64,000 nucleotides of DNA, from contig NZ_JAQOMR010000001.1 of NCBI RefSeq assembly GCF_028401385.1, positions 870,501 to 934,500 on the forward strand, given 5' to 3'. The notes below the pieces were generated by a model. That model was not told where the DNA came from and did no database searches. It was given only the letters and a program-made list of their open reading frames with translations. The stretch comes from Marinicella algicola (GTDB lineage: Bacteria > Pseudomonadota > Gammaproteobacteria > Xanthomonadales > Marinicellaceae). Positions 1 to 64,000 of the stretch are shown piece by piece. Both the position numbers and the translations under genes were made by a program. Position 1 is the first letter of the stretch. The number at the start of each line of letters is the position of its first letter.

Positions 1-806
1 GGGTCGATCCTGTAGATCGCCATGGATTCACCGGCGGGCGTGAGCGCAAGGGCAGGCTGTCCGGCAACATCCTCATTGGTCGGTACGTGATTGCCGGCAG
101 CACCATCCATCAGCAAAATGACATCGGGCGCGGCCTCGATCACAGCCTCGTCGGAAAGCGTCTTGTAACCCTCAAAGTCACCGAAGGCGTTTTCAAGACC
201 AGCCGCCTCGATCACACCGTTGGCGGCCGTGCCGGTGCCCGAACCCATCACCTTGCCGCCGCGCAGGCTGAGAATGAAGATCGCACTTTTCCTCTCGTCA
301 GGCGCGCGGGCAGCGTTTTCGGCCAGAACCGGATCGAGCTCGGCTGTAATTTCATCGGCAAGCTGCTTCGCGTCATCTTCGCGGCCAAGCAGCGTGCCGA
401 TCATCGCGACCTTTTCGAGAATGCCGTCGCGGCTATAGTCTTCGGGAACGAAAGCCAGATCCACATTGGCGGTGGTCATAACCTCCATGGTTTCCGGCGG
501 TCCGGCACCCTCGATAGTGATGATCGCCGACGGATTGACCGACAGAATGCCTTCCGGCGAGAGCTGACGCATATAGCCGATATCCGGGAGGCTCAGCGCT
601 TCCGGTGGGTAGGTGCTGGTGGTGTCGCGCCCGATCACGCTGTCGCCTGCGCCGAGCGCATAGACGATCTCGGTTACGGAACCGCCAATGGTGACAAGAC
701 GGGATGGATCCTCAAGCGGTTCGAGAGCCTTGGCCGCGGTGACGCCGGCAAGCAGCATGCCGGCGAGGAGGAGCGCTTTAACGAGTGCGGATGAGATGGC
801 CTTCAT
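1..806 (-). CDS. hmuT: Haem ABC transporter periplasmic haem-binding protein HmuT (partial)
   Basis: Periplasmic substrate-binding protein that captures haem delivered through the outer membrane and hands it to the HmuUV ABC permease. The start ATG at 806 follows a good ribosome site (GAGGAGATATC just upstream). Residues 1 to about 27 form a signal peptide ending near AKALE. The mature protein opens with a typical family motif (RLVTIGGSVTEIVYALG) followed by IGRDTTSTYP, both usual in haem/B12-type binding proteins. The frame is open to the window edge, so the C-terminus and presumably hmuUV lie outside. It starts 9 bp after hmuS, consistent with one hmuPST(UV) transcript. I am confident of the family from motif and context. 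Confidence 0.9.
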   Translation of the reverse strand, partial: MKAISSALVKALLLAGMLLAGVTAAKALEPLEDPSRLVTIGGSVTEIVYALGAGDSVIGRDTTSTYPPEALSLPDIGYMRQLSPEGILSVNPSAIITIEGAGPPETMEVMTTANVDLAFVPEDYSRDGILEKVAMIGTLLGREDDAKQLADEITAELDPVLAENAARAPDERKSAIFILSLRGGKVMGSGTGTAANGVIEAAGLENAFGDFEGYKTLSDEAVIEAAPDVILLMDGAAGNHVPTNEDVAGQPALALTPAGESMAIYRID

Positions 807-815
807 GATATCTCC

Positions 816-1874
816 TCAGGCGGCGGCGGTTTCGCTGTAGCGCGGCAGGTTTTCGGCAAGATCGCGCCAGACTGGGCGCTCGGCATAGCCTTCCAGACGC
901 TTGCCGAAGAACTGGATGATCATCTCACCCGCAGCATTGAAGGCCTCGACCGAGGTCACATGGCCGTCGCTCGTGGGTTTGCGGACCAGCCATGTCTCTG
1001 CAATCTGGTCGCGGCGCAGATGCAGATGGAAGCTCGGGTCCATGACATTAATCCACGGTCCCATCTCGACGATCTTCTTCACCGGGCCCGAATGGATCTG
1101 CACGATGCCGTTATTGTTGACGAACACCATGATCGGCAGGTCTTCGATCTCGGAGGCCTTGTGAAGCAAGTTCGCAACGGCGTCGTCGGCAAGGCGGAAG
1201 GCGTAGTCATCGCCAACCGTCGAGATCGCCGTCTGGCGATGAACCTTGAGGTCGCTGAGCATGCCGAAGAACTGGTGGGTGTCCGTCAGTGCGCTCCAAC
1301 GGTCGCGCAACAGCTCGACATCGACCGCGCGCGGATCACGGGAATGCTCGGCATCATGGGCGGTGATTTCGCCGGTCGTAATCGTCTGACTGTCGTCATC
1401 GAGCTTGTGGGTCTCGACAAAGTTACGGTAGGCCTCGACGTTGGATGCGGGGCGCCAGTGCAGTTTGAAAACCGCCGCACCGCTGGCATCGAAATATTGC
1501 AGGCTCAGCTTTTCATTGCCGTCTGCATCCATCTTGGTGACGGCGAAGGCATGGATCCAGCGGCTCGGAAAAATCCTGAGATCGATATTCTCACCGAGCA
1601 CGATTGCGGATTTCTTGCCGCTCCTGATGTTTTCGAAAACACCGATCTTCTCGTGGACCGCGCTTTCATTGCGCGACAGCGCCATGATCTCGCCGAAACC
1701 CTCGGCATGGGCCAGAAGGTGGGCAGGTTCGGGCGAAATCCGCGTTGCCGTCAGGCCGGTTTCTGCGGCAACAAGGGCGGCCTCGGAGATGCCGAGCTGA
1801 GCGGCGATGTCGCGCTCGCGCATTTTTGGATTGTCACGGCGGAAGGCGCGAATTTCTTCGGGTGTCTTGGTCAT
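816..1874 (-). CDS. hmuS: Cytoplasmic haem-handling protein HmuS (hemin-degrading factor)
   Basis: A 352-residue cytoplasmic protein of the HmuS/HemS/ChuS family, which receives imported haem and passes it on or degrades it to release iron. Length matches the family (about 345-355). Two related halves are visible: a first with PSRWIHAFAV and ASGAAVFKLHW, a second with HQFFGMLSDLKVHRQ and SFHLHLRRDQIAETWLVRKP. An N-terminal segment (EIRAFRRDNPKMRERDIAAQ) resembles the usual start of the family. It lies between hmuP (9 bp upstream) and hmuT (9 bp downstream) on the same strand and shares their iron-responsive control region. Whether this copy cleaves haem or only traffics it cannot be read from sequence. 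Confidence 0.93.
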   Translation of the reverse strand: MTKTPEEIRAFRRDNPKMRERDIAAQLGISEAALVAAETGLTATRISPEPAHLLAHAEGFGEIMALSRNESAVHEKIGVFENIRSGKKSAIVLGENIDLRIFPSRWIHAFAVTKMDADGNEKLSLQYFDASGAAVFKLHWRPASNVEAYRNFVETHKLDDDSQTITTGEITAHDAEHSRDPRAVDVELLRDRWSALTDTHQFFGMLSDLKVHRQTAISTVGDDYAFRLADDAVANLLHKASEIEDLPIMVFVNNNGIVQIHSGPVKKIVEMGPWINVMDPSFHLHLRRDQIAETWLVRKPTSDGHVTSVEAFNAAGEMIIQFFGKRLEGYAERPVWRDLAENLPRYSETAAA

Positions 1875-1883
1875 CGGTCTCGT

Positions 1884-2057
1884 CTACTTGTTCAAAATAA
1901 GCTTGCCCTGGCGGGTGATTTTCATGCGATAATCGGCGCCCTGGTGACGAATGATGATCTCATGGCCGCCTTTGAAGAGCGCCTCGCTTTCATGCACCGG
2001 CGCGCCGTTTTCTCTGATCTGCGTTTCGGCCCGTCCGGCCGTCTTGTCGTCATTCAT
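1884..2057 (-). CDS. hmuP: Hemin uptake protein HemP/HmuP
   Basis: A 57-residue protein of the HemP/HmuP family. The C-terminal half carries the family signature: ALFKGGHEIIIRHQGADYRM followed by KITRQGKLILNK. HmuP homologues in rhizobia are needed for expression of haem-uptake genes. Two ATGs sit 4 bp apart; only the one at 2057 is in frame with the stop. It is the first gene of the hmuP-hmuS-hmuT run and lies 60 bp downstream of an IRO box (2117-2131), so it should be derepressed under iron limitation. Confidence 0.88.
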   Translation of the reverse strand: MNDDKTAGRAETQIRENGAPVHESEALFKGGHEIIIRHQGADYRMKITRQGKLILNK

Positions 2058-2115
2058 TCTGATTGATATGTCTGTTAGTGTTTAAAACTTGAACTTTAGA
2101 GTCCGGTTTTATAAG

Positions 2116-2144
2116 TTGACTCTATTAGTCACCTTTGTCTATCC
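2116..2144 (+). promoter_or_regulatory. Predicted promoter of the 2247 gene and tonB
   Basis: A -35 TTGACT (2116-2121) is followed after 17 bp by CTATCC (2139-2144), close to the rhizobial CTATAT -10 element. The IRO box overlaps the -35, which would let RirA block RNA polymerase. The assignment rests on pattern alone. Confidence 0.4.
2117..2131. promoter_or_regulatory. IRO box, predicted RirA operator
   Basis: The sequence TGACTCTATTAGTCA matches exactly the rhizobial iron-responsive operator pattern TGA-N9-TCA bound by the iron-sulphur repressor RirA. It sits in the divergent region between hmuP and the tonB-side genes and overlaps the -35 hexamer of the predicted rightward promoter. A weaker copy, TGA-N9-TCC, lies at 2090-2104, nearer hmuP. 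Placement and pattern agree with known control of rhizobial hmu and tonB genes; binding here is inferred. Confidence 0.7.
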
Positions 2145-2246
2145 ATGCAATAGACGTTTTGCAAAGTGAGCGGTAGGATGACGCGCTACCGGGTAACCCT
2201 TGCGTTACCGATCAATTCCGATCCGAAACCGCCGGAGATTTGAGAA

Positions 2247-2690
2247 ATGAGAATTTTCCCATGCGCCGCCGTCGCGCTTTTTGTCATGTCGCAGCCACTT
2301 CTGGCGCAGGAGGCCGCAACCGGTGCCGCCGCGATGCCGGCCAAGGAGCCGGCGGGTCTTTCGATCTCGCTCAATGCACTGGATACGACCGATAACGGCT
2401 GCAAGCTGACCTTCCTTGTGGAAAACGATCTGTCGGAGACGATCGACAGCCTGCAGGCTGAAGTCGCGCTGTTTGACACGGACGGTATCGTAGACCGGCT
2501 GACCATGCTCGATTTCCTGTCTCTGCCCGCCGGCAAGATGCGGGTTCGCCAGTTCGAACTGCCGGGCGCGGGCTGCGATGCGTTGGGCGGCCTGCTGCTC
2601 AACGATATAAAGGTCTGCGATGGCGCCGGCGTCGACTGCATGGCCGCACTTGAGACCGGGTCGAAGGCTGGAATTCCTTTCGACGGCTAA
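2247..2690 (+). CDS. Secreted hypothetical protein upstream of tonB
   Basis: A 147-residue protein with a clear N-terminal signal peptide (MRIFPCAAVALFVMSQPLLAQ, cleavage near residue 21). The mature part reads as a compact beta-rich domain with four cysteines (NGCKLTFLVEN, GAGCDALGG, VCDGAGVDC), which could form disulphides in the periplasm. I do not recognise a named domain. It lies 66 bp before tonB in the same direction and downstream of the iron-box promoter, so a role linked to TonB-dependent uptake is a reasonable guess from context only. Confidence 0.6.
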   Translation: MRIFPCAAVALFVMSQPLLAQEAATGAAAMPAKEPAGLSISLNALDTTDNGCKLTFLVENDLSETIDSLQAEVALFDTDGIVDRLTMLDFLSLPAGKMRVRQFELPGAGCDALGGLLLNDIKVCDGAGVDCMAALETGSKAGIPFDG

Positions 2691-2755
2691 TTGCGCCAAA
2701 GGACACCGCGCATTCTGCGCCAAGACCAATAAGACACGCTGTAGCGAAGCCGCCG

Positions 2756-4252
2756 ATGATGGATGACAGGGCAATGTTTGCGATGGGGTTGCCGGGTGGC
2801 GTACGCGATGCGGAGCCGGTGAAGCCTGATCGTCGCCGTGCTGAGCCGGCGTCCGCAAGCGCATCCGAGATTGCATCGGAAAGCCGTGTGCCTGTCGATC
2901 TTGATCGCGTTGTGCTGGAGCTCAAGGCCGCAGCCGGTGCGTCCGTTGAAAAGCCGATCGACACCGAGCAGGAAGCGGCAGAAGGCACGCCTGAACTGCC
3001 GCTTGAAGATGAAAGTCTCGACAGCGTGACTTTGCCGCGCATCAGCGGCGGCCCGCAGAACCCGTCGGCAGGAAAACGCCTGCCGATGGCCGTTCTGGTG
3101 TCGGTTCTTTTCACACCGTCGCCTTTGCAATGGCGCTTCATGTCTCCGGAGTCCTTCCCGAAGCGGCGAAAGAAGAGGGCGGCGTGGTCGTCAATGTTGT
3201 TATGCTCGGCAGCGGCGATGTTGATGCGGCTGCAAGTGGCGCCGAGGATGCGCAGCCGACCGAAGTCGAGGCGCAACCGGTGCCCGTGGAGCAGGCGGTC
3301 AGTCCTGAAGCCGAGACTTTGAGCCCGGAAACATCCGAGTCACAGCCGACCGAGGTGCCTGCGAAAGCGCTTGCAGCGCCCACACCGGCGCCCGAAGAAG
3401 CGTTGACGCCGCCGGTTGAGGCGGCTCAGGCATTACCCACGGAAACAGCGGAACCGGCAGCCGTCGCAGCGCTTTCTCGCCCGGAACCGGAAATGCTCGC
3501 GGTTGCGCCGACTGAGGCCGTCGTTCCTGATCGCGTGCCCCGGCAGCGCCGACCGCTTCTAGTAGTGCAGCACCGCCGCCGGAAATGGCTTACGCTGCCC
3601 GTTCTGAGGCGGTAGACGCTGCTGCGCCCCCAGAAACAAATAGGCTTGCTGCGCAGGCCGCCCAGACCGAGACCATCACCGCCCAGGAAGACGATCCCGA
3701 GCTGGCCTATGATATCGCGCCGCCGATCCCGCAGCGCTCACCATGGGAATCCGAGCCGCTTCCTGCCGATCAGGTCGCGGCCCGGCAGGCGCAGGCCGAA
3801 CGCGCCCGCCAGCGGACGAGAGCCGCAAAGCGCCAGTCCGCCGGTTCGGGAGGGCAATCCAACCGCGATGCGCGCAAAGGCTTGGTCAGCGGCACATCTG
3901 AGCGCGGGGCAACACAGACAGCGGAAGCGCGCAGCGGTTCATCCGGCGATGGTGCGGCCGCGATGGCGAATTATGCGGGAAAGGTCGGGTCGCGGCTGCG
4001 CCGTGCGGTTGCCACCGAACGGGCCTACCGGGGGCTTGGACCGCTGCAGGCAACCGTGATCGTCAACCTGACCCTGAACCGTTCGGGGGGATAGCATCAT
4101 TGTCTCTTGTGCGTTCGTCGGGCAGCAGCAGCGTCGACGCGATCGTGCTGCAAAGGGCCCGTGCAGCAGGGCCCTTCGGTTCGTTCCCGGCGAGCTATGC
4201 CGGCACACGGCATAAATTCCGCCTGCCGATCAATCTCAATCTGCGCCGATAA
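2756..4252 (+). CDS. tonB: TonB energy-transducing protein (three frame breaks)
   Basis: TonB couples the inner-membrane proton gradient to outer-membrane receptors, here probably for haem. In order: a cytoplasmic N-terminal extension rich in acidic and Ala residues, one transmembrane segment (about MAVLVSVLF-HTVAFAMALHV), a long Pro/Ala/Glu periplasmic region, and a TonB C-terminal domain (VGSRLRRAVATERAYRGLGP, ATVIVNLTLNRSGG, then LVRSSGSSSVDAIVL) ending in LPINLNLRR at 4252. The frame breaks in homopolymers at T 3108-3111, C 3538-3541 and G 4085-4090; adding one base at each restores about 499 residues. In Rhizobium leguminosarum tonB is likewise divergent from hmuPSTUV. The start is uncertain (ATG 2756 or 2759, weak ribosome site). 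exbB and exbD are not adjacent. Confidence 0.82.
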
Positions 4253-4260
4253 AATACCGC

Positions 4261-5122
4261 TTACGTGGTGCCGAGTGTGCGCTGAAGGCCCTGCAGGGCC
4301 GGCTGATAGTTCGGGTTCAGCTGCTTGGCCTTCTGATAATAGGAGGCCGCCTTGGTAAAATCGCCCTGCCGCTCGAAAATCAGGCCAAGATTGGCCCAGC
4401 TCTCGGCGTTCTGCTGGTCAAGTGCCAGCGCTTTGTCGAAATCGGCCTTGGCGTTCTGGTCGTCGTTGAGCGCCAGATAGGAAACGCCACGGCCGTTATA
4501 GGGCTGTGCGGATTTGGGCGAGAGCGAGATAGCCTTGGTGAAATCTGCGATCGCCAGTTCCTGCTGGCCGCGCTGCTGGTAGATCAGGCCGCGATTGTGG
4601 TAGGCACGCGGATCGGTGGTGTTCAGCTGAATGGCGCGTGTGAAATCGTTGAAAGCATCATTCTGCTGGCCGGATCTCGCGGTAGAGATTGCCGCGTCCG
4701 ATATAGGCGACATCATAGTTTGCGTTGATCTGTAGCGCCCTGTTGTAGTCGTTCAGAGCGTCCATCTGTCGGCCGAGGCTGCGTTCGATCAGCGCACGAT
4801 TGGCATAGGCCTGATAATAATTCGGATTGAGTGCGACGGCCTTGTTGAAATCTTCCATCGCGCGTCGGTCGTCGCCCGCCCGACCATAGGCCGCGCCGCG
4901 CACATTATAGGCCTCGGGGTCGTTCGGGTTGGCGGCGATCACATTGGAAAGAGATGCGATGTTCTGCTCGGATCCCTGGGCCGCATCGATCGAAACGATA
5001 TTCTGGTTCATCGACTGGGAACTCTGACAGGCTGCCAACAGGCTGACGGCACCAAGCAAGAGCGCGGTCCTCAGCGTCCGGCCGGTGCATGTTATGAATG
5101 TGCCAGCGGTCAATTCTGTCAT
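4261..5122 (-). CDS. TPR-repeat lipoprotein (one frame break)
   Basis: A tetratricopeptide-repeat protein of about 286 residues. The N-terminus is hydrophobic and ends in a lipobox (LLAAC, Cys about residue 32), so it should be lipid-anchored in the envelope. At least six TPR units follow, e.g. ANPNDPEAYNVRGAAYGRAG, LNPNYYQAYANRALIERSLG, LSPKSAQPYNGRGVSYLALN and ESWANLGLIFERQGDF. The frame breaks near 4678, between YIGRGNLYRE and SGQQNDAFNDF, where one base appears to be extra. TPR proteins scaffold other proteins; the partner is unknown. It converges on tonB (stop codons 8 bp apart) and is followed on its own strand by nothing related. Confidence 0.8.
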
Positions 5123-5205
5123 TTCCGTCCCTCATGTCGTGTCATTCGGCGCGCAGCGAATTGCGGACGCGCGGAGTTTTTACCGGCGCAAGGTAAATAT
5201 CTAGC

Positions 5206-5236
5206 AAATAAAAAGGCGGGGGCCTACGCTCCCGCC
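5206..5236 (-). terminator. Rho-independent terminator of rpsU
   Basis: Read on the minus strand, a 6-bp stem GGCGGG/CCCGCC (5231-5236 with 5215-5220) is followed by TTTTTATTT. It lies 35 bp after the rpsU stop, before the TPR gene. Confidence 0.75.
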
Positions 5237-5271
5237 ATCACAACATGGTCAATGTGCCGAAAAAACGACAA

Positions 5272-5484
5272 TCAGCGCGAAACCAGACCTTCGCGGACGG
5301 CACGCTTGCGGGCCAGCTTGCGAACGCGGCGGATCGCTTCGGCCTTTTCGCGGGCGCGCTTCTGCGAGGGCTTCTCGTAGAAATCACGCATCTTCATTTC
5401 GCGGAAGATGCCTTCGCGCTGCATCTTTTTCTTCAAAGCGCGGAGAGCCTGGTCGACATTGTTGTCGCGGACAAGTACTTGCAC
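5272..5484 (-). CDS. rpsU: Small ribosomal subunit protein bS21
   Basis: A 70-residue basic protein of the 30S subunit that sits near the 3' end of 16S rRNA and aids initiation. The sequence [20 protein letters not shown] followed by [20 protein letters not shown] is diagnostic of bS21. The start is GTG at 5484 (sense GTGCAAGTACTTGTC), as in many rhizobial rpsU genes; an AAGGA lies 12 nt upstream. The 15-bp start region is repeated almost exactly 55 bp upstream (5527-5541). It is monocistronic with its own terminator. Confidence 0.93.
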
Positions 5485-5843
5485 GTGTATCCCGTTCCTT
5501 AAAATCGTTGGTGTCGTTCGGCCTGGCAAATACTTGCACGTCAGGCGTTGTTGCTTGTCATCGTCGGGTTCGGCCCAACATTTGGCGTCGCGGATATCAG
5601 GTTTTTGCCGGCTAGTCCAGCCCCTTTGGCCATGATGTCAGGCGATTGTCCGGAAACATCCCTCTGCTGAAGCGTCAAAATCCTGTCGTTGAGGACCGGG
5701 TGACTGTGGTCATCCAGGCCTTCAGAAAAACGATGTCGAACGCAGGTGGCAAAAGCGTCGCAAAAGGACGTTGCGTCACTTTCCGATTTGCGATTGGTAT
5801 AGGGTAACGAATACGATCAAACCCGGTCGGAGGGAGCATTCAG
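5485..5843. other. Gene-free divergent region between rpsU and soxB
   Basis: This 359-bp stretch separates rpsU (leftward) from soxB (rightward) and must carry both promoters. I see no convincing ORF. It holds the near-perfect direct repeat of the rpsU start region (CAAATACTTGCACGT at 5527-5541 against 5472-5486). A good soxB ribosome site (GGAGGGAG) ends it. I cannot name promoter elements with confidence. Confidence 0.4.
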
Positions 5844-7097
5844 ATGCGCAAATATTCCGTTTTCGCTTTGGCGCGCGAGGCTATGCGGCATCACAGCGGC
5901 TGGGAAAAACACTGGACCTCGCCGGAGCCGAAATCCGAATATGATGTCATCATCATCGGCGGCGGCGGTCATGGCATGGGCGCTGCCTATTACCTTGCCA
6001 AGGAACACGGCATCACCAATATCGCCGTGATCGAAAAGGGCTGGATCGGCGGCGGCAATACCGGCCGCAACACCACGATCGTGCGCTCCAATTATCTCTA
6101 TGACGAGAGCATGGACATCTACGAGCATTCCCTCAAACTCTGGGAAGGCCTGGCGCTCGATCTTAACTATAATGTGATGTATTCGCCGCGTGGCGTGATG
6201 ATGCTGTCGCACAACGAGCATGACCGCCAGACGTTCAAGCGTCATGTCCATGCCAACCGGCTTTATGGCATCGACAATGAATGGCTGACGCCTGAGGCTG
6301 CGAAAGAATACTGTCCGCCGCTCGATATTGCCGCGACGGCACGTTACCCGATTAACGGCGCGGCATTGCAAAGGCGCGCTGGCACGGCCCGCCACGACGC
6401 TGTCGTCTGGGGCTATGGCCGCGCGGCATCAGACCGCGGCATTCACATCATTCAAAACTGTGAGGTCAAGGGTATTCGCCGCGGGCCGGATGGCGCCGTG
6501 AGCGGGGTCGAAACCTCGAAGGGCTTTATCGGCGCGAAGAAGATCGGCGTTTCGGCTTCGGGTCATAATTCGGTGGTGATGGCGATGGCCGATGTCAGTC
6601 TGCCGCTGGAAAGTCAGCCGCTGCAGGCGTTGGTGTCCGAGCCGCTGAAGCCGATCTTTCCCTGCGTGGTTATGTCCAACACGGTGCACGCCTATATCTC
6701 CCAGTCCGACAAGGGCGAACTCGTCATCGGCGCTGGCACCGACCAGTATAATTCCTATTCGCAGACCGGTGGGCTTCAGATCGTCACCCACACGCTCGAT
6801 GCCATCTGCGAGCTGTTCCCGATCTTCCGCCGGGTCAAGATGATGCGGCAATGGGGCGGGATCACCGATAACACGCCTGACCGCTCGCCGATCCAGAGCA
6901 TCACCCCGGTTCCGGGCCTGTTCGTCAATTGCGGCTGGGGCACGGGAGGCTTCAAGGCGACGCCGGGTTCGGCCCATCTCTTTGCCCATCTGATTGCCAA
7001 GGGCGAACCCCACAAGCTGGCTGCGGGCCTGACACTTGATCGCTATCGCACCGGCCGCCTGATCGACGAGGCTGCTGCTGCCGCCGTCGCGCATTGA
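5844..7097 (+). CDS. soxB: Sarcosine oxidase subunit beta
   Basis: Catalytic subunit of heterotetrameric sarcosine oxidase, which oxidises sarcosine to glycine and passes the methyl carbon to tetrahydrofolate, making H2O2. It is 417 residues, the usual length. The N-terminus starts MRKYSVFALAREAMRHHSGW, typical of the family. The FAD-binding Rossmann motif is DVIIIGGGGHGMGAAYYLAK (residues 34-53). His184 in GTARHDAVVWGYG corresponds to the histidine carrying covalent FMN in characterised enzymes. The C-terminal glycine-rich FAD motif is GLFVNCGWGTGGFKATPGS. It has a strong ribosome site (GGAGGGAG, 6 nt before ATG) and is the first gene of the operon. Confidence 0.95.
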   Translation: MRKYSVFALAREAMRHHSGWEKHWTSPEPKSEYDVIIIGGGGHGMGAAYYLAKEHGITNIAVIEKGWIGGGNTGRNTTIVRSNYLYDESMDIYEHSLKLWEGLALDLNYNVMYSPRGVMMLSHNEHDRQTFKRHVHANRLYGIDNEWLTPEAAKEYCPPLDIAATARYPINGAALQRRAGTARHDAVVWGYGRAASDRGIHIIQNCEVKGIRRGPDGAVSGVETSKGFIGAKKIGVSASGHNSVVMAMADVSLPLESQPLQALVSEPLKPIFPCVVMSNTVHAYISQSDKGELVIGAGTDQYNSYSQTGGLQIVTHTLDAICELFPIFRRVKMMRQWGGITDNTPDRSPIQSITPVPGLFVNCGWGTGGFKATPGSAHLFAHLIAKGEPHKLAAGLTLDRYRTGRLIDEAAAAAVAH

Positions 7098-7105
7098 GGC
7101 CCGCC

Positions 7106-7942
7106 ATGCTCTGGAACGTCAACAACAAGACAGAAACCAGCGCCGGGGCCGTTGCCTGGGGCTCGGCCGGCAGCGGGCCGCCGCTGGTGCTTGCCCATGG
7201 CTGGCCGTGGTCGTCGTTTTCCTGGCACCGGCTTATCCTGCCCCTGTCGAAGGCCTACACGGTCTACTGGTATGATATGCCGGGTTTCGGTCGCTCGGCG
7301 AAGGATGCCGGGCAGGCGACCGGTCTTGATGTGCAGGGCCTTGTGTTCAAGGAAATGCTGGAATTCTGGGCGCTCGACCGGCCGAGCGTCTTCGCCCATG
7401 ATTTCGGCGGCGCGGTGACGCTGCGCGCCAACCTCCTGCATGATGTCGCCTATACCGACCTGCTGTTGATGAATGTCGTTGCTGTCAGCCCCTGGGGCTC
7501 GGAATTCTTCGATCATGTCAGCCGCCATATTGACGCTTTCACGCCGTTGCCGCCGCATATCCATTCGGCCATCGTTTCGGCCTATATTCGTGGCGCGCTG
7601 GTGAGTGAACTCGACGAGCACGAGCTGCATGAACTGGCCTCGCCCTGGCTGACCCCGGAGGGACAGGCGAGTTTCTACAAGCAGTTCGCCCAGGCCGATG
7701 ACCGCTTCACCGACGAATTCGCCGACAGGCTGAAGGCAATCGCATGCCCCGTCACTGTCATCTGGGGTGAGAAAGACCCGTGGATCCCGATCGCGCGCGG
7801 CCATCAGCTTGCCGGTGCCATCGGTGTTCAGCTTCACGCGCTTGAGGGCGTGGGCCACATGCCGCAACTTGAGGCGCCGCGTCCGCTGCTCGACCTGATC
7901 ATGACCTTACCCGAGACCCTGCCCGAACTGGAAGGGAACTAG
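7106..7942 (+). CDS. Alpha/beta hydrolase with Asp nucleophile, inserted in the sox operon
   Basis: A 278-residue alpha/beta-hydrolase. The oxyanion motif is HGWPWSSFSWH; the nucleophile elbow reads FAHDFGGAV, so the nucleophile is Asp as in haloalkane dehalogenases, fluoroacetate dehalogenases and epoxide hydrolases, not Ser. Acid and base candidates are WGEKDPWIP and GVGHMPQLEAP. ATG 7106 (GAGG 6 nt upstream) is preferred to the TTG at 7094. It starts 8 bp after soxB and ends 3 bp before soxD, so it is co-transcribed with sarcosine oxidase. The substrate is unknown; context suggests a hydrolysis step supplying sarcosine or a related methylated amine. Confidence 0.85.
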   Translation: MLWNVNNKTETSAGAVAWGSAGSGPPLVLAHGWPWSSFSWHRLILPLSKAYTVYWYDMPGFGRSAKDAGQATGLDVQGLVFKEMLEFWALDRPSVFAHDFGGAVTLRANLLHDVAYTDLLLMNVVAVSPWGSEFFDHVSRHIDAFTPLPPHIHSAIVSAYIRGALVSELDEHELHELASPWLTPEGQASFYKQFAQADDRFTDEFADRLKAIACPVTVIWGEKDPWIPIARGHQLAGAIGVQLHALEGVGHMPQLEAPRPLLDLIMTLPETLPELEGN

Positions 7943-7945
7943 ACC

Positions 7946-8248
7946 ATGCTGCTCATCCATTGTCCCTATTGCGGCGAAGCGCGAAGCGAGCTGGAATTTG
8001 CCGGCGCCGGCGAGGCCCATATCGCCCGTCCGGAAAATATCACCGAGGTTTCCGACGAGGACTTTGCGCAATATTTCTTCATGCGGACCAATCCCAAGGG
8101 CATCCATTACGAGCGTTGGCGCCACATCCATGGTTGCGGGCGTTTCTTCAATGCGGTGCGCGATACTGTCTCTGACCGGTTTTTGAAGACCTACAAGACC
8201 GGCGAGCCAAAGCCCGACCGCGCCGAATTTGAGGGAGAAGGCCGATGA
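7946..8248 (+). CDS. soxD: Sarcosine oxidase subunit delta
   Basis: The small zinc-binding subunit of heterotetrameric sarcosine oxidase, about 100 residues. The N-terminus MLLIHCPYCGEARSE gives the CxxC pair, and HIHGCGRFFN gives the His and Cys that complete the zinc site in the family. It stabilises the alpha-beta complex. It begins 3 bp after the hydrolase gene, and its stop overlaps the soxA start (ATGA at 8245-8248), showing tight translational coupling. Confidence 0.94.
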   Translation: MLLIHCPYCGEARSELEFAGAGEAHIARPENITEVSDEDFAQYFFMRTNPKGIHYERWRHIHGCGRFFNAVRDTVSDRFLKTYKTGEPKPDRAEFEGEGR

Positions 8249-11202
8249 GCGGTGGATTGCGTATTGCGGGCAAGGGGCGGCTTACGCCAGCCAAGACCAT
8301 CCGCTTTTCCTTCGACGGCAAGACCTATTCGGCGCTAGAGGGCGACACCCTTGCCTCCGCGCTTTTGGCCAATGGCGTGCATCTGGTCGGCCGTTCCTAC
8401 AAGTATCACCGCCCGCGCGGGTTTCTGACGGCCGGTTCCGAGGAGCCGAATGCACTCTTCGATATCGCTCGCGATAGCGCGCGGCGTCAGCCGAATGTGC
8501 GCGGGCCGGTTCAGGAAGTCTTTGACGGCATGAAGGCGTCCTCGCAAAATCGCTGGCCCTCGCTTTCCTTCGATGCCGGTGCGGTCAATGATTTCCTCTC
8601 GCCGTTCTTTATTGCCGGGTTCTACTACAAGACCTTCATGTGGCCGCGCGTTGCCTGGCACAAGCTGTATGAGCCGATGATCTCGCAGGGCTGCCGGGCT
8701 TGGCGTAGCGCCCACGGAGGAAGATGCCGACACCTATGCCTGCCGCTATATACATTGCGATGTTCTGGTGGTCGGCGCCGGTATCGCCGGGCTGACGGCA
8801 GCCCTTTCTGCGGCCAAAGCCGGCAAGGACGTCATCCTCTGTGATGAGAAGCCGGAGCCGGGCGGTGCGCTTCAATATGAGAGCGGCACCACCGTGAATG
8901 GCATGCCGGGCTATGACTGGGCGCTTGCCGCCGTGGCAGAGCTTGAGGGCATGGATAATGTACGCATCCTGCCGCGCACCACGGCCTTTGGTTATTACAA
9001 CCACAATTTTCTCGCGCTTTGCGAACGCCTCACCGATCATTTGCCGAACGCCAAGGCCAACGGTCCGCGTGAGCGGCTCTGGCAGCTGCGGACGGATGAG
9101 GTGATTCTCGCCACCGGTGCCATCGAACGGCCGATGGTTTTCCCGCAAAACGACCGGCCGGGCATCATGCTGGCCTCTGCTGCGCGTGCCTACCTCAATC
9201 ATTACGGCGTTGCCCTCGGCAAGCGGGTTGGCGTCTATTGCGCCCATGATTCCGCTTATGAGGCGGCGTTCGATCTGAAGAAGGCCGGTGTCGATGTGGC
9301 TGTCATCGTCGACAGCCGGGCAGAGGCTGGAGACGGTCTGGCAGGGCAGGCCAAGGCACTCGGCATCAAGGTGCTCGCCAACAACGCGGTCGTCGGCACC
9401 AAGGGGCGCCTCAGAATTTCCTCCATGAAAGTGAAGGACAAGGCAAGCGGCAAGTCCCGCAGTTTCGATATAGACGCGCTGATCACATCTGCGGGCTGGA
9501 CTCCGTCCGTGCACCTGTTTTCGCAGTCGCGCGGCAAGCTGGTCTTCGATGCGGATGAGCAGCGTTTCGTTCCCGGCACCCATGCGCAGAATTCCGTCTG
9601 CGTCGGGGCCTGCAATGGTACCGATGCCATTCATGCCATCATCGGCGAGGCGGCGGCTGCAGGCGGCGGCGTTGCCGATATTGCGGCGGAAAATGCCCGT
9701 CAATGGACCGGTGGCATGCTGGGCGAGGATGAGAGCGCCGACAGCCACGCGCGCGCTTTCATCGACTATCAGCACGATGTCTGCGCCAAGGATATCCGCC
9801 AGGCTGTGCATGAGGGCATGGCCTCCATCGAGCATATCAAGCGGTTTACCACCAATGGCATGGCATCCGACCAGGGCAAGCTTTCCAACATGCACGGTCT
9901 GGCGATTGCCGCCGAGATGCTCGACCGGCCAATCCCGCAGGTGGGGCTCACCACCTTCCGTCAGCCGTTCACGCCGGTCACTTTTGGAACACTGATCGGC
10001 CACTCACGGGGTCCGCTTTTCGACCCCGCCCGCAAGACGCCGATCAATGGATGGGCGGAAGAACGCGGTGCGGCGTTTGAGGATGTCGGCAACTGGAAGC
10101 GGGCCTGGTATTTCCCGAGGCCCGGCGAAACCAAGCACGACGCGGTCAACCGCGAATGCCGGACAGTGCGCGAAAGCGCGGGTGTCTTCGATGCCTCGAC
10201 ACTTGGCAAAATCGAGGTCGTCGGACCGGATGCCGAAGCCTTTATGAACCTGATGTATTCCAACGCATGGTCGACGCTGAAACCCGGCAAGTGCCGCTAT
10301 GGCCTGATGCTGCGCGAAGACGGCTATATCTATGACGACGGCGTGGTTGGCCGGCTTGCTCATGATCGCTTCCATGTGACTACGACGACCGGCGGTGCGC
10401 CGCGCGTCCTCAACCTTATGGAAGACTATCTGCAGACCGAGTTTCCGCATCTGAATGTCTGGCTGACGTCTGCGACCGAACAATGGGCGGTGATTGCCGT
10501 GCAGGGGCCGAAAGCGCGCGAGATCATCGAGCCCTTTGTCGAGGGCGTGGATATTTCGGCGGATGCGTTCACGCATATGAGCCTTGCCGAATGCACGGTC
10601 TGCGGCGTGCCGGCGCGGCTTTTCCGGGTATCGTTTACCGGCGAACTCGGCTTTGAGATCAATGTGCCGGCCGACTTCGGCCTGTCGGTCTGGAAGCGTA
10701 TTTTCGAGCGGGCAGAGAGCTTTGGCGGCTGCGCCTACGGCACCGAGACCATGCATGTGTTACGCGCCGAGAAGGGCTATATCGTTGTCGGACAGGATAC
10801 CGACGGCACGGTGACGCCGTTCGATGCCGGCATGGGCTGGGCGGTGTCTAAGAAAAGACCGATTTTGTCGGCATTCGCGGGCTCAAACGGCCGGATCTGG
10901 TGGCCCAGGATCGCAAGCAGCTTGTCGGTCTGATGGTCAAGAACAATCCGCGTCTGGTGCTGGAGGAGGGCGCGCAGGTCGTTGCCGATCCGAATGCGGC
11001 CAAGCCGGTGCCGATGCTCGGCCATGTGACGTCGGCCTACTGGTCGGAGGCACTTCAGAGCGGCATCGCCATGGCCGTGGTCAAGAACGGGCACGCACTC
11101 AAGGGTGAGACGCTCTATGTGCCGATGCCGGACCGCAATATCGCCGTCGAGGTGGTCGATACCGTTTTCTACGACAAGGAAGGAGCGCGCATCCATGGTT
11201 GA
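8245..11202 (+). CDS. soxA: Sarcosine oxidase subunit alpha (two frame breaks)
   Basis: Large subunit, about 985 residues once repaired, binding NAD and tetrahydrofolate. In order: an N-terminal ferredoxin-like domain (RIAGKGRLTPAKTIRFSFDGK), a Rossmann NAD-binding domain (VLVVGAGIAGLTAALSAAKAG), and a C-terminal GcvT-like folate-binding domain (GKCRYGLMLREDGYIYDDGV, FRVSFTGELGFEINVP). The frame breaks at 8688-8690, where one G appears extra (EPMISQ then AGLGVAPTEED), and at 10853-10856, where an A is missing (SKKKTDFVGIRGLKRPD). Together the two cancel, so the total length is a multiple of three. It overlaps soxD and soxG by a few bases, as expected for this operon. Confidence 0.93.
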
Positions 11203-11749
11203 GGAACTCGTTGCGACACGCACAACTCCGCTATCCGGCACCTATGGCGGCTCCGGCCTTGCCCGGCTTGTGATCGCCGGTGATGCGACCCGGCTTTCGG
11301 TCAGGGCCGGTGAAGAGGCACTTGGCGCGCTTTCGGGTGCGCTGGATATCGAACTCCCGCGTGCGCCGCTTTCTGCTTCGGTGACGGACGGCGGCTATGC
11401 CTTCTGGCTCGGGCCGGATGAGTGGTTGGTGATCAATGAGCATGGCGAGGAAATGATCCCGCGCCTTCAGGGCATCGAAGCGCCGTTTTCCGCCGTTGAC
11501 GTCTCCCACCGAAACGTTGCCGTGACGGTTGTAGGTCCGGGAGCGGCGGCGGCGATCAATGCCGCTTGCCCGCAGGACCTCAGGCCAGACCGGTTTCCCG
11601 TCGGCAAGGTCGTGCGTACCGTTCTCGGCAAGGCCGAGATCGTGCTTTTCCGCAAGGAAGAGAACACGTTTCGCATCGAGTGCTGGCGCTCGTTTGCACC
11701 CTATGTCTTCGGCCTTCTCGACCAGGCAGCGAAGGACACTGCCTACTGA
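11195..11749 (+). CDS. soxG: Sarcosine oxidase subunit gamma
   Basis: A 184-residue subunit that completes the alpha-beta-gamma-delta enzyme; it is distantly related to GcvT C-terminal modules. Family segments include WLGPDEWLVINEH, AVDVSHRNVAVTV, LGKAEIVLFR and the C-terminus RSFAPYVFGLLDQAAKDTAY. The start ATG at 11195 lies inside the soxA stop region (8-bp overlap) after AAGGAGCG. It is the last gene of the operon. A diverged copy of its last 28 codons lies in inverted orientation at 12443-12535. Confidence 0.94.
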   Translation: MVEELVATRTTPLSGTYGGSGLARLVIAGDATRLSVRAGEEALGALSGALDIELPRAPLSASVTDGGYAFWLGPDEWLVINEHGEEMIPRLQGIEAPFSAVDVSHRNVAVTVVGPGAAAAINAACPQDLRPDRFPVGKVVRTVLGKAEIVLFRKEENTFRIECWRSFAPYVFGLLDQAAKDTAY

Positions 11750-11793
11750 GTGTCCTAAAATCCACCGCAAATCTTGGACATTAACGTGGGCCC

Positions 11794-12309
11794 TTATTGC
11801 TCATCAGACAGGTCACGTTCGACAGTCATTCCATCGGAGACTGAAACTGGTGTGGTCAACGTTACAGGTACCTTTTCACCGCGAACAATTTTGCTGGTTG
11901 AGGCATACAAATAATATTTGCCGTCGGGAATCATGCTAAAGCTGAACGAACCTGATCGGTCGGCCCTGTTATATCGCATTGAGGTATAAAAGGCTTGTGG
12001 CGCCCCAATGTATATACCGCCATCGTAATCCGCCTCGTAATGAAGCCTCTCCTCAGAAAATGGAGTTTTGGGAACAAGGAAAACTCTCAAGCCTCGTTTG
12101 TATTTTATGGTTCCATCTTCGTTTTCAACGAAGACCTGTCCTATTATGGTGTTGTCTCCACGGCCTTTCGCATAAGCGACTTCGGTTGTGCTGAAACGGG
12201 TAGTGGGCTGCCAAACCTCGCCTACCTTTGCCATGTTCTCCAAGGTCCCCTCTGGTACACAGGCAGAAAGAAGCACGACAACAATAACCGCTACAGTCGC
12301 ACGAATCAT
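11794..12309 (-). CDS. Hypothetical lipoprotein
   Basis: A 171-residue protein with a lipoprotein signal: MIRATVAVIVVVLLSAC, lipobox LSAC with Cys17. The start ATG at 12309 follows AAAGGGG by 7 nt and is preferred to an in-frame upstream ATG at 12390. The mature part is beta-rich, with IIGQVFVENEDGTIKYKRGL and SGSFSFSMIPDGKYYLYAST, reminiscent of carboxypeptidase-regulatory-like or SpaA-type beta domains, but I do not assign it. The gene is visibly AT-richer than its neighbours and sits between soxG and the inverted soxG remnant, which suggests acquired DNA. No partner gene is evident. Confidence 0.6.
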   Translation of the reverse strand: MIRATVAVIVVVLLSACVPEGTLENMAKVGEVWQPTTRFSTTEVAYAKGRGDNTIIGQVFVENEDGTIKYKRGLRVFLVPKTPFSEERLHYEADYDGGIYIGAPQAFYTSMRYNRADRSGSFSFSMIPDGKYYLYASTSKIVRGEKVPVTLTTPVSVSDGMTVERDLSDEQ

Positions 12310-12442
12310 CGGAATGCCCCTTTTTCGTTCTTTGGTCTGCAAAACTACTTTCCTGAAATAACTCAAATTTTCATTGATTTCCAAGTGCATCGCCGACTTA
12401 AGTTATCGAGTCTTTGCTAACTCTATCTCTGACTGGCCACCC

Positions 12443-12535
12443 TCAATAGGCTGTATCCTTGGCACCCAGATCGAGAATGCCGAAGACATAGGGTGCAAAC
12501 AAGCACCAGCATTCGATATGACTGAAGGTTTTGAC
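12443..12535 (-). pseudogene. 3' remnant of a second soxG
   Basis: On the minus strand this reads KTFSHIECWCLFAPYVFGIL then DLGAKDTAY and a TGA stop. It matches the last 28 residues of the SoxG encoded at 11195-11749 at about three of four positions (IECW-FAPYVFG-LD-AKDTAY). No upstream soxG sequence precedes it; the maoC-like gene ends 8 bp away. It is too diverged at the DNA level (about 80%) to be a fresh duplication, so it looks like the tail of a lost paralogous sox operon. Confidence 0.7.
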
Positions 12536-12542
12536 TCTCAGT

Positions 12543-13030
12543 TCAAACCGTTTCCGGTCGGTCTTCGGCGGCGAACTGGACAAGCGTGATCCATTCGGCA
12601 GTCAGCGCCGGTTTACGCTCGTCCTCAACTTCAATGCTGACGGTGTAATGGATCGCCAGAAGTTCCGCGCCCCGGAAGCGGGCTTCCTTCAGGGTGAAAT
12701 GGCCGCGGACGCGCTTGCCGCACTTCACCGGAGCGACGAACCGGACCTTGTCGAAGCCAAAATTGATGCCCATGGTCTGTTCGCGCACCTGCGGGCGCAA
12801 TCGTAGTTCATGGCCGAAAGGAGAGACAGTGTCAGGAACCCATGCGCGATCGTACCGCCGAAAGGTGTCTCTTCGCGCGCGCGTTCGGGGTCGGTATGGA
12901 TAAACTGGCGGTCGAGTGTGGCGTCGGCGAAGGTGTCTATCATCGTCTGATCGACTGTGAACCAGCGCGATACACCGACTTCATGGCCGATGTAGTCCTG
13001 CACTTCAGCAAGCGAAATCTCTTTGCCCAT
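12543..13030 (-). CDS. MaoC-family dehydratase (one frame break)
   Basis: A hot-dog fold (R)-hydratase-like protein of about 162 residues after repair. The N-terminus has [21 protein letters not shown] then [10 protein letters not shown], the MaoC hydratase-2 motif with catalytic Asp and His, followed by [20 protein letters not shown]. The C-terminal half reads [20 protein letters not shown] and [14 protein letters not shown]. The frame breaks at G 12793-12795, where one base is missing between DCA and PQVREQ. Such enzymes hydrate trans-2-enoyl-CoA, often for PHA supply or fatty-acid breakdown. It stands next to glgX but no functional link is apparent. Confidence 0.88.
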
Positions 13031-13077
13031 GGCCTTCTTTCAGGTTTTCCGGTTGTCGCCAGGCTTTCGTTCAAGTG

Positions 13078-15052
13078 CTATCCGGCATTCGACAGCTTTT
13101 CGGCATAAAACGATACCGAGCGCGGTGCAAGCGCGATCTCGACGGCGCCGCGGCTCTGGCCTGTCAGGTTGTGCCAGCCGTGATCATCGCGTTCGGGTAG
13201 CCGGAATACCATGTCCACCTGGCTCCGGTTGATGAGCATGGCCAGCTGGTTCGGTTCACCGGTCTCCCGTTCGACGGTCGAGAACACAATGCTCAGACTG
13301 TCGCATCCGGCCGCTTCCCAGTCCTCCACCGTCATGATATTGCCGTCCGGGCGCAGCCAGGTGACGTCGTCTTCGGTGAAGAAATCGGTTCCGGAAAAGA
13401 CGGCAAACTGTTTGCGCAGCGCCGAAAGCTCGCCGGTATAGGCTACCAGTTCTTTATCCATGGCGTCCCAGTCGATCCAGGTCGTCTCATTGTCCTGGCA
13501 ATAGGCATTGTTGTTGCCATGTTGGGTCATGCCGCCCTCATCGCCGGCCTTCAGCATGATGGTGCCGCGGCTGCCAAACAGCGTAGCGAGCAGCGCCTTC
13601 ACGTCCTGACGGCGGCGGGCGAGTGCACCCTCATTGTCGGTATCGCCCTCGACACCATTGTTCCAGGAGTAGTTTTCGTCATGGCCGTCCCGGTTGCTCT
13701 CGCCATTGGGACCATTGTGTTTGTGGACATAGGCGGTCACGTCGTGGAGCGAGAAACCGTCATGGGCAGCGATGAAATTGACCGAGCGGGTGACATGCTG
13801 GTCGCGTAAGGAAAAATATGCGAGGATCCTGAAAGCGCATCGGCGAGCCGGCCGGTCATATAGTCGTCACCGCGCCAGAATTTACGCAGGTCATCGCGCG
13901 CCCGGTCGTTCCATTCCAAAAAGGTGCCGGGAAATGGCCGAGTTGATAGCCGCCCGGACCGATATCCCAGGGCTCGGCGATCATCGTCCGTCCCTTCAGT
14001 ACGGGATCGGCGAGGATCGCTTCCAGTGTTTCGGCATGGGTATCGAAACCCTGACGCGTGCGCCCGAGTATCGGCGCCAGATCGAAGCGAAAGCCGTCGA
14101 CACCGGCCTCTGTGACGAAGAACCGAAGGCTGTCGACGATATACTGGCGGACCATCGGATGATCGCAGGCAATGGTGTTGCCGCAGCCGGTATCATTGAT
14201 GAATACCGACGGATCGTCTTCGGCCAAACGGTAATAGGTCGGGTTGTCGAGCCCGCGAAAGCTGAGCGAACCGCCGAACTGGTCGCTTTCGCCGGTATGG
14301 TTGAAGACGAGATCGAGGATCACGGCTATGCCGGCCTCGTGGAGTGCTGCGACCGCTCCGCGCAATTCAGCAATGCCGCCCGGGCAAAGGCGCGGATCGG
14401 GCGCCATGAAGGTGACCGGGTTGTAGCCCCAGGCGTTGGTGAGGCCGAGCGGCTGAAGATGGCGCTCGTCGATCCAGGCCGTCACCGGCATCAGTTCGAT
14501 TGCATCGACGCCGATCTTTTGAAGGTGTTCGATCAGGGCCGGGTGGCCAAGGGCTGCGACCGTGCCGCGAATGCTTTTCGGAATATGCGGGTTGAGCGTG
14601 GTCAGCGATTTGATGCCTGCCTCATAGATGAACCCGCCTTCGGGCAGGTCCACGTGAGACGGCTCTTCGCCAAGGTCCGCAACCACAACGCCTTTCGGCA
14701 CAAGTGCGCTGGTATCGGAGCCATGCCGCGCAAGCTGAGCATCATAGCGGTAAGGGCTGTCGATTTCCCGTGCATAGGGGTCGACCAGAAGTTTCGAGGA
14801 ATCGAACCAGTGCCCAGCCATCGGGTCAAAGCGACCGAAGGCGCGGTAGCCATAACGCTGACCGGGTTTTGCGCCGTCAACCAGCAGGCGGAAGAGATTG
14901 CCGCGCTCATGTGCCATTGGCAGGCGCGCGGTCTCCGTTCCATCTGCGTCGAACAGGCAAAGCTCCACGCCAGTCGCGTTTTCCGAATAGACGGAAAATT
15001 CGACACCCCGGTCGAGAACCCTCACACCGGGCTTTGCTGTTGCGTCGTTCAT
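13078..15052 (-). CDS. glgX: Glycogen debranching enzyme GlgX (two frame breaks)
   Basis: Isoamylase-type GH13 enzyme that removes the short alpha-1,6 branches left by GlgP during glycogen breakdown. Repaired length is about 658 residues, normal for GlgX. N-terminal CBM48 (VRVLDRGVEFSVYSENATGV), then the catalytic barrel: DLVFNHTGESDQFGG, GVDGFRFDLAPILGR with the nucleophile Asp, MIAEPWDIGPGGYQLG with the acid Glu, and NFIAAHDGFSLHD with the stabilising Asp. Breaks are at A 13918-13922 (one base missing, FPAPF to LEWND) and G 13810-13811 (IFP to LRDQH). It follows pgm by 8 bp and ends the operon. Confidence 0.93.
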
Positions 15053-15060
15053 CAGCAGGC

Positions 15061-18136
<3,076 letters not shown>

Positions 18137-18139
18137 TTT

Positions 18140-19402
18140 TCAGCTATCCAATCTGTCAATCATCGACTGTGTAATCAGGCAAATGCCGTTTTCCGAACGT
18201 CGGAAACGGCGGGCATCAACATCCGGATCCTCGCCGACAACAAGGCCTTCGGGAATATGTACACCGTGGTCAATGACAACGTTTTTCAGTTGCGCATGGC
18301 GTCCGATGTGAACATGGGGAGAATGACGGCACCTTCGAGGCGGGAATAGGAATTCGCGCGCACACCGGTGAACAGCAGGCTCTTGTAGAGTTGTGAGCCG
18401 GAGATGATGCAATCTCCCGAGACCACGGATGATATGGCCGAACCACGGCGGTTTTCATCGTCATGAACGAATTTTGCCGGCGGCGTGACCTCGGAATAGG
18501 ACCAAATCGGCCAGGACTTGTCGTAGATATCGAGTTCCGGAACGATAGCGGTCAGATCGATATTGGCCTGCCAGTAGGCATCGATCGTACCAACATCACG
18601 CCAGTAGGATTCCTTTTCGTAGCTTGACCGCACGCAGCTTTCGGAAAAGCGGTGCGCCATCGCCTTGCCATTCTTGACGATGTAGGGAACGATGTCCTTG
18701 CCGAAGTCGCGGCTCGACGTCGGGTCGGCGGCATCGCGGTAGAGGCAGTCGAACAGGAATTTGGTATTGAAAACGTAAATACCCATTGACGCGAGCGCCA
18801 TGCTCTCATTGCCGGGAATGCCTGGCGGATTGGCCGGCTTCTCGACGAAATCGACGATCCGGTCGGTGGCGTCAACATGCATCACGCCGAAGCCCTTGGC
18901 TTCTTCCACCGGCACTTCGAGGCAACCGATGGTGATGTCGGCGCCCTCGTTGACGTGCTGCTGGAGCATCGCCTCGTAATCCATCTTGTAGATATGGTCA
19001 CCAGCCAGAATGATCATGTATTCCGGACCATAGGAATCGATGATGTCGATGTTCTGGTAGACCGCGTCCGCGGTTCCTTCATACCACTGCGTTTCGGAAA
19101 CGCGCTGGGAGGCGGGAAGCACGTCGAAACTTTCGTTTCGCTCCGGCCGGAAGAAATTCCAGCCCTGATGCAGGTGGCGGATCAGCGAGTGCGCCTTATA
19201 CTGGGTGGCGACGCCAATGCGCCGGATACCGGAATTGAGCGCGTTGGAAAGCGCAAAGTCGATAATGCGTGTCTTGCCGCCAAAATAGACCGCTGGCTTG
19301 GCGCGCGTGTCGGTTAGTTCTTTAAGGCGGCTTCCGCGTCCCCGGCCAGTACATAGGCCATGGCGTCACGCGAAAGGGGTATCCGATCCGTCTATTATTC
19401 AT
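18140..19402 (-). CDS. glgC: Glucose-1-phosphate adenylyltransferase (three frame breaks)
   Basis: Makes ADP-glucose from ATP and glucose-1-phosphate, the committed step of bacterial glycogen synthesis. Repaired length is about 421 residues, as usual. The nucleotide motif [19 protein letters not shown] appears only after restoring a G in 19340-19343. Further marks are [37 protein letters not shown] and the C-terminal [15 protein letters not shown]. Other breaks are near 19385-19395, just after the start, and at G 18316-18319 (AVILP to [12 protein letters not shown]). The start ATG 19402 follows AGGGAGGGAAGG. Family members are allosterically controlled by glycolytic intermediates; effector choice cannot be read here. 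Confidence 0.93.
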
Positions 19403-19415
19403 CCTTCCCTCCCTC

Positions 19416-21627
19416 TCAGTCTTCCGGTTCCAGCATGATGGTTGCAAGTGGCGGCAAAAGCAGCGTGGCGGAGATGCCGCCATGGCCCTGGATCTCGGCA
19501 CGCACGCGGCCACCATTGCCCTTGCCGCTACCGCCGTAGATTTCGGCGTCGGTATTCACAATTTCCCGCCAGGCGCCGGTTTTCGGCAGCGGGACCTGGT
19601 AATTTTCGCGTGGGATCGGTGTGAAGTTACAGATCACGATGATCGGCTTCTCGCCCGGGGCCTTGCGTTGCCAGGCGAAGACGGAATTCTCGTCATCATC
19701 GACAATCGTCCACTCGAAACCTTCGGGTTCACAGTCGCGCGCATGCAGTGCCGGTTTGGCGCGGTAGGCGAAGTTGAGATCGCGTACCAGCCGGCGCATG
19801 CCTTCATGGTTCGGGTAGTCGAGCAGGTTCCAGTCGAGGCCGCGCGCCTCGCTCCATTCGCTCCACTGGGCAAATTCCTGACCCATGAACAAGAGCTTCT
19901 TGCCAGGATAACCCCACATGAAGGCGTAATAGGCTCTGAGATTGGCGAATTTCTGCCAGTCGTCGCCGGCCATTTTGGCAATCAGCGATCCCTTGCCGTG
20001 CACCACTTCGTCATGAGACAGAGGCAGGACATAGTTTTCGGCAAAGGCGTAGAGCAGACCGAAAGTGATCTCCTGATGGTGATGCTTGCGGTAGATCGGT
20101 TCACGCGCGAAATAGCTCAGCGTGTCGTGCATGAAGCCCATATTCCACTTGAAGCCGAAGCCAAGACCGCCCTCATGAACCGGCTGTGAAACCTTGGGCC
20201 ACGCAGTCGATTCCTCGGCAATCGTCATCATCTCCGGATGATTGCCGTAAACTGCCTTGTTGGTTTCCTGAATGAAACGTACGGCACCGAGGTTTTCATT
20301 GCCGCCGTATTCGTTCGGCACCCACTCGCCGTGTTTGCGTGAATAGTCGAGGTACAGCATCGAGGCCACTGCATCGACACGAAGGCCGTCAATATGGAAT
20401 TTCTCACCCCAGTAAAGCGCGTTGTTCAGGAGGAAAGAGGCCACTTCTGTGCGGCTGAAATTGTAGATCGCCGTGTTCCAGTCGGGGTGAAAACCCTGAC
20501 GCGGATCGGCGTGCTCATAAAGCGATGTGCCGTCGAACTGCCTCAGGCCATGCGCGTCGGTGGGAAAATGCGCCGGCACCCAGTCGAGAATGACGCCGAT
20601 ACCGACCTTGTGGCAGCCATTGATGAAGCGGGCAAAGCCTTCCGGCTCGCCAAAGCGGGCGGTTGGCGTGTAAAGCCCGGTTGTCTGGTAGCCCCAGGAC
20701 GGATCATAGGGGTATTCGGAAACCGGCAGAAATTCGATATGGGTAAAGCCCATGTCGGTGCAATAGGGGATCAGGCGGTCGGCCAACTCATCCCATGAAA
20801 GAAACGAACCGTCCTCGTGCCGCTGCCACGACCCGGCGTGGACCTCATAAATCGTTATCGGCTCGCGCCGTCGGTCGCTGCCCGCCCAATGTTCGCGGTG
20901 GGCGTCATCATCCCATTTCTGCACCAGATCGCCCGTTGTGACCGAAGCGGTCTGCGGGCGCAGCTCGCTGCGGCGCGCGAACGGATCAGCTTTGAGCGGA
21001 AGGAGATTGCCATCGGCGCCGATAAGTTCGAACTTGTAGGGTTGTCCCGGCTTGACGTCGGGCGCGAAGATTTCCCAAACGCCGGAATCGCGGCGAAACC
21101 GCATCATGTGGCGGCGGCCGTCCCAGCCATTGAAGGCACCGACAACCGAGACGCGGCGGGCATTGGGTGCCCAGACCGCGAAATGAAACCCCTCAACGCC
21201 CTGATGCGTGATCTGATGGGCGCCGAGCTTGTCGAACAGCCTCAGATGCGAGCCCTCGCGGACGTAATAGTCGTCCATCGGGCCTAGAACCGGCCAGAAA
21301 CTGTAAGGATCGGTTACCGTCCATTCGGTCTCGCCCCGTGTGGCATGGTAACGGACCGGCACGAAGCCGGACACATCAACCGGTCCGGCGAAGAAGCCGG
21401 ACTCATCAAGGCGTTTCAGTTTGCCGAGCGGTTTACCTTCAAGGTCGAAGGTCTCGACGGTCTCCGCACCGGGTAAGAAGCACCGGGTGACATGGGCCTC
21501 GCCGACATCCTGGATGCCCAGCACGGAGAATGCGTCTCCGTGCGTTGCATTCAGAACAGCATTAATTTCCTCCGCGACGGGGCATAGCCCCGTGCTCGTT
21601 CCGGATCGTCTGATCCCGGTTTTTCAT
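19416..21627 (-). CDS. glgB: 1,4-alpha-glucan branching enzyme (frame break near N-terminus)
   Basis: GH13 enzyme that makes alpha-1,6 branches in glycogen. The body is intact: CBM48 (FHFAVWAPNARRVSVVGAFNG), DGLRVDAVASMLYLDYSR with the nucleophile Asp, MTIAEESTAWPKVS with the acid Glu, and VLPLSHDEVVHGKGSLI. The N-terminal EEINAVLNATHGDAFSVLG is in frame with the body, but no start codon precedes it in that frame. The ATG at 21627, overlapping the glgP stop (ATGA), is the likely start, with an indel near 21590-21620. That gives about 736 residues, matching the family, against 702 from the first in-frame internal start at 21524. Confidence 0.94.
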
Positions 21628-24082
21628 AAAGCGCTCCAGATGTCGTGTGCATACTCCTGATCGTCCTGTCGGACGAAAACCATCCCATGCGGGCAGTATT
21701 TCTTATCACCTTAACGTTCCATGACGTCTGATCGTTCCAGATCGCGTCAACTTCCCGCTGGGCGGCTGCGTAGGCATCAAAATCGGCAGCGACCATGAAC
21801 CAGTCATGGTCGTATAGTCCGCCGATCAGATCGACATACCGGCTCGGATCGTCATGGGAGAACACGCCGGACGAGATAGCCGAGAGAGCCTGGGACAGCT
21901 CCTTCGACCCCTCGATGATCTCGCGGGGATTGTGACCTTTGCACGGGCCTGATCAACCTCTTCGGCAGTCATACCGAAAATCACCATGTTTTCGGCGCCG
22001 ACCCAGTCACGCATCTCGACATTGGCGCCATCGAGTGTGCCGATCGTCAGGGCGCCGTTGATGGCGAATTTCATGTTGCCTGTTCCCGAGGCTTCCATGC
22101 CGGCAGTCGATATCTGCTCGGAGAGGTCAGCTGCGGGGATCATCACTTCGGCCAGAGAGACATTGTAGTTTGGAATGAACACGATTTTCAGCAGGCCGCG
22201 TACCGCTGGGTCATTGTTGATGACACGGGCAACATCATTGGCGAGCTTGATGATCAGCTTGGCATTGTGATAGCTCGGCGCTGCCTTGCCGGCGAATAGT
22301 TTGACGCGCGGCACCCAGTCCATTTCCGGATGCGAGCGGATCTGGTCGTAAAGTGCCACGGCTTCGATGATGTTGAGAAGCTGGCGCTTGTATTCATGGA
22401 TACGCTTGATCTGAATATCAAACATCGCCGTCGGGTCGATGCGCGTTCCAAGCCGCTCGCCGATGAGGTTGGAAAGCTTGACCTTGTTCGCCTGCTTGAC
22501 CGCATAAAATTTCTCCTGAAAGGCGGAATCCTCGGCAAGGTCATTGAGCGATTGCAGCTTTTCTGCGTCATCGAGAAATTCGTCGCCGATCGCCTCGCGA
22601 ATAATGCCGGTCAGGCCCGGATTGCATTCCTTCAGCCAGCGGCGCGGGGTGATGCCGTTGGTCTTGTTGTTGATCCGGTCGGGGTGAAGGCGATGGAGGT
22701 TGTAGAACACCGTTTCCTTCATCAATTCCGTATGAAGAGCGGAAACGCCGTTGATGCTGTGGGAGCCGAGAAAGGCGATATTGCCCATGCGCACCCGGCG
22801 CTCGCCCCCTCATCAATCAGCGAGATCTCGCGGATCGCCTCATCGCTGGCATTGGCTTCCTTGCGGGCCTTCAAAAGGACCTTGGCATTGATTGCGTAGA
22901 TCAACTGCATATGCCGCGGGAACAGCCGTTCGAACAGCGGCACCGGCCAGGTTTCCAGCGCTTCGGGCAGAAGCGTATGATTGGTATAGGCAAAGATGCC
23001 GTTCGTCAGGTCCCACGCTTCGTCGAATTCGACATCGTGGATATCGATCAGAAGGCGCATCATCTCGACAATGGCGATGGCCGGATGGGTGTCGTTGAGG
23101 TGGATGGCGACCTTTTCCGGCAGCATACGGATGTCATTGAATTGCTGCATGTGCCTGCGCAGAATGTCCTGCAGCGAGGCCGACGAGAAGAAATATTCCT
23201 GCCGGAGCCTCAGCTCCTGGCCGGCAGGGTTGGCGTCCGCCGGGTAGAGAACGCGGGTCAGCGTCTCCGCCTTGGTGCTTTCCTGAAGCGCACCGATATG
23301 GTCGCCGGCATTGAACTTGTCGAGCAGGATCGGGTCGATCGGCTCTGCCGACCACAGGCGCAGCGTGTTGACGCGTTTGGCGCGCCAGCCAACCACCGGG
23401 GTGTCATAGGCCTCGGCGGTCATGCGCTCGGTCGGCTTCCAGACATAACGCGGCTCCTTGCCTGCGGCCTCGATGATATCAACCTTACCGCCGAAATTGA
23501 TTTCGTAGGTGCTCTCGCGTCGGTGGAATTCCCAGGGGTTGCCATGGGAGAGCCAGTTTTCCGGCAGCTCCACCTGCCAGCCATCGGCGATTTCCTGGCG
23601 GAACAGGCCGTTGACGTAGCGGATGCCATAGCCATAGGCGGGCACATCGACGGTCGCCATCGATTCCATGAAACAGGCGGCGAGACGGCCAAGGCCGCCA
23701 TTGCCGAGCGCTGCATCAGGCTCGAGGCCTGCGAGTTCAGCCAGGTTGACGTCGAACTTGGCGAGCGCCCCGTTGATGGCTTCGACCATTTCAAGGTTGG
23801 AGATGGCGTCGCGCATCAGGCGGCCGATCAGGAATTCGAGTGAGAGGTAATAGACCCGCTTGGAGCCCGCCTCATATGTCTTGCGGGTGGATTCCATCCA
23901 CTTGTCGGTAATGCGGTCGCGGATTGCCAGGGTGACGGCGCGCAGCCAGTCATGCGGCTGGGCAACAATGGTGTCCTTTCCGACCTGATATGTCAGCTTT
24001 TCGAGAATATCGGCGGCCAGACCGTCGACGTCCAGGAGCGTGGCGTCGGCAGGGGCAGATCGGGATGGGTCAATTTGCTCAT
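21624..24082 (-). CDS. glgP: Glycogen phosphorylase (three or four frame breaks)
   Basis: PLP-dependent GT35 enzyme that releases glucose-1-phosphate from glycogen. Family marks: KRVYYLSLEFLIGRLMRDAI, ALGNGGLGRLAACFMESMAT, VAIHLNDTHPAIAIVEMMR and the PLP-lysine motif EASGTGNMKFAINGALTIGT. Breaks are at C 22805-22809 (one base missing), T 21938-21940 (ARAKGHNPREIIEG restored) and about 21657-21661 (TIQEYAHDIWSAL restored). The uncorrected frame opens at a TTG at 24098 with no ribosome site. The ATG at 24082 follows GGAAAAAG and would join the frame if one C is missing in GACCCATCC; that gives 820 residues. First gene of the glg operon. Confidence 0.92.
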
Positions 24083-24098
24083 TAGCTTTTTCCGTCAA

Positions 24099-24428
24099 AC
24101 AGTGGCTGGAAAATCTGAAAAGTGCGGCGCCTGAAAACAGTCTCCCCGACGAGGAGCGACCGGTATACTCTTATTCTTCCGTGCAATTTATGCACTGATA
24201 TGACGCACTTGCAACAAAGTGATGAGCTGGCGCACGAATTTCTCGCTGGCGTATCAGACGCATGGGCGCCAGACGCCTTCAAGCCGAGAGAAAAACGGAA
24301 TCAGGTAAGATTACCGGCCGGAGTTGTATTTACGGTATCGTGCACGAGGAGTGACGTCGGGCGCTCATGTTGCAGGCGCGAAGATACGGGCGCCAATCGC
24401 AGGGGTTTTGCCACCTTGGCCGGCGATG
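24099..24428. other. Gene-free region between the transglutaminase gene and glgP
   Basis: About 330 bp without a convincing ORF. It contains the candidate glg promoter and palindrome at 24181-24214. I see no clear Rho-independent terminator for the upstream transglutaminase cluster. Confidence 0.4.
24187..24214 (-). promoter_or_regulatory. Candidate promoter of the glg operon
   Basis: On the minus strand TTGCAA (24209-24214) is followed after 16 bp by CATAAA (24187-24192), about 105 bp before glgP. The -10 region lies in the imperfect palindrome GTGCAATTTATGCAC (24181-24195), a possible operator. Pattern-based only. Confidence 0.33.
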
Positions 24429-25325
24429 TCAGAACGCGCCGTGGATTGTCTGAACGGGAGTGACGTCCACAGCCTGGCTCGCCTTGTGCTCACCATAAGT
24501 CTTCATCACGCCAAGAACCGGCGCGACATCGGCATAATCGCGGCCGTAGCCGACCACGATATGGTCCGAGCCCGCTTCCATATTGTTGGTCGGATCGAAT
24601 TCGACCCAGCCGGTTGCGTTGCCGCACCAGACACGGACCCAGGCATGCATGGCATCGGCACCTTCAAGGCGCGGCTTGCCGGGCGGCGGAATGGTGCGCA
24701 GGTAGCCGCTCACATAGCCGGCCGGTACCCCGATCATCCGCAGCGCCGAGATCATCACATGCGAGAAATCCTGACATACACCGCGCCGCATCCGGAAGGC
24801 TTCGCCCGGCGTGCTGTCGACCGTCGTCGCCTCGCCGTCATAGGAGAAATCCTCAAAGATCCGGGCGCAGATTGCTTTCGCGATCTGGTACACACTGCTG
24901 TCGGCTGGGGCCAGTTCCCGACCATAGGCGCCGATCGCCCGGTCAAGCGGAATGCGCGAGCTCGGTCCGATGAAATGGTGCGGAGAATCTCGGCCGAGAT
25001 CCAGCACGCGATCATATTCGCGCTTCAGTTCGGAAAGTACGGTGGTGAACTCCAGCATGGTGCGCGGGGCATCGACGTTGACACGGGCCTTCATCATGAT
25101 GGCGAAGCGCTGATGCGGCGGGTTGATCAGAGTTGCGATCGCGGGATGACCGAAGAAATCGGTAAAGCCGCGCTCTTCGCTGGGCGCTGGATCAAATTTG
25201 ACGTGACCGGCGATCAGCCGCTGACGCTGGGTGACCGAAAGCGGCATCACACGGGTAATGTGGCGCGCGAGCGAGGCCGGCGTGTCGTATTGATATTCCA
25301 TTTTGAGAGACAGATCGTAAAGCAT
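24429..25325 (-). CDS. Transglutaminase-like protein
   Basis: A 298-residue protein with an N-terminal bacterial transglutaminase-like beta domain (LYDLSLKMEYQYDTPASLAR, also found at the start of the DUF2126 protein) and a papain-like transglutaminase core. The catalytic triad is visible: Cys in RRGVCQDFSHVMISALR, His in DAMHAWVRVW and Asp in WVEFDPTNNM. Such proteins may cleave or transfer peptide amides. It starts 6 bp after the ATP-grasp/alpha-E gene and is the last gene of the three-gene cluster. Substrate unknown. Confidence 0.88.
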   Translation of the reverse strand: MLYDLSLKMEYQYDTPASLARHITRVMPLSVTQRQRLIAGHVKFDPAPSEERGFTDFFGHPAIATLINPPHQRFAIMMKARVNVDAPRTMLEFTTVLSELKREYDRVLDLGRDSPHHFIGPSSRIPLDRAIGAYGRELAPADSSVYQIAKAICARIFEDFSYDGEATTVDSTPGEAFRMRRGVCQDFSHVMISALRMIGVPAGYVSGYLRTIPPPGKPRLEGADAMHAWVRVWCGNATGWVEFDPTNNMEAGSDHIVVGYGRDYADVAPVLGVMKTYGEHKASQAVDVTPVQTIHGAF

Positions 25326-25331
25326 TGTCCC

Positions 25332-27764
25332 TCACAGGTAATTCTGGGCAAGACAGTCCGAAAGCGCCTCGAAATCGCGCTCCAGCGTCTGGTAATAATC
25401 GGTCGAAACTGTATCGGCGGTCATCACCGCAAGCCCCGACTGCACCCGCATGCTTTCGCGGTGTAAAGGGGACATCTGGGTCGGGTAGCCGTGTTCGGGC
25501 AGTTTTTCGACTTCAGCCAGAACCTGGTTCAGCTGGAACAGAACCGAACGCGGGTTCTGCGGATCGAGCGCCAGAAGGTCGGTGATCGTTAGATGATCGG
25601 TGTAGACATTGTAGTGGCGGCGGTGGGTCATGACATTGTCGCTGATTTCCAGCAGCATATCGAGCGCGCCGTCGGGCGCATCCTCGCCGGAAAGCTCACC
25701 GAGAAGCCGGGTCATGTGCAGGCCGCGCTCCAGATAGCGGCCGATCGACAGGAACCGCCAGCCAGTCGAGCGGTACATGTTTTCGTGCACCAGACCGGCA
25801 AAACCGGCAAGCTTGCGCAACAACACCGTCACCGCATGCGCGGCGTCGTCGCCCGGCTTCACACGGTCAACGAAACGACGGGCCGTCTTGGAGAGGTCGT
25901 TCAGCGCCAGCCAGCCATCGGGCGAGAACCGGTCGCGGATATTGCCGGCGGAATAAACGGCGCTGTCGATATCACGCAACAGGGAGGGCGGTAGCGCGGC
26001 CTCTGAAAGGTCGAGCCCGATCTGATCGAGATAGTCTTCTACCTGCGTCAGCAGAGCCTGTCCGCGATCGTCCACTTCGGCAAAGCGTCCGTGCCAGGCA
26101 CGCAGGATACGCAGATTACCTTCCGCACGCTCGATATAGCGGCCAAGCCAGAAAAGATTGTCGGCGGCACGGCTAGGCAGGTTCGCGGGCTTGTTGCGCG
26201 GAATGCGGCTTTCACGTGTCAGGAGCGTGGGCTTTTCGACGGGCGTCTGACTGACGACCCAGACATCGGCGGCGCGCCCGCCTGCCTGCATTGCAATAGC
26301 CGCGACATCATCAGACGAGCCGATGCGGGCAAAGCCACCCGGCATCAGCGTCCAGCCATCATGGGTGCGCGCTGCAAAGACGCGCAGCGAGAAAGGATGC
26401 GGTGTCAGCTTGCCGTCAACGAAAGCCGGAGCGGTCGAAAGCTTGACGGCTTCCTGGCCGACGAGCCAGGGCGCGCGTTTTCGAGCCAGCGGGCCACCGC
26501 GCCACATTTGCGCTCACGCAACCGCTCGCCGGTGAAGGATTGTCCGGAATCGTCGAAGAACGGCATGCGCGAATAGGCCGGGCCGATCAACATCTGGTCC
26601 AGGTTTTCTGCAACGTGGCGGCGTTCGTTCTCCTGTCCGCACCACCATGTGGCAATCGACGGGATCTTGAGGTCCTCGTTGAGCAGACGGCGGGAAAGTG
26701 CCGGCAGGAAGGCGAGAAAGGCACGGGTTTCGACCATGCCGGAACCCAGCGCATTGACCATGGTGAGGTTGCCCGCGCGGATGGCGCTGACGAGGCCGGG
26801 CGTGCCGATGCGCGAATTCTGGTTGAGTTCCAGCGGATCGGTGAAACTGGCATCGAGGCGCCGCCACAATACGCTGACCGGCATCGGTCCTGCGACGGTG
26901 CGGACCATCAGCCGGTCGTTGATGACGATAAGGTCTTCGCCTTCCAGGAGCGAGACGCCGAGATAGCGAGCGATATAGGCATGCTCATAATAGGTTTCGT
27001 TTGCGGGGCCGGGGGTCAAAACGCCGATGCGGCCCTCGTTTCCGCCCGGCTCCGCCTGTAACGCATCACGGAACGCGCCGAAAAGGTTGCCACGCGACGC
27101 ACATGCATGTCGCTGTAAATACCGGAAAAGGCGCGTGATGCGGCAACGCGGTTTTCCAGCGCAAAACCGGCGCCGGAGGGGGCCTGCGCGCGATCGGCCA
27201 ACACCCACCATTTGCCGTCCGGGCCGCGCCCGACTTCAAACGATATGAAATGCAGGTAATGGCCGCCGGGCGGATCGATGCCGACGAGCGGCCGCAGGAA
27301 CTCGCTGTTGGAGGCGACGAGGGCGGGGGGATGAAACCTTCGGAAACGAGGCGGTTGTCGCTATAGAAATCCGCCATCATCGCTTCAAGCAGGTCGGCGC
27401 GTTGCTTCAGCCCGTCAGCAAGTTCCTGCCACTCATTGTCATCGATGATGATCGGAATATGGGAGAATGGCCATGCGCGTGTGTCATCCTGCCCATCATA
27501 GGCGCGGTAGAAAACACCGGCGTCGCGAAGGTAGCGGTCCGCGCGGGCAAAACGTTCCGAGAGTTCGCTGGCCGTCATCCCCGAAAGCGCGTTGACGAAG
27601 GGCTGCCACACCGGGCGCACGTTTCCTGCGGCGTCGACCATCTCGTCGGGCACACCGGGTAGGGGAGCATAGTCCCGGGCATTCCAGGCGATGGCGGGTT
27701 CCGCCTCGTGGTGCTCGTCTGCCATATTCTTTTCGGCGAAACTTTCCGCCTTGGGTTCTGCCAT
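25332..27764 (-). CDS. Circularly permuted ATP-grasp fused to alpha-E domain (three frame breaks)
   Basis: About 811 residues after repair. The N-terminal part is a circularly permuted ATP-grasp ligase (DUF404/DUF407 type): YDGQDDTRAWPFSHIPIIID, LTPGPANETYYEHAYIARYL, VNALGSGMVETRAFLAFLP. The C-terminal third is the helical alpha-E (DUF403) domain: AADNLFWLGRYIERAEGNLR, MYRSTGWRFLSIGRYLERGL, LLALDPQNPRSVLFQLNQV. Breaks are at G 27325-27330 (one base missing), about 27085-27090 and about 26470-26480. ATG 27764 (AGGAA upstream) is preferred to one at 27839. The family is predicted to form peptide bonds to proteins or metabolites, working with the flanking transglutaminases. Confidence 0.88.
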
Positions 27765-27885
27765 TTGCAGCGCTTCCTGCCGCCCGCATCGCTGGAGACC
27801 CCTGTCGCAAAAGCACGATGAGGGGCTCCTGTTCGCCAAACGTTAAATCGGTCCGGGCGAAGTGTCGTCGCCCGCTGCCGAGGTG

Positions 27886-30800
27886 TTAAAGCCCTGTCGG
27901 GCGCCTGAGATCGAGCGTTAGCGGGAACTCCGGTGACGGCGCTTCGTTGAAGACCGCGTAGCCGCCAGCAGTGTGCCCCGCAGCCTCGAATCGTGCAAGT
28001 CGCCTTGCTTCCGCCTCGTTGCCATTGATCGGAAAGGTCTCATAATTGCGCCCGCCGGGATGCGCAACATGATAAATGCAGCCCCCGACTGATCTTGCTG
28101 ACCATGTGTCGTAAATGTCGAAGGTCAGCGGTGAGTTGACCGGCAGGACGGGGTGAAGGCCGGAGGCCGGCTGCCAGGCCTTGAAGCGCACGCCGGCAAC
28201 CGAGACGCCGTTGGCTCCGGTTGGCTTTAGTGGCACCTTGCGGCCATTGCAGGTCACGATATAGCGCTCCGGGGCCTGGGTCTCGAGGCGGACCTGAAGG
28301 CGTTCGACGGACGAATCCACATAGCGCACCGTGCCGCCGGGCGCACCCTGTTCACCCATCACATTCCAGGGCTCAAGCGCCTGACGGAGCTCCAGCTTGT
28401 TGCCCTCATATTCAACCTCGCCGAAGAACGGGAAGCGGAACTGCAATTGTGCCTCGAACCATTCCGGACGGAATTCCAGGCCGTTTTCCTTCAGGTCCTG
28501 AAGAACATCCATGAAATCCTGCCAGATGAAGTGCGGCAGCATGAAACGGTCGGCAAGCGCCGTGCCCCAGCGCGCCAGCTTGCCCTCGATCGGGTTCTTC
28601 CAGAACCGGGCGAGAAGCGCGCGTACCAGAAGCTGCTGGGCCAGGTTCATGCGGGCATTCGGCGGCATTTCGAACCCGCGGAACTCGACGAGGCCGAGAC
28701 GTCCTGTGGCGCTGTCGGGCGAAAACAGCTTGTCGATGCAGATTTCGGCGCGGTGGGTATTGCCGGTGACATCGATCAGCAGATTGCGGAACAGACGGTC
28801 GACCATCCAGGCAGCGGCGGCTCGGTGTCGGATTGCGGGTGCGGAATATGTCCCATGGCGATTTCGAGCTCGTAGAGCGCGTCGTGGCGAGCCTCGTCGA
28901 TGCGCGGTGCCTGGCTGGTCGGGCCGATGAACAGGCTCGAGAACAGATAGGAGAGCGAGGGATGGCGCTGCCAGTGCAGGACCACGCTCTTCAGCAGATC
29001 GGGCCGGCGCAGGAACGGACTGTCAGCGGGGTTGGCGCCGCCGACCACCACATGGTTGCCGCCGCCGGTGCCGGTGTGCCTGCCGTCGATCATGAACTTG
29101 TCGGCGCCCAGCCGTGTTGCACGGGCTTCCTCGTAGATCGCCGTGGTGGTCTCCACGCATTCATTCCAGTTCGCGGCGGGATGGATGTTGACCTCGATGA
29201 CGCCGGGGTCGGGTGCGACACGGATGACGTCGATACGCTCATCCTGTGGCGGCGAATAACCCTCGATGTGGACGGGGAGGTTGAGCTTTTCAGCCGCGCG
29301 TTCGGCCGAGGCGACCAGATCGAGATATTCCTCCAGCGTTTCGGTCGGCGGCATGAAAATGCACAGCCGCCCCTCTCGCGGTTCAACCGACATGGTGGTC
29401 CGCACGTGACTGGCTTCCAGCGGGCCGTAGGCTGCGGGCCTCGGCGCCGGCGGTTTGTACTGAAACGAGGCGAAAGGCAAGGTCGGCAGAACTCGTCCTT
29501 CATCCTGCCTGAAGTCGGGTAGAGGTCCGCGTTTGACCGAAGGATCAAGCGGGTTGATGAACGGGTACTCGGCCGGCGGGATCCAGGCAAGCGAGATCGA
29601 GCGGCAGGCGGAAGCCGATAGGGCTGTCGCCGGGAATAAGGTAGATGCGCCCGCGCCGTGTCGTCCATTTTTCGGAAACCCATTTGACCCCCGAAGCGCG
29701 GCTGCCCCCGAAGCGCGGCCCTGCCATGCCTGCACGGGCAAGATATATCCGACGGGCTTTGTCAGTCCGCGTTCGAAAACCTTGGTGATGCGCGCCCGGT
29801 CTTCGGGGCTTTTGAGCTTTGAATTGGACGGGTCGACATTATCCGGCAGTTTGCCTTCGCGGATCAGCCATTCCGCGGGATCCTCGAACACCGGTTCGAC
29901 GACGTCCGGCTCGATGTCCAGTTCGTTGGCGATGGCCTGCAACAATCGTCCGGCGTCGTTCTCGTCAACCTTGATTTCCTGCGCTTCCTCGGCGATCAGG
30001 TCCTGATTGTTCCAGATCGGCACGCCGTCCTTGCGCCAGTAAAGCGAGAAGGTCCAGCGTGGCAGGCTCTCGCCCGGATACCATTTGCCCTGGCCGTAAT
30101 GCAGAAAGCCGCCGGGGCGAAACGCTCCCTCAGCCGGCGGATCAACTCGTCGGCCAGCCCGCGTTTGGTCGGGCCGACAGCGCCGGTATTCCATTCATCG
30201 GCCTCGAAATCGTCGATGGAAACGAAGGTCGGCTCGCCACCCATGGTCAGGCGCATGTCTGTTTCTTCGATCAGCTTGTCGACCTTGGCGCCAAGCGTAT
30301 TGAGCGCATCCCAGCTCTCGTCTGAATACGGTTTGGTGATGCGCGGATGTTCTGCCACCCGGTCGATCTTCATATCGAAGTCGAAGCTGATCTCGGCCTT
30401 GCCGGCATAGCCGCCGGTAATTGGCGCAGCGTTGCTGAAATGCGGCGTGGCGGCCAGCGGGATATGGCTTTCCCCAGTCAGAAGGCCGGATGTGGCATCA
30501 AGGCCGATCCAGCCCGCACCGGGCAGGAAAACCTCCGCCCAGGCATGAAGGTCGGTGAAATCGTGATCGGTTCCAGACGGGCCGTCGAGGGCCTTGATAT
30601 CCGGCTCAAGCTGGATCAGGTAGCCGGAGACGAACCTTGCTGCGAGCCCCATATTGCGCAGGATTTGCACCAGAAGCCAGGCGCTGTCACGGCACGAACC
30701 CGAGGCGCGCTCAAGTGTTTCCTCCGGCGTCTGGACGCCGGGCTCCATGCGGATAATGTAATTGACGTCATGCTGCAGGCTGGCATTGATACCGACGATC

Positions 30801-31234
30801 ATGTCGACCGTGCCCTGACCGGGCGAAAGATCGAGCTTCTCCATCAGCGTCTTCAGCCGCGGCCCCATCGGCTCGGGCCTCAGGTAGATCGACAGATCCT
30901 CGTGGATCGCTTCGTCATATTTGAACGGGTATTTGGTCGCCTGTTCTTCGACGAAGAAGTCGAACGGATTGTAGACCGTCATGTCGGCGACCAGGTCGAC
31001 CTCGATCTTGAACTCGGTGACCGGCTCCGGGAACACGAAACGAGCCTGATAATTGCCGTAAGGGTCCTGCTGGAGATTGACGAAGTGGTTCTCCGGCGTG
31101 ACCTTCAGCGAATGCGAGATGACCTTTGTCTTCGAGTGGGCTGCCGGTTTCAGCCTGATGATCTGTGGTCCGAGACTGACGGGATTGTCGTATTTATAAT
31201 GTGTGAGGTGGTAAATCGCTGCTTTGATTGACAT
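27886..31234 (-). CDS. Transglutaminase-DUF2126 protein (four frame breaks)
   Basis: A large protein of about 1116 residues after repair. Residues 1-300 form a transglutaminase module: [20 protein letters not shown], Cys in [20 protein letters not shown], His in [18 protein letters not shown], Asp in [14 protein letters not shown]. The rest is DUF2126, with [39 protein letters not shown] and the C-terminal [19 protein letters not shown]. Breaks: 30114-30117 (one base missing), 29705-29709 (missing), about 29600 (extra) and 28810-28811 (missing). The DUF2126 region resembles glutamine-synthetase-fold amidoligases in published analyses. First gene of the cluster; the next starts about 120 bp on. 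Confidence 0.88.
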
Positions 31235-31431
31235 CTGCGTCCTTGCCGACGGTGAAGGGCATCTTCGGCACAAACCGAAAACGCTCTTTCAAGTTCCCCT
31301 GTTCTTTTGCCGGGAAGTGTGGGCAAAGCTTGACGATAAAGCAAGCAGGATTGCCCGTACGGCGCGAAATTCCGAACGGGCTTTCTCAAGCGGTGGCGCG
31401 TAGCGATTTTGATAGCCGGCCAGCCGGGAAG

Positions 31432-31722
31432 TCAGTCGCTGAGCTTGACGATCGCCACTTCGCCTTCAAGCGCTGTCTGATAGGCGGAAGCATGCGGTTC
31501 TTCATCCGGGATTTCGGTGATCAGGCCGATCTGGTCGAGATCAGCTTCCGAGTAGCCTTCATTGGCCAGCGCGTTCAGTGTATTGCGCACGGCAGTATCT
31601 TCATCGGGTGCGGCGATGATCACATGGACCTCGGTGTCGCCGTTCCACTCGTGATAGACCTTGCCGGTAATGATGAAAACCATGCGCTCGCCGTCGCTGG
31701 TGTAGCCGGGGATGGCAATCAT
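31432..31722 (-). CDS. Small hypothetical protein
   Basis: A 96-residue acidic protein. The strong ribosome site GAAAGGAGGGG directly before ATG 31722 supports it. It reads as an alternating beta-alpha fold (MVFIITGKVYHEWNGDTEVH, VIIAAPDEDTAVRNTLNALA, EGEVAIVKLSD) without signal peptide or membrane segment. I do not recognise a family. It sits 200 bp upstream of the transglutaminase-DUF2126 gene on the same strand, so co-transcription is possible but not shown. Confidence 0.6.
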   Translation of the reverse strand: MIAIPGYTSDGERMVFIITGKVYHEWNGDTEVHVIIAAPDEDTAVRNTLNALANEGYSEADLDQIGLITEIPDEEPHASAYQTALEGEVAIVKLSD

Positions 31723-31878
31723 GTCCCCTCCTTTCCTGGGTCGTACTTTTGCTGCTTCGTTTGAGTATCACAACGAGGGACAGATATCTCCCTCCCGGAA
31801 CAGCGCCTTTTTTGATTGCATAGTGATTTATTGTGTACTAATAGTTGTATCTGGCAATGCGTGCAAGGATGGTGGCCG

Positions 31879-32555
31879 ATGTACACGGTGATTGATACCC
31901 CATGGGATACGACATCATACATTCCTCAACTGATAAGCGGCGGTGTTGAGGCCGTTATCCGCTATTATAATCATCAAAATTCGACGGCCCTTCCGGAGAA
32001 ACAGCTTGGTGAAAACGAAGCCAAGGCTCTGGCCGGCGCCGGGCTTTCGATTGCGGTGATCTTCGAGCAGGACGGCGGCGCGGGCGGGCGGATCAGTGAC
32101 CTGGATGCCGAAAGTGGAAACAGTGATTCTGCGCGAGCTCTGGCGCTGGCAAAGTCGCTCGGTCAGCCGCCGGGCTCAGCGATCTATTTTTCAGTCGATT
32201 ACGATTACTACGAGGACGCGGACCTGCAGAAAATCAAACCCTATTTCGCGGCGGTGTCATCAGGCCTTGCCGGGATGTACAGAGTGGGGGTCTATGGTTC
32301 CGGGACGGTCGGGGCCACCATGCAGGACGCAGGCTATGCCGAACTGATCTGGCTTGCCGGTTCCACAGGGTGGTCTGGGACCCAGAAAACCCTGGACACA
32401 GATCGCTGGGCTCTGTTTCAGAGCGAGCTGGATATTGCCACCCCTTGCCGCATGACGGCGACGTGATTGCCGCCGGCCTTGCCGACTTCGGGCAGTTCAC
32501 GCTCGACGGCGTATCGTCACCGGCGGTCGGGAACGGACAATCGGTGTCGGTTTGA
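31879..32555 (+). CDS. DUF1906 glycoside-hydrolase-like protein (one frame break)
   Basis: About 225 residues. The TIM-barrel-like DUF1906 (Rv2525c-like) pattern is clear: VIDTPWDTTSYIPQLISGGV, AVIRYYNHQNS, EAKALAGAGLSIAVIFEQDG, GSAIYFSVDYDYY and RVGVYGSGTVGATMQDAGYA. These domains resemble lysozyme-type barrels and are thought to act on cell-wall glycans. No signal peptide is visible. ATG 31879 is chosen with a GGATGGTGG upstream rather than the earlier 31816 start. One base is missing near 32447-32450 (ELDIATP to LPHDGDVIAAGLADFG). Confidence 0.78.
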
Positions 32556-32658
32556 ATACAGAACGTTGCCCTCCGCATCGCCGGCGGGGCGCCTTGAAAA
32601 GGTCGCACGGCAGGTGTAGAACGACACCAACCGAAAAACCAACAAGGACGTGCCACCG

Positions 32659-32760
32659 ATGATTTCTCACCTCGAAACAGCAATTGCACTGGCTTCGAAG
32701 GAGATCTCTGTTCATGCACGCCACCATCACACTTTCCGGTCTGTCCCTTACCACCACTGA
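32659..32760 (+). CDS. Possible leader peptide upstream of the ABC-F gene
   Basis: A 33-codon ORF starting MISHLETAIALASKEISVHA and ending RSVPYHH, with AAGGA 10 nt before the ATG. It overlaps the ABC-F start region in a different frame, covering its ribosome site. ABC-F genes for antibiotic resistance are often controlled by translated leaders, but nothing here proves translation. Confidence 0.25.
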   Translation: MISHLETAIALASKEISVHARHHHTFRSVPYHH

Positions 32761-34327
32761 CGAACGTCCACTTTTCCAAAACATCGACGCCGTTTTCGGT
32801 CCCGGTCTTACCGGCTTGGTCGGACGCAACGGTGCCGGTAAAACCACGCTTTTGAGAGTGATCGCCGGTCATGTCCGTCCGTCTTCCGGCGCCGTGCATG
32901 TTTCGGGCAGGCTCGCGATGTTTGCTCAGGAGGCCCGGCCGCGCTCCGGTGAGACACTGGCGGATTGCTTCGGGATCAGCGCCATGCTTGAGATGACCGA
33001 AGCGGCGGAAAATGGCGGAGCCTGTGTCGAGGACCTTGCTGCTATCGACTGGATGGCGGAGGAGAAGGCTGTCACCGCACTCGGGCGCTTCGATATCGAC
33101 TATCCGCTTTCGACGTCGCTAGCCCGGCTTTCGGGCGGGGAACTGACACGGGCGCGACTCGCGGCAATTTTTCACGCCGAGTCTGACTTCATTCTCCTCG
33201 ATGAGCCGACCAATAATCTCGATGCAAGCGGGCGCAAGCACCTTCTCGATGTCCTTGCCGGCTTTCGTGGTGGGGCATTGGTCGTGAGCCATGATCGCGA
33301 ATTGCTTGAAACGATGACGGCCATCGCCGAACTGTCAAGCCTTGGCCTCAAGCGCTACGGCGGCAATTTCAGCTTCTACGCTGCGGAAAAGGCGGCGGAA
33401 CTGAAAAATCGGGAAAGAGCGCTCATCGAGGCCCGGCACGAGGTGCGCCGGATATCACAGGTCACACGACAGCGGGCCGAACGCAAGGCGCGCACAGATG
33501 CTGCGGGCCGGAAAACGCGCAAGCGCAACGATATGCCGAAAATGATGCTGGATAGAATGAAGGGGAGGGCCGAATCGACGGCAGCCAGACAGGCCGCGCT
33601 GTCCGGGCGGCAGGCCGAAAAGGCATCCGAAGAGCTTGAGAGTGCGAGGGCGTCCCTTGAGGTGATTGCACCTTTCTCCGTTACCTTGCCGCCATCGGGA
33701 CTGGCGTCCGACCGCCGAGTGCTGCGGGCGGCCCATCTGAGCGTCGGCTATGAGGCTGCGAGCCCGCTGTTGGTGGATCTTTCAGTGGAGATGTCCGGGC
33801 CACAGCGAGTGGTGATTGAAGGCGCAAATGGGACGGGCAAGTCGAGCCTCGTCAAAACCCTTAAAGGTGCATTGGCGCCGCTTGCTGGAACGGCGGAGAT
33901 CTTTGTGCCTTGTGCCATCTTCGATCAAACTGTATCGCTGCTCAAACAGGAAAGCAGCGTGCGCGACAATTTCATGAGGCTTAATCCGCACGATGATGAC
34001 AATGCCTGCCGGGCGGCGCTCGCCCGCTTTCGTTTTCGCTCGGATGATGCACTGAAGCCGGTGTCGGCACTGAGCGGTGGTGAGGTGCTGCGTGCGGGGC
34101 TCGCTGTGGCGATCGGCGGCACGCGGCCCGCGCAGTTGCTCATTCTGGATGAACCAACCAACCACCTGGACCTCGAAACGCTCGCAACGCTCGAGGCGGG
34201 ACTCAAGGCCTATGACGGTGCGCTGCTTGTCATCAGCCATGACCCGGTTTTTCTGAAGAGAATCGGTGTTGGCAGTAGAATCGCGCTTTCCGGTGCAGGC
34301 CGGACGCCGAGACATATTATTGCGTGA
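32714..34327 (+). CDS. ABC-F family ATPase
   Basis: A 537-residue soluble protein with two ABC domains and no membrane segments, the mark of ABC-F translation factors. First domain: Walker A GRNGAGKTT, signature RLSGGELTRARLA, Walker B FILLDEPTNNLD. An Arg/Lys-rich linker follows (ISQVTRQRAERKARTDAAGR). Second domain: Walker A GANGTGKSS, signature ALSGGEVLRAGLAV, Walker B LLILDEPTNHLDLE, switch His LVISHDPVFL. ATG 32714 with GAAGGAG upstream is preferred to 32684. ABC-F proteins act at the ribosomal E site; whether this one confers antibiotic protection is unknown. Confidence 0.9.
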   Translation: MHATITLSGLSLTTTDERPLFQNIDAVFGPGLTGLVGRNGAGKTTLLRVIAGHVRPSSGAVHVSGRLAMFAQEARPRSGETLADCFGISAMLEMTEAAENGGACVEDLAAIDWMAEEKAVTALGRFDIDYPLSTSLARLSGGELTRARLAAIFHAESDFILLDEPTNNLDASGRKHLLDVLAGFRGGALVVSHDRELLETMTAIAELSSLGLKRYGGNFSFYAAEKAAELKNRERALIEARHEVRRISQVTRQRAERKARTDAAGRKTRKRNDMPKMMLDRMKGRAESTAARQAALSGRQAEKASEELESARASLEVIAPFSVTLPPSGLASDRRVLRAAHLSVGYEAASPLLVDLSVEMSGPQRVVIEGANGTGKSSLVKTLKGALAPLAGTAEIFVPCAIFDQTVSLLKQESSVRDNFMRLNPHDDDNACRAALARFRFRSDDALKPVSALSGGEVLRAGLAVAIGGTRPAQLLILDEPTNHLDLETLATLEAGLKAYDGALLVISHDPVFLKRIGVGSRIALSGAGRTPRHIIA

Positions 34328-34737
34328 ATACCGCGACAGGGGCGGCGAAAATTGCCCGGTACGGTCAAAGGATCCAGAAAGGGCGCGAACCGCAGCTGGG
34401 ATTCGAGAATTTCGGGGCATCGGACTTGACGGCATACAGGGAAATGAGTATGTGGACGCCAACAGAACCCATGTGAGGCATGGCCGTTCGGGAAGCCAAA
34501 TGTCCCGGAGTTCACCTCAGACTAGGTTCTCATACAGCACGTTGAAGATCAAATGCTGCACGCATGACGCGGCAAGGTGCCCGAGTCCTCTGCTTTAAGG
34601 TCCATCTGCCGGGAAGGCGGGTCGGGCCGTGCTTGTGCGCATATAGACACTCAGTGTGCTTCTGTTCGCCGGTGACGGCATTGAATTGAAATGCCCCACA
34701 AGGGCGACGAGACACGTAATTCTAAAGGGATGGGTAT
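34328..34737 (+). other. Gene-free leader region before rpsL
   Basis: About 410 bp between the ABC-F gene and rpsL with no ORF I can support. It must contain the promoter and leader of the str operon. The rpsL ribosome site (AAAGGGATG) is at its end. rpoBC, which usually precede rpsL, are absent. Confidence 0.4.
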
Positions 34738-35109
34738 ATGCCTACCGTAAACCAACTGATCCGCAAGCCGCGCCAGCCTCAGGTCAAGCGGAACAAGGTT
34801 CCCGCGCTGGAGCAGAACCCGCAGAAGCGCGGCGTTTGCACCCGCGTCTACACCACGACGCCGAAGAAGCCGAACTCGGCTCTGCGTAAGGTTGCCAAGA
34901 TCCGTCTGACCAATGGCTTTGAGGTCATCGGCTATATTCCTGGCGAAGGCCATAACCTTCAGGAGCACTCCGTGGTGATGATCCGCGGCGGCCGCGTGAA
35001 GGACTTGCCGGGTGTTCGTTATCACATCATTCGTGGTGTTCTCGATACCCAGGGCGTCAAGAACCGTAAGCAGCGCCGTTCGAAGTACGGTGCGAAGCGT
35101 CCGAAGTAA
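34738..35109 (+). CDS. rpsL: Small ribosomal subunit protein uS12
   Basis: A 123-residue protein of the 30S decoding centre. It is nearly canonical: [40 protein letters not shown]. Lys43 and Lys88, the positions whose change gives streptomycin resistance, are wild type. It is the first gene of the str operon (rpsL-rpsG-fusA-tuf), 75 bp before rpsG. Confidence 0.98.
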
Positions 35110-35184
35110 TTCGGTTTTCATTTCTCTGGCGCTGCGCGAGGTTCTCCGCGCTTTAAGTGCCGCAACTGTTGAGAGACAAAAAGT

Positions 35185-35655
35185 ATGTCACGACGCCATA
35201 GTGCAGAAAAGCGTGAGATCAATCCGGACCCCAAGTTCGGCGATCTGGTGATCACCAAGTTCATGAATGCCATCATGCTTCATGGCAAGAAATCGGTCGC
35301 AGAATCGATCGTTTACGGTGCGCTCGACGCTGTTGAGGGTAAGTTGAAGCAGGATCCTATCGAGGCCTTTCATCAGGCTCTCGAAAACGTTGCTCCGCAC
35401 GTTGAGGTTCGTTCGCGCCGCGTTGGCGGTGCAACTTACCAGGTTCCGGTCGATGTTCGTCCCGAGCGCCGTCAGGCTCTCGCGATTCGTTGGTTGATTG
35501 CTGCTGCCCGCAAGCGTAACGAAACCACCATGATCGAGCGCCTGTCCGGCGAGCTCATGGACGCTGCGAGCAACCGCGGTTCTGCCGTCAAGAAGCGTGA
35601 AGACACGCACAAGATGGCTGATGCCAACCGCGCATTCTCCCATTACCGCTGGTAA
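35185..35655 (+). CDS. rpsG: Small ribosomal subunit protein uS7
   Basis: A 156-residue 16S rRNA-binding protein that nucleates assembly of the 30S head. Diagnostic segments are [40 protein letters not shown] and the C-terminal [13 protein letters not shown]. It lies between rpsL and fusA (27 bp downstream). In enteric bacteria S7 represses its own operon; the sequence does not show whether this holds here. Confidence 0.98.
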
Positions 35656-35682
35656 TACTGATACGAGGGAAGGCCTGATATC

Positions 35683-37782
35683 ATGGCTCGCGAATATAAA
35701 ATCGAAGATTACCGTAATTTCGGTATCATGGCGCACATCGACGCTGGCAAGACCACGACGACCGAGCGTATCCTGTTCTACACCGGCAAGTCGCACAAGA
35801 TCGGTGAAGTTCACGACGGCGCAGCCACGATGGACTGGATGGAGCAAGAGCAGGAGCGTGGCATCACGATCACGTCCGCTGCCACCACCACTTTCTGGCA
35901 GGGCCGCGATGGCAAGAAGCGTCGCTTCAACATCATCGACACCCCCGGACACGTTGATTTCACCATTGAAGTCGAGCGTTCGCTGCGTGTGCTCGATGGC
36001 GCCGTAGCGCTTCTTGACGCCAATGCCGGTGTTGAGCCGCAGACGGAAACCGTGTGGCGTCAGGCTGACAAGTACAATGTCCCGCGGATGATCTTCTGCA
36101 ACAAGATGGACAAGATCGGTGCCGACTTCTATCGCTCGGTCGATATGATCAAATCCCGTCTCGGTGCGATCCCGGTTGTCATCCAGCTGCCGATCGGTGC
36201 TGAGAACGACTTTGCCGGTGTCATCGACCTGATCGAGATGAAGGCGCTTGTCTGGGACGGTGAGCATCTTGGTGCCGAATGGGAAGTCACCGACATCCCC
36301 GCTGACATGAAGGAAAAGGCTGAAGAGTGGCGCGAGACGATGATCGAAACGATCGTCGAAGTCGACGAAGCCGCTATGGAAGCCTATCTCGAAGGCGAAA
36401 TGCCGGATAACGACAAGATCCGCGAACTTATCCGCAAGGGTACGATTGGCGTTCAGTTCTATCCGATGCTGTGCGGATCGGCCTTCAAGAACAAGGGTGT
36501 TCAGCCGCTTCTCGATGCCGTTGTCGACTTCCTGCCGTCTCCGATAGATATCGAGGCGATCAAGGGTATCGACGTCAAGACTGAATCCGATATCGAGCGT
36601 CATGCTGATGACGAAGAGCCGCTTTCGATGCTGGCCTTCAAGATCATGAACGACCCCTTCGTTGGTTCGCTCACCTTCTGCCGCATCTATTCCGGCAAGC
36701 TCGAAAAGGGCTCCGGTGTTTTGAATACAGTGAAGGAAAAGCGTGAGCGTGTCGGCCGTATGTTGCAGATGCACTCGAACTCGCGTTCTGACGTTGAAGT
36801 CGCTTATGCTGGCGACATCATTGCTTTGGCTGGCCTCAAGGAAACCACCACCGGTGACACGCTTTGCGATCCGCTGAAGCCTGTTATCCTGGAGCGGATG
36901 GAATTCCCCGAGCCGGTTATCCGGATCGCTATCGAGCCCAAGACCAAGGCCGACCAGGAAAAGATGGGTATAGCCCTGAACCGTCTGGCTGCTGAGGATC
37001 CGTCCTTCCGCGTTTCGTCCGATGAAGAATCCGGCCAAACGATCATCGCTGGCATGGGCGAGCTTCATCTCGACATTCTCGTCGACCGTATGAAGCGCGA
37101 GTTCAAGGTTGAGGCTAACGTCGGTGCGCCGCAGGTTGCCTACCGCGAAACCATCACCCAGGCCCACGAAGAAGATTACACCCACAAGAAGCAGTCGGGT
37201 GGTTCGGGGCAGTTCGCCCGCGTCAAGATCGTCTTCGAACCCAATCCGGATGGCGAGGATTTCGTATTCGAATCCAAGATCGTCGGCGGTTCTGTTCCGA
37301 AGGAATATATTCCGGGCGTTCAGAAGGGTATCCAGAGCGTTCTGTCGTCCGGTCCGCTTGCCGGCTTCCCGATGCTCGGCATCAAGGCGACCCTGATCGA
37401 CGGTGCCTACCATGACGTCGACTCATCGGTTCTGGCCTTTGAAATCGCCGCGCGTGCATGCTTCCGGGAATCTGCCCGCAAGGCAGGTGCCCAGCTTCTC
37501 GAGCCGGTCATGAACGTTGAGGTCGTTACCCCGGAAGATTACGTGGGTGATGTTATCGGCGATCTGAACTCCCGCCGTGGTCAGATCCAGGGGCAGGAGC
37601 CGCGTGGCAACGCGACTGTTATCGAGGCTCAAGTGCCGCTGGCGAACATGTTTAAATATGTCGACACGCTGCGCTCCATGTCGCAGGGCCGCGCCCAGTA
37701 CACGATGACCTTCGATCACAATGCACCCGTGCCGTCGAATGTCGCACAGGAAATTCAGGCGAAGTATTCCGGTTCGAAGTAA
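35683..37782 (+). CDS. fusA: Elongation factor G
   Basis: Translocation GTPase, 699 residues, intact. G1 [20 protein letters not shown]3 DTPGHVDF, G4 NKMD. Domain II and the C-terminal domains are present ([71 protein letters not shown]). A GAGGGAAGG lies 11 nt before ATG. Third gene of the str operon. Confidence 0.98.
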
Positions 37783-37814
37783 CCGGAATACACCCGTAAC
37801 GCATAAATGACATA

Positions 37815-37829
37815 ACCCCGTCGCGGGGT
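37815..37829 (+). other. Small hairpin between fusA and tuf
   Basis: ACCCCG and CGGGGT form a 6-bp stem around a TCG loop in the 69-bp fusA-tuf spacer. No T-run follows, so it is not a standard terminator. It may influence mRNA processing or tuf translation; this is speculative. Confidence 0.35.
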
Positions 37830-37851
37830 CTGAAAAGAATAGGAGCCTAAA

Positions 37852-39027
<1,176 letters not shown>

Positions 39028-39056
39028 TCGGCGGGCGACAGGCACTTTTGAACAAG

Positions 39057-39086
39057 GTAGGGACGGGGCAACCTGTCCCTACTTTT
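39057..39086 (+). terminator. Rho-independent terminator after tuf
   Basis: A perfect 8-bp stem GTAGGGAC/GTCCCTAC (39057-39064 and 39075-39082) is followed by TTTT. It marks the end of the str operon before rpsJ. Confidence 0.8.
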
Positions 39087-39174
39087 GAAGATTGAAGTGT
39101 GCGGTCGAAGTTCAATGAATGCGCCTTATCGATGACGACAAGGCGGAGACAAGAAGAAGACAAGGACGAGTCGC

Positions 39175-39483
39175 ATGAACGGCCAGAATATCCGCATCCG
39201 CCTGAAGGCGTTTGATCATCGGATCCTTGATGCCTCCACGCGTGAGATCGTATCGACGGCCAAGCGTACCGGCGCGAATGTTCGCGGACCGGTTCCGCTC
39301 CCGACCAGGATCGAAAAATTCACGGTCAACCGTGGCCCGCATATCGACAAGAAGAGCCGCGAGCAGTTTGAAATGCGCACCCATAAGCGCCTGCTCGACA
39401 TTGTCGATCCGACCCCGCAGACGGTTGATGCTCTGATGAAGCTCGATCTGGCTGCCGGCGTCGATGTTGAAATTAAGCTCTGA
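39175..39483 (+). CDS. rpsJ: Small ribosomal subunit protein uS10
   Basis: A 102-residue protein of the 30S head, also the NusE antitermination partner of Nus[41 protein letters not shown] and [14 protein letters not shown] are diagnostic. AAGGACGAG precedes the ATG. First gene of the S10 operon. Confidence 0.98.
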
Positions 39484-39611
39484 GTTTCAGAGTTAGACAG
39501 TTAAACGGGACCAATCGATGCGCGCTCTTATCTTGAGTGGCGCTTGAAGTCCCAGACAGAGACACGCCGGGCCTGCAAGGGCTTGGCCGGAACTCTAAAA
39601 GGAACGAACCG

Positions 39612-40306
39612 ATGCGTTCAGGTGTAATAGCACAAAAGGTGGGAATGACCCGCGTCTTCAATGACGCAGGAGAGCATATCCCTGTAACAGTTTTGCGAAT
39701 GGACGGCTGCCAGGTCGTTGCAACGCGCACGAAAGAAAAAACGGCTATACGGCAGTTCAGCTCGGTGCAGGCCACTCCAAGGTCAAGAACACCACCAAGG
39801 CGCTGCGCGGTCATTTTGCCAAAGCTTCGGTAGAGCCCAAGGCCAAGCTGGTCGAGTTCCGCGTTTCCGAAGACAACCTGCTCGATATCGGCGCCGAAAT
39901 TACGGCTGGCCATTTCGTGTCGGGTCAGCTCGTTGACGTGACCGGAACCACCATCGGTAAGGGGTTTGCCGGTGCGATGAAGCGCCACAATTTCGGCGGT
40001 CTTCGCGCTACCCACGGTGTTTCGGTCTCGCACCGTTCGCATGGTTCGACCGGTTCCAACCAGGATCCCGGCAAGGTCTGGAAGGGCAAGAAGATGGCCG
40101 GTCACATGGGCCAGACCCGTGTCACCACCCAGAACCTTGAAATTGTCCGCACCGATGAAGAGCGCGGTCTGATCCTCGTCAAGGGTGCCGTCCCAGGCTC
40201 CAAGGGCGCATGGATTACCGTTCGTGACGCTGTGAAGTCTGGTGTTCCTGAAAATGCCCCGCGGCCTGCCGGCCTGCGCGCGGCTGAAACCAATGGAGCC
40301 GAGTAA
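39612..40306 (+). CDS. rplC: Large ribosomal subunit protein uL3 (one frame break)
   Basis: Early-assembly 23S rRNA-binding protein near the peptidyl-transferase centre. It starts [20 protein letters not shown] after AAAAGGAAC. One A is missing from the A-run at 39736-39741; restoring it joins RTKEK to [20 protein letters not shown] and gives 231 residues. Diagnostic later segments are [20 protein letters not shown] and [20 protein letters not shown]. The stop overlaps the rplD start (TAATG). Essential, so the break is taken as a read error. Confidence 0.95.
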
Positions 40307-40926
40307 TGGATCTCACAGTTAAAACACTTGAGGGCAAGGACGCCGGCAAGGTCAGCCTGAAGGACGAGATCTTCGGTCTGGAACCGCGCGAAGATATTCT
40401 TGCTCGTATGGTGCGTTACCAGCTCGCTGCAAAGCGTCAGGGTTCGCACAAGACGAAAAGCCGTTCGGAGGTCGCTCTGACCGGCGCCAAAATGTACAAG
40501 CAGAAGGGCACCGGTAACGCCCGCCACCACGCAAAGCGTGCGCCGCAGTTCCGTGGCGGTGGTCGTGCTCATGGTCCGGTCGTTCGCGATCACAGCCATG
40601 ACCTGCCGAAGAAGGTACGCGCTCTGGCGCTGAAGCATGCGCTTTCGACGAAGATGAAATCTGAAGACCTGATCATCATTGATGACCTTGTCGCTTCGGA
40701 AGCCAAGACAAAAGCGCTTCTCGCACAGTTTGCCGGCCTCGGTCTGGAAAACGCTCTGATCATCGGCGGTTCGGAACTCGACGGCAATTTTAGGCTAGCC
40801 GCCCGCAACATTCCGAATATCGATGTTCTGCCGGTTCAGGGCATCAATGTTTACGACATTCTGCGCCGTGGAAAGCTTGTGCTTTCCAAGTCTGCAGTCG
40901 AAGCTCTGGAGGAGCGGTTCAAATGA
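40306..40926 (+). CDS. rplD: Large ribosomal subunit protein uL4
   Basis: A 206-residue protein whose extended loop lines the exit tunnel. The loop reads [20 protein letters not shown] then [14 protein letters not shown]. It overlaps rplC and rplW. In Escherichia coli L4 represses the S10 operon; the leader structure needed for that was not identified here. Confidence 0.97.
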
Positions 40927-41216
40927 GCGATATCCGCCATTACGACGTGATCGTTTCGCCGGTCATTACTGAGAAGTCGACGCTGGTTTCTGATAACAAC
41001 CAGGTCGTCTTCAACGTTGCCAAAACTGCGAGCAAGCCCCAGATCAAAGCCGCTGTCGAAGAACTCTTCGGCGTCAAGGTCAAGGCTGTGAATACGCTTG
41101 TACGCAAGGGCAAGATCAAGCGCTTCCGGAATTTCTCCGGCAAGCAAAAAGACGTCAAGAAGGCGATCGTCACGCTGGCTGAAGGTCAGTCCGTAGACGT
41201 GACGACCGGCGTTTGA
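40923..41216 (+). CDS. rplW: Large ribosomal subunit protein uL23
   Basis: A 97-residue protein at the exit-tunnel mouth, a docking site for trigger factor and [23 protein letters not shown] and [20 protein letters not shown] identify it. ATGA overlap with rplD shows translational coupling. Confidence 0.97.
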
Positions 41217-41257
41217 AACAGACCCGGTAGGGTAAAGACCCAATAGGGAATGAGAAA

Positions 41258-42094
41258 ATGGCATTGAAAACATTCAATCCGACAACGCCGAGCCAGCGCC
41301 AACTGGTAATCGTCGAGCGTTCGGAGCTTTACAAGGGCAAGCCCGTCAAGGCTTTGACGCAGGGCCTGTCGTCCAAGGGCGGTCGTAACAATTACGGTCG
41401 TGTTACCGCGCGCTTCCAGGGCGGCGGTCACAAGCGGACGTACCGCATGATCGACTTCAAGCGTCGCAAGTTCGACGTTGAGGGCACGGTTGAGCGTCTG
41501 GAATATGACCCCAACCGGTCGGCTTTCATCGCGCTCATCAATTATGCGGATGGTGAACTGGCCTACATCCTGGCGCCGCAGCGGCTTGCTGTTGGCGACA
41601 AGGTCATGGCTGCTGAAAAGGCGATCGACGTGAAGCCCGGCAATGCGATGCCGCTGCAGAACATCCCGGTCGGCTCGATTGTTCACAACGTTGAGATGAA
41701 GCCGGGCAAGGGCGGACAAATCGCCCGTTCCGCCGGTACCTATGTTCAGCTGGTCGGTCGTGACCAGGGCATGGCGATCCTGCGTTTGAATTCCGGCGAA
41801 CAGCGTCTGGTGCCTGGCTCTTGCCTTGCGTCCATCGGCGCTGTATCCAACCCCGATCATTCCAACACGAACGACGGTAAGGCCGGTCGTACGCGTTGGC
41901 GGGGCAAGCGTCCGCATGTTCGCGGCGTTGTCATGAACCCGATCGACCACCCGCACGGTGGTGGTGAAGGCCGCACATCCGGTGGCCGTCATCCCGTTTC
42001 GCCCTGGGGCAAGCCCACAAAGGGCAAGCGCACCCGTTCGAACAAGTCGACCGACAAGTTCATCATGCGCTCGCGCCACCAGAAGAAGAAATAA
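41258..42094 (+). CDS. rplB: Large ribosomal subunit protein uL2
   Basis: A 278-residue conserved protein needed for subunit association and peptidyl transfer. [40 protein letters not shown] and the C-terminal [20 protein letters not shown] with the key His are clear. GGGAATGAG precedes the ATG. Confidence 0.98.
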
Positions 42095-42109
42095 GAGAGG
42101 TAGTCTGTA

Positions 42110-42388
42110 ATGGCTCGTTCAGTATGGAAGGGACCGTTTGTTGACGGCTATCTTCTCAAGAAAGCTGAGAAGGTGCGTGAAGGCGGTCGCCACGAAGTGA
42201 TCAAGATCTGGAGCCGCCGTTCCACGATCATGCCGCAGTTCGTCGGCCTGACCTTCGGCGTTTACAATGGTTCCAAGCACATTCCGGTATCCGTGTCGGA
42301 AGAGATGGTCGGCCACAAGTTCGGTGAATTTGCACCGACCCGGACCTATTACGGTCACGGCGCCGACAAGAAGGCGAAGAGGAAGTAA
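42110..42388 (+). CDS. rpsS: Small ribosomal subunit protein uS19
   Basis: A 92-residue 30S head protein partnering with uS13. [40 protein letters not shown] and [20 protein letters not shown] are diagnostic. It is 15 bp after rplB and 2 bp before rplV. Confidence 0.98.
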
Positions 42389-42390
42389 CA

Positions 42391-42774
42391 ATGGGCAAGG
42401 CAAAAGCCGCACGCCGGCTTAAGGAAAACGAGGCGCAGGCCGTTACGCGCACGATCCGCGTCAGCCCGCAGAAGCTCAACCTCGTCGCCGCTATGATTCG
42501 CGGCAAGAAGGTTGACCGGGCTCTGGCCGATCTCGAATTCTCGCGGAAGCGTATTTCCGATACCGTCCGCAAGACGCTCGAATCGGCAATCGCAAATGCA
42601 GAAAACAACCACGATCTCGACGTCGACTCGCTCGTCGTCGCTGAGGCCTATGTCGGCAAGTCGATTGTCGCCAAGCGTTTCATGGTTCGCGGTCGCGGTC
42701 GCGCTTCGCGCATCCTCAAGCCGTTTTCGCATCTGACGATCGTCGTCCGTGAAGTCGAAGAGGAGGCCGCATAA
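42391..42774 (+). CDS. rplV: Large ribosomal subunit protein uL22
   Basis: A 127-residue tunnel-lining protein. [20 protein letters not shown] style segments ([20 protein letters not shown]) and [20 protein letters not shown] with the tunnel hairpin are visible. Its stop overlaps the rpsC start by one base (TAATG). Confidence 0.97.
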
Positions 42775-43487
42775 TGGGTCAGAAAATCAATCCGATCGGT
42801 TTCCGTCTCGGCGTCAACCGCACATGGGACAGCCGCTGGTTCGCTGACAACCACGAATACGGCAAGTTGCTCCATGAAGACCTGAAGATTCGCGCCTACA
42901 TTCAGAAAGAACTGAAGCAGGCTGGTATCTCCAAGGTCGTTATCGAGCGTCCGCACAAGAAGTGCCGCGTGACGATCCATTCGGCCCGTCCTGGTCTCAT
43001 CATCGGTAAGAAGGGCGCTGACATCGAAAAGCTGCGCCGTCAGCTGGCGACGATGACCGACTCGGAAATGCACCTCAACATCGTTGAAGTGCGCAAGCCG
43101 GAGACCGACGCCACGCTCGTCGCCCAGTCGATCGCTCAGCAGCTGGAACGCCGTATCGCGTTCCGCCGCGCCATGAAGCGCTCGGTTCAGTCGGCTATGC
43201 GTCTTGGTGCTGAAGGTATTCGTATTGTCTGCGCGGGCCGTCTTGGCGGTGCTGAAATCGCACGTACCGAATGGTATCGGGAAGGCCGCGTTCCGCTTCA
43301 TACGCTGCGCGCCGACATCGACTACGGCACGGCCGAAGCACAAACCGCATACGGCATCTGCGGCATCAAGGTCTGGGTCTTCAAGGGAGAAATCCTTGAG
43401 CATGATCCGATGGCCTCCGAGCGTCGCGCGACCGAGGGCGACAACAAGGGTAACAGCGGCAACAATCGCCGCCGCGAACACGCCTGA
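42774..43487 (+). CDS. rpsC: Small ribosomal subunit protein uS3
   Basis: A 237-residue protein at the mRNA entry site with mRNA-helicase role. [20 protein letters not shown], the KH motif [20 protein letters not shown] and [20 protein letters not shown] are clear. The C-terminus is an Asn/Arg-rich tail. Confidence 0.98.
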
Positions 43488-43523
43488 GAAGGCGCTGTCC
43501 GCGAAGTTCGGAGATAGAAGAAA

Positions 43524-43936
43524 ATGTTGCAGCCAAAGCGTACAAAGTACCGCAAGCAGTTCAAGGGGCGCATTCATGGCGTCGCCAAGGGCGGCAGCGA
43601 TCTGGCTTTCGGTGAATATGGGCTGAAGTCGCAGGAACCCAACCGCGTCAACGCACGTGAAATCGAAGCGGCCCGCCGCGCGATTACCCGTCACATGAAG
43701 CGTGCCGGCCGTGTGTGGATCCGGATTTTCCCGATACGCCGGTCACCTCCAAGCCGACCGAAGTGCGTATGGGTAAAGGTAAGGGCGGTGTCGATTATTG
43801 GGCGGCCCGCGTTAAACCTGGCCGGATCATGTTCGAAATCGATGGTGTGAGCGAAGAAATTGCTCGTGAAGCCCTGCGCCTCGGCGCGGCAAAGCTTTCG
43901 GTCAAGACGCGCTTCATCCAGCGTATCGCAGAATAA
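43524..43936 (+). CDS. rplP: Large ribosomal subunit protein uL16 (one frame break)
   Basis: Binds near the A-site tRNA elbow. [20 protein letters not shown] starts it. One C is missing at 43730-43732; restoring it joins GRVWIRIFP to [20 protein letters not shown] and gives the standard 137 residues ending RFIQRIAE. Essential gene, so a read error is the likely cause. Confidence 0.95.
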
Positions 43937-43948
43937 GGAGTGGTACTG

Positions 43949-44148
43949 ATGAAAACCTCTGACGTACACGCCATGACCGAAGACCAGCTCAAGGACGAGC
44001 TCGCCAACCTCAAGAAAGAGCAGTTCAACCTGCGCTTCCAGAAGGCGACCGGACAGCTGGAAAAACGGCGCGCATTAGAGAAGTGCGCCGCGACATCGCG
44101 CGTGTTAAGACAATCGTTGCCCAAAAGGCAGCTGCCGCTAAGGCTTGA
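43949..44148 (+). CDS. rpmC: Large ribosomal subunit protein uL29 (one frame break)
   Basis: A 66-residue protein at the tunnel exit. [20 protein letters not shown] and [19 protein letters not shown] lead in. One A is missing from 44061-44065; restoring it gives [20 protein letters not shown] and KAAAAKA, the expected C-terminus. AAGGAG is 10 nt before ATG. Confidence 0.94.
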
Positions 44149-44169
44149 GATTAAAGGACCGACAAGAAA

Positions 44170-44406
44170 ATGCCTAAACGCATCCTGCAAGGCGTTGTCG
44201 TAAGCGACAAGAACGATAAAACGGTCGTAGTCCGGGTTGAGCGTCGTTTCGCCCACCCGCTGATGCAGAAGACTGTTCGCCGCTCGAAGAAGTACAAGGC
44301 GCATGACGCCGAAAATCAGTACAAGATCGGCGACAGCGTCGTCATCGAAGAATGCGCACCGATCTCCAAAGACAAGCGCTGGACGGTCGTTTCCGCCCAG
44401 GCTTGA
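44170..44406 (+). CDS. rpsQ: Small ribosomal subunit protein uS17
   Basis: A 78-residue primary 16S rRNA-binding protein. [40 protein letters not shown] and [20 protein letters not shown] identify it. AAAGGA precedes. It is followed by an unusually long gap before rplN. Confidence 0.97.
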
Positions 44407-44767
44407 AAGCAAAATTGAACAGCTATTTCGCCGGGCCTCTTGTGCTTTGGCGAAATATCTGTATGTAGCACGGCATTGAGATGCGGGGCGTCCGGCAACG
44501 GGCGGCCTTTTCCGTAAGGGCTTTCCCCTGTTGTAGGGTGTTTGCGCCCCGAAAGACGCTACAAGAAGACGCTCTGGCTCTTGCACACAGGTGCATGCCC
44601 CGAAAGAAATCCTTTTCGGGCTGCACGGTTAGAAAAGTGCTGGACAGGAAATTCAGGCGACCGCCGGGTCTTTGAAAGACAGGGCGGGCGCCTTGATACG
44701 TGTCGATTAAGCTGGTCTAGGGGCAGAGTGCCCAACCGGTCCGGTAACAACAAGAAGGCGACCTGAT
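44407..44767 (+). other. Long gap between rpsQ and rplN
   Basis: A 361-bp spacer inside an otherwise tight ribosomal gene run, with no ORF I can support. It contains a small stem CCGAAA/TTTCGG (44599-44618) and ends with the rplN ribosome site AAGGCGA. It may carry a promoter dividing the S10 and spc transcripts, or a leader acting on rplN. Confidence 0.4.
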
Positions 44768-45136
44768 ATGATTCAGATGCAAACAAACCTCGACGTGGCG
44801 GATAATTCCGGCGCACGTCGTGTCATGTGCATCAAGGTTCTGGGCGGCTCAAAGCGTAAATATGCCTCGATCGGCGACATTATCGTCGTTTCGGTCAAGG
44901 AGGCTGTTCCGCGCGGGCGCGTCAAGAAGGGCGATGTGATGAAGGCCGTTGTCGTTCGCACGGCAAAGGACATCCGCCGCGCTGACGGCTCCGTCATCCG
45001 CTTCGACGGCAATGCCGCCGTTTTGATCAACAACAACAAAGAGCCGATTGGTACGCGTATCTTCGGGCCGGTACCGCGCGAGTTGCGTGGCAAGAGCCAT
45101 ATGAAGATCATCTCCCTGGCTCCAGAAGTTCTGTAA
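44768..45136 (+). CDS. rplN: Large ribosomal subunit protein uL14
   Basis: A 122-residue protein at the intersubunit face. [40 protein letters not shown] and [20 protein letters not shown] are diagnostic. First gene of the spc operon. Confidence 0.98.
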
Positions 45137-45149
45137 GGGAGCGCGGAAC

Positions 45150-45460
45150 ATGCAGAGAATCAAAAAGGCGACAAGGTTGTCGTTATCGCCGGTAAGGACA
45201 AGGGTCGTACCGGTGAAGTCGTAAAGGTTTTCCCGAAGGAAGACCGTGCCGTCGTTTCGGGCATTAACGTCGTGCGCCGCCATCAGAAGCAGTCGCAGAC
45301 TGCCGAAGCCGGTATCATCACCAAGGAAGCGCCGGTTCACCTTTCGAACCTCGCTGTTGCCGACCCCAAGGACGGCAAGGCGACTCGCGTCGGCTTTAAG
45401 GTCGAAGGTGAGAAGAAGGTCCGCTATGCAAAGCGTTCGGGAGAAGTGATCGATGGCTGA
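45150..45460 (+). CDS. rplX: Large ribosomal subunit protein uL24 (one frame break)
   Basis: Assembly initiator of the 50S subunit. After AAGGGAG the ATG at 45150 gives MQRIKK; one A is missing from 45162-45166, and restoring it gives [20 protein letters not shown] then [20 protein letters not shown]. Repaired length is 103 residues. The 3' end overlaps rplE by 8 bp. Confidence 0.94.
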
Positions 45461-46010
45461 AGCAACGTATGAACCGCGTCTGAAGTCGGTATTCAAAGAG
45501 ACGATCCGTCCGCAGATGCTCGAATCCTTCTCCTATGGCAATGAAATGATGATCCCGCGCCTTGATAAGGTCGTGATCAACATGGGCGTGGGCGAAGCTG
45601 TTGGTGACTCGAAGAAGCCTGCCAATGCTGCTGCCGATCTCGCAGCAATTGCCGGCCAGAAGGCGATCATCACACATGCACGCAATTCCATCGCAGGCTT
45701 CAAGGTCCGTGAAGGCATGCCCATCGGCGCCAAGGTTACGCTTCGTGGCGACCGCATGTATGATTTCGTTGACCGCCTGATCAACATCGCGCTGCCGCGC
45801 GTTCGCGACTTTCGCGGCCTGAATCCGAAGAGCTTTGACGGTCGTGGCAACTTTGCCATGGGCATCAAGGAGCACATCGTGTTCCCAGAGATCGAATACG
45901 ACAAAGTCGATCAGATGTGGGGCATGGATATTATCGTTTGCACGACGGCGAACACGGACGACGAAGCACGGGCGCTCCTGACAGCGTTCAACTTCCCGTT
46001 CCGCAAGTAA
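45453..46010 (+). CDS. rplE: Large ribosomal subunit protein uL5
   Basis: A 185-residue 5S rRNA-binding protein. [26 protein letters not shown]-like [20 protein letters not shown] and the C-terminal [20 protein letters not shown] are clear. It overlaps rplX. Confidence 0.98.
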
Positions 46011-46042
46011 CCGTAACGACGAGCGTAGAAAAGGAAAACGAC

Positions 46043-46348
46043 ATGGCGAAAGTAAGCGCAGTCGAAAAGAACAAGCGCCGCCGCAAGACGGTCGCCCGGG
46101 ACGCCGGAAAGCGTGCCGAGCTGAAAGCGATCATCAAGGATCAGAAGCTGCCGATCGAAGATCGGTTCCGCGCTTCCCTGAAGCTGGCGGACATGCCGCG
46201 CGATGGTTCCAAGACGCGTATCCGTAACCGCTGCGAAGTATCTGGTCGCCCGCGTGCGTATTATCGCAAGCTGGGCATGTCCCGTATCGCACTTCGTGAC
46301 CTTGGCAATACCGGCAAGGTGCCGGGTATCGTCAAGTCGAGCTGGTAA
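46043..46348 (+). CDS. rpsN: Small ribosomal subunit protein uS14
   Basis: A 101-residue 30S head protein of the zinc-free long type: [20 protein letters not shown], and [20 protein letters not shown] with only one of the four cysteines of the zinc form. AAAAGGA precedes ATG 46043. Confidence 0.97.
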
Positions 46349-46359
46349 GGAGGCGTCCA

Positions 46360-46758
46360 ATGGCAATGTCTGATCCCCTGGGCGATATGCTCACCCGTAT
46401 CCGCAACGGTGCCTCGCGCCGCAAGTCCTCCGTGACCACGCCGGCTTCGAAGCTGCGTGCCCATGTTCTGGACGTGCTGCAGGCTGAAGGTTACATCCGC
46501 GGTTATACACAGTCCGAGTTCGAAAACGGCAAGTCCGAGATCGAAATCGAGCTGAAGTACTATGAAAACGCCTCGGTGATCCGTGAGATCGCCCGCGTTT
46601 CCAAGCCGGGCCGCCGGGTTTATGTCTCGGTCAAGTCCATTCCGCAGATCGCAAATGGTCTTGGTATCACGATCCTTTCCACCCCCAAGGGTGTGATGGC
46701 TGATCACCAGGCACGCGAACAGAATGTTGGTGGTGAGGTTCTCTGCTCGGTCTTCTAA
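46360..46758 (+). CDS. rpsH: Small ribosomal subunit protein uS8
   Basis: A 132-residue 16S rRNA-binding protein. [40 protein letters not shown] and [20 protein letters not shown] identify it. AAGGAGG precedes the ATG. In enteric bacteria S8 represses the spc operon. Confidence 0.98.
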
Positions 46759-46799
46759 GACCGGGTCGACCCTCCTAACGAAACAGACAGGTAGATAAA

Positions 46800-47333
46800 A
46801 TGTCTCGTATCGGTAAAAAGCCCGTTCAGGTTCCCGCTGGTGTAACTGCGACCGTAGAAGGCCAGAAAATCACAGCCAAGGGCCCCAAGGGCGAGCTCAC
46901 TTTCGTCGCCAATGACGAAGTCAGCCTTAAGCTCGAGGACAACGGTGTCGTTGTTACCCCGGTTAACCAGTCCAAGGACGCACGCTCCAAGTGGGGCATG
47001 TCGCGCACCATGGTCGAAAACATCATCAACGGTGTTACCAGCGGTTACGAGCGTAAGCTCGAAATCAACGGCGTTGGTTACCGCGCGGCCATGCAGGGCA
47101 AGAACCTGCAGCTGTCGCTCGGCTTCAGCCACGAAGTTGTTTATCAGCCGCCGGAAGGCATCACCATTACCTGCCCGAAGCCGACGGAAATCACCGTTAC
47201 CGGCATCGACAAGCAGGTTGTCGGCCAGGTCGCTGCGAACATTCGCGAATATCGCGGTCCCGAACCCTACAAGGGTAAGGGCGTGAAATACGCGGAAGAA
47301 CGTATCGTCCGCAAGGAAGGCAAGAAGAAGTAA
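46800..47333 (+). CDS. rplF: Large ribosomal subunit protein uL6
   Basis: A 177-residue protein near the sarcin-ricin loop. [40 protein letters not shown] and [20 protein letters not shown] are diagnostic. Confidence 0.98.
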
Positions 47334-47345
47334 GGATCACGCGTT

Positions 47346-47708
47346 ATGGCTAGCAGGAAACAAACCATTGCACGCCGCGCCACCCGCGTGCGCCGCCAGG
47401 TCAAGAAAGTGGCAAACGGTCGTCCGCGTCTGTCGGTTCACCGTTCGTCGAAGAACATCTATGCTCAGATCATCGACGATACGGCAGGCCGCACGCTGGC
47501 AGCCGCTTCGTCGCTCGATGCTTCGCTGAAGACTTCGCTGAAGACCGGTGCAGACCGTGAAGCAGCTGAAGCCGTTGGCAAGCTCGTCGCTGAGCGTGCC
47601 ACCAAGGCAGGTGTCAAGGAAGTCGTGTTTGATCGCGGCGCATTCATCTTTCACGGTCGTGTCAAGGCTCTCGCCGACGGCGCCCGGGAAGGTGGCCTGA
47701 GCTTCTGA
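47346..47708 (+). CDS. rplR: Large ribosomal subunit protein uL18
   Basis: A 120-residue 5S rRNA-binding protein: [20 protein letters not shown], then [25 protein letters not shown] precedes the ATG. A strong hairpin follows at 47718. Confidence 0.97.
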
Positions 47709-47717
47709 TGAAGCTTT

Positions 47718-47742
47718 GAGCGCCCTTGTTAAGAGGGCGCTC
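47718..47742 (+). other. Strong hairpin between rplR and rpsE
   Basis: A perfect 9-bp stem GAGCGCCCT/AGGGCGCTC with a 7-nt loop sits in the 173-bp rplR-rpsE spacer. No T-run follows, so it is not a clear terminator; it could be an attenuator, RNase site or mRNA stabiliser. rplR-rpsE spacers are usually much shorter. Confidence 0.5.
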
Positions 47743-47881
47743 CTGAAATTCGGCCAAGGCGATACTGTTCCCTTAGAATCAAGTCGCCTTGTGCCCTTCA
47801 CCGGCCGCCAACCTGTCAGAAATGGCAGAAGCGGCTTTTGCATATGCCGATTGCACCCGGAAAAGAAAAAGGAACAGGACA

Positions 47882-48451
47882 ATGGCACAGGATAGAAGGG
47901 GATCGCGCGACGATCGCCACAACAGGGATGAGCGCGACAGCGAATTCGTTGACAAGCTCGTTGCTATCAACCGCGTTGCAAAGACCGTCAAGGGCGGTCG
48001 ACGCATGGGTTTCGCAGCACTGGTCGTCGTTGGTGACGGCAAGGGCCGCGTTGGCTTCGGCCATGGCAAGGCGCGCGAAGTGCCGGAAGCCATCCGCAAG
48101 GCGACCGAAGCTGCCAAGCGCGAGATGATCTTCGTGCCGTTGCGCGACGGCCGTACGCTGCATCACGACGTCAAGGGCCGCCACGGCGCGGGCAAGGTTT
48201 TGATGCGCACTGCCAAGGCCGGTACCGGTATCATTGCCGGTGGTCCGATGCGTGCCGTTTTCGAAACGCTGGGTGTTGCTGATGTCGTTGCCAAGTCGAC
48301 CGGCTCGTCCAACCCCTACAACATGGTTCGCGCCACTTTTGATGCCCTGAAGAACCAGGTCCATCCGAAGGACATCGCGGCCCAGCGCGGCCTGAAATAC
48401 GCCACGCTGCAGGCCCGTCGCGAAGCCGCCGGCGCAATCACCGACGAGTGA
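47882..48451 (+). CDS. rpsE: Small ribosomal subunit protein uS5
   Basis: A 189-residue protein of the decoding-fidelity region. [40 protein letters not shown] and [19 protein letters not shown] identify it. ATG 47882 is chosen because AAAAAGGAAC precedes it and the frame upstream does not match the family. Confidence 0.97.
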
Positions 48452-48465
48452 TGGGAGCAGCATCA

Positions 48466-48666
48466 ATGGCCAAAGCAAGCACCAAGAAGACTGTCACCGT
48501 TGAGCAGACCGGTTCGCCGATCCGCCGTCCAGCCTCACAGCGTCAGACGCTGATCGGCCTCGGCCTCAACAAGATGCATCGCGTCCGTACCCTGGAAGAC
48601 ACGCCTGCAGTGCGCGGCATGATCAACAAGGTCGCCCATCTCGTGCGCGTCGTCGACGAGAAGTGA
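48466..48666 (+). CDS. rpmD: Large ribosomal subunit protein uL30
   Basis: A 66-residue protein: [45 protein letters not shown] precedes ATG 48466. It lies between rpsE and rplO as is usual. Confidence 0.96.
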
Positions 48667-48680
48667 GACGGGAGAACACT

Positions 48681-49157
48681 ATGAAACTGAACGAAATCAA
48701 AGACCACGAAGGCGCAACTCACGCTAAGAAGCGCGTAGGCCGTGGTATCGGTTCGGGCACCGGCAAGACCGGCGGCCGGGGCGTTAAGGGTCAGAAGTCG
48801 CGTTCGGGCGTTGCTATCAACGGCTTCGAAGGCGGTCAGATGCCAATCTACCGTCGTCTGCCGAAGCGTGGTTTTACCAACATCTTCGCGAAGGACTTCG
48901 CTGAAGTATCGCTTGGCCGCCTTCAGGCTGCTGTCGATGCCAAGAAGATCGACGCCAAGAAGACGGTAACGGCTGAAGTGCTCAAGGAAGCTGGCGTGAT
49001 TCGTCGCGTTAAGGATGGCGTTCGCGTCTTGTCCGACGGCGAACTCAAGGCAAAGCTCACTCTTGAGGTTGCTGGCGCTTCCAAGTCGGCAATCGAGAAG
49101 ATTGAAAAGGCTGGCGGCTCCATAACCGTGCAGACCAAAGCCAAGAACGCTGAGTAA
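48681..49157 (+). CDS. rplO: Large ribosomal subunit protein uL15
   Basis: A 158-residue late-assembly protein: [67 protein letters not shown] precedes ATG 48681. A Rho-independent terminator follows. Confidence 0.97.
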
Positions 49158-49179
49158 TTAGCGTAGATTCGAAAATGAT

Positions 49180-49210
49180 CGCCCGGAGTGCTTCACACCG
49201 GGCGTTTTTT
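49180..49210 (+). terminator. Rho-independent terminator between rplO and secY
   Basis: A perfect 7-bp stem CGCCCGG/CCGGGCG (49180-49186 and 49198-49204) is followed by TTTTTT. It is a textbook terminator in a place where enteric spc operons read through into secY. The 170 bp that remain before secY then need their own promoter. Confidence 0.8.
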
Positions 49211-49379
49211 CTTCCATATGTGCCTCGACCACCGGCCGGCCCGTTTGTTCGTGCCCGGCGGGTGGTTTATCGCGAAGGCTGCCGAGCGCCCGTAAAGGGC
49301 TGCATGTCGACCCCAGCGATTTGGCATTTAATCGCATCGGGCGCCTTTGTGGTGGCCGTGCGGCGACGCGGAGATACGC

Positions 49380-50717
49380 ATGGCTTCTGCAGCGGAACAA
49401 CTCGCATCCAATCTCAATTTCTCGACCTTCGCGAAAGCGACGGATCTGAAGAAGCGCATCTGGTTTACCCTGATGGCGCTTCTGGTCTACCGGCTCGGCA
49501 CGCATATTCCGCTGCCCGGCATCAACCTTGATGCCTATGCGCAGGCCTTCCAGGGGCAGTCCGAGGGGATCCTCGGCATGTTCAACATGTTCTCCGGCGG
49601 CGCGGTGCAGCGCATGGCGATTTTTGCGCTGGGGATTATGCCCTACATCTCGGCCTCCATTATCGTGCAGCTCATGACGGCGGTGGTGCCGTCGCTTGAA
49701 GCGCTGAAGAAGGAGGGCGAACAGGGCCGCAAGATCATCAACCAGTACACCCGTTACGGCACGGTCGTGCTCGCCACCGCACAGGCTTACGGTATTGCCA
49801 TCGGCCTGCAGTCGAGCAGCAATCTGGTCACCAATCCAGGCTGGTTCTTTATCATGTCGACCGTCGTCACGCTGGTTGGCGGTACGATGTTTCTGATGTG
49901 GCTCGGCGAACAGATCACCTCGCGCGGCATCGGCAATGGTATTTCGCTTATCATCTTCTCGGGGATCGTGGCCGGTCTTCCTTCAGCCGTCGGAAATCTG
50001 CTTGAACTCTCCCGCGTCGGTTCGATCTCGGCATTCGTTGCCGTCGGCATTTTGGTGGTCGTCATTGCCATTTTCGCTTTGATCGTCTTCGTAGAGCGGG
50101 CGCAGCGCCGGCTTCTGATCCAGTATCCGAAGCGCCAGGTCGGTAACCGCATGTTCCAGGGCGACACTTCGCACCTGCCGCTGAAGCTCAACACCTCCGG
50201 TGTGATCCCGGCGATCTTTGCGTCCTCGCTGCTGCTGCTGCCGGCGACACTGGCGGGCTTTTCGTCGAATGAGCTTCCGGGCTGGGCCACGGGCGTTATC
50301 GCGGCTCTGGGTCACGGTCAGGCGCTTTACATGGTCGCCTATGGTGCCCTGATTGCGTTCTTTGCATTCTTCTACACCGCCATCGTCTTCAACCCGAAGG
50401 AAACGGCGGACAATCTGAAGCGCCATGGCGGCTTCATTCCGGGCATCCGTCCGGGAGAGCGCACGGCCGAGTACATAGACTATGTTCTGACTCGCATTAC
50501 CGTCGTCGGTGCGATCTATCTGGTGTTCGTGTGCATCCTGCCTGAGATCCTGGTGTCGCGCACCGGTGTTTCGCTGGCGCTCGGTGGCACCTCGCTGCTC
50601 ATTATCGTTAGTGTGACGCTGGATACCGTATCGCAGATCCAGGGACATCTGATCGCCCAGCAGTATGAAGGGCTGATCAAGAAATCGAAATTGCGGGGAG
50701 GCAAGAGGGGACGATGA
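49380..50717 (+). CDS. secY: Protein translocase subunit SecY
   Basis: A 445-residue inner-membrane channel with ten predicted transmembrane segments. Family marks: KKRIWFTLMALLVYRLGTHI, PLPGINLDAYAQAF, GIMPYISASIIVQLMTAVVP, ERAQRRLLIQYPKRQVGNRM. ATG 49380 with CGGAGA upstream is preferred to the in-frame GTG at 49347. Its stop overlaps the adk start (ATGA). Confidence 0.97.
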   Translation: MASAAEQLASNLNFSTFAKATDLKKRIWFTLMALLVYRLGTHIPLPGINLDAYAQAFQGQSEGILGMFNMFSGGAVQRMAIFALGIMPYISASIIVQLMTAVVPSLEALKKEGEQGRKIINQYTRYGTVVLATAQAYGIAIGLQSSSNLVTNPGWFFIMSTVVTLVGGTMFLMWLGEQITSRGIGNGISLIIFSGIVAGLPSAVGNLLELSRVGSISAFVAVGILVVVIAIFALIVFVERAQRRLLIQYPKRQVGNRMFQGDTSHLPLKLNTSGVIPAIFASSLLLLPATLAGFSSNELPGWATGVIAALGHGQALYMVAYGALIAFFAFFYTAIVFNPKETADNLKRHGGFIPGIRPGERTAEYIDYVLTRITVVGAIYLVFVCILPEILVSRTGVSLALGGTSLLIIVSVTLDTVSQIQGHLIAQQYEGLIKKSKLRGGKRGR

Positions 50718-51363
50718 GACTGATACTTCTGGGACCGCCCGGCGCCGGCAAGGGACGCAGGCGCAGCGTATTGTAGCCAATCATGGCATTCCGCAGCTCT
50801 CGACCGGAGACATGCTCCGGGCAGCGGTCGCTGCTGAAACCGAGGTTGGCAAGAAGGCCAAGGCTGTCATGGATGCCGGAGGACTGGTTTCCGACGACAT
50901 CGTGATTGCAATCGTTTCCGAACGGATCGATCAGGACGACTGTAAGGATGGCTTCATCCTCGATGGTTTCCCGCGCACGCTGGTGCAGGCAGATGCTACC
51001 GAGAAAATGCTTTCGACCAAGGGTATCGAACTCGATGCCGTGATCGAGATCAAGGTTGATGACGAGACGCTGGCAGAGCGAATCGCTGGCCGCTACAGCT
51101 GCGCCAAGTGTGGCACGGGCTATCACGACGACTTCCACAAGCCGAAGGCGGATGGCGTTTGCGACAAGTGCGGATCGACCGAATTCAAGCGTCGTCCGGA
51201 TGACAACCGTGAGACTGTCGAAAAGCGCCTGAAGGCCTATTACAAGGAAACTGCGCCGCTGATTGGCTACTACTATGCCAAGGGTACGCTTTCCTCGGTT
51301 GACGGTATGTCTGATATGGACACCGTGACGGCCAGTATCGAGAAGGTTCTGGCAAAGATCTGA
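50714..51363 (+). CDS. adk: Adenylate kinase (one frame break)
   Basis: Converts AMP and ATP to two ADP. MRLILLGPPGAGKG starts the P-loop; one G is missing at 50752-50754, and restoring it gives TQAQRIVANHGIPQLSTGDM and a total of 216 residues. The LID domain holds a zinc-type Cys4 site (SCAKCG and VCDKCG). GFILDGFPRTLVQAD is the core NMP segment. It is coupled to secY by a 4-bp overlap. Confidence 0.95.
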
Positions 51364-51471
51364 TTTTGCCGTGCCGTATCCCCGATGTTTGAAGGGGCGG
51401 GGCCGGTGTTGAAAACGCGAACTGACGTCCGGGCATGCGGCTTCCGGCTGTCACAAAAATTAAGGAAATAG

Positions 51472-51500
51472 TTGCATTGAGGCGCTGTTTCCGCTATGAG
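51472..51500 (+). promoter_or_regulatory. Candidate promoter of the alpha operon
   Basis: TTGCAT (51472-51477) and TATGAG (51495-51500) are spaced by 17 bp in the 315-bp adk-rpsM gap, which otherwise shows no gene. Pattern-based. Confidence 0.3.
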
Positions 51501-51678
51501 CGCTCCAACTCGCGACACTTGGCAAGACTGTCAAAGTCCTTTTGATTTCGAACGGGACCGGTTTTGCCACGGAATTTTGTTGCAGCAGAGCTATTTGAGG
51601 CGGCGTGTCCGTCTGCTAGAAACCGGCAAGTGCCAGACTTAGGCAAACTGCCCATGATAATTGCTAAGGAGAATCGGC

Positions 51679-52047
51679 GTGGCTCGTATTGCTGGCGTCA
51701 ACATCCCGACTGCCAAGCGCGTAGTAATCGCGCTGCAGTATATTCACGGGATTGGACCGAAATTCGCACAGGAAATCTGTGAAGCCGCATCCATTCCGGC
51801 AGAACGCCGGGTGCATGAGATGACGGACGCGGAAGTTCTGCAGGTTCGTGAAAAGATCGACCGCGACTACATGGTCGAAGGCGACCTGCGTCGTGAGAAC
51901 TCGATGAATATCAAGCGTCTGATGGACCTTGGTTGCTACCGTGGCCTGCGTCACCGTCGTGGCCTTCCGGTTCACGGTCAGCGCACGCACACCAATGCCC
52001 GTACCCGCAAGGGCCCGGCAAAGGCGATTGCAGGCAAGAAGAAGTAA
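51679..52047 (+). CDS. rpsM: Small ribosomal subunit protein uS13
   Basis: A 122-residue head protein contacting tRNA and the 50S subunit. It starts at GTG 51679 after TAAGGAGAATCGGC: M(V)[53 protein letters not shown]. The upstream TTG is rejected since the family begins MARIAGV. Confidence 0.97.
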
Positions 52048-52073
52048 TTTCGGATTATATCCAATCCGGACAG

Positions 52074-52096
52074 AGCCGGCGGTTTACGCCGGCTTT
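52074..52096 (+). terminator. Hairpin, possible terminator or attenuator, after rpsM
   Basis: A perfect 8-bp stem AGCCGGCG/CGCCGGCT with a 5-nt loop is followed by only TT then CTG. It lies in the 141-bp rpsM-rpsK spacer and may attenuate the alpha operon. Confidence 0.45.
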
Positions 52097-52188
52097 CTGC
52101 GTGAATGACAGGGTGTCGGTTTTAACCGGGGCCTCGTCGGTGGAGCCGCTGGGACTACGGCGGTGAAGAGATCAACGGAAGGAAGATC

Positions 52189-52578
52189 ATGGCCAGAGAA
52201 GCCACACGCGTTCGTCGTAAAGAGCGCAAGAATATTTCGTCGGGCGTTGCCCACGTCAACTCGTCGTTCAACAACACGATGATCACCATCACAGATGCAC
52301 AAGGCAACGCCATTGCCTGGTCGTCTGCCGGTGCCCAGGGCTTCAAGGGTTCGCGTAAGTCGACCCCGTTTGCTGCCCAGATCGCTGCTGAAGACTGCGC
52401 CAAGAAGGCTCAGGAACATGGCATGAAGTCGCTTGAAGTCGAAGTCTGCGGTCCCGGTTCGGGTCGCGAGTCGGCTCTGCGCGCGCTCCAGGCTGCTGGT
52501 TTCGTCATCACGTCGATCCGCGACGTTACGCCGATCCCGCACAATGGTTGCCGCCCGCGCAAGAAGCGTCGCGTTTAA
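52189..52578 (+). CDS. rpsK: Small ribosomal subunit protein uS11
   Basis: A 129-residue platform protein: [66 protein letters not shown] precedes ATG. Confidence 0.98.
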
Positions 52579-52675
52579 TCAGCTGTCAATTTGCTCCGGC
52601 GTTTCCGTGTGAAGCTCCGGTTCTACGAAGCTCGGCCGTCACGATTGGATAGTGCGGCGAACGAAAGGTAGAAAC

Positions 52676-53685
52676 ATGATACAGAAAAACTGGCAGGAAC
52701 TGATCAAGCCGTCGAAGGTGGAGTTCACTTCCAGCGGGGCCAAGAAGGTCACGCTCGTTGCTGAACCGCTGGAACGCGGCTTCGGTCTGACGCTCGGCAA
52801 TGCGCTGCGGCGCGTTCTTCTGTCGTCGCTGCGTGGCGCTGCTGTCACCGCCGTTCAGATCGACGGCGTGCTGCACGAGTTCTCGTCGATCCCAGGTGTT
52901 CGTGAGGATGTCACCGACATCGTTTTGAACATCAAGGAAATCGCCATCCGCATGGAAGGCGATGAAGCCAAGCGCATGGTTGTCCGCAAGCAGGGCCCCG
53001 GCGTGGTGACTGCAGGCGATATCCAGACCGTTGGCGATATCGAGATTCTAACCCGGGCCTCGTTATCTGCACGCTGGATGAAGCTGCGGAAATCCGCATG
53101 GAGTTCACGGTCAACAACGGCAAGGGCTACGTGCCTGCCGAGCGTAACCGCTCGGAAGACGCGCCGATCGGCCTCATTCCGGTCGACAGCCTGTACTCGC
53201 CGATTCGCAAGGTGTCCTACAAGGTCGAAAACACCCGTGAGGGTCAGGTTCTCGACTATGACAAGCTCTTGATGACGATCGAGTCGGATGGTTCGGTCTC
53301 TGGTGAAGACGCTGTTGCCTTTGCGGCCCGTATTCTTCAGGACCAGCTTGGCGTTTTCGTCAACTTCGAGGAACCGCAGAAGGATACGGAAGAAGACGAT
53401 GTCACCGAACTCGCCTTCAACCCGGCCCTTCTCAAGAAGGTCGACGAGCTGGAACTTTCCGTCCGTTCGGCCAACTGCCTGAAGAACGACAACATCGTCT
53501 ATATCGGCGATCTTATCCAGAAGACCGAAGCCGAAATGCTGCGTACGCCGAATTTCGGTCGGAAGTCGCTGAACGAGATCAAGGAAGTGCTGGCCTCGAT
53601 GGGCCTGCATCTTGGCATGGAAGTGCCGGCCTGGCCGCCGGAAAATATCGAGGACCTCGCCAAGCGGTACGAGGATCAGTACTAA
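52676..53685 (+). CDS. rpoA: RNA polymerase subunit alpha (one frame break)
   Basis: Assembly platform of RNA polymerase; 336 residues after repair, the usual alphaproteobacterial length. The N-terminal dimerisation domain reads [20 protein letters not shown]; the C-terminal DNA- and activator-binding domain reads [20 protein letters not shown] and [20 protein letters not shown]. One base is missing near 53047-53050, between DIEIL and [20 protein letters not shown]. Essential and single-copy, so the break must be an error. AAAGG precedes ATG 52676. Confidence 0.96.
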
Positions 53686-53731
53686 CCACTCATACTGCGG
53701 GCTTGTTGCCTGCAAGTGAAGGAGAATAGCA

Positions 53732-54175
53732 ATGCGCCATAAAATTGCAGGCCGCAAGCTGAACAGAACGGCAAGCCATCGCAAGGCGATGTTTGCAAAC
53801 ATGGCTGTCTCGCTCATCATCCATGAGCAGATTGTTACCACTGTGCCGAAGGCGAAGGAAATTCGCCCGATCGTCGAAAAGCTTGTCACCCTCGGCAAGC
53901 GCGGTGATCTGCATGCGCGCCGTCAGGCGATCTCGCAGGTCAAGGATGTCGAAGCCGTCAAGAAGCTGTTTGACGTTATTGCTTCGCGTTACGCAGACCG
54001 CAACGGTGGCTATACGCGCATCATGCGTGCCGGCTTCCGCTACGGCGACAACGCGGCTCTCGCCGTCATCGAATTCGTTGACCGCGACGTGAACGCCAAG
54101 GGCGCCGAAGACAAGGCCCGCGTGGCCGCAGAAGCCGATCTCGGAAATGGAAGCCGCTTAAGGTCTTCTGACTGA
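53732..54175 (+). CDS. rplQ: Large ribosomal subunit protein bL17
   Basis: A protein near the tunnel exit: [60 protein letters not shown]. The last residues ([13 protein letters not shown]) do not look like the usual Ala/Glu tail; a frame change near 54135 would end it at the TAA around 54159 with PISEMEAA, so the C-terminus is doubtful. Last gene of the alpha operon. Confidence 0.94.
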
Positions 54176-54191
54176 AGTGGACTGAATTGAG

Positions 54192-54220
54192 AGCCGGGTG
54201 CGAAAGCGCCCGGCTTTTCT
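54192..54220 (+). terminator. Rho-independent terminator after rplQ
   Basis: AGCCGGGTGC and GCGCCCGGCT pair around a GAAA tetraloop (54192-54201, 54206-54215), then TTTCT. It ends the alpha operon. Confidence 0.8.
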
Positions 54221-54255
54221 ATATTCAACCGAGTTCATTATTAGGAAAAGCGACG

Positions 54256-54866
54256 ATGCAGGATCGTTATGCCGGGGACGTCGGTGACTATATAAAGTTT
54301 GGTCTGCTGCGAGCTATTTCAGCGGATAAGAAGTTGGGAATTGCTTGGTACCGCTATCCAGATGAAACCCGGGGCGGCGACGGCAGGCATATAGCCTATC
54401 TGGATAGGCCCGAACTATGGGAGAAGTTCGATCCAGAGCTGTTCCAGCATTTGCGTCGCGTGGTTCGCGGTGCGCGCTCAATCGATTCGCTCGTCCCTGT
54501 TGTCCAAGATAGTATCGTGTTCGATCGCGCTTTGGATACATCGACTATGCCAGCATCAGATAGATCGAGTTGGCGAAAGCAGTGGTTTCTCCAGTTGCTT
54601 TCTACTATTGATGGATGTGACGTGGTGTTTGCTGATCCGGACAACGGTATTGTCTACGATAGCGGCCACCGAAGAAGATCCCTTGATTTCGGCAAGCGTA
54701 TCCCACTTTCAGAGGTAGTGGATTTGGCGCAAGGTCGGTGTGCTGTTATCTATCATCACAATAGCCGCTTCAAGGGCGGGCATGATAGGGAGGTCGACTT
54801 CTGGCTTTCCCAATTTAGGGTGCCGGCGGTTGCTGTGCGCGCCAGGAAGTATAGTTGCCGGACGTT
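54256..54866 (+). pseudogene. Unknown gene, 5' part, split by nested IS elements
   Basis: ATG 54256 with AGGAAAAG upstream. It starts MQDRYAGDVGDYIKFGLLRA and contains AWYRYPDETRGGDGRHIAYL, CDVVFADPDNGIVYD and CAVIYHHNSRFKGGH, which look like a Rossmann-type alpha/beta protein; a methyltransferase- or nuclease-like role is possible but I do not assign one. The outer IS enters after CGGACGTT. Removing the IS and one target copy joins this part (611 nt) to 57561-57660 (100 nt) in frame, 236 residues, ending RTFFVLNPDSV...LHKGQS. Its base use is more AT-rich than the ribosomal genes beside it. Confidence 0.75.
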
Positions 54867-54934
54867 GGATCGTGTCCCGCAGCGTGGTGTAGCTTCGGCG
54901 TTCGCCATGCCTTCCGGACAGGGCTGGGAACGGA

Positions 54935-55271
54935 TCAGCTTGCCGCAGCGGGCAGGCTGATGAGCGGATCATCGCTCATTGTGGCGATGGTCTCAAGGGT
55001 CATGTAGCGGGACCGCTGGACGGCCCACTCGTCGTTTTGTTCGAGGAGTAGCGCGCCGACCAGTCTGACGATGGCGTCATCGTTGGGGAAAATGCCGACG
55101 ACCTCGGTGCGGCGCTTGATCTCGCCGTTCAGGCGTTCGATCGGGTTTGTCGAGTGAAGCTTGGCCCAATGCTGCCTGGGAAAGGTCATATAGGCGAGCA
55201 CGTCCTGTTCGGCGCTGTCCATGAGCGTGGCGAGTTTCGGCACGTTCGGCCTGATCTGGTCGGCAACATTG
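54935..55271 (-). pseudogene. Outer IS256-family transposase, C-terminal part
   Basis: Reads VADQIRPNVPKLATLMDSAE then MTFPRQHWAKLHSTNPIERL, NGEIKRRTEVVGIFPND and LETIATMSDDPLISL. The STNPIERLNGEIKRR segment is the conserved C-terminal motif of IS256 (mutator-type) transposases with the last acidic catalytic residue. It continues the N-terminal part at 56586-57456. Confidence 0.88.
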
Positions 55272-56585
55272 GAGACTGTCTAGAATTTTGTGCCCTGGCG
55301 TTGTTTCAGGACATAGGAAACGTTCTTCGAACATGATTGCGAGCTGGCTTTTGACGGCGTGCCATTCTCGCACTGAACGCTTCCACTCGGTTGAGGTAGC
55401 ATTGAGGGCCAGATAGATCAACTTGGCCGCAGCCTCATCGCTCGGGAAGTGTCCGCGCGTTCTGACGGCGCGCCGGATTTTCGAGTTCAGCGCCTCAATG
55501 GAATTCGTGGTGTAGATCAGCCTGCGCACCTCGGGCGGATAGTCGAGAAACGGGATGACCTCGTTCCAGGCCCGCCGCCAGCTTGGCGCGATCGCCGGAT
55601 AGCGCCTGGCAAGGTCACTGTCCTCGAAAGTTGCCAGCGCTTCTTCCGCCGCCTCGATATTCACGGCGGTGTAGACCGTCTTGAGCGCCTTGGCGACGGC
55701 CTTGCGGTCCTTGTAGCTGGCGAAATTCATGGAATGGCGCAGGAGATGGACAATGCAGGTCTGAACCTGCGTCCTCGGGAAGGCTGCCTCGATGGCCTGC
55801 GGAAAGCCCTTGAGGCCGTCGACCACGGCGATCAGAATGTCCTGAACACCCCGGTTGCGCAGATCGGAAAGCACGCTGGCCCAGAATTTGGCGCCTTCAT
55901 TGGCCTGGAACCACAGGCCCAGCACGTCGCGCGTGCCGTCCGGAAGGATCGCCAGCGCCACGAACACCGCCTTGTTGGAGACCGCGCCGTCGCTGCGGAT
56001 ATTGACCCGGATCGCGTCCATGAAGACGATCGGATAGCAGGGCTCCAGAGGCCGGTTCTGCCATGCCGTGACCTCATCCATCACGCTATCGGTGATGGCG
56101 GAAATCAGGCCGGGGACGCCTCCACGCCGTAGATTTCCTCGATATGCCCCTGGATCTCCCGGGTCGTCATGCCCCGGGCATACATCGAGATGATCTTGCG
56201 GTCGAAATCGGGAAAGCGGCGCTGGTATTTGGCGATCAGCACCGGATCGAAGGTGCCGTTGCGGTCGCGTGGGATGTCGAGGACCACCTTGCCGCTGTCG
56301 GTGGTCACCGTCTTGCTGCTGCTGCCATTGCGGCGGTTTGCCGGCTCGTTATGGCCTTCGGGCACAGCCTCAGCCCGCTCTTCGTCGAGATGGACGTCAA
56401 TCTCGGTGCTCAGGGCACGTTCGGCCAGTGCTTTCGTCAGTTCGGACAGAATACCATCCTTGCCGAAAAGGTCACCGGGCGAGCGCCCTTGCATCAGGCG
56501 GTCCAGGAGTTCTTTGTCGATGCTCATACGTGGGTCTCCTCAAAGAGCAGTTACCACGCCAGAGCACAAAAATCAGGACAGTCCC
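55272..56585 (-). mobile_element. Inner IS256-family element, 1314 bp
   Basis: Ends GAGACTGTCTAGAATTTTGT (left) and, reversed, GGGACTGTCCTGATTTTTGT (right) form imperfect inverted repeats extending to about 32 bp. The 8-bp target duplication CAACATTG flanks it at 55264-55271 and 56586-56593. It lies inside the outer element's transposase gene, in the same orientation, so it arrived second. Confidence 0.9.
55280..56527 (-). CDS. Inner IS256-family transposase (frame break)
   Basis: About 415 residues. MSIDKELLDRLMQGRSPGDL starts it after GAGGAGACCC. The DDE region reads CYPIVFMDAIRVNIRSDGAV, DILIAVVDGLKGFPQAIEAA, and RRLIYTTNSIEALNSKIRRA. One base is missing at 56112-56115 (GVEASP to GLISAITDSVMDEV). 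The C-terminus is uncertain: the current frame runs past the element's end, while a one-base change after FEER gives VSYVLKQRQGTKF and a stop at 55280, inside the inverted repeat. Likely functional if the breaks are read errors. Confidence 0.82.
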
Positions 56586-57456
56586 CAACATTGCGCCACT
56601 GGGTGCTCGCCGCCTCCGGCGTGTCCTGTGCAAAGGCGGTGGCGATGAAGGCGGAGACGACCCGCCGCCCGTTCTTCCCGGCATGGGCGAGCGCATTGCG
56701 CATGAAATGGACCCGGCACCTCTGCCAGGTGGCGCAAAGCACCTTCGACACGGCTGCCTTGATGCCCTCGTGGGCATCGGAGACGACCAGCTTGACGCCG
56801 CGCAGACCCCGCCTTGTCAGCTTGCGCAGGAATTCCGTCCAGATCGGCTCCGCCTCGGATGTGCCAACCTCCATGCCGAGCACTTCGCGCCGGCCGTCGG
56901 TGTTGACGCCGACGGCAATGATGACGGCGACGGAGACGATCCGCCCGCCGCGCCGGACCTTCATGTAGGTGGCATCAATCCAGAGGTAGGGCCATTCTCC
57001 TTCAATAGGCCTTTCGAGAAAGGCCTTCACCTTGTCGTCGATCTCCTCGCAAAGTCGGGAGACCTGGCTCTTGGAGATGCCAGACATGCCCATGGCCTTC
57101 ACCAGATCATCGACGGATCGGGTCGAGACGCCCTGGATATAGGCCTCCTGGATCACCGCCGTCAGTGCCTTCTCGGCCATGCGCCGTGGTTCGAGGAAGC
57201 TCGGGAAATAGCTGCCGGTGCGAAGCTTCGGAATGCGAAGCTCCACCGTCCCTGCTCGCGTCTCCCAGTCCCGGTCGCGGTAGCCGTTGCGCTGGGCATG
57301 CCGGAACGCGTTCTTCTCGCCATAGCCCGCGCCGGTCTTCGCGCTCACTTCCAGCGCCATCAGCTTCTCGGCGGCAAAGCCGATCATCTCGCGGAGCAAA
57401 TCGGCATCGGCGCTCTTCTCAATCAGTGAGCGCAGGTTCATCATATCGTCGGTCAT
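56586..57456 (-). pseudogene. Outer IS256-family transposase, N-terminal part
   Basis: Starts [20 protein letters not shown] at 57456 and continues through the first catalytic Asp region ([20 protein letters not shown]) and [19 protein letters not shown]. It is cut at STQWRNV by the inner IS. Removing the insert and one CAACATTG gives exactly 1200 nt, 399 residues, running on into VADQIRPNVPK, the normal IS256 transposase length. Confidence 0.9.
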
Positions 57457-57552
57457 CGGTGGTCTTTCCATCAGGTTGGTCTTTGACAACCCGACCCTAG
57501 CGGAAAACACTGGTGACCACCGATCCAACTACACCACATGCAGGGACACGAT

Positions 57553-57660
57553 CGGACGTTCTTTGTCCTGAACCCTGACTCCGTGATAACAGACGGTCTG
57601 TCAGCGTTTTGTCAGAAATGGTCAGCATTTCGGGTTACGCTACACAAAGGGCAAAGCTAA
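57553..57660 (+). pseudogene. Unknown gene, 3' part, after nested IS elements
   Basis: Starting with the second CGGACGTT copy, the frame reads RTFFVLNPDSVITDGLSAFC then QKWSAFRVTLHKGQS and TAA at 57658-57660. It is the natural end of the gene that begins at 54256. The stop overlaps the convergent DUF817 stop codon. Confidence 0.75.
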
Positions 57661-58522
57661 CGCGGCACATCAATCGTCGCCCGCACATGCTTCAGCGAGG
57701 CCACGATGGTGAAGGTCATGATGACGAGCAGGGACCATGAGCTCCATTTGCCGATATGCACGGTCGACCATGCGCCGAGCTGGTCCGGATACTGCCAGAC
57801 CGAGAAGAAGGTCGAGATGTTTTCAGCGAGCCAGATGAAGAAGCCGATCAGCACGAAGGCGAGCAACATCGGCATCTTGAGATCGCGGTCATAGGGGCGG
57901 AAGATCACGGTGGTGCGGGCATAAAGACCGATCGCCAAAGCTGCGATATACCAACGATAGTCGCCGATATAGTGGTGGGTGAAGAAGTTGAGATAGATCG
58001 CCAGCGCCACGAGCGTCGCCATCCAGTAGGGCGGGTGGTGTATGATGCGAAGGTCGAATAGGCGCCAGGCCTGAATGATATAGCTGCCGACGGCGGCATA
58101 CATGAAGCCGGAGAAAAGCGGCACGCCGAGAAGCTTGGTATAGGCGAAATCCGGATAGGCCCAGGACTGAATCGCCCCCGATGTCTTGAACGCCTCGAGC
58201 GCAAAGCCGACGACGTGGAACAGGCAGATCGCCTTGAACTCGTCCATCGTCTCCAGCCCGAACCGGATCATCGCAAGCTGGATGACAAGCGCGATGATTA
58301 AAAGCAGATCGTAGCGGGGAATGCCGGCAAGTCCTTCGCGCGGCGCGGCAAAGATCGCGATGAAGAAAAGCCCCGCAAACAGGCAGGCGCGGGCCTCCTT
58401 GAAGCCGAAGAACAGGAACTCCACGCAGAAGCGGCGAAGCCCCTGAGCGCCGGATCGGGCGCAATGTCGGTTAGCCACCGATCGGGTGCCCACGTGCTTC
58501 TGCCTGCCGCCAAATCGGTCAT
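57657..58522 (-). CDS. DUF817 integral membrane protein (one frame break)
   Basis: About 288 residues with roughly seven hydrophobic segments. The DUF817 pattern is visible: VEFLFFGFKEARACLFAGLF, GALEAFKT-like FALEAFKTSGAIQSWAYPDF, FSGFMYAAVGSYIIQAWRLF, HYIGDYRWYIAALAIGLYAR and TIVASLKHVRATIDVPR. The N-terminus MTDLAAGRSTWAPDRWLTDI at 58522 joins the body after restoring one base near 58436-58440 (ALRGF to RRFCVEFLFF). Function unknown; it lies about 100 bp after msrQ on the same strand. Confidence 0.82.
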
Positions 58523-58628
58523 GTCCCCGCGCATTCTGTTGAGTGCGCGGAAACTGACGCAGAGTAATGGCGATATTGAGGCTCGGTATGGATGTATTGT
58601 GGCGCGGTTGTCCGGCTCCGGCGCCTCG

Positions 58629-59285
58629 CTATCTGGCGCCCGCCTGCAGCCGAGCTGCCCTTTCTTCGCGCGCTTGCGCTCCATCAGCTTTGGCCGGATG
58701 AGGCGATAGCCGAGGAGAGCGACGCAAACGGCGATATAGAACATGATTTCCGGGCCGATCACCTTGCGGCCCATGGCGAAATGCAGCGTGCCAAGGGCCG
58801 CAATCACATAAACCAGCTTGTGAAGCCGATACCAGTTTTGCTTCAGCGTGCGGATCGCCCAGTTGTTGGAGGTGAGCGCCAGCGGGATCAGAAGCACAAG
58901 CGCGATCATGCCGAAGGTGATGAAGGGGCGCTTGATAACGTCCTGCACCACGACGGAAATATTCATCTGCTGGTCGAGCACCAAATAGACCAGGAAGTGG
59001 AACGAGACGTAATAGAAGCCGAGCAGGCCAAGGGCGCGGCGATAGCGCAGCAGGTTGATATCGGCGAGATCTCTCAGTGGCGTCACGCAGAGTGTCAGCA
59101 GGATGAACCGCAGTGCCCATATGCCGAGCAGGTGCTCGAAGGTCTTGACCGGATCGACACCGAGATTGTTGGTCGCGCCGAGCCAGAAATACCAGAGCGC
59201 GGGCAAAAGCCCCACGATATAGAGCGCCCAGACGGAAGCCGGCCGCCACCGGGCGGCGCCTGTTTTTTGCAGATTTCTGGGCCAT
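58629..59285 (-). CDS. msrQ: MsrQ haem-binding membrane subunit (two frame breaks)
   Basis: Inner-membrane b-type cytochrome that passes electrons from the quinone pool to MsrP. About 218 residues, 5-6 transmembrane segments. Marks: WALYIVGLLPALWYFWLGAT, GIWALRFILLTLCVTPLRDL, RRALGLLGFYYVSFHFLVYL and NWYRLHKLVYVIAALGTLHF with the haem histidines. Breaks: T 59263-59268 has one base too many (MAQKSAK to TGAARWRPASV), and 58671-58673 lacks one (ERKRAKK to RAARLQAGAR, stop at 58629). The two cancel. It starts 16 bp after msrP. Confidence 0.9.
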   Translation of the reverse strand: MAQKSAKNRRRPVAAGFRLGALYRGAFARALVFLARRDQQSRCRSGQDLRAPARHMGTAVHPADTLRDATERSRRYQPAALSPRPWPARLLLRLVPLPGLFGARPADEYFRRGAGRYQAPLHHLRHDRACASDPAGAHLQQLGDPHAEAKLVSASQAGLCDCGPWHAAFRHGPQGDRPGNHVLYRRLRRSPRLSPHPAKADGAQAREERAARLQAGAR

Positions 59286-59301
59286 GTTTTGCGCCACCGG
59301 G

Positions 59302-60279
59302 TCAGTAATTCTTCGCAAGGTCCATGCCGGCATAGAGGCTCGCGACCTCGTCGCCATAACCATTGAAGATCTGCGTGTCGATCCGCTTGCCGCCGCCGAA
59401 AAGCCCGCCGCCTTCGCCAATCACACGTTCCGTCGCCTGGCTCCAGCGTGGATGCGGCACATTCGGGTTCACATTGGCGTAAAAGCCATATTCGCTCGGC
59501 TGCAGCAGGTTCCAGCTATTGGGCGGCTGTTTGTCTGTGAGCGTGATCCTGGTGATCGATTTGATGCCCTTGAAGCCGTATTTCCACGGCACGACCAGGC
59601 GCATCGGCGCGCCCGACTGGTTCAGCAGCGTCTTGCCGTAAAGCCCGACAGAGATGATGGTGAGCGGGTGGTTGGCCTCGTCGAGACGCAAGCCCTCGAC
59701 ATAGGGCCACGGCATGGGTTGACCGAAACCGCTCTGGCCGGGCATTTGCTCCGGCCGCACCACGCCCTCGAAGGCAACATATTTTGCCGCGCCGGTCGGT
59801 TCCGCCATATCGATGATCGATTTTAGCGGAATGCCGACCCATGGAATGACCATCGACCACGCTTCCACGCATCGCATGCGATAGACGCGGTCTTCCAGCG
59901 GAAACTTCGTCATCAGTGTTTCGATATCGACAGTCTGCGGCTTTTGCACCATGCCGCCGATTTCGAAGGTCCAGGGATAGGGCTGGAAGTTTTCCGAATT
60001 CTTGAACGGATCAGCCTTGCCTGTGCCGAATTCGTAGAAATTGTTGTAGTGGGTGATGTCCTCGAAGCCGGTCTCGGCGCGCGCGGGCTTGGGGAAAGGG
60101 CCGGGAACGGTCTTCAGGTCCTCACCCTGCGAGAGCGCGGCTGCGCTGGCCTGGCCAAAGCCCGTCGCAAAAGTGGCGCCGGCGGCAAGGCCCGCAGCCA
60201 GAAGCGTGCGACGTTTCAGATAAAGATGTTCCGGTGTGATCTCGGATGCAGGTATATGGGGCGGCTTGTAAGCGGACAT
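59302..60279 (-). CDS. msrP: MsrP periplasmic protein-methionine-sulfoxide reductase
   Basis: Molybdopterin enzyme that reduces oxidised methionine in periplasmic proteins; 325 residues, intact. It has a Tat signal ([17 protein letters not shown]), the molybdenum-ligand Cys in [20 protein letters not shown], and family segments [15 protein letters not shown] and [23 protein letters not shown] 60279 (GGGAGACA upstream) is preferred to 60303. It precedes msrQ, forming the usual msrPQ pair. Confidence 0.96.
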
Positions 60280-60429
60280 CGAAATGTCTCCCGTAATGCT
60301 CATTATGAACTATTACGTTGGAACATCGCCGATAGTTTCAGCTTGCACAAGAAACTTCGAGACCACGTTTTTGTGTTCGGGGCGTGAGGGGCGCGCGATC
60401 TGCCTGCCGCGTCAGCCGTCAGGTCTCAA

Positions 60430-60960
60430 TCATTCTTTTTCGTCAGACCCGGCGTGCGAGATGCCTTCTCCCAGAAGCTCTTCGACAAACCATGCGGCAA
60501 ACTGGGCGCGGCCCGAAACCCCGGCCTTGGCATAAATCCGGGCCATCTGAGCGCGCACCGTGCCTTGGGCCGATCCGCGCAGGTTGGCGATTTCCGACAT
60601 GTCCATGCCCTTCAGTGCGAGCATGCCGACTTCCCGCTCTGCCGCCGTCAGGCCCCAGACATCAAATTGTGTTTCGATGATACGAACGAAATCGCCGCTG
60701 GCGATATCGAGCGCGCGGCCTTGCGCAGCCATGCGTTCCAGCGTCAGCCGCAACTGCCAGCCAGCCATAAATATGCCGAACACGAGAACGAATGCCGTCA
60801 ACGCCTCGATAATCGACTCAGCGCCCGCTGGACCGGAGACAAGGTCGCGAACAGCATCGGCAACGAAGAAAAGCGCTGCTACGCTCTGAAGAAGCATGAA
60901 GATCGCAAGGGCGATCGTCTGTGACCGCCCTTGCCGTGTTGTTTTCTGAAGTCTCGTCAA
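60430..60960 (-). CDS. Membrane-anchored LuxR-type regulator
   Basis: 176 residues. Two hydrophobic segments (about residues 15-37, IALAIFMLLQSVAALFFVAD, and 52-68, LTAFVLVFGIFMAGWQL) precede a LuxR/GerE helix-turn-helix: WGLTAAEREVGMLALKGMDM then SEIANLRGSAQGTVRAQMAR and IYAKAGVSGRAQFAAWFVEE. No receiver domain is present. It overlaps the cytochrome b561 gene start/stop by 4 bp (60957-60960), so the two are probably co-transcribed. It may sense an envelope or redox signal. Confidence 0.85.
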   Translation of the reverse strand: MTRLQKTTRQGRSQTIALAIFMLLQSVAALFFVADAVRDLVSGPAGAESIIEALTAFVLVFGIFMAGWQLRLTLERMAAQGRALDIASGDFVRIIETQFDVWGLTAAEREVGMLALKGMDMSEIANLRGSAQGTVRAQMARIYAKAGVSGRAQFAAWFVEELLGEGISHAGSDEKE

Positions 60961-61593
60961 CGGGTTGGACCCTTGATCATCGGGCGGACAAGATTTCTCC
61001 TGAGCGCGTAGCTTTCTGCCGCAACACCTGCGACATGAATGAGCGCCAATATTAGCATGAGATTGGCCGCCGTTTCATGCACTGCTTTCACGACATCGCT
61101 CTCTGAGGATGCCTCGCTATCAGAATCGCCATCCGTCACAAGCACAGACCAGTCACCCTGTTCGACCGCAGCGCGCTCTTTGCGATAGCGATCGGGGTTT
61201 TGGCGTCCGTCATGATCAGTCCCGTCGCGATCACCGCGGCAAGGCAGGCCCAGAGCGCATAGACCATCATCGCACCGGCCGGGTTGTGCGAGGGGTATTC
61301 TTTTGGCTTGCCACGCAGCAGCGAGAAAAGATGCGATGCCGCTGCACGCGGATCCGGGAGGAAGGCGGCAAACCGGGCTTCCTTCGGGCCAATGAACCCC
61401 AGACAAGACGAATGATCAGCACAGCCATCGCGATCCAGCCGATCCAGATGTGGATGGCTCCGCCCGGCTCTGAAATCAGACCGTTGATGATGACTGCGGC
61501 GGCAATCAACCAGTGACTGAGGCGCACAATCGGGTCCCACGGGTTGGGCGGGGCAATCATTGCCCCTTTCCCTGCTTGTCCAGTCCTCGACAT
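60957..61593 (-). CDS. Cytochrome b561-type membrane protein (two frame breaks)
   Basis: Four-helix b-type cytochrome, about 212 residues. Probable haem histidines lie in IVRLSHWLIAAAVIINGL, GGAIHIWIGWIAMAVLIIRL, YPSHNPAGAMMVYALWACLA and VKAVHETAANLMLILALIHV. Breaks: C 61397-61400 (one base missing, LVWG to FIGPKEARFA) and T 61179-61181 (missing, AIAK to ERAAVEQGDW). Start is ATG 61593 (GGAAAAG, overlapping the PepSY stop) or 61560. With the PepSY protein upstream it resembles pairs that move electrons across the inner membrane. Confidence 0.86.
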
Positions 61594-61594
61594 G

Positions 61595-61854
61595 TCAGTC
61601 TTTTCCGGAAATTTTGACGATCGCGCCGGTCTTCGGGCTGATATAGACTTCGTGCATCACATTGTTTTCATCGTAGCACTTTGCCTCGATCATGCCAGCC
61701 TCGGCCTCAAAGCCCTTGAGGTTGCAACCGGCCTTTGCAGAGCTGTAGCGGCATCCGTAGGAGTGGTGCCGACGATATCGCCGATGGCGGGCATTGCGAA
61801 TGCGGTGACGGGGGCGGCAATGAGCGAGGCCGCAAGCATCAGTGAACGGATCAT
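61595..61854 (-). CDS. Secreted PepSY-domain protein (one frame break)
   Basis: 86 residues. A signal peptide (MIRSLMLAASLIAAPVTAFA) is followed by IGDIVGTTPTDAATALQ and, after restoring one base at T 61734-61736, KAGCNLKGFEAEAGMIEAKC and YDENNVMHEVYISPKTGAIV, the PepSY pattern. AGAGGAATT precedes ATG 61854. PepSY domains bind or inhibit partners in the periplasm; here the likely partner is the adjacent cytochrome. Confidence 0.83.
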
Positions 61855-62166
61855 GGTAATTCCTCTGTTGGTACGACGCTCCGCATGTGGAGCGCAACGC
61901 CCCCATCTGCTGCCTTGAAGCACAGCCGTCCATCTGCTTATGGCTGATCTGGGTGCGCGTAAGCAATTGCTTATGGGGCGGTCTCCGGTTTTTGGAGTAA
62001 CCGTACCGGAGAGTACCGTTTTGCCGCTAACCGATAGTGACAGCCCGGCCTATATGGGATACCACCACCACAAGCGGCGATACCTGCGTGAGGCGCAGGA
62101 GCACATTGAGGAGGACCGGATAGGTCATATGTGCTGTGAACGCCTGATTTAAGAAAGGAAGCACCC
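61855..62166. other. Divergent region between the PepSY gene and ilvD
   Basis: 312 bp with no gene. It contains the palindrome at 61960-61973, a direct repeat GCTTATGG (61947 and 61969) and two GTACCG copies near 62004-62020. Promoters for both directions should lie here. No amino-acid-rich attenuator peptide was found before ilvD. Confidence 0.4.
61960..61973. promoter_or_regulatory. Perfect 14-bp palindrome TAAGCAATTGCTTA, possible operator
   Basis: A gap-free palindrome 106 bp from the PepSY start and 194 bp from ilvD. Its form fits a dimeric repressor site; the regulator is unknown. Confidence 0.4.
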
Positions 62167-64000
62167 ATGCCTGCCTATCGTTCCAGAACGACGACACACG
62201 GACGCAACATGGCCGGCGCGCGCGGTCTCTGGCGCGCAACCGGCATGAAGGATGGCGATTTCGGCAAGCCGATTATCGCCGTCGTCAATTCTTTCACGCA
62301 GTTCGTGCCCGGTCACGTGCATTTGAAAGACCTCGGCCAGCTTGTCGCCCGCGAGATCGAGGCGGCCGGTGGCGTTGCCAAGGAATTCAACACCATTGCC
62401 GTCGACGACGGCATCGCCATGGGCCATGACGGCATGCTCTATTCGCTGCCGTCGCGCGAGATCATTGCCGACAGCGTCGAATACATGGTCAATGCCCACT
62501 GCGCCGATGCGATGGTCTGCATCTCCAATTGCGACAAGATCACCCCGGCATGCTGATGGCGTCGCTGCGCCTCAACGTCCCCACCGTTTTCGTTTCCGGC
62601 GGCCCGATGGAGGCCGGCAAGGTGGTGCTGAACGGCAAGGAACAGGCGCTGGATCTGGTTGACGCCATGGTCGCCGCCGCCGATGACAAGTATTCCGACA
62701 GCGACGTCCAGTCGATCGAGCGCTCGGCCTGCCCGACCTGCGGGTCCTGCTCCGGCATGTTCACCGCCAATTCGATGAACTGTCTGACGGAAGCCCTCGG
62801 CCTGTCGCTGCCGGGCAATGGCTCGACGCTTGCGACCCACGCAGACCGCCGCCGCCTGTTCGAGGAAGCTGGCCACCGGATCGTCGATCTCGCCCGCCGC
62901 TATTACGAGCAGGATGACGAGACGACGCTGCCGCGCAATATTGCCAGCAAGGCGGCGTTTGAAAACGCCATGACACTCGATATCGCCATGGGTGGCTCGA
63001 CCAATACCGTGCTGCATATTCTGGCCGCCGCCCATGAGGCGGAACTTGACTTCACCATGGACGATATCGACAGGCTGTCGCGCTACGTGCCGTGCCTGTG
63101 CAAGGTTGCGCCGGCGAAGAACGACGTTCACATGGAAGACGTCCACCGCGCCGGCGGCATCATGGCGATCCTCGGCGAGCTGGACCGGGCCGGGTTGATC
63201 AAGCGCGATAGTCCGACCGTGCATTCGGCGACGTTGGGCGACGCTATCGACCAATGGGATATCGTGCGCACCAATTCCGAAAGCGTGCGCAACTTCTTCA
63301 TGGCCGCCCCGGGTGGCGTCCCGTCACAGCAGGCATTCTCGCAGGAGCGCCGCTGGTCCGAGCTCGATCTCGACCGGGTTTCCGGTGCGATCCGCAATGC
63401 CGAGCATCCGTTCTCCAAGGATGGCGGTCTTGCCGTTCTCAAGGGCAATATCGCGCTCGACGGCTGCATCGTGAAGACCGCTGGCGTTGACGAGAGCATT
63501 CTGAAATTCTCCGGCCCCGCTGTGGTCTTCGAAAGCCAGGATGCGGCGGTCAAGGGCATCCTCTCCAACGAGGTCAAGGCCGGCGATGTTGTCGTCATCC
63601 GCTACGAAGGGCCGAAGGGCGGGCCGGGCATGCAGGAAATGCTGTATCCGACCAGCTATCTGAAGTCGAAGGGCCTCGGCAAGGATTGCGCACTGATCAC
63701 TGATGGACGCTTTTCAGGCGGCACATCCGGCCTTTCCATCGGCCATGCTTCGCCCGAAGCAGCCCAGGGCGGCACGATCGGCCTCGTGCGTCAGGGCGAC
63801 ATGATCGATATCGACATCCCCGGCCGGACGATCGATCTGCGCATCTCGCCCGCCGAGCTTGAAGCCCGGCGCAGCGCGCAGGACGAAAAGGGCTGGAAGC
63901 CGGAGCACCCCGCCGCCGCAAGGTGACGACCGCGCTCAAGGCCTACGCCGCCTTCGCCGCCAGCGCCGATAGGGGCGCTGTGCGCATCCTGCCGGAATAG
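62167..64000 (+). CDS. ilvD: Dihydroxy-acid dehydratase (two frame breaks)
   Basis: Third enzyme of valine and isoleucine synthesis, converting dihydroxy acids to keto acids with an Fe-S cluster. About 611 residues after repair, the long-type length. Marks: [40 protein letters not shown] with one cluster Cys, [20 protein letters not shown] with the others, and [20 protein letters not shown]. One base is missing at G 62547-62548 (which otherwise ends the frame at 62556). Another is missing near 63911-63919; restoring it gives [20 protein letters not shown] and AVRILPE, with the stop being the last bases of the window. Confidence 0.95.

Follow-up and report, generated by a model that had tools for sequence, protein, structure and literature searches.

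Organization of the locus

The window, i.e. the whole stretch of 64,000 nucleotides analysed here, contains downstream of rplQ a gene that is divided in two by an IS256-family element, whose own transposase gene is divided by a second element of the same family. Both elements have further copies in the source genome; two full-length copies of the outer one (L012 and L013) served as references and are called sister copies below. The features are listed with their coordinates in the window and their strand.

54256-54866, plus strand: 5' part of the host gene, 201 codons followed by target sequence; homologous to residues 1-200/201 of its relatives
54860-54867, no strand: target repeat to the left of the outer element, GGACGTTG; register as in the sister copies; 7/8 against the right repeat
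54868-57553, minus strand: outer IS256-family element including the inner one, 2686 bp; ends as in both sister copies; inverted repeats 20/25
54935-55271, minus strand: outer transposase gene, C-terminal part; PF00872 positions 305-377; continues the frame of the right piece
55264-55271, no strand: target repeat to the left of the inner element, CAACATTG; 8/8; single copy in both sister copies
55272-56585, minus strand: IS256-family element nested in the outer one, 1314 bp long; also present full-length at other places in the genome; inverted repeats 25/31
55286-56084, minus strand: inner transposase, C-terminal frame (part scanned); PF00872 positions 146-379
56105-56527, minus strand: inner transposase, N-terminal frame, 140 aa; PF00872 positions 4-134
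56586-56593, no strand: target repeat to the right of the inner element, CAACATTG; 8/8 against the left repeat
56586-57471, minus strand: outer transposase gene, N-terminal part; PF00872 positions 6-292
57553-57660, plus strand: 3' part of the disrupted gene, comprising 35 codons plus the stop; its translation (RTFFVLNPD...) agrees with the C-terminal ends of relatives
57554-57561, no strand: target repeat to the right of the outer element, GGACGTTC; register as in the sister copies; 7/8

Base 57553 is common to the host gene, as the first base of its 3' part, and to the outer element, as its last.

The inner element and its empty sites

The initial annotation placed the inner element at 55272-56585, within the outer transposase gene and between 8-bp flanks CAACATTG, and there it stands: the flanks are identical in all eight positions, and both sister copies run uninterrupted across the insertion point, with CAACATTG present once at the same spot, i.e. 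they are empty sites. When 200,000 placements were drawn at random within this window, 4 of them gave identical 8-mers at this spacing. The terminal inverted repeats are identical at 25 of 31 positions, and the element begins with G and ends with C. The inner element is inserted into the outer one with a duplication of 8 bp, for which the sister copies are direct evidence.

Ten places in the source genome match the inner element, six of them full-length and four fragments. The full-length set comprises the copy in the window, L002-L004 (at least 99.9% identical), L005 (97%) and L006 (88%); exact 8-bp repeats flank five of these six, including the copy in the window, and are absent from L006, while the repeat of L002 can be read as 9 bp as well as 8 bp. 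The flank of L002 contains PNPOx_N, L004 adjoins an open frame with MFS_1, no family match was found in the flank of L003, and L005 sits in an IS110-type transposase gene (PF02371 on one flank, PF01548 on the other). The idea that the inner element favours other insertion sequences as targets was considered and set aside, as two of the five datable copies (that of the window in an IS256 transposase gene, L005 in an IS110-type one) are too few to claim it. L005 itself (C1:1725667-1726969 of the source genome) is a mosaic 97% copy: its 39 differences from the copy in the window all fall in 55283-55869, with none in the 716 bases of 55870-56585.

The outer element and its corrected ends

The two sister copies, each 1363 bp in length, do not differ in sequence; they start with GATCGTG and end with CACGATC, and both are flanked by exact 8-bp repeats. 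The initial annotation had delimited the outer element by flanks CGGACGTT, which occur on both sides only if both ends are shifted by one base, whereupon the inverted repeats fall to 7/25. Because both sister copies agree on the other register and the inverted repeats there reach 20/25, we corrected the ends to 54868-57553; so delimited, the element begins with G and ends with C. Judged from its sequence, the outer target duplication is one base short of perfect (7/8), the single mismatch presumably representing a later point change or an error in the consensus. Of the two target duplications first described as preserved, that of the inner element is confirmed (8/8) and that of the outer one, with the ends taken from the sister copies, agrees at 7 of 8 bases. 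The outer element has matches at eight places in the source genome: three cover the whole of the part searched, and the other five are short.

Removal of the inner element had been said to restore a transposase of 399 residues. The lengths of this and of the host protein were calculated from separate pieces, which were left unjoined, and by this arithmetic the figure is reproduced: 290 residues of the right piece (from the ATG giving MTDD) plus 111 of the left, minus two shared via the repeat.

Family assignment and relatives on plasmids

The recognition of two nested IS256-family elements is borne out by profile searches, in which all four transposase pieces exceed the cut-off of PF00872. The cut-off of NF033543 (150) is exceeded by the right piece of the outer element (267 bits) and by the C-terminal piece of the inner one (293), while the outer left piece (64) and the inner N-terminal piece (93), both short, remain below it; both elements thus encode an IS256-type Mutator transposase. 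The family, as described in PMC3942029 (section 11), is characterised by inverted repeats that measure 18-39 bp at the element ends and have a conserved terminal C, by direct repeats of 8 or 9 bp, and by transposition via a circular intermediate. The inverted repeats and terminal C of both elements conform to this description, as do the direct repeats (inner element 8/8, sister copies 8/8, outer element of the window 7/8). The inner and outer elements are different members of the IS256 family.

The inner element resembles IS256-family members (p-MULT 1) on plasmids of Sulfitobacter (mostly), Leisingera, Komagataeibacter and Acetobacter, with full-length DNA identities of 79.4-84.4% among the best 15 of 1000 matching records; one record of the 1000 is 95-99% identical and lies outside these 15, so its coverage is not given. 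The inner transposase is split in the copies of the source genome, whereas three of six relatives fetched have it in one long frame. The outer element resembles IS256 members on plasmids of Rhizobium (mostly), Ciceribacter, Pseudorhizobium and others, with identities of 85.8-88.5% over 97-100% of 960 bases among the best 20 of 673 records, one further record, outside these 20, being 90-95% identical. Unlike these plasmid relatives, the outer element studied here is interrupted by the inner one.

The disrupted host gene

A search for relatives of the host gene returned 80 loci, in 22 of which the C-terminus was read, at protein identities of at most 58%. In 20 of the 22 the protein is contiguous, with R-[TS]-F-F, where the window is interrupted; as for the other two, L039 is cut short by the end of its contig, and L040 has a frame that continues to 494 aa. 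The 20 relatives crossing the junction are 232-256 aa long, and the two parts of the host gene add up to 236 residues (201 + 35), the length that had been predicted for the restored protein. The placement of the outer element in a disrupted host gene is supported. The initial annotation had named a relative with non-contiguous flanks as the finding that would count against it; these 20 of 22 loci, albeit distant relatives, have them contiguous.

Among the genomes listed as nearest kin, the source genome alone (1 of 61) carries the host gene, with none found in the 60 others. RplQ is 48-59% identical to that of genomes labelled as the same family, order or class among the matches listed, apart from its own match and two short partial ones (68% and 76%), and the rpoA-rplQ DNA gives patchy matches of 64-79% identity among those listed (177 of 369 genomes, its own included). 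Because the labelled kin are this distant in RplQ and in rpoA-rplQ, a strain-level empty site of the host gene is out of reach. The kinship label of the comparison genomes may be wrong; the ribosomal proteins of the source genome look like those of Rhizobiales.

Proposed history of the nest

The pieces and ends of both elements are established, as are the duplication around the inner one, the lack of any interruption in the sister copies and the contiguity of host-gene relatives across the junction. The locus very probably records two successive insertions by IS256-family elements, i.e. elements with a Mutator-type DDE transposase. An outer element of about 1363 bp would have inserted in the gene downstream of rplQ, duplicating about 8 bp of its target, and a different element of 1314 bp would then have inserted in the outer transposase gene, duplicating the 8 bp CAACATTG. 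These insertions have presumably left both the outer transposase and the host protein inactive.

The initial annotation held that the order of events can be read directly, which is correct insofar as the outer copy is older than the inner element within it. The simplest reading, in which the outer element occupied the host gene before the arrival of the inner one, goes beyond what is demonstrated, because a nested pair moving as a unit would leave the same picture. In that case the inner element would first have inserted into an outer copy at another site, and the nested pair, 2.7 kb in all, would then have been moved into the host gene as one unit by a transposase supplied in trans. The intact outer ends and the presence of further copies of both elements in the genome speak for such a transfer; however, among 12 loci compared outer and inner sequence were seen side by side in the window only, with no second nested pair, and the transposase frames of both sister copies are split as assembled, which makes the source of transposase in trans uncertain, even if that split may be an assembly error. 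We consider this course of events unlikely. Faulty assembly across repeated elements is a very improbable origin of the nest: both elements are repeated in the genome and the split frames of conserved genes in the window indicate that the consensus is not error-free, but a false join would not give flanks of 8/8 and 7/8 that agree with the sister copies and with the relatives of the host gene.

The nest is real and of an ordinary type, both elements being of known kinds. With the empty sites of the inner element present in the same genome, it makes a clean textbook example. By itself it makes no open question testable; its disrupted gene points to a conserved, unnamed protein family.

Split reading frames

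Five of the six full-length copies of the inner element (that of the window and L002-L005) have the transposase divided between two frames; the sixth, L006, has stop codons. Among the six inner-element relatives fetched, L115, L118 and L119 are unsplit, while L116, L117 and L120 are broken elsewhere; for the outer element, the relative L122 is unsplit and annotated as one gene. Elsewhere in the window (28776-31273, 50812-51363, 52652-53685), rpoA and a DUF2126 gene each occupy two frames, and the open frame of adk is without its start, lacking the first 29 positions of the Pfam profile. Both rpoA and adk are essential in most bacteria, so that indel errors in the assembly are the likely common cause of the broken frames.

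Production of the inner transposase from its two frames by programmed -1 frameshifting, which would leave the interpretation of the nest unaffected, seems to us improbable. Such a mechanism is suggested by the recurrence of the same split in five of six full-length copies, by two profile matches that abut (PF00872 positions 4-135 and 136-379), and by the second frame, where 28 of 36 codons that differ from L005 are synonymous against about 24% expected; a precedent is the ISMich2 group, for which PMC3942029 (section 11) reports that programmed -1 frameshifting was inferred. The site itself argues against it: it is unsplit in relatives, all six fetched (L115-L120) and L006 differing there, and three of these six have one long open frame, the others being broken elsewhere. 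Moreover, it lies within the tract that is identical between L005 and the copy in the window, so the split that they share is not independent; single-copy genes in the window are split too, and no canonical slippery heptamer was recognised.

The protein family of the host gene

The host gene belongs to a widespread and conserved, unnamed family with an RlmJ-like predicted fold. RlmJ (Pfam PF04378) is the N6-methyltransferase of A2030 in 23S rRNA, and the host family is only 10-12% identical to it. The family, represented by the two pieces in the window (54256-54858 and 57553-57660) and by L019-L038, has DPDN where RlmJ has DPPY. In 55 sequences of the host family D127, D129 and N130 are invariant and P128 nearly so, whereas in the RlmJ set the consensus is DPPY, with D and the first P invariant. 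Alignment of the two families by hhalign is centred around DPDN/DPP, with a probability of 0.7% and an E-value of 0.078, values that fall short of significance.

Other comparisons gave no assignment. The 5' piece of the host gene had no match in Pfam, NCBIfam, PADLOC or PHROG; a Roseovarius homologue and the window piece matched no Pfam family, PF04378 included, up to E 10; and a profile search of PDB sequences found nothing significant (best E 0.15). Conserved neighbours were not seen, as 31 of 33 loci carry the family's own cluster and every other cluster has at most four members, and no sign of a role in defence was found, PADLOC giving no match. The relatives include three plasmid records and no phage record.

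We would tentatively regard the broken gene as a member of a family that may combine a methyltransferase fold of the RlmJ type with DPDN in place of DPPY, and that could be either a new class of nucleic-acid-modifying enzymes or the same fold put to other chemistry; it may merit a separate study. The family is further characterized by an N-terminus of the MQDRYAGD type, whose invariance is in part a product of selection, since the loci were found by patterns that include MQDRYAGD (44 of 55 alignment rows), and by an invariant YxH. A separate RlmJ is present in the source genome.
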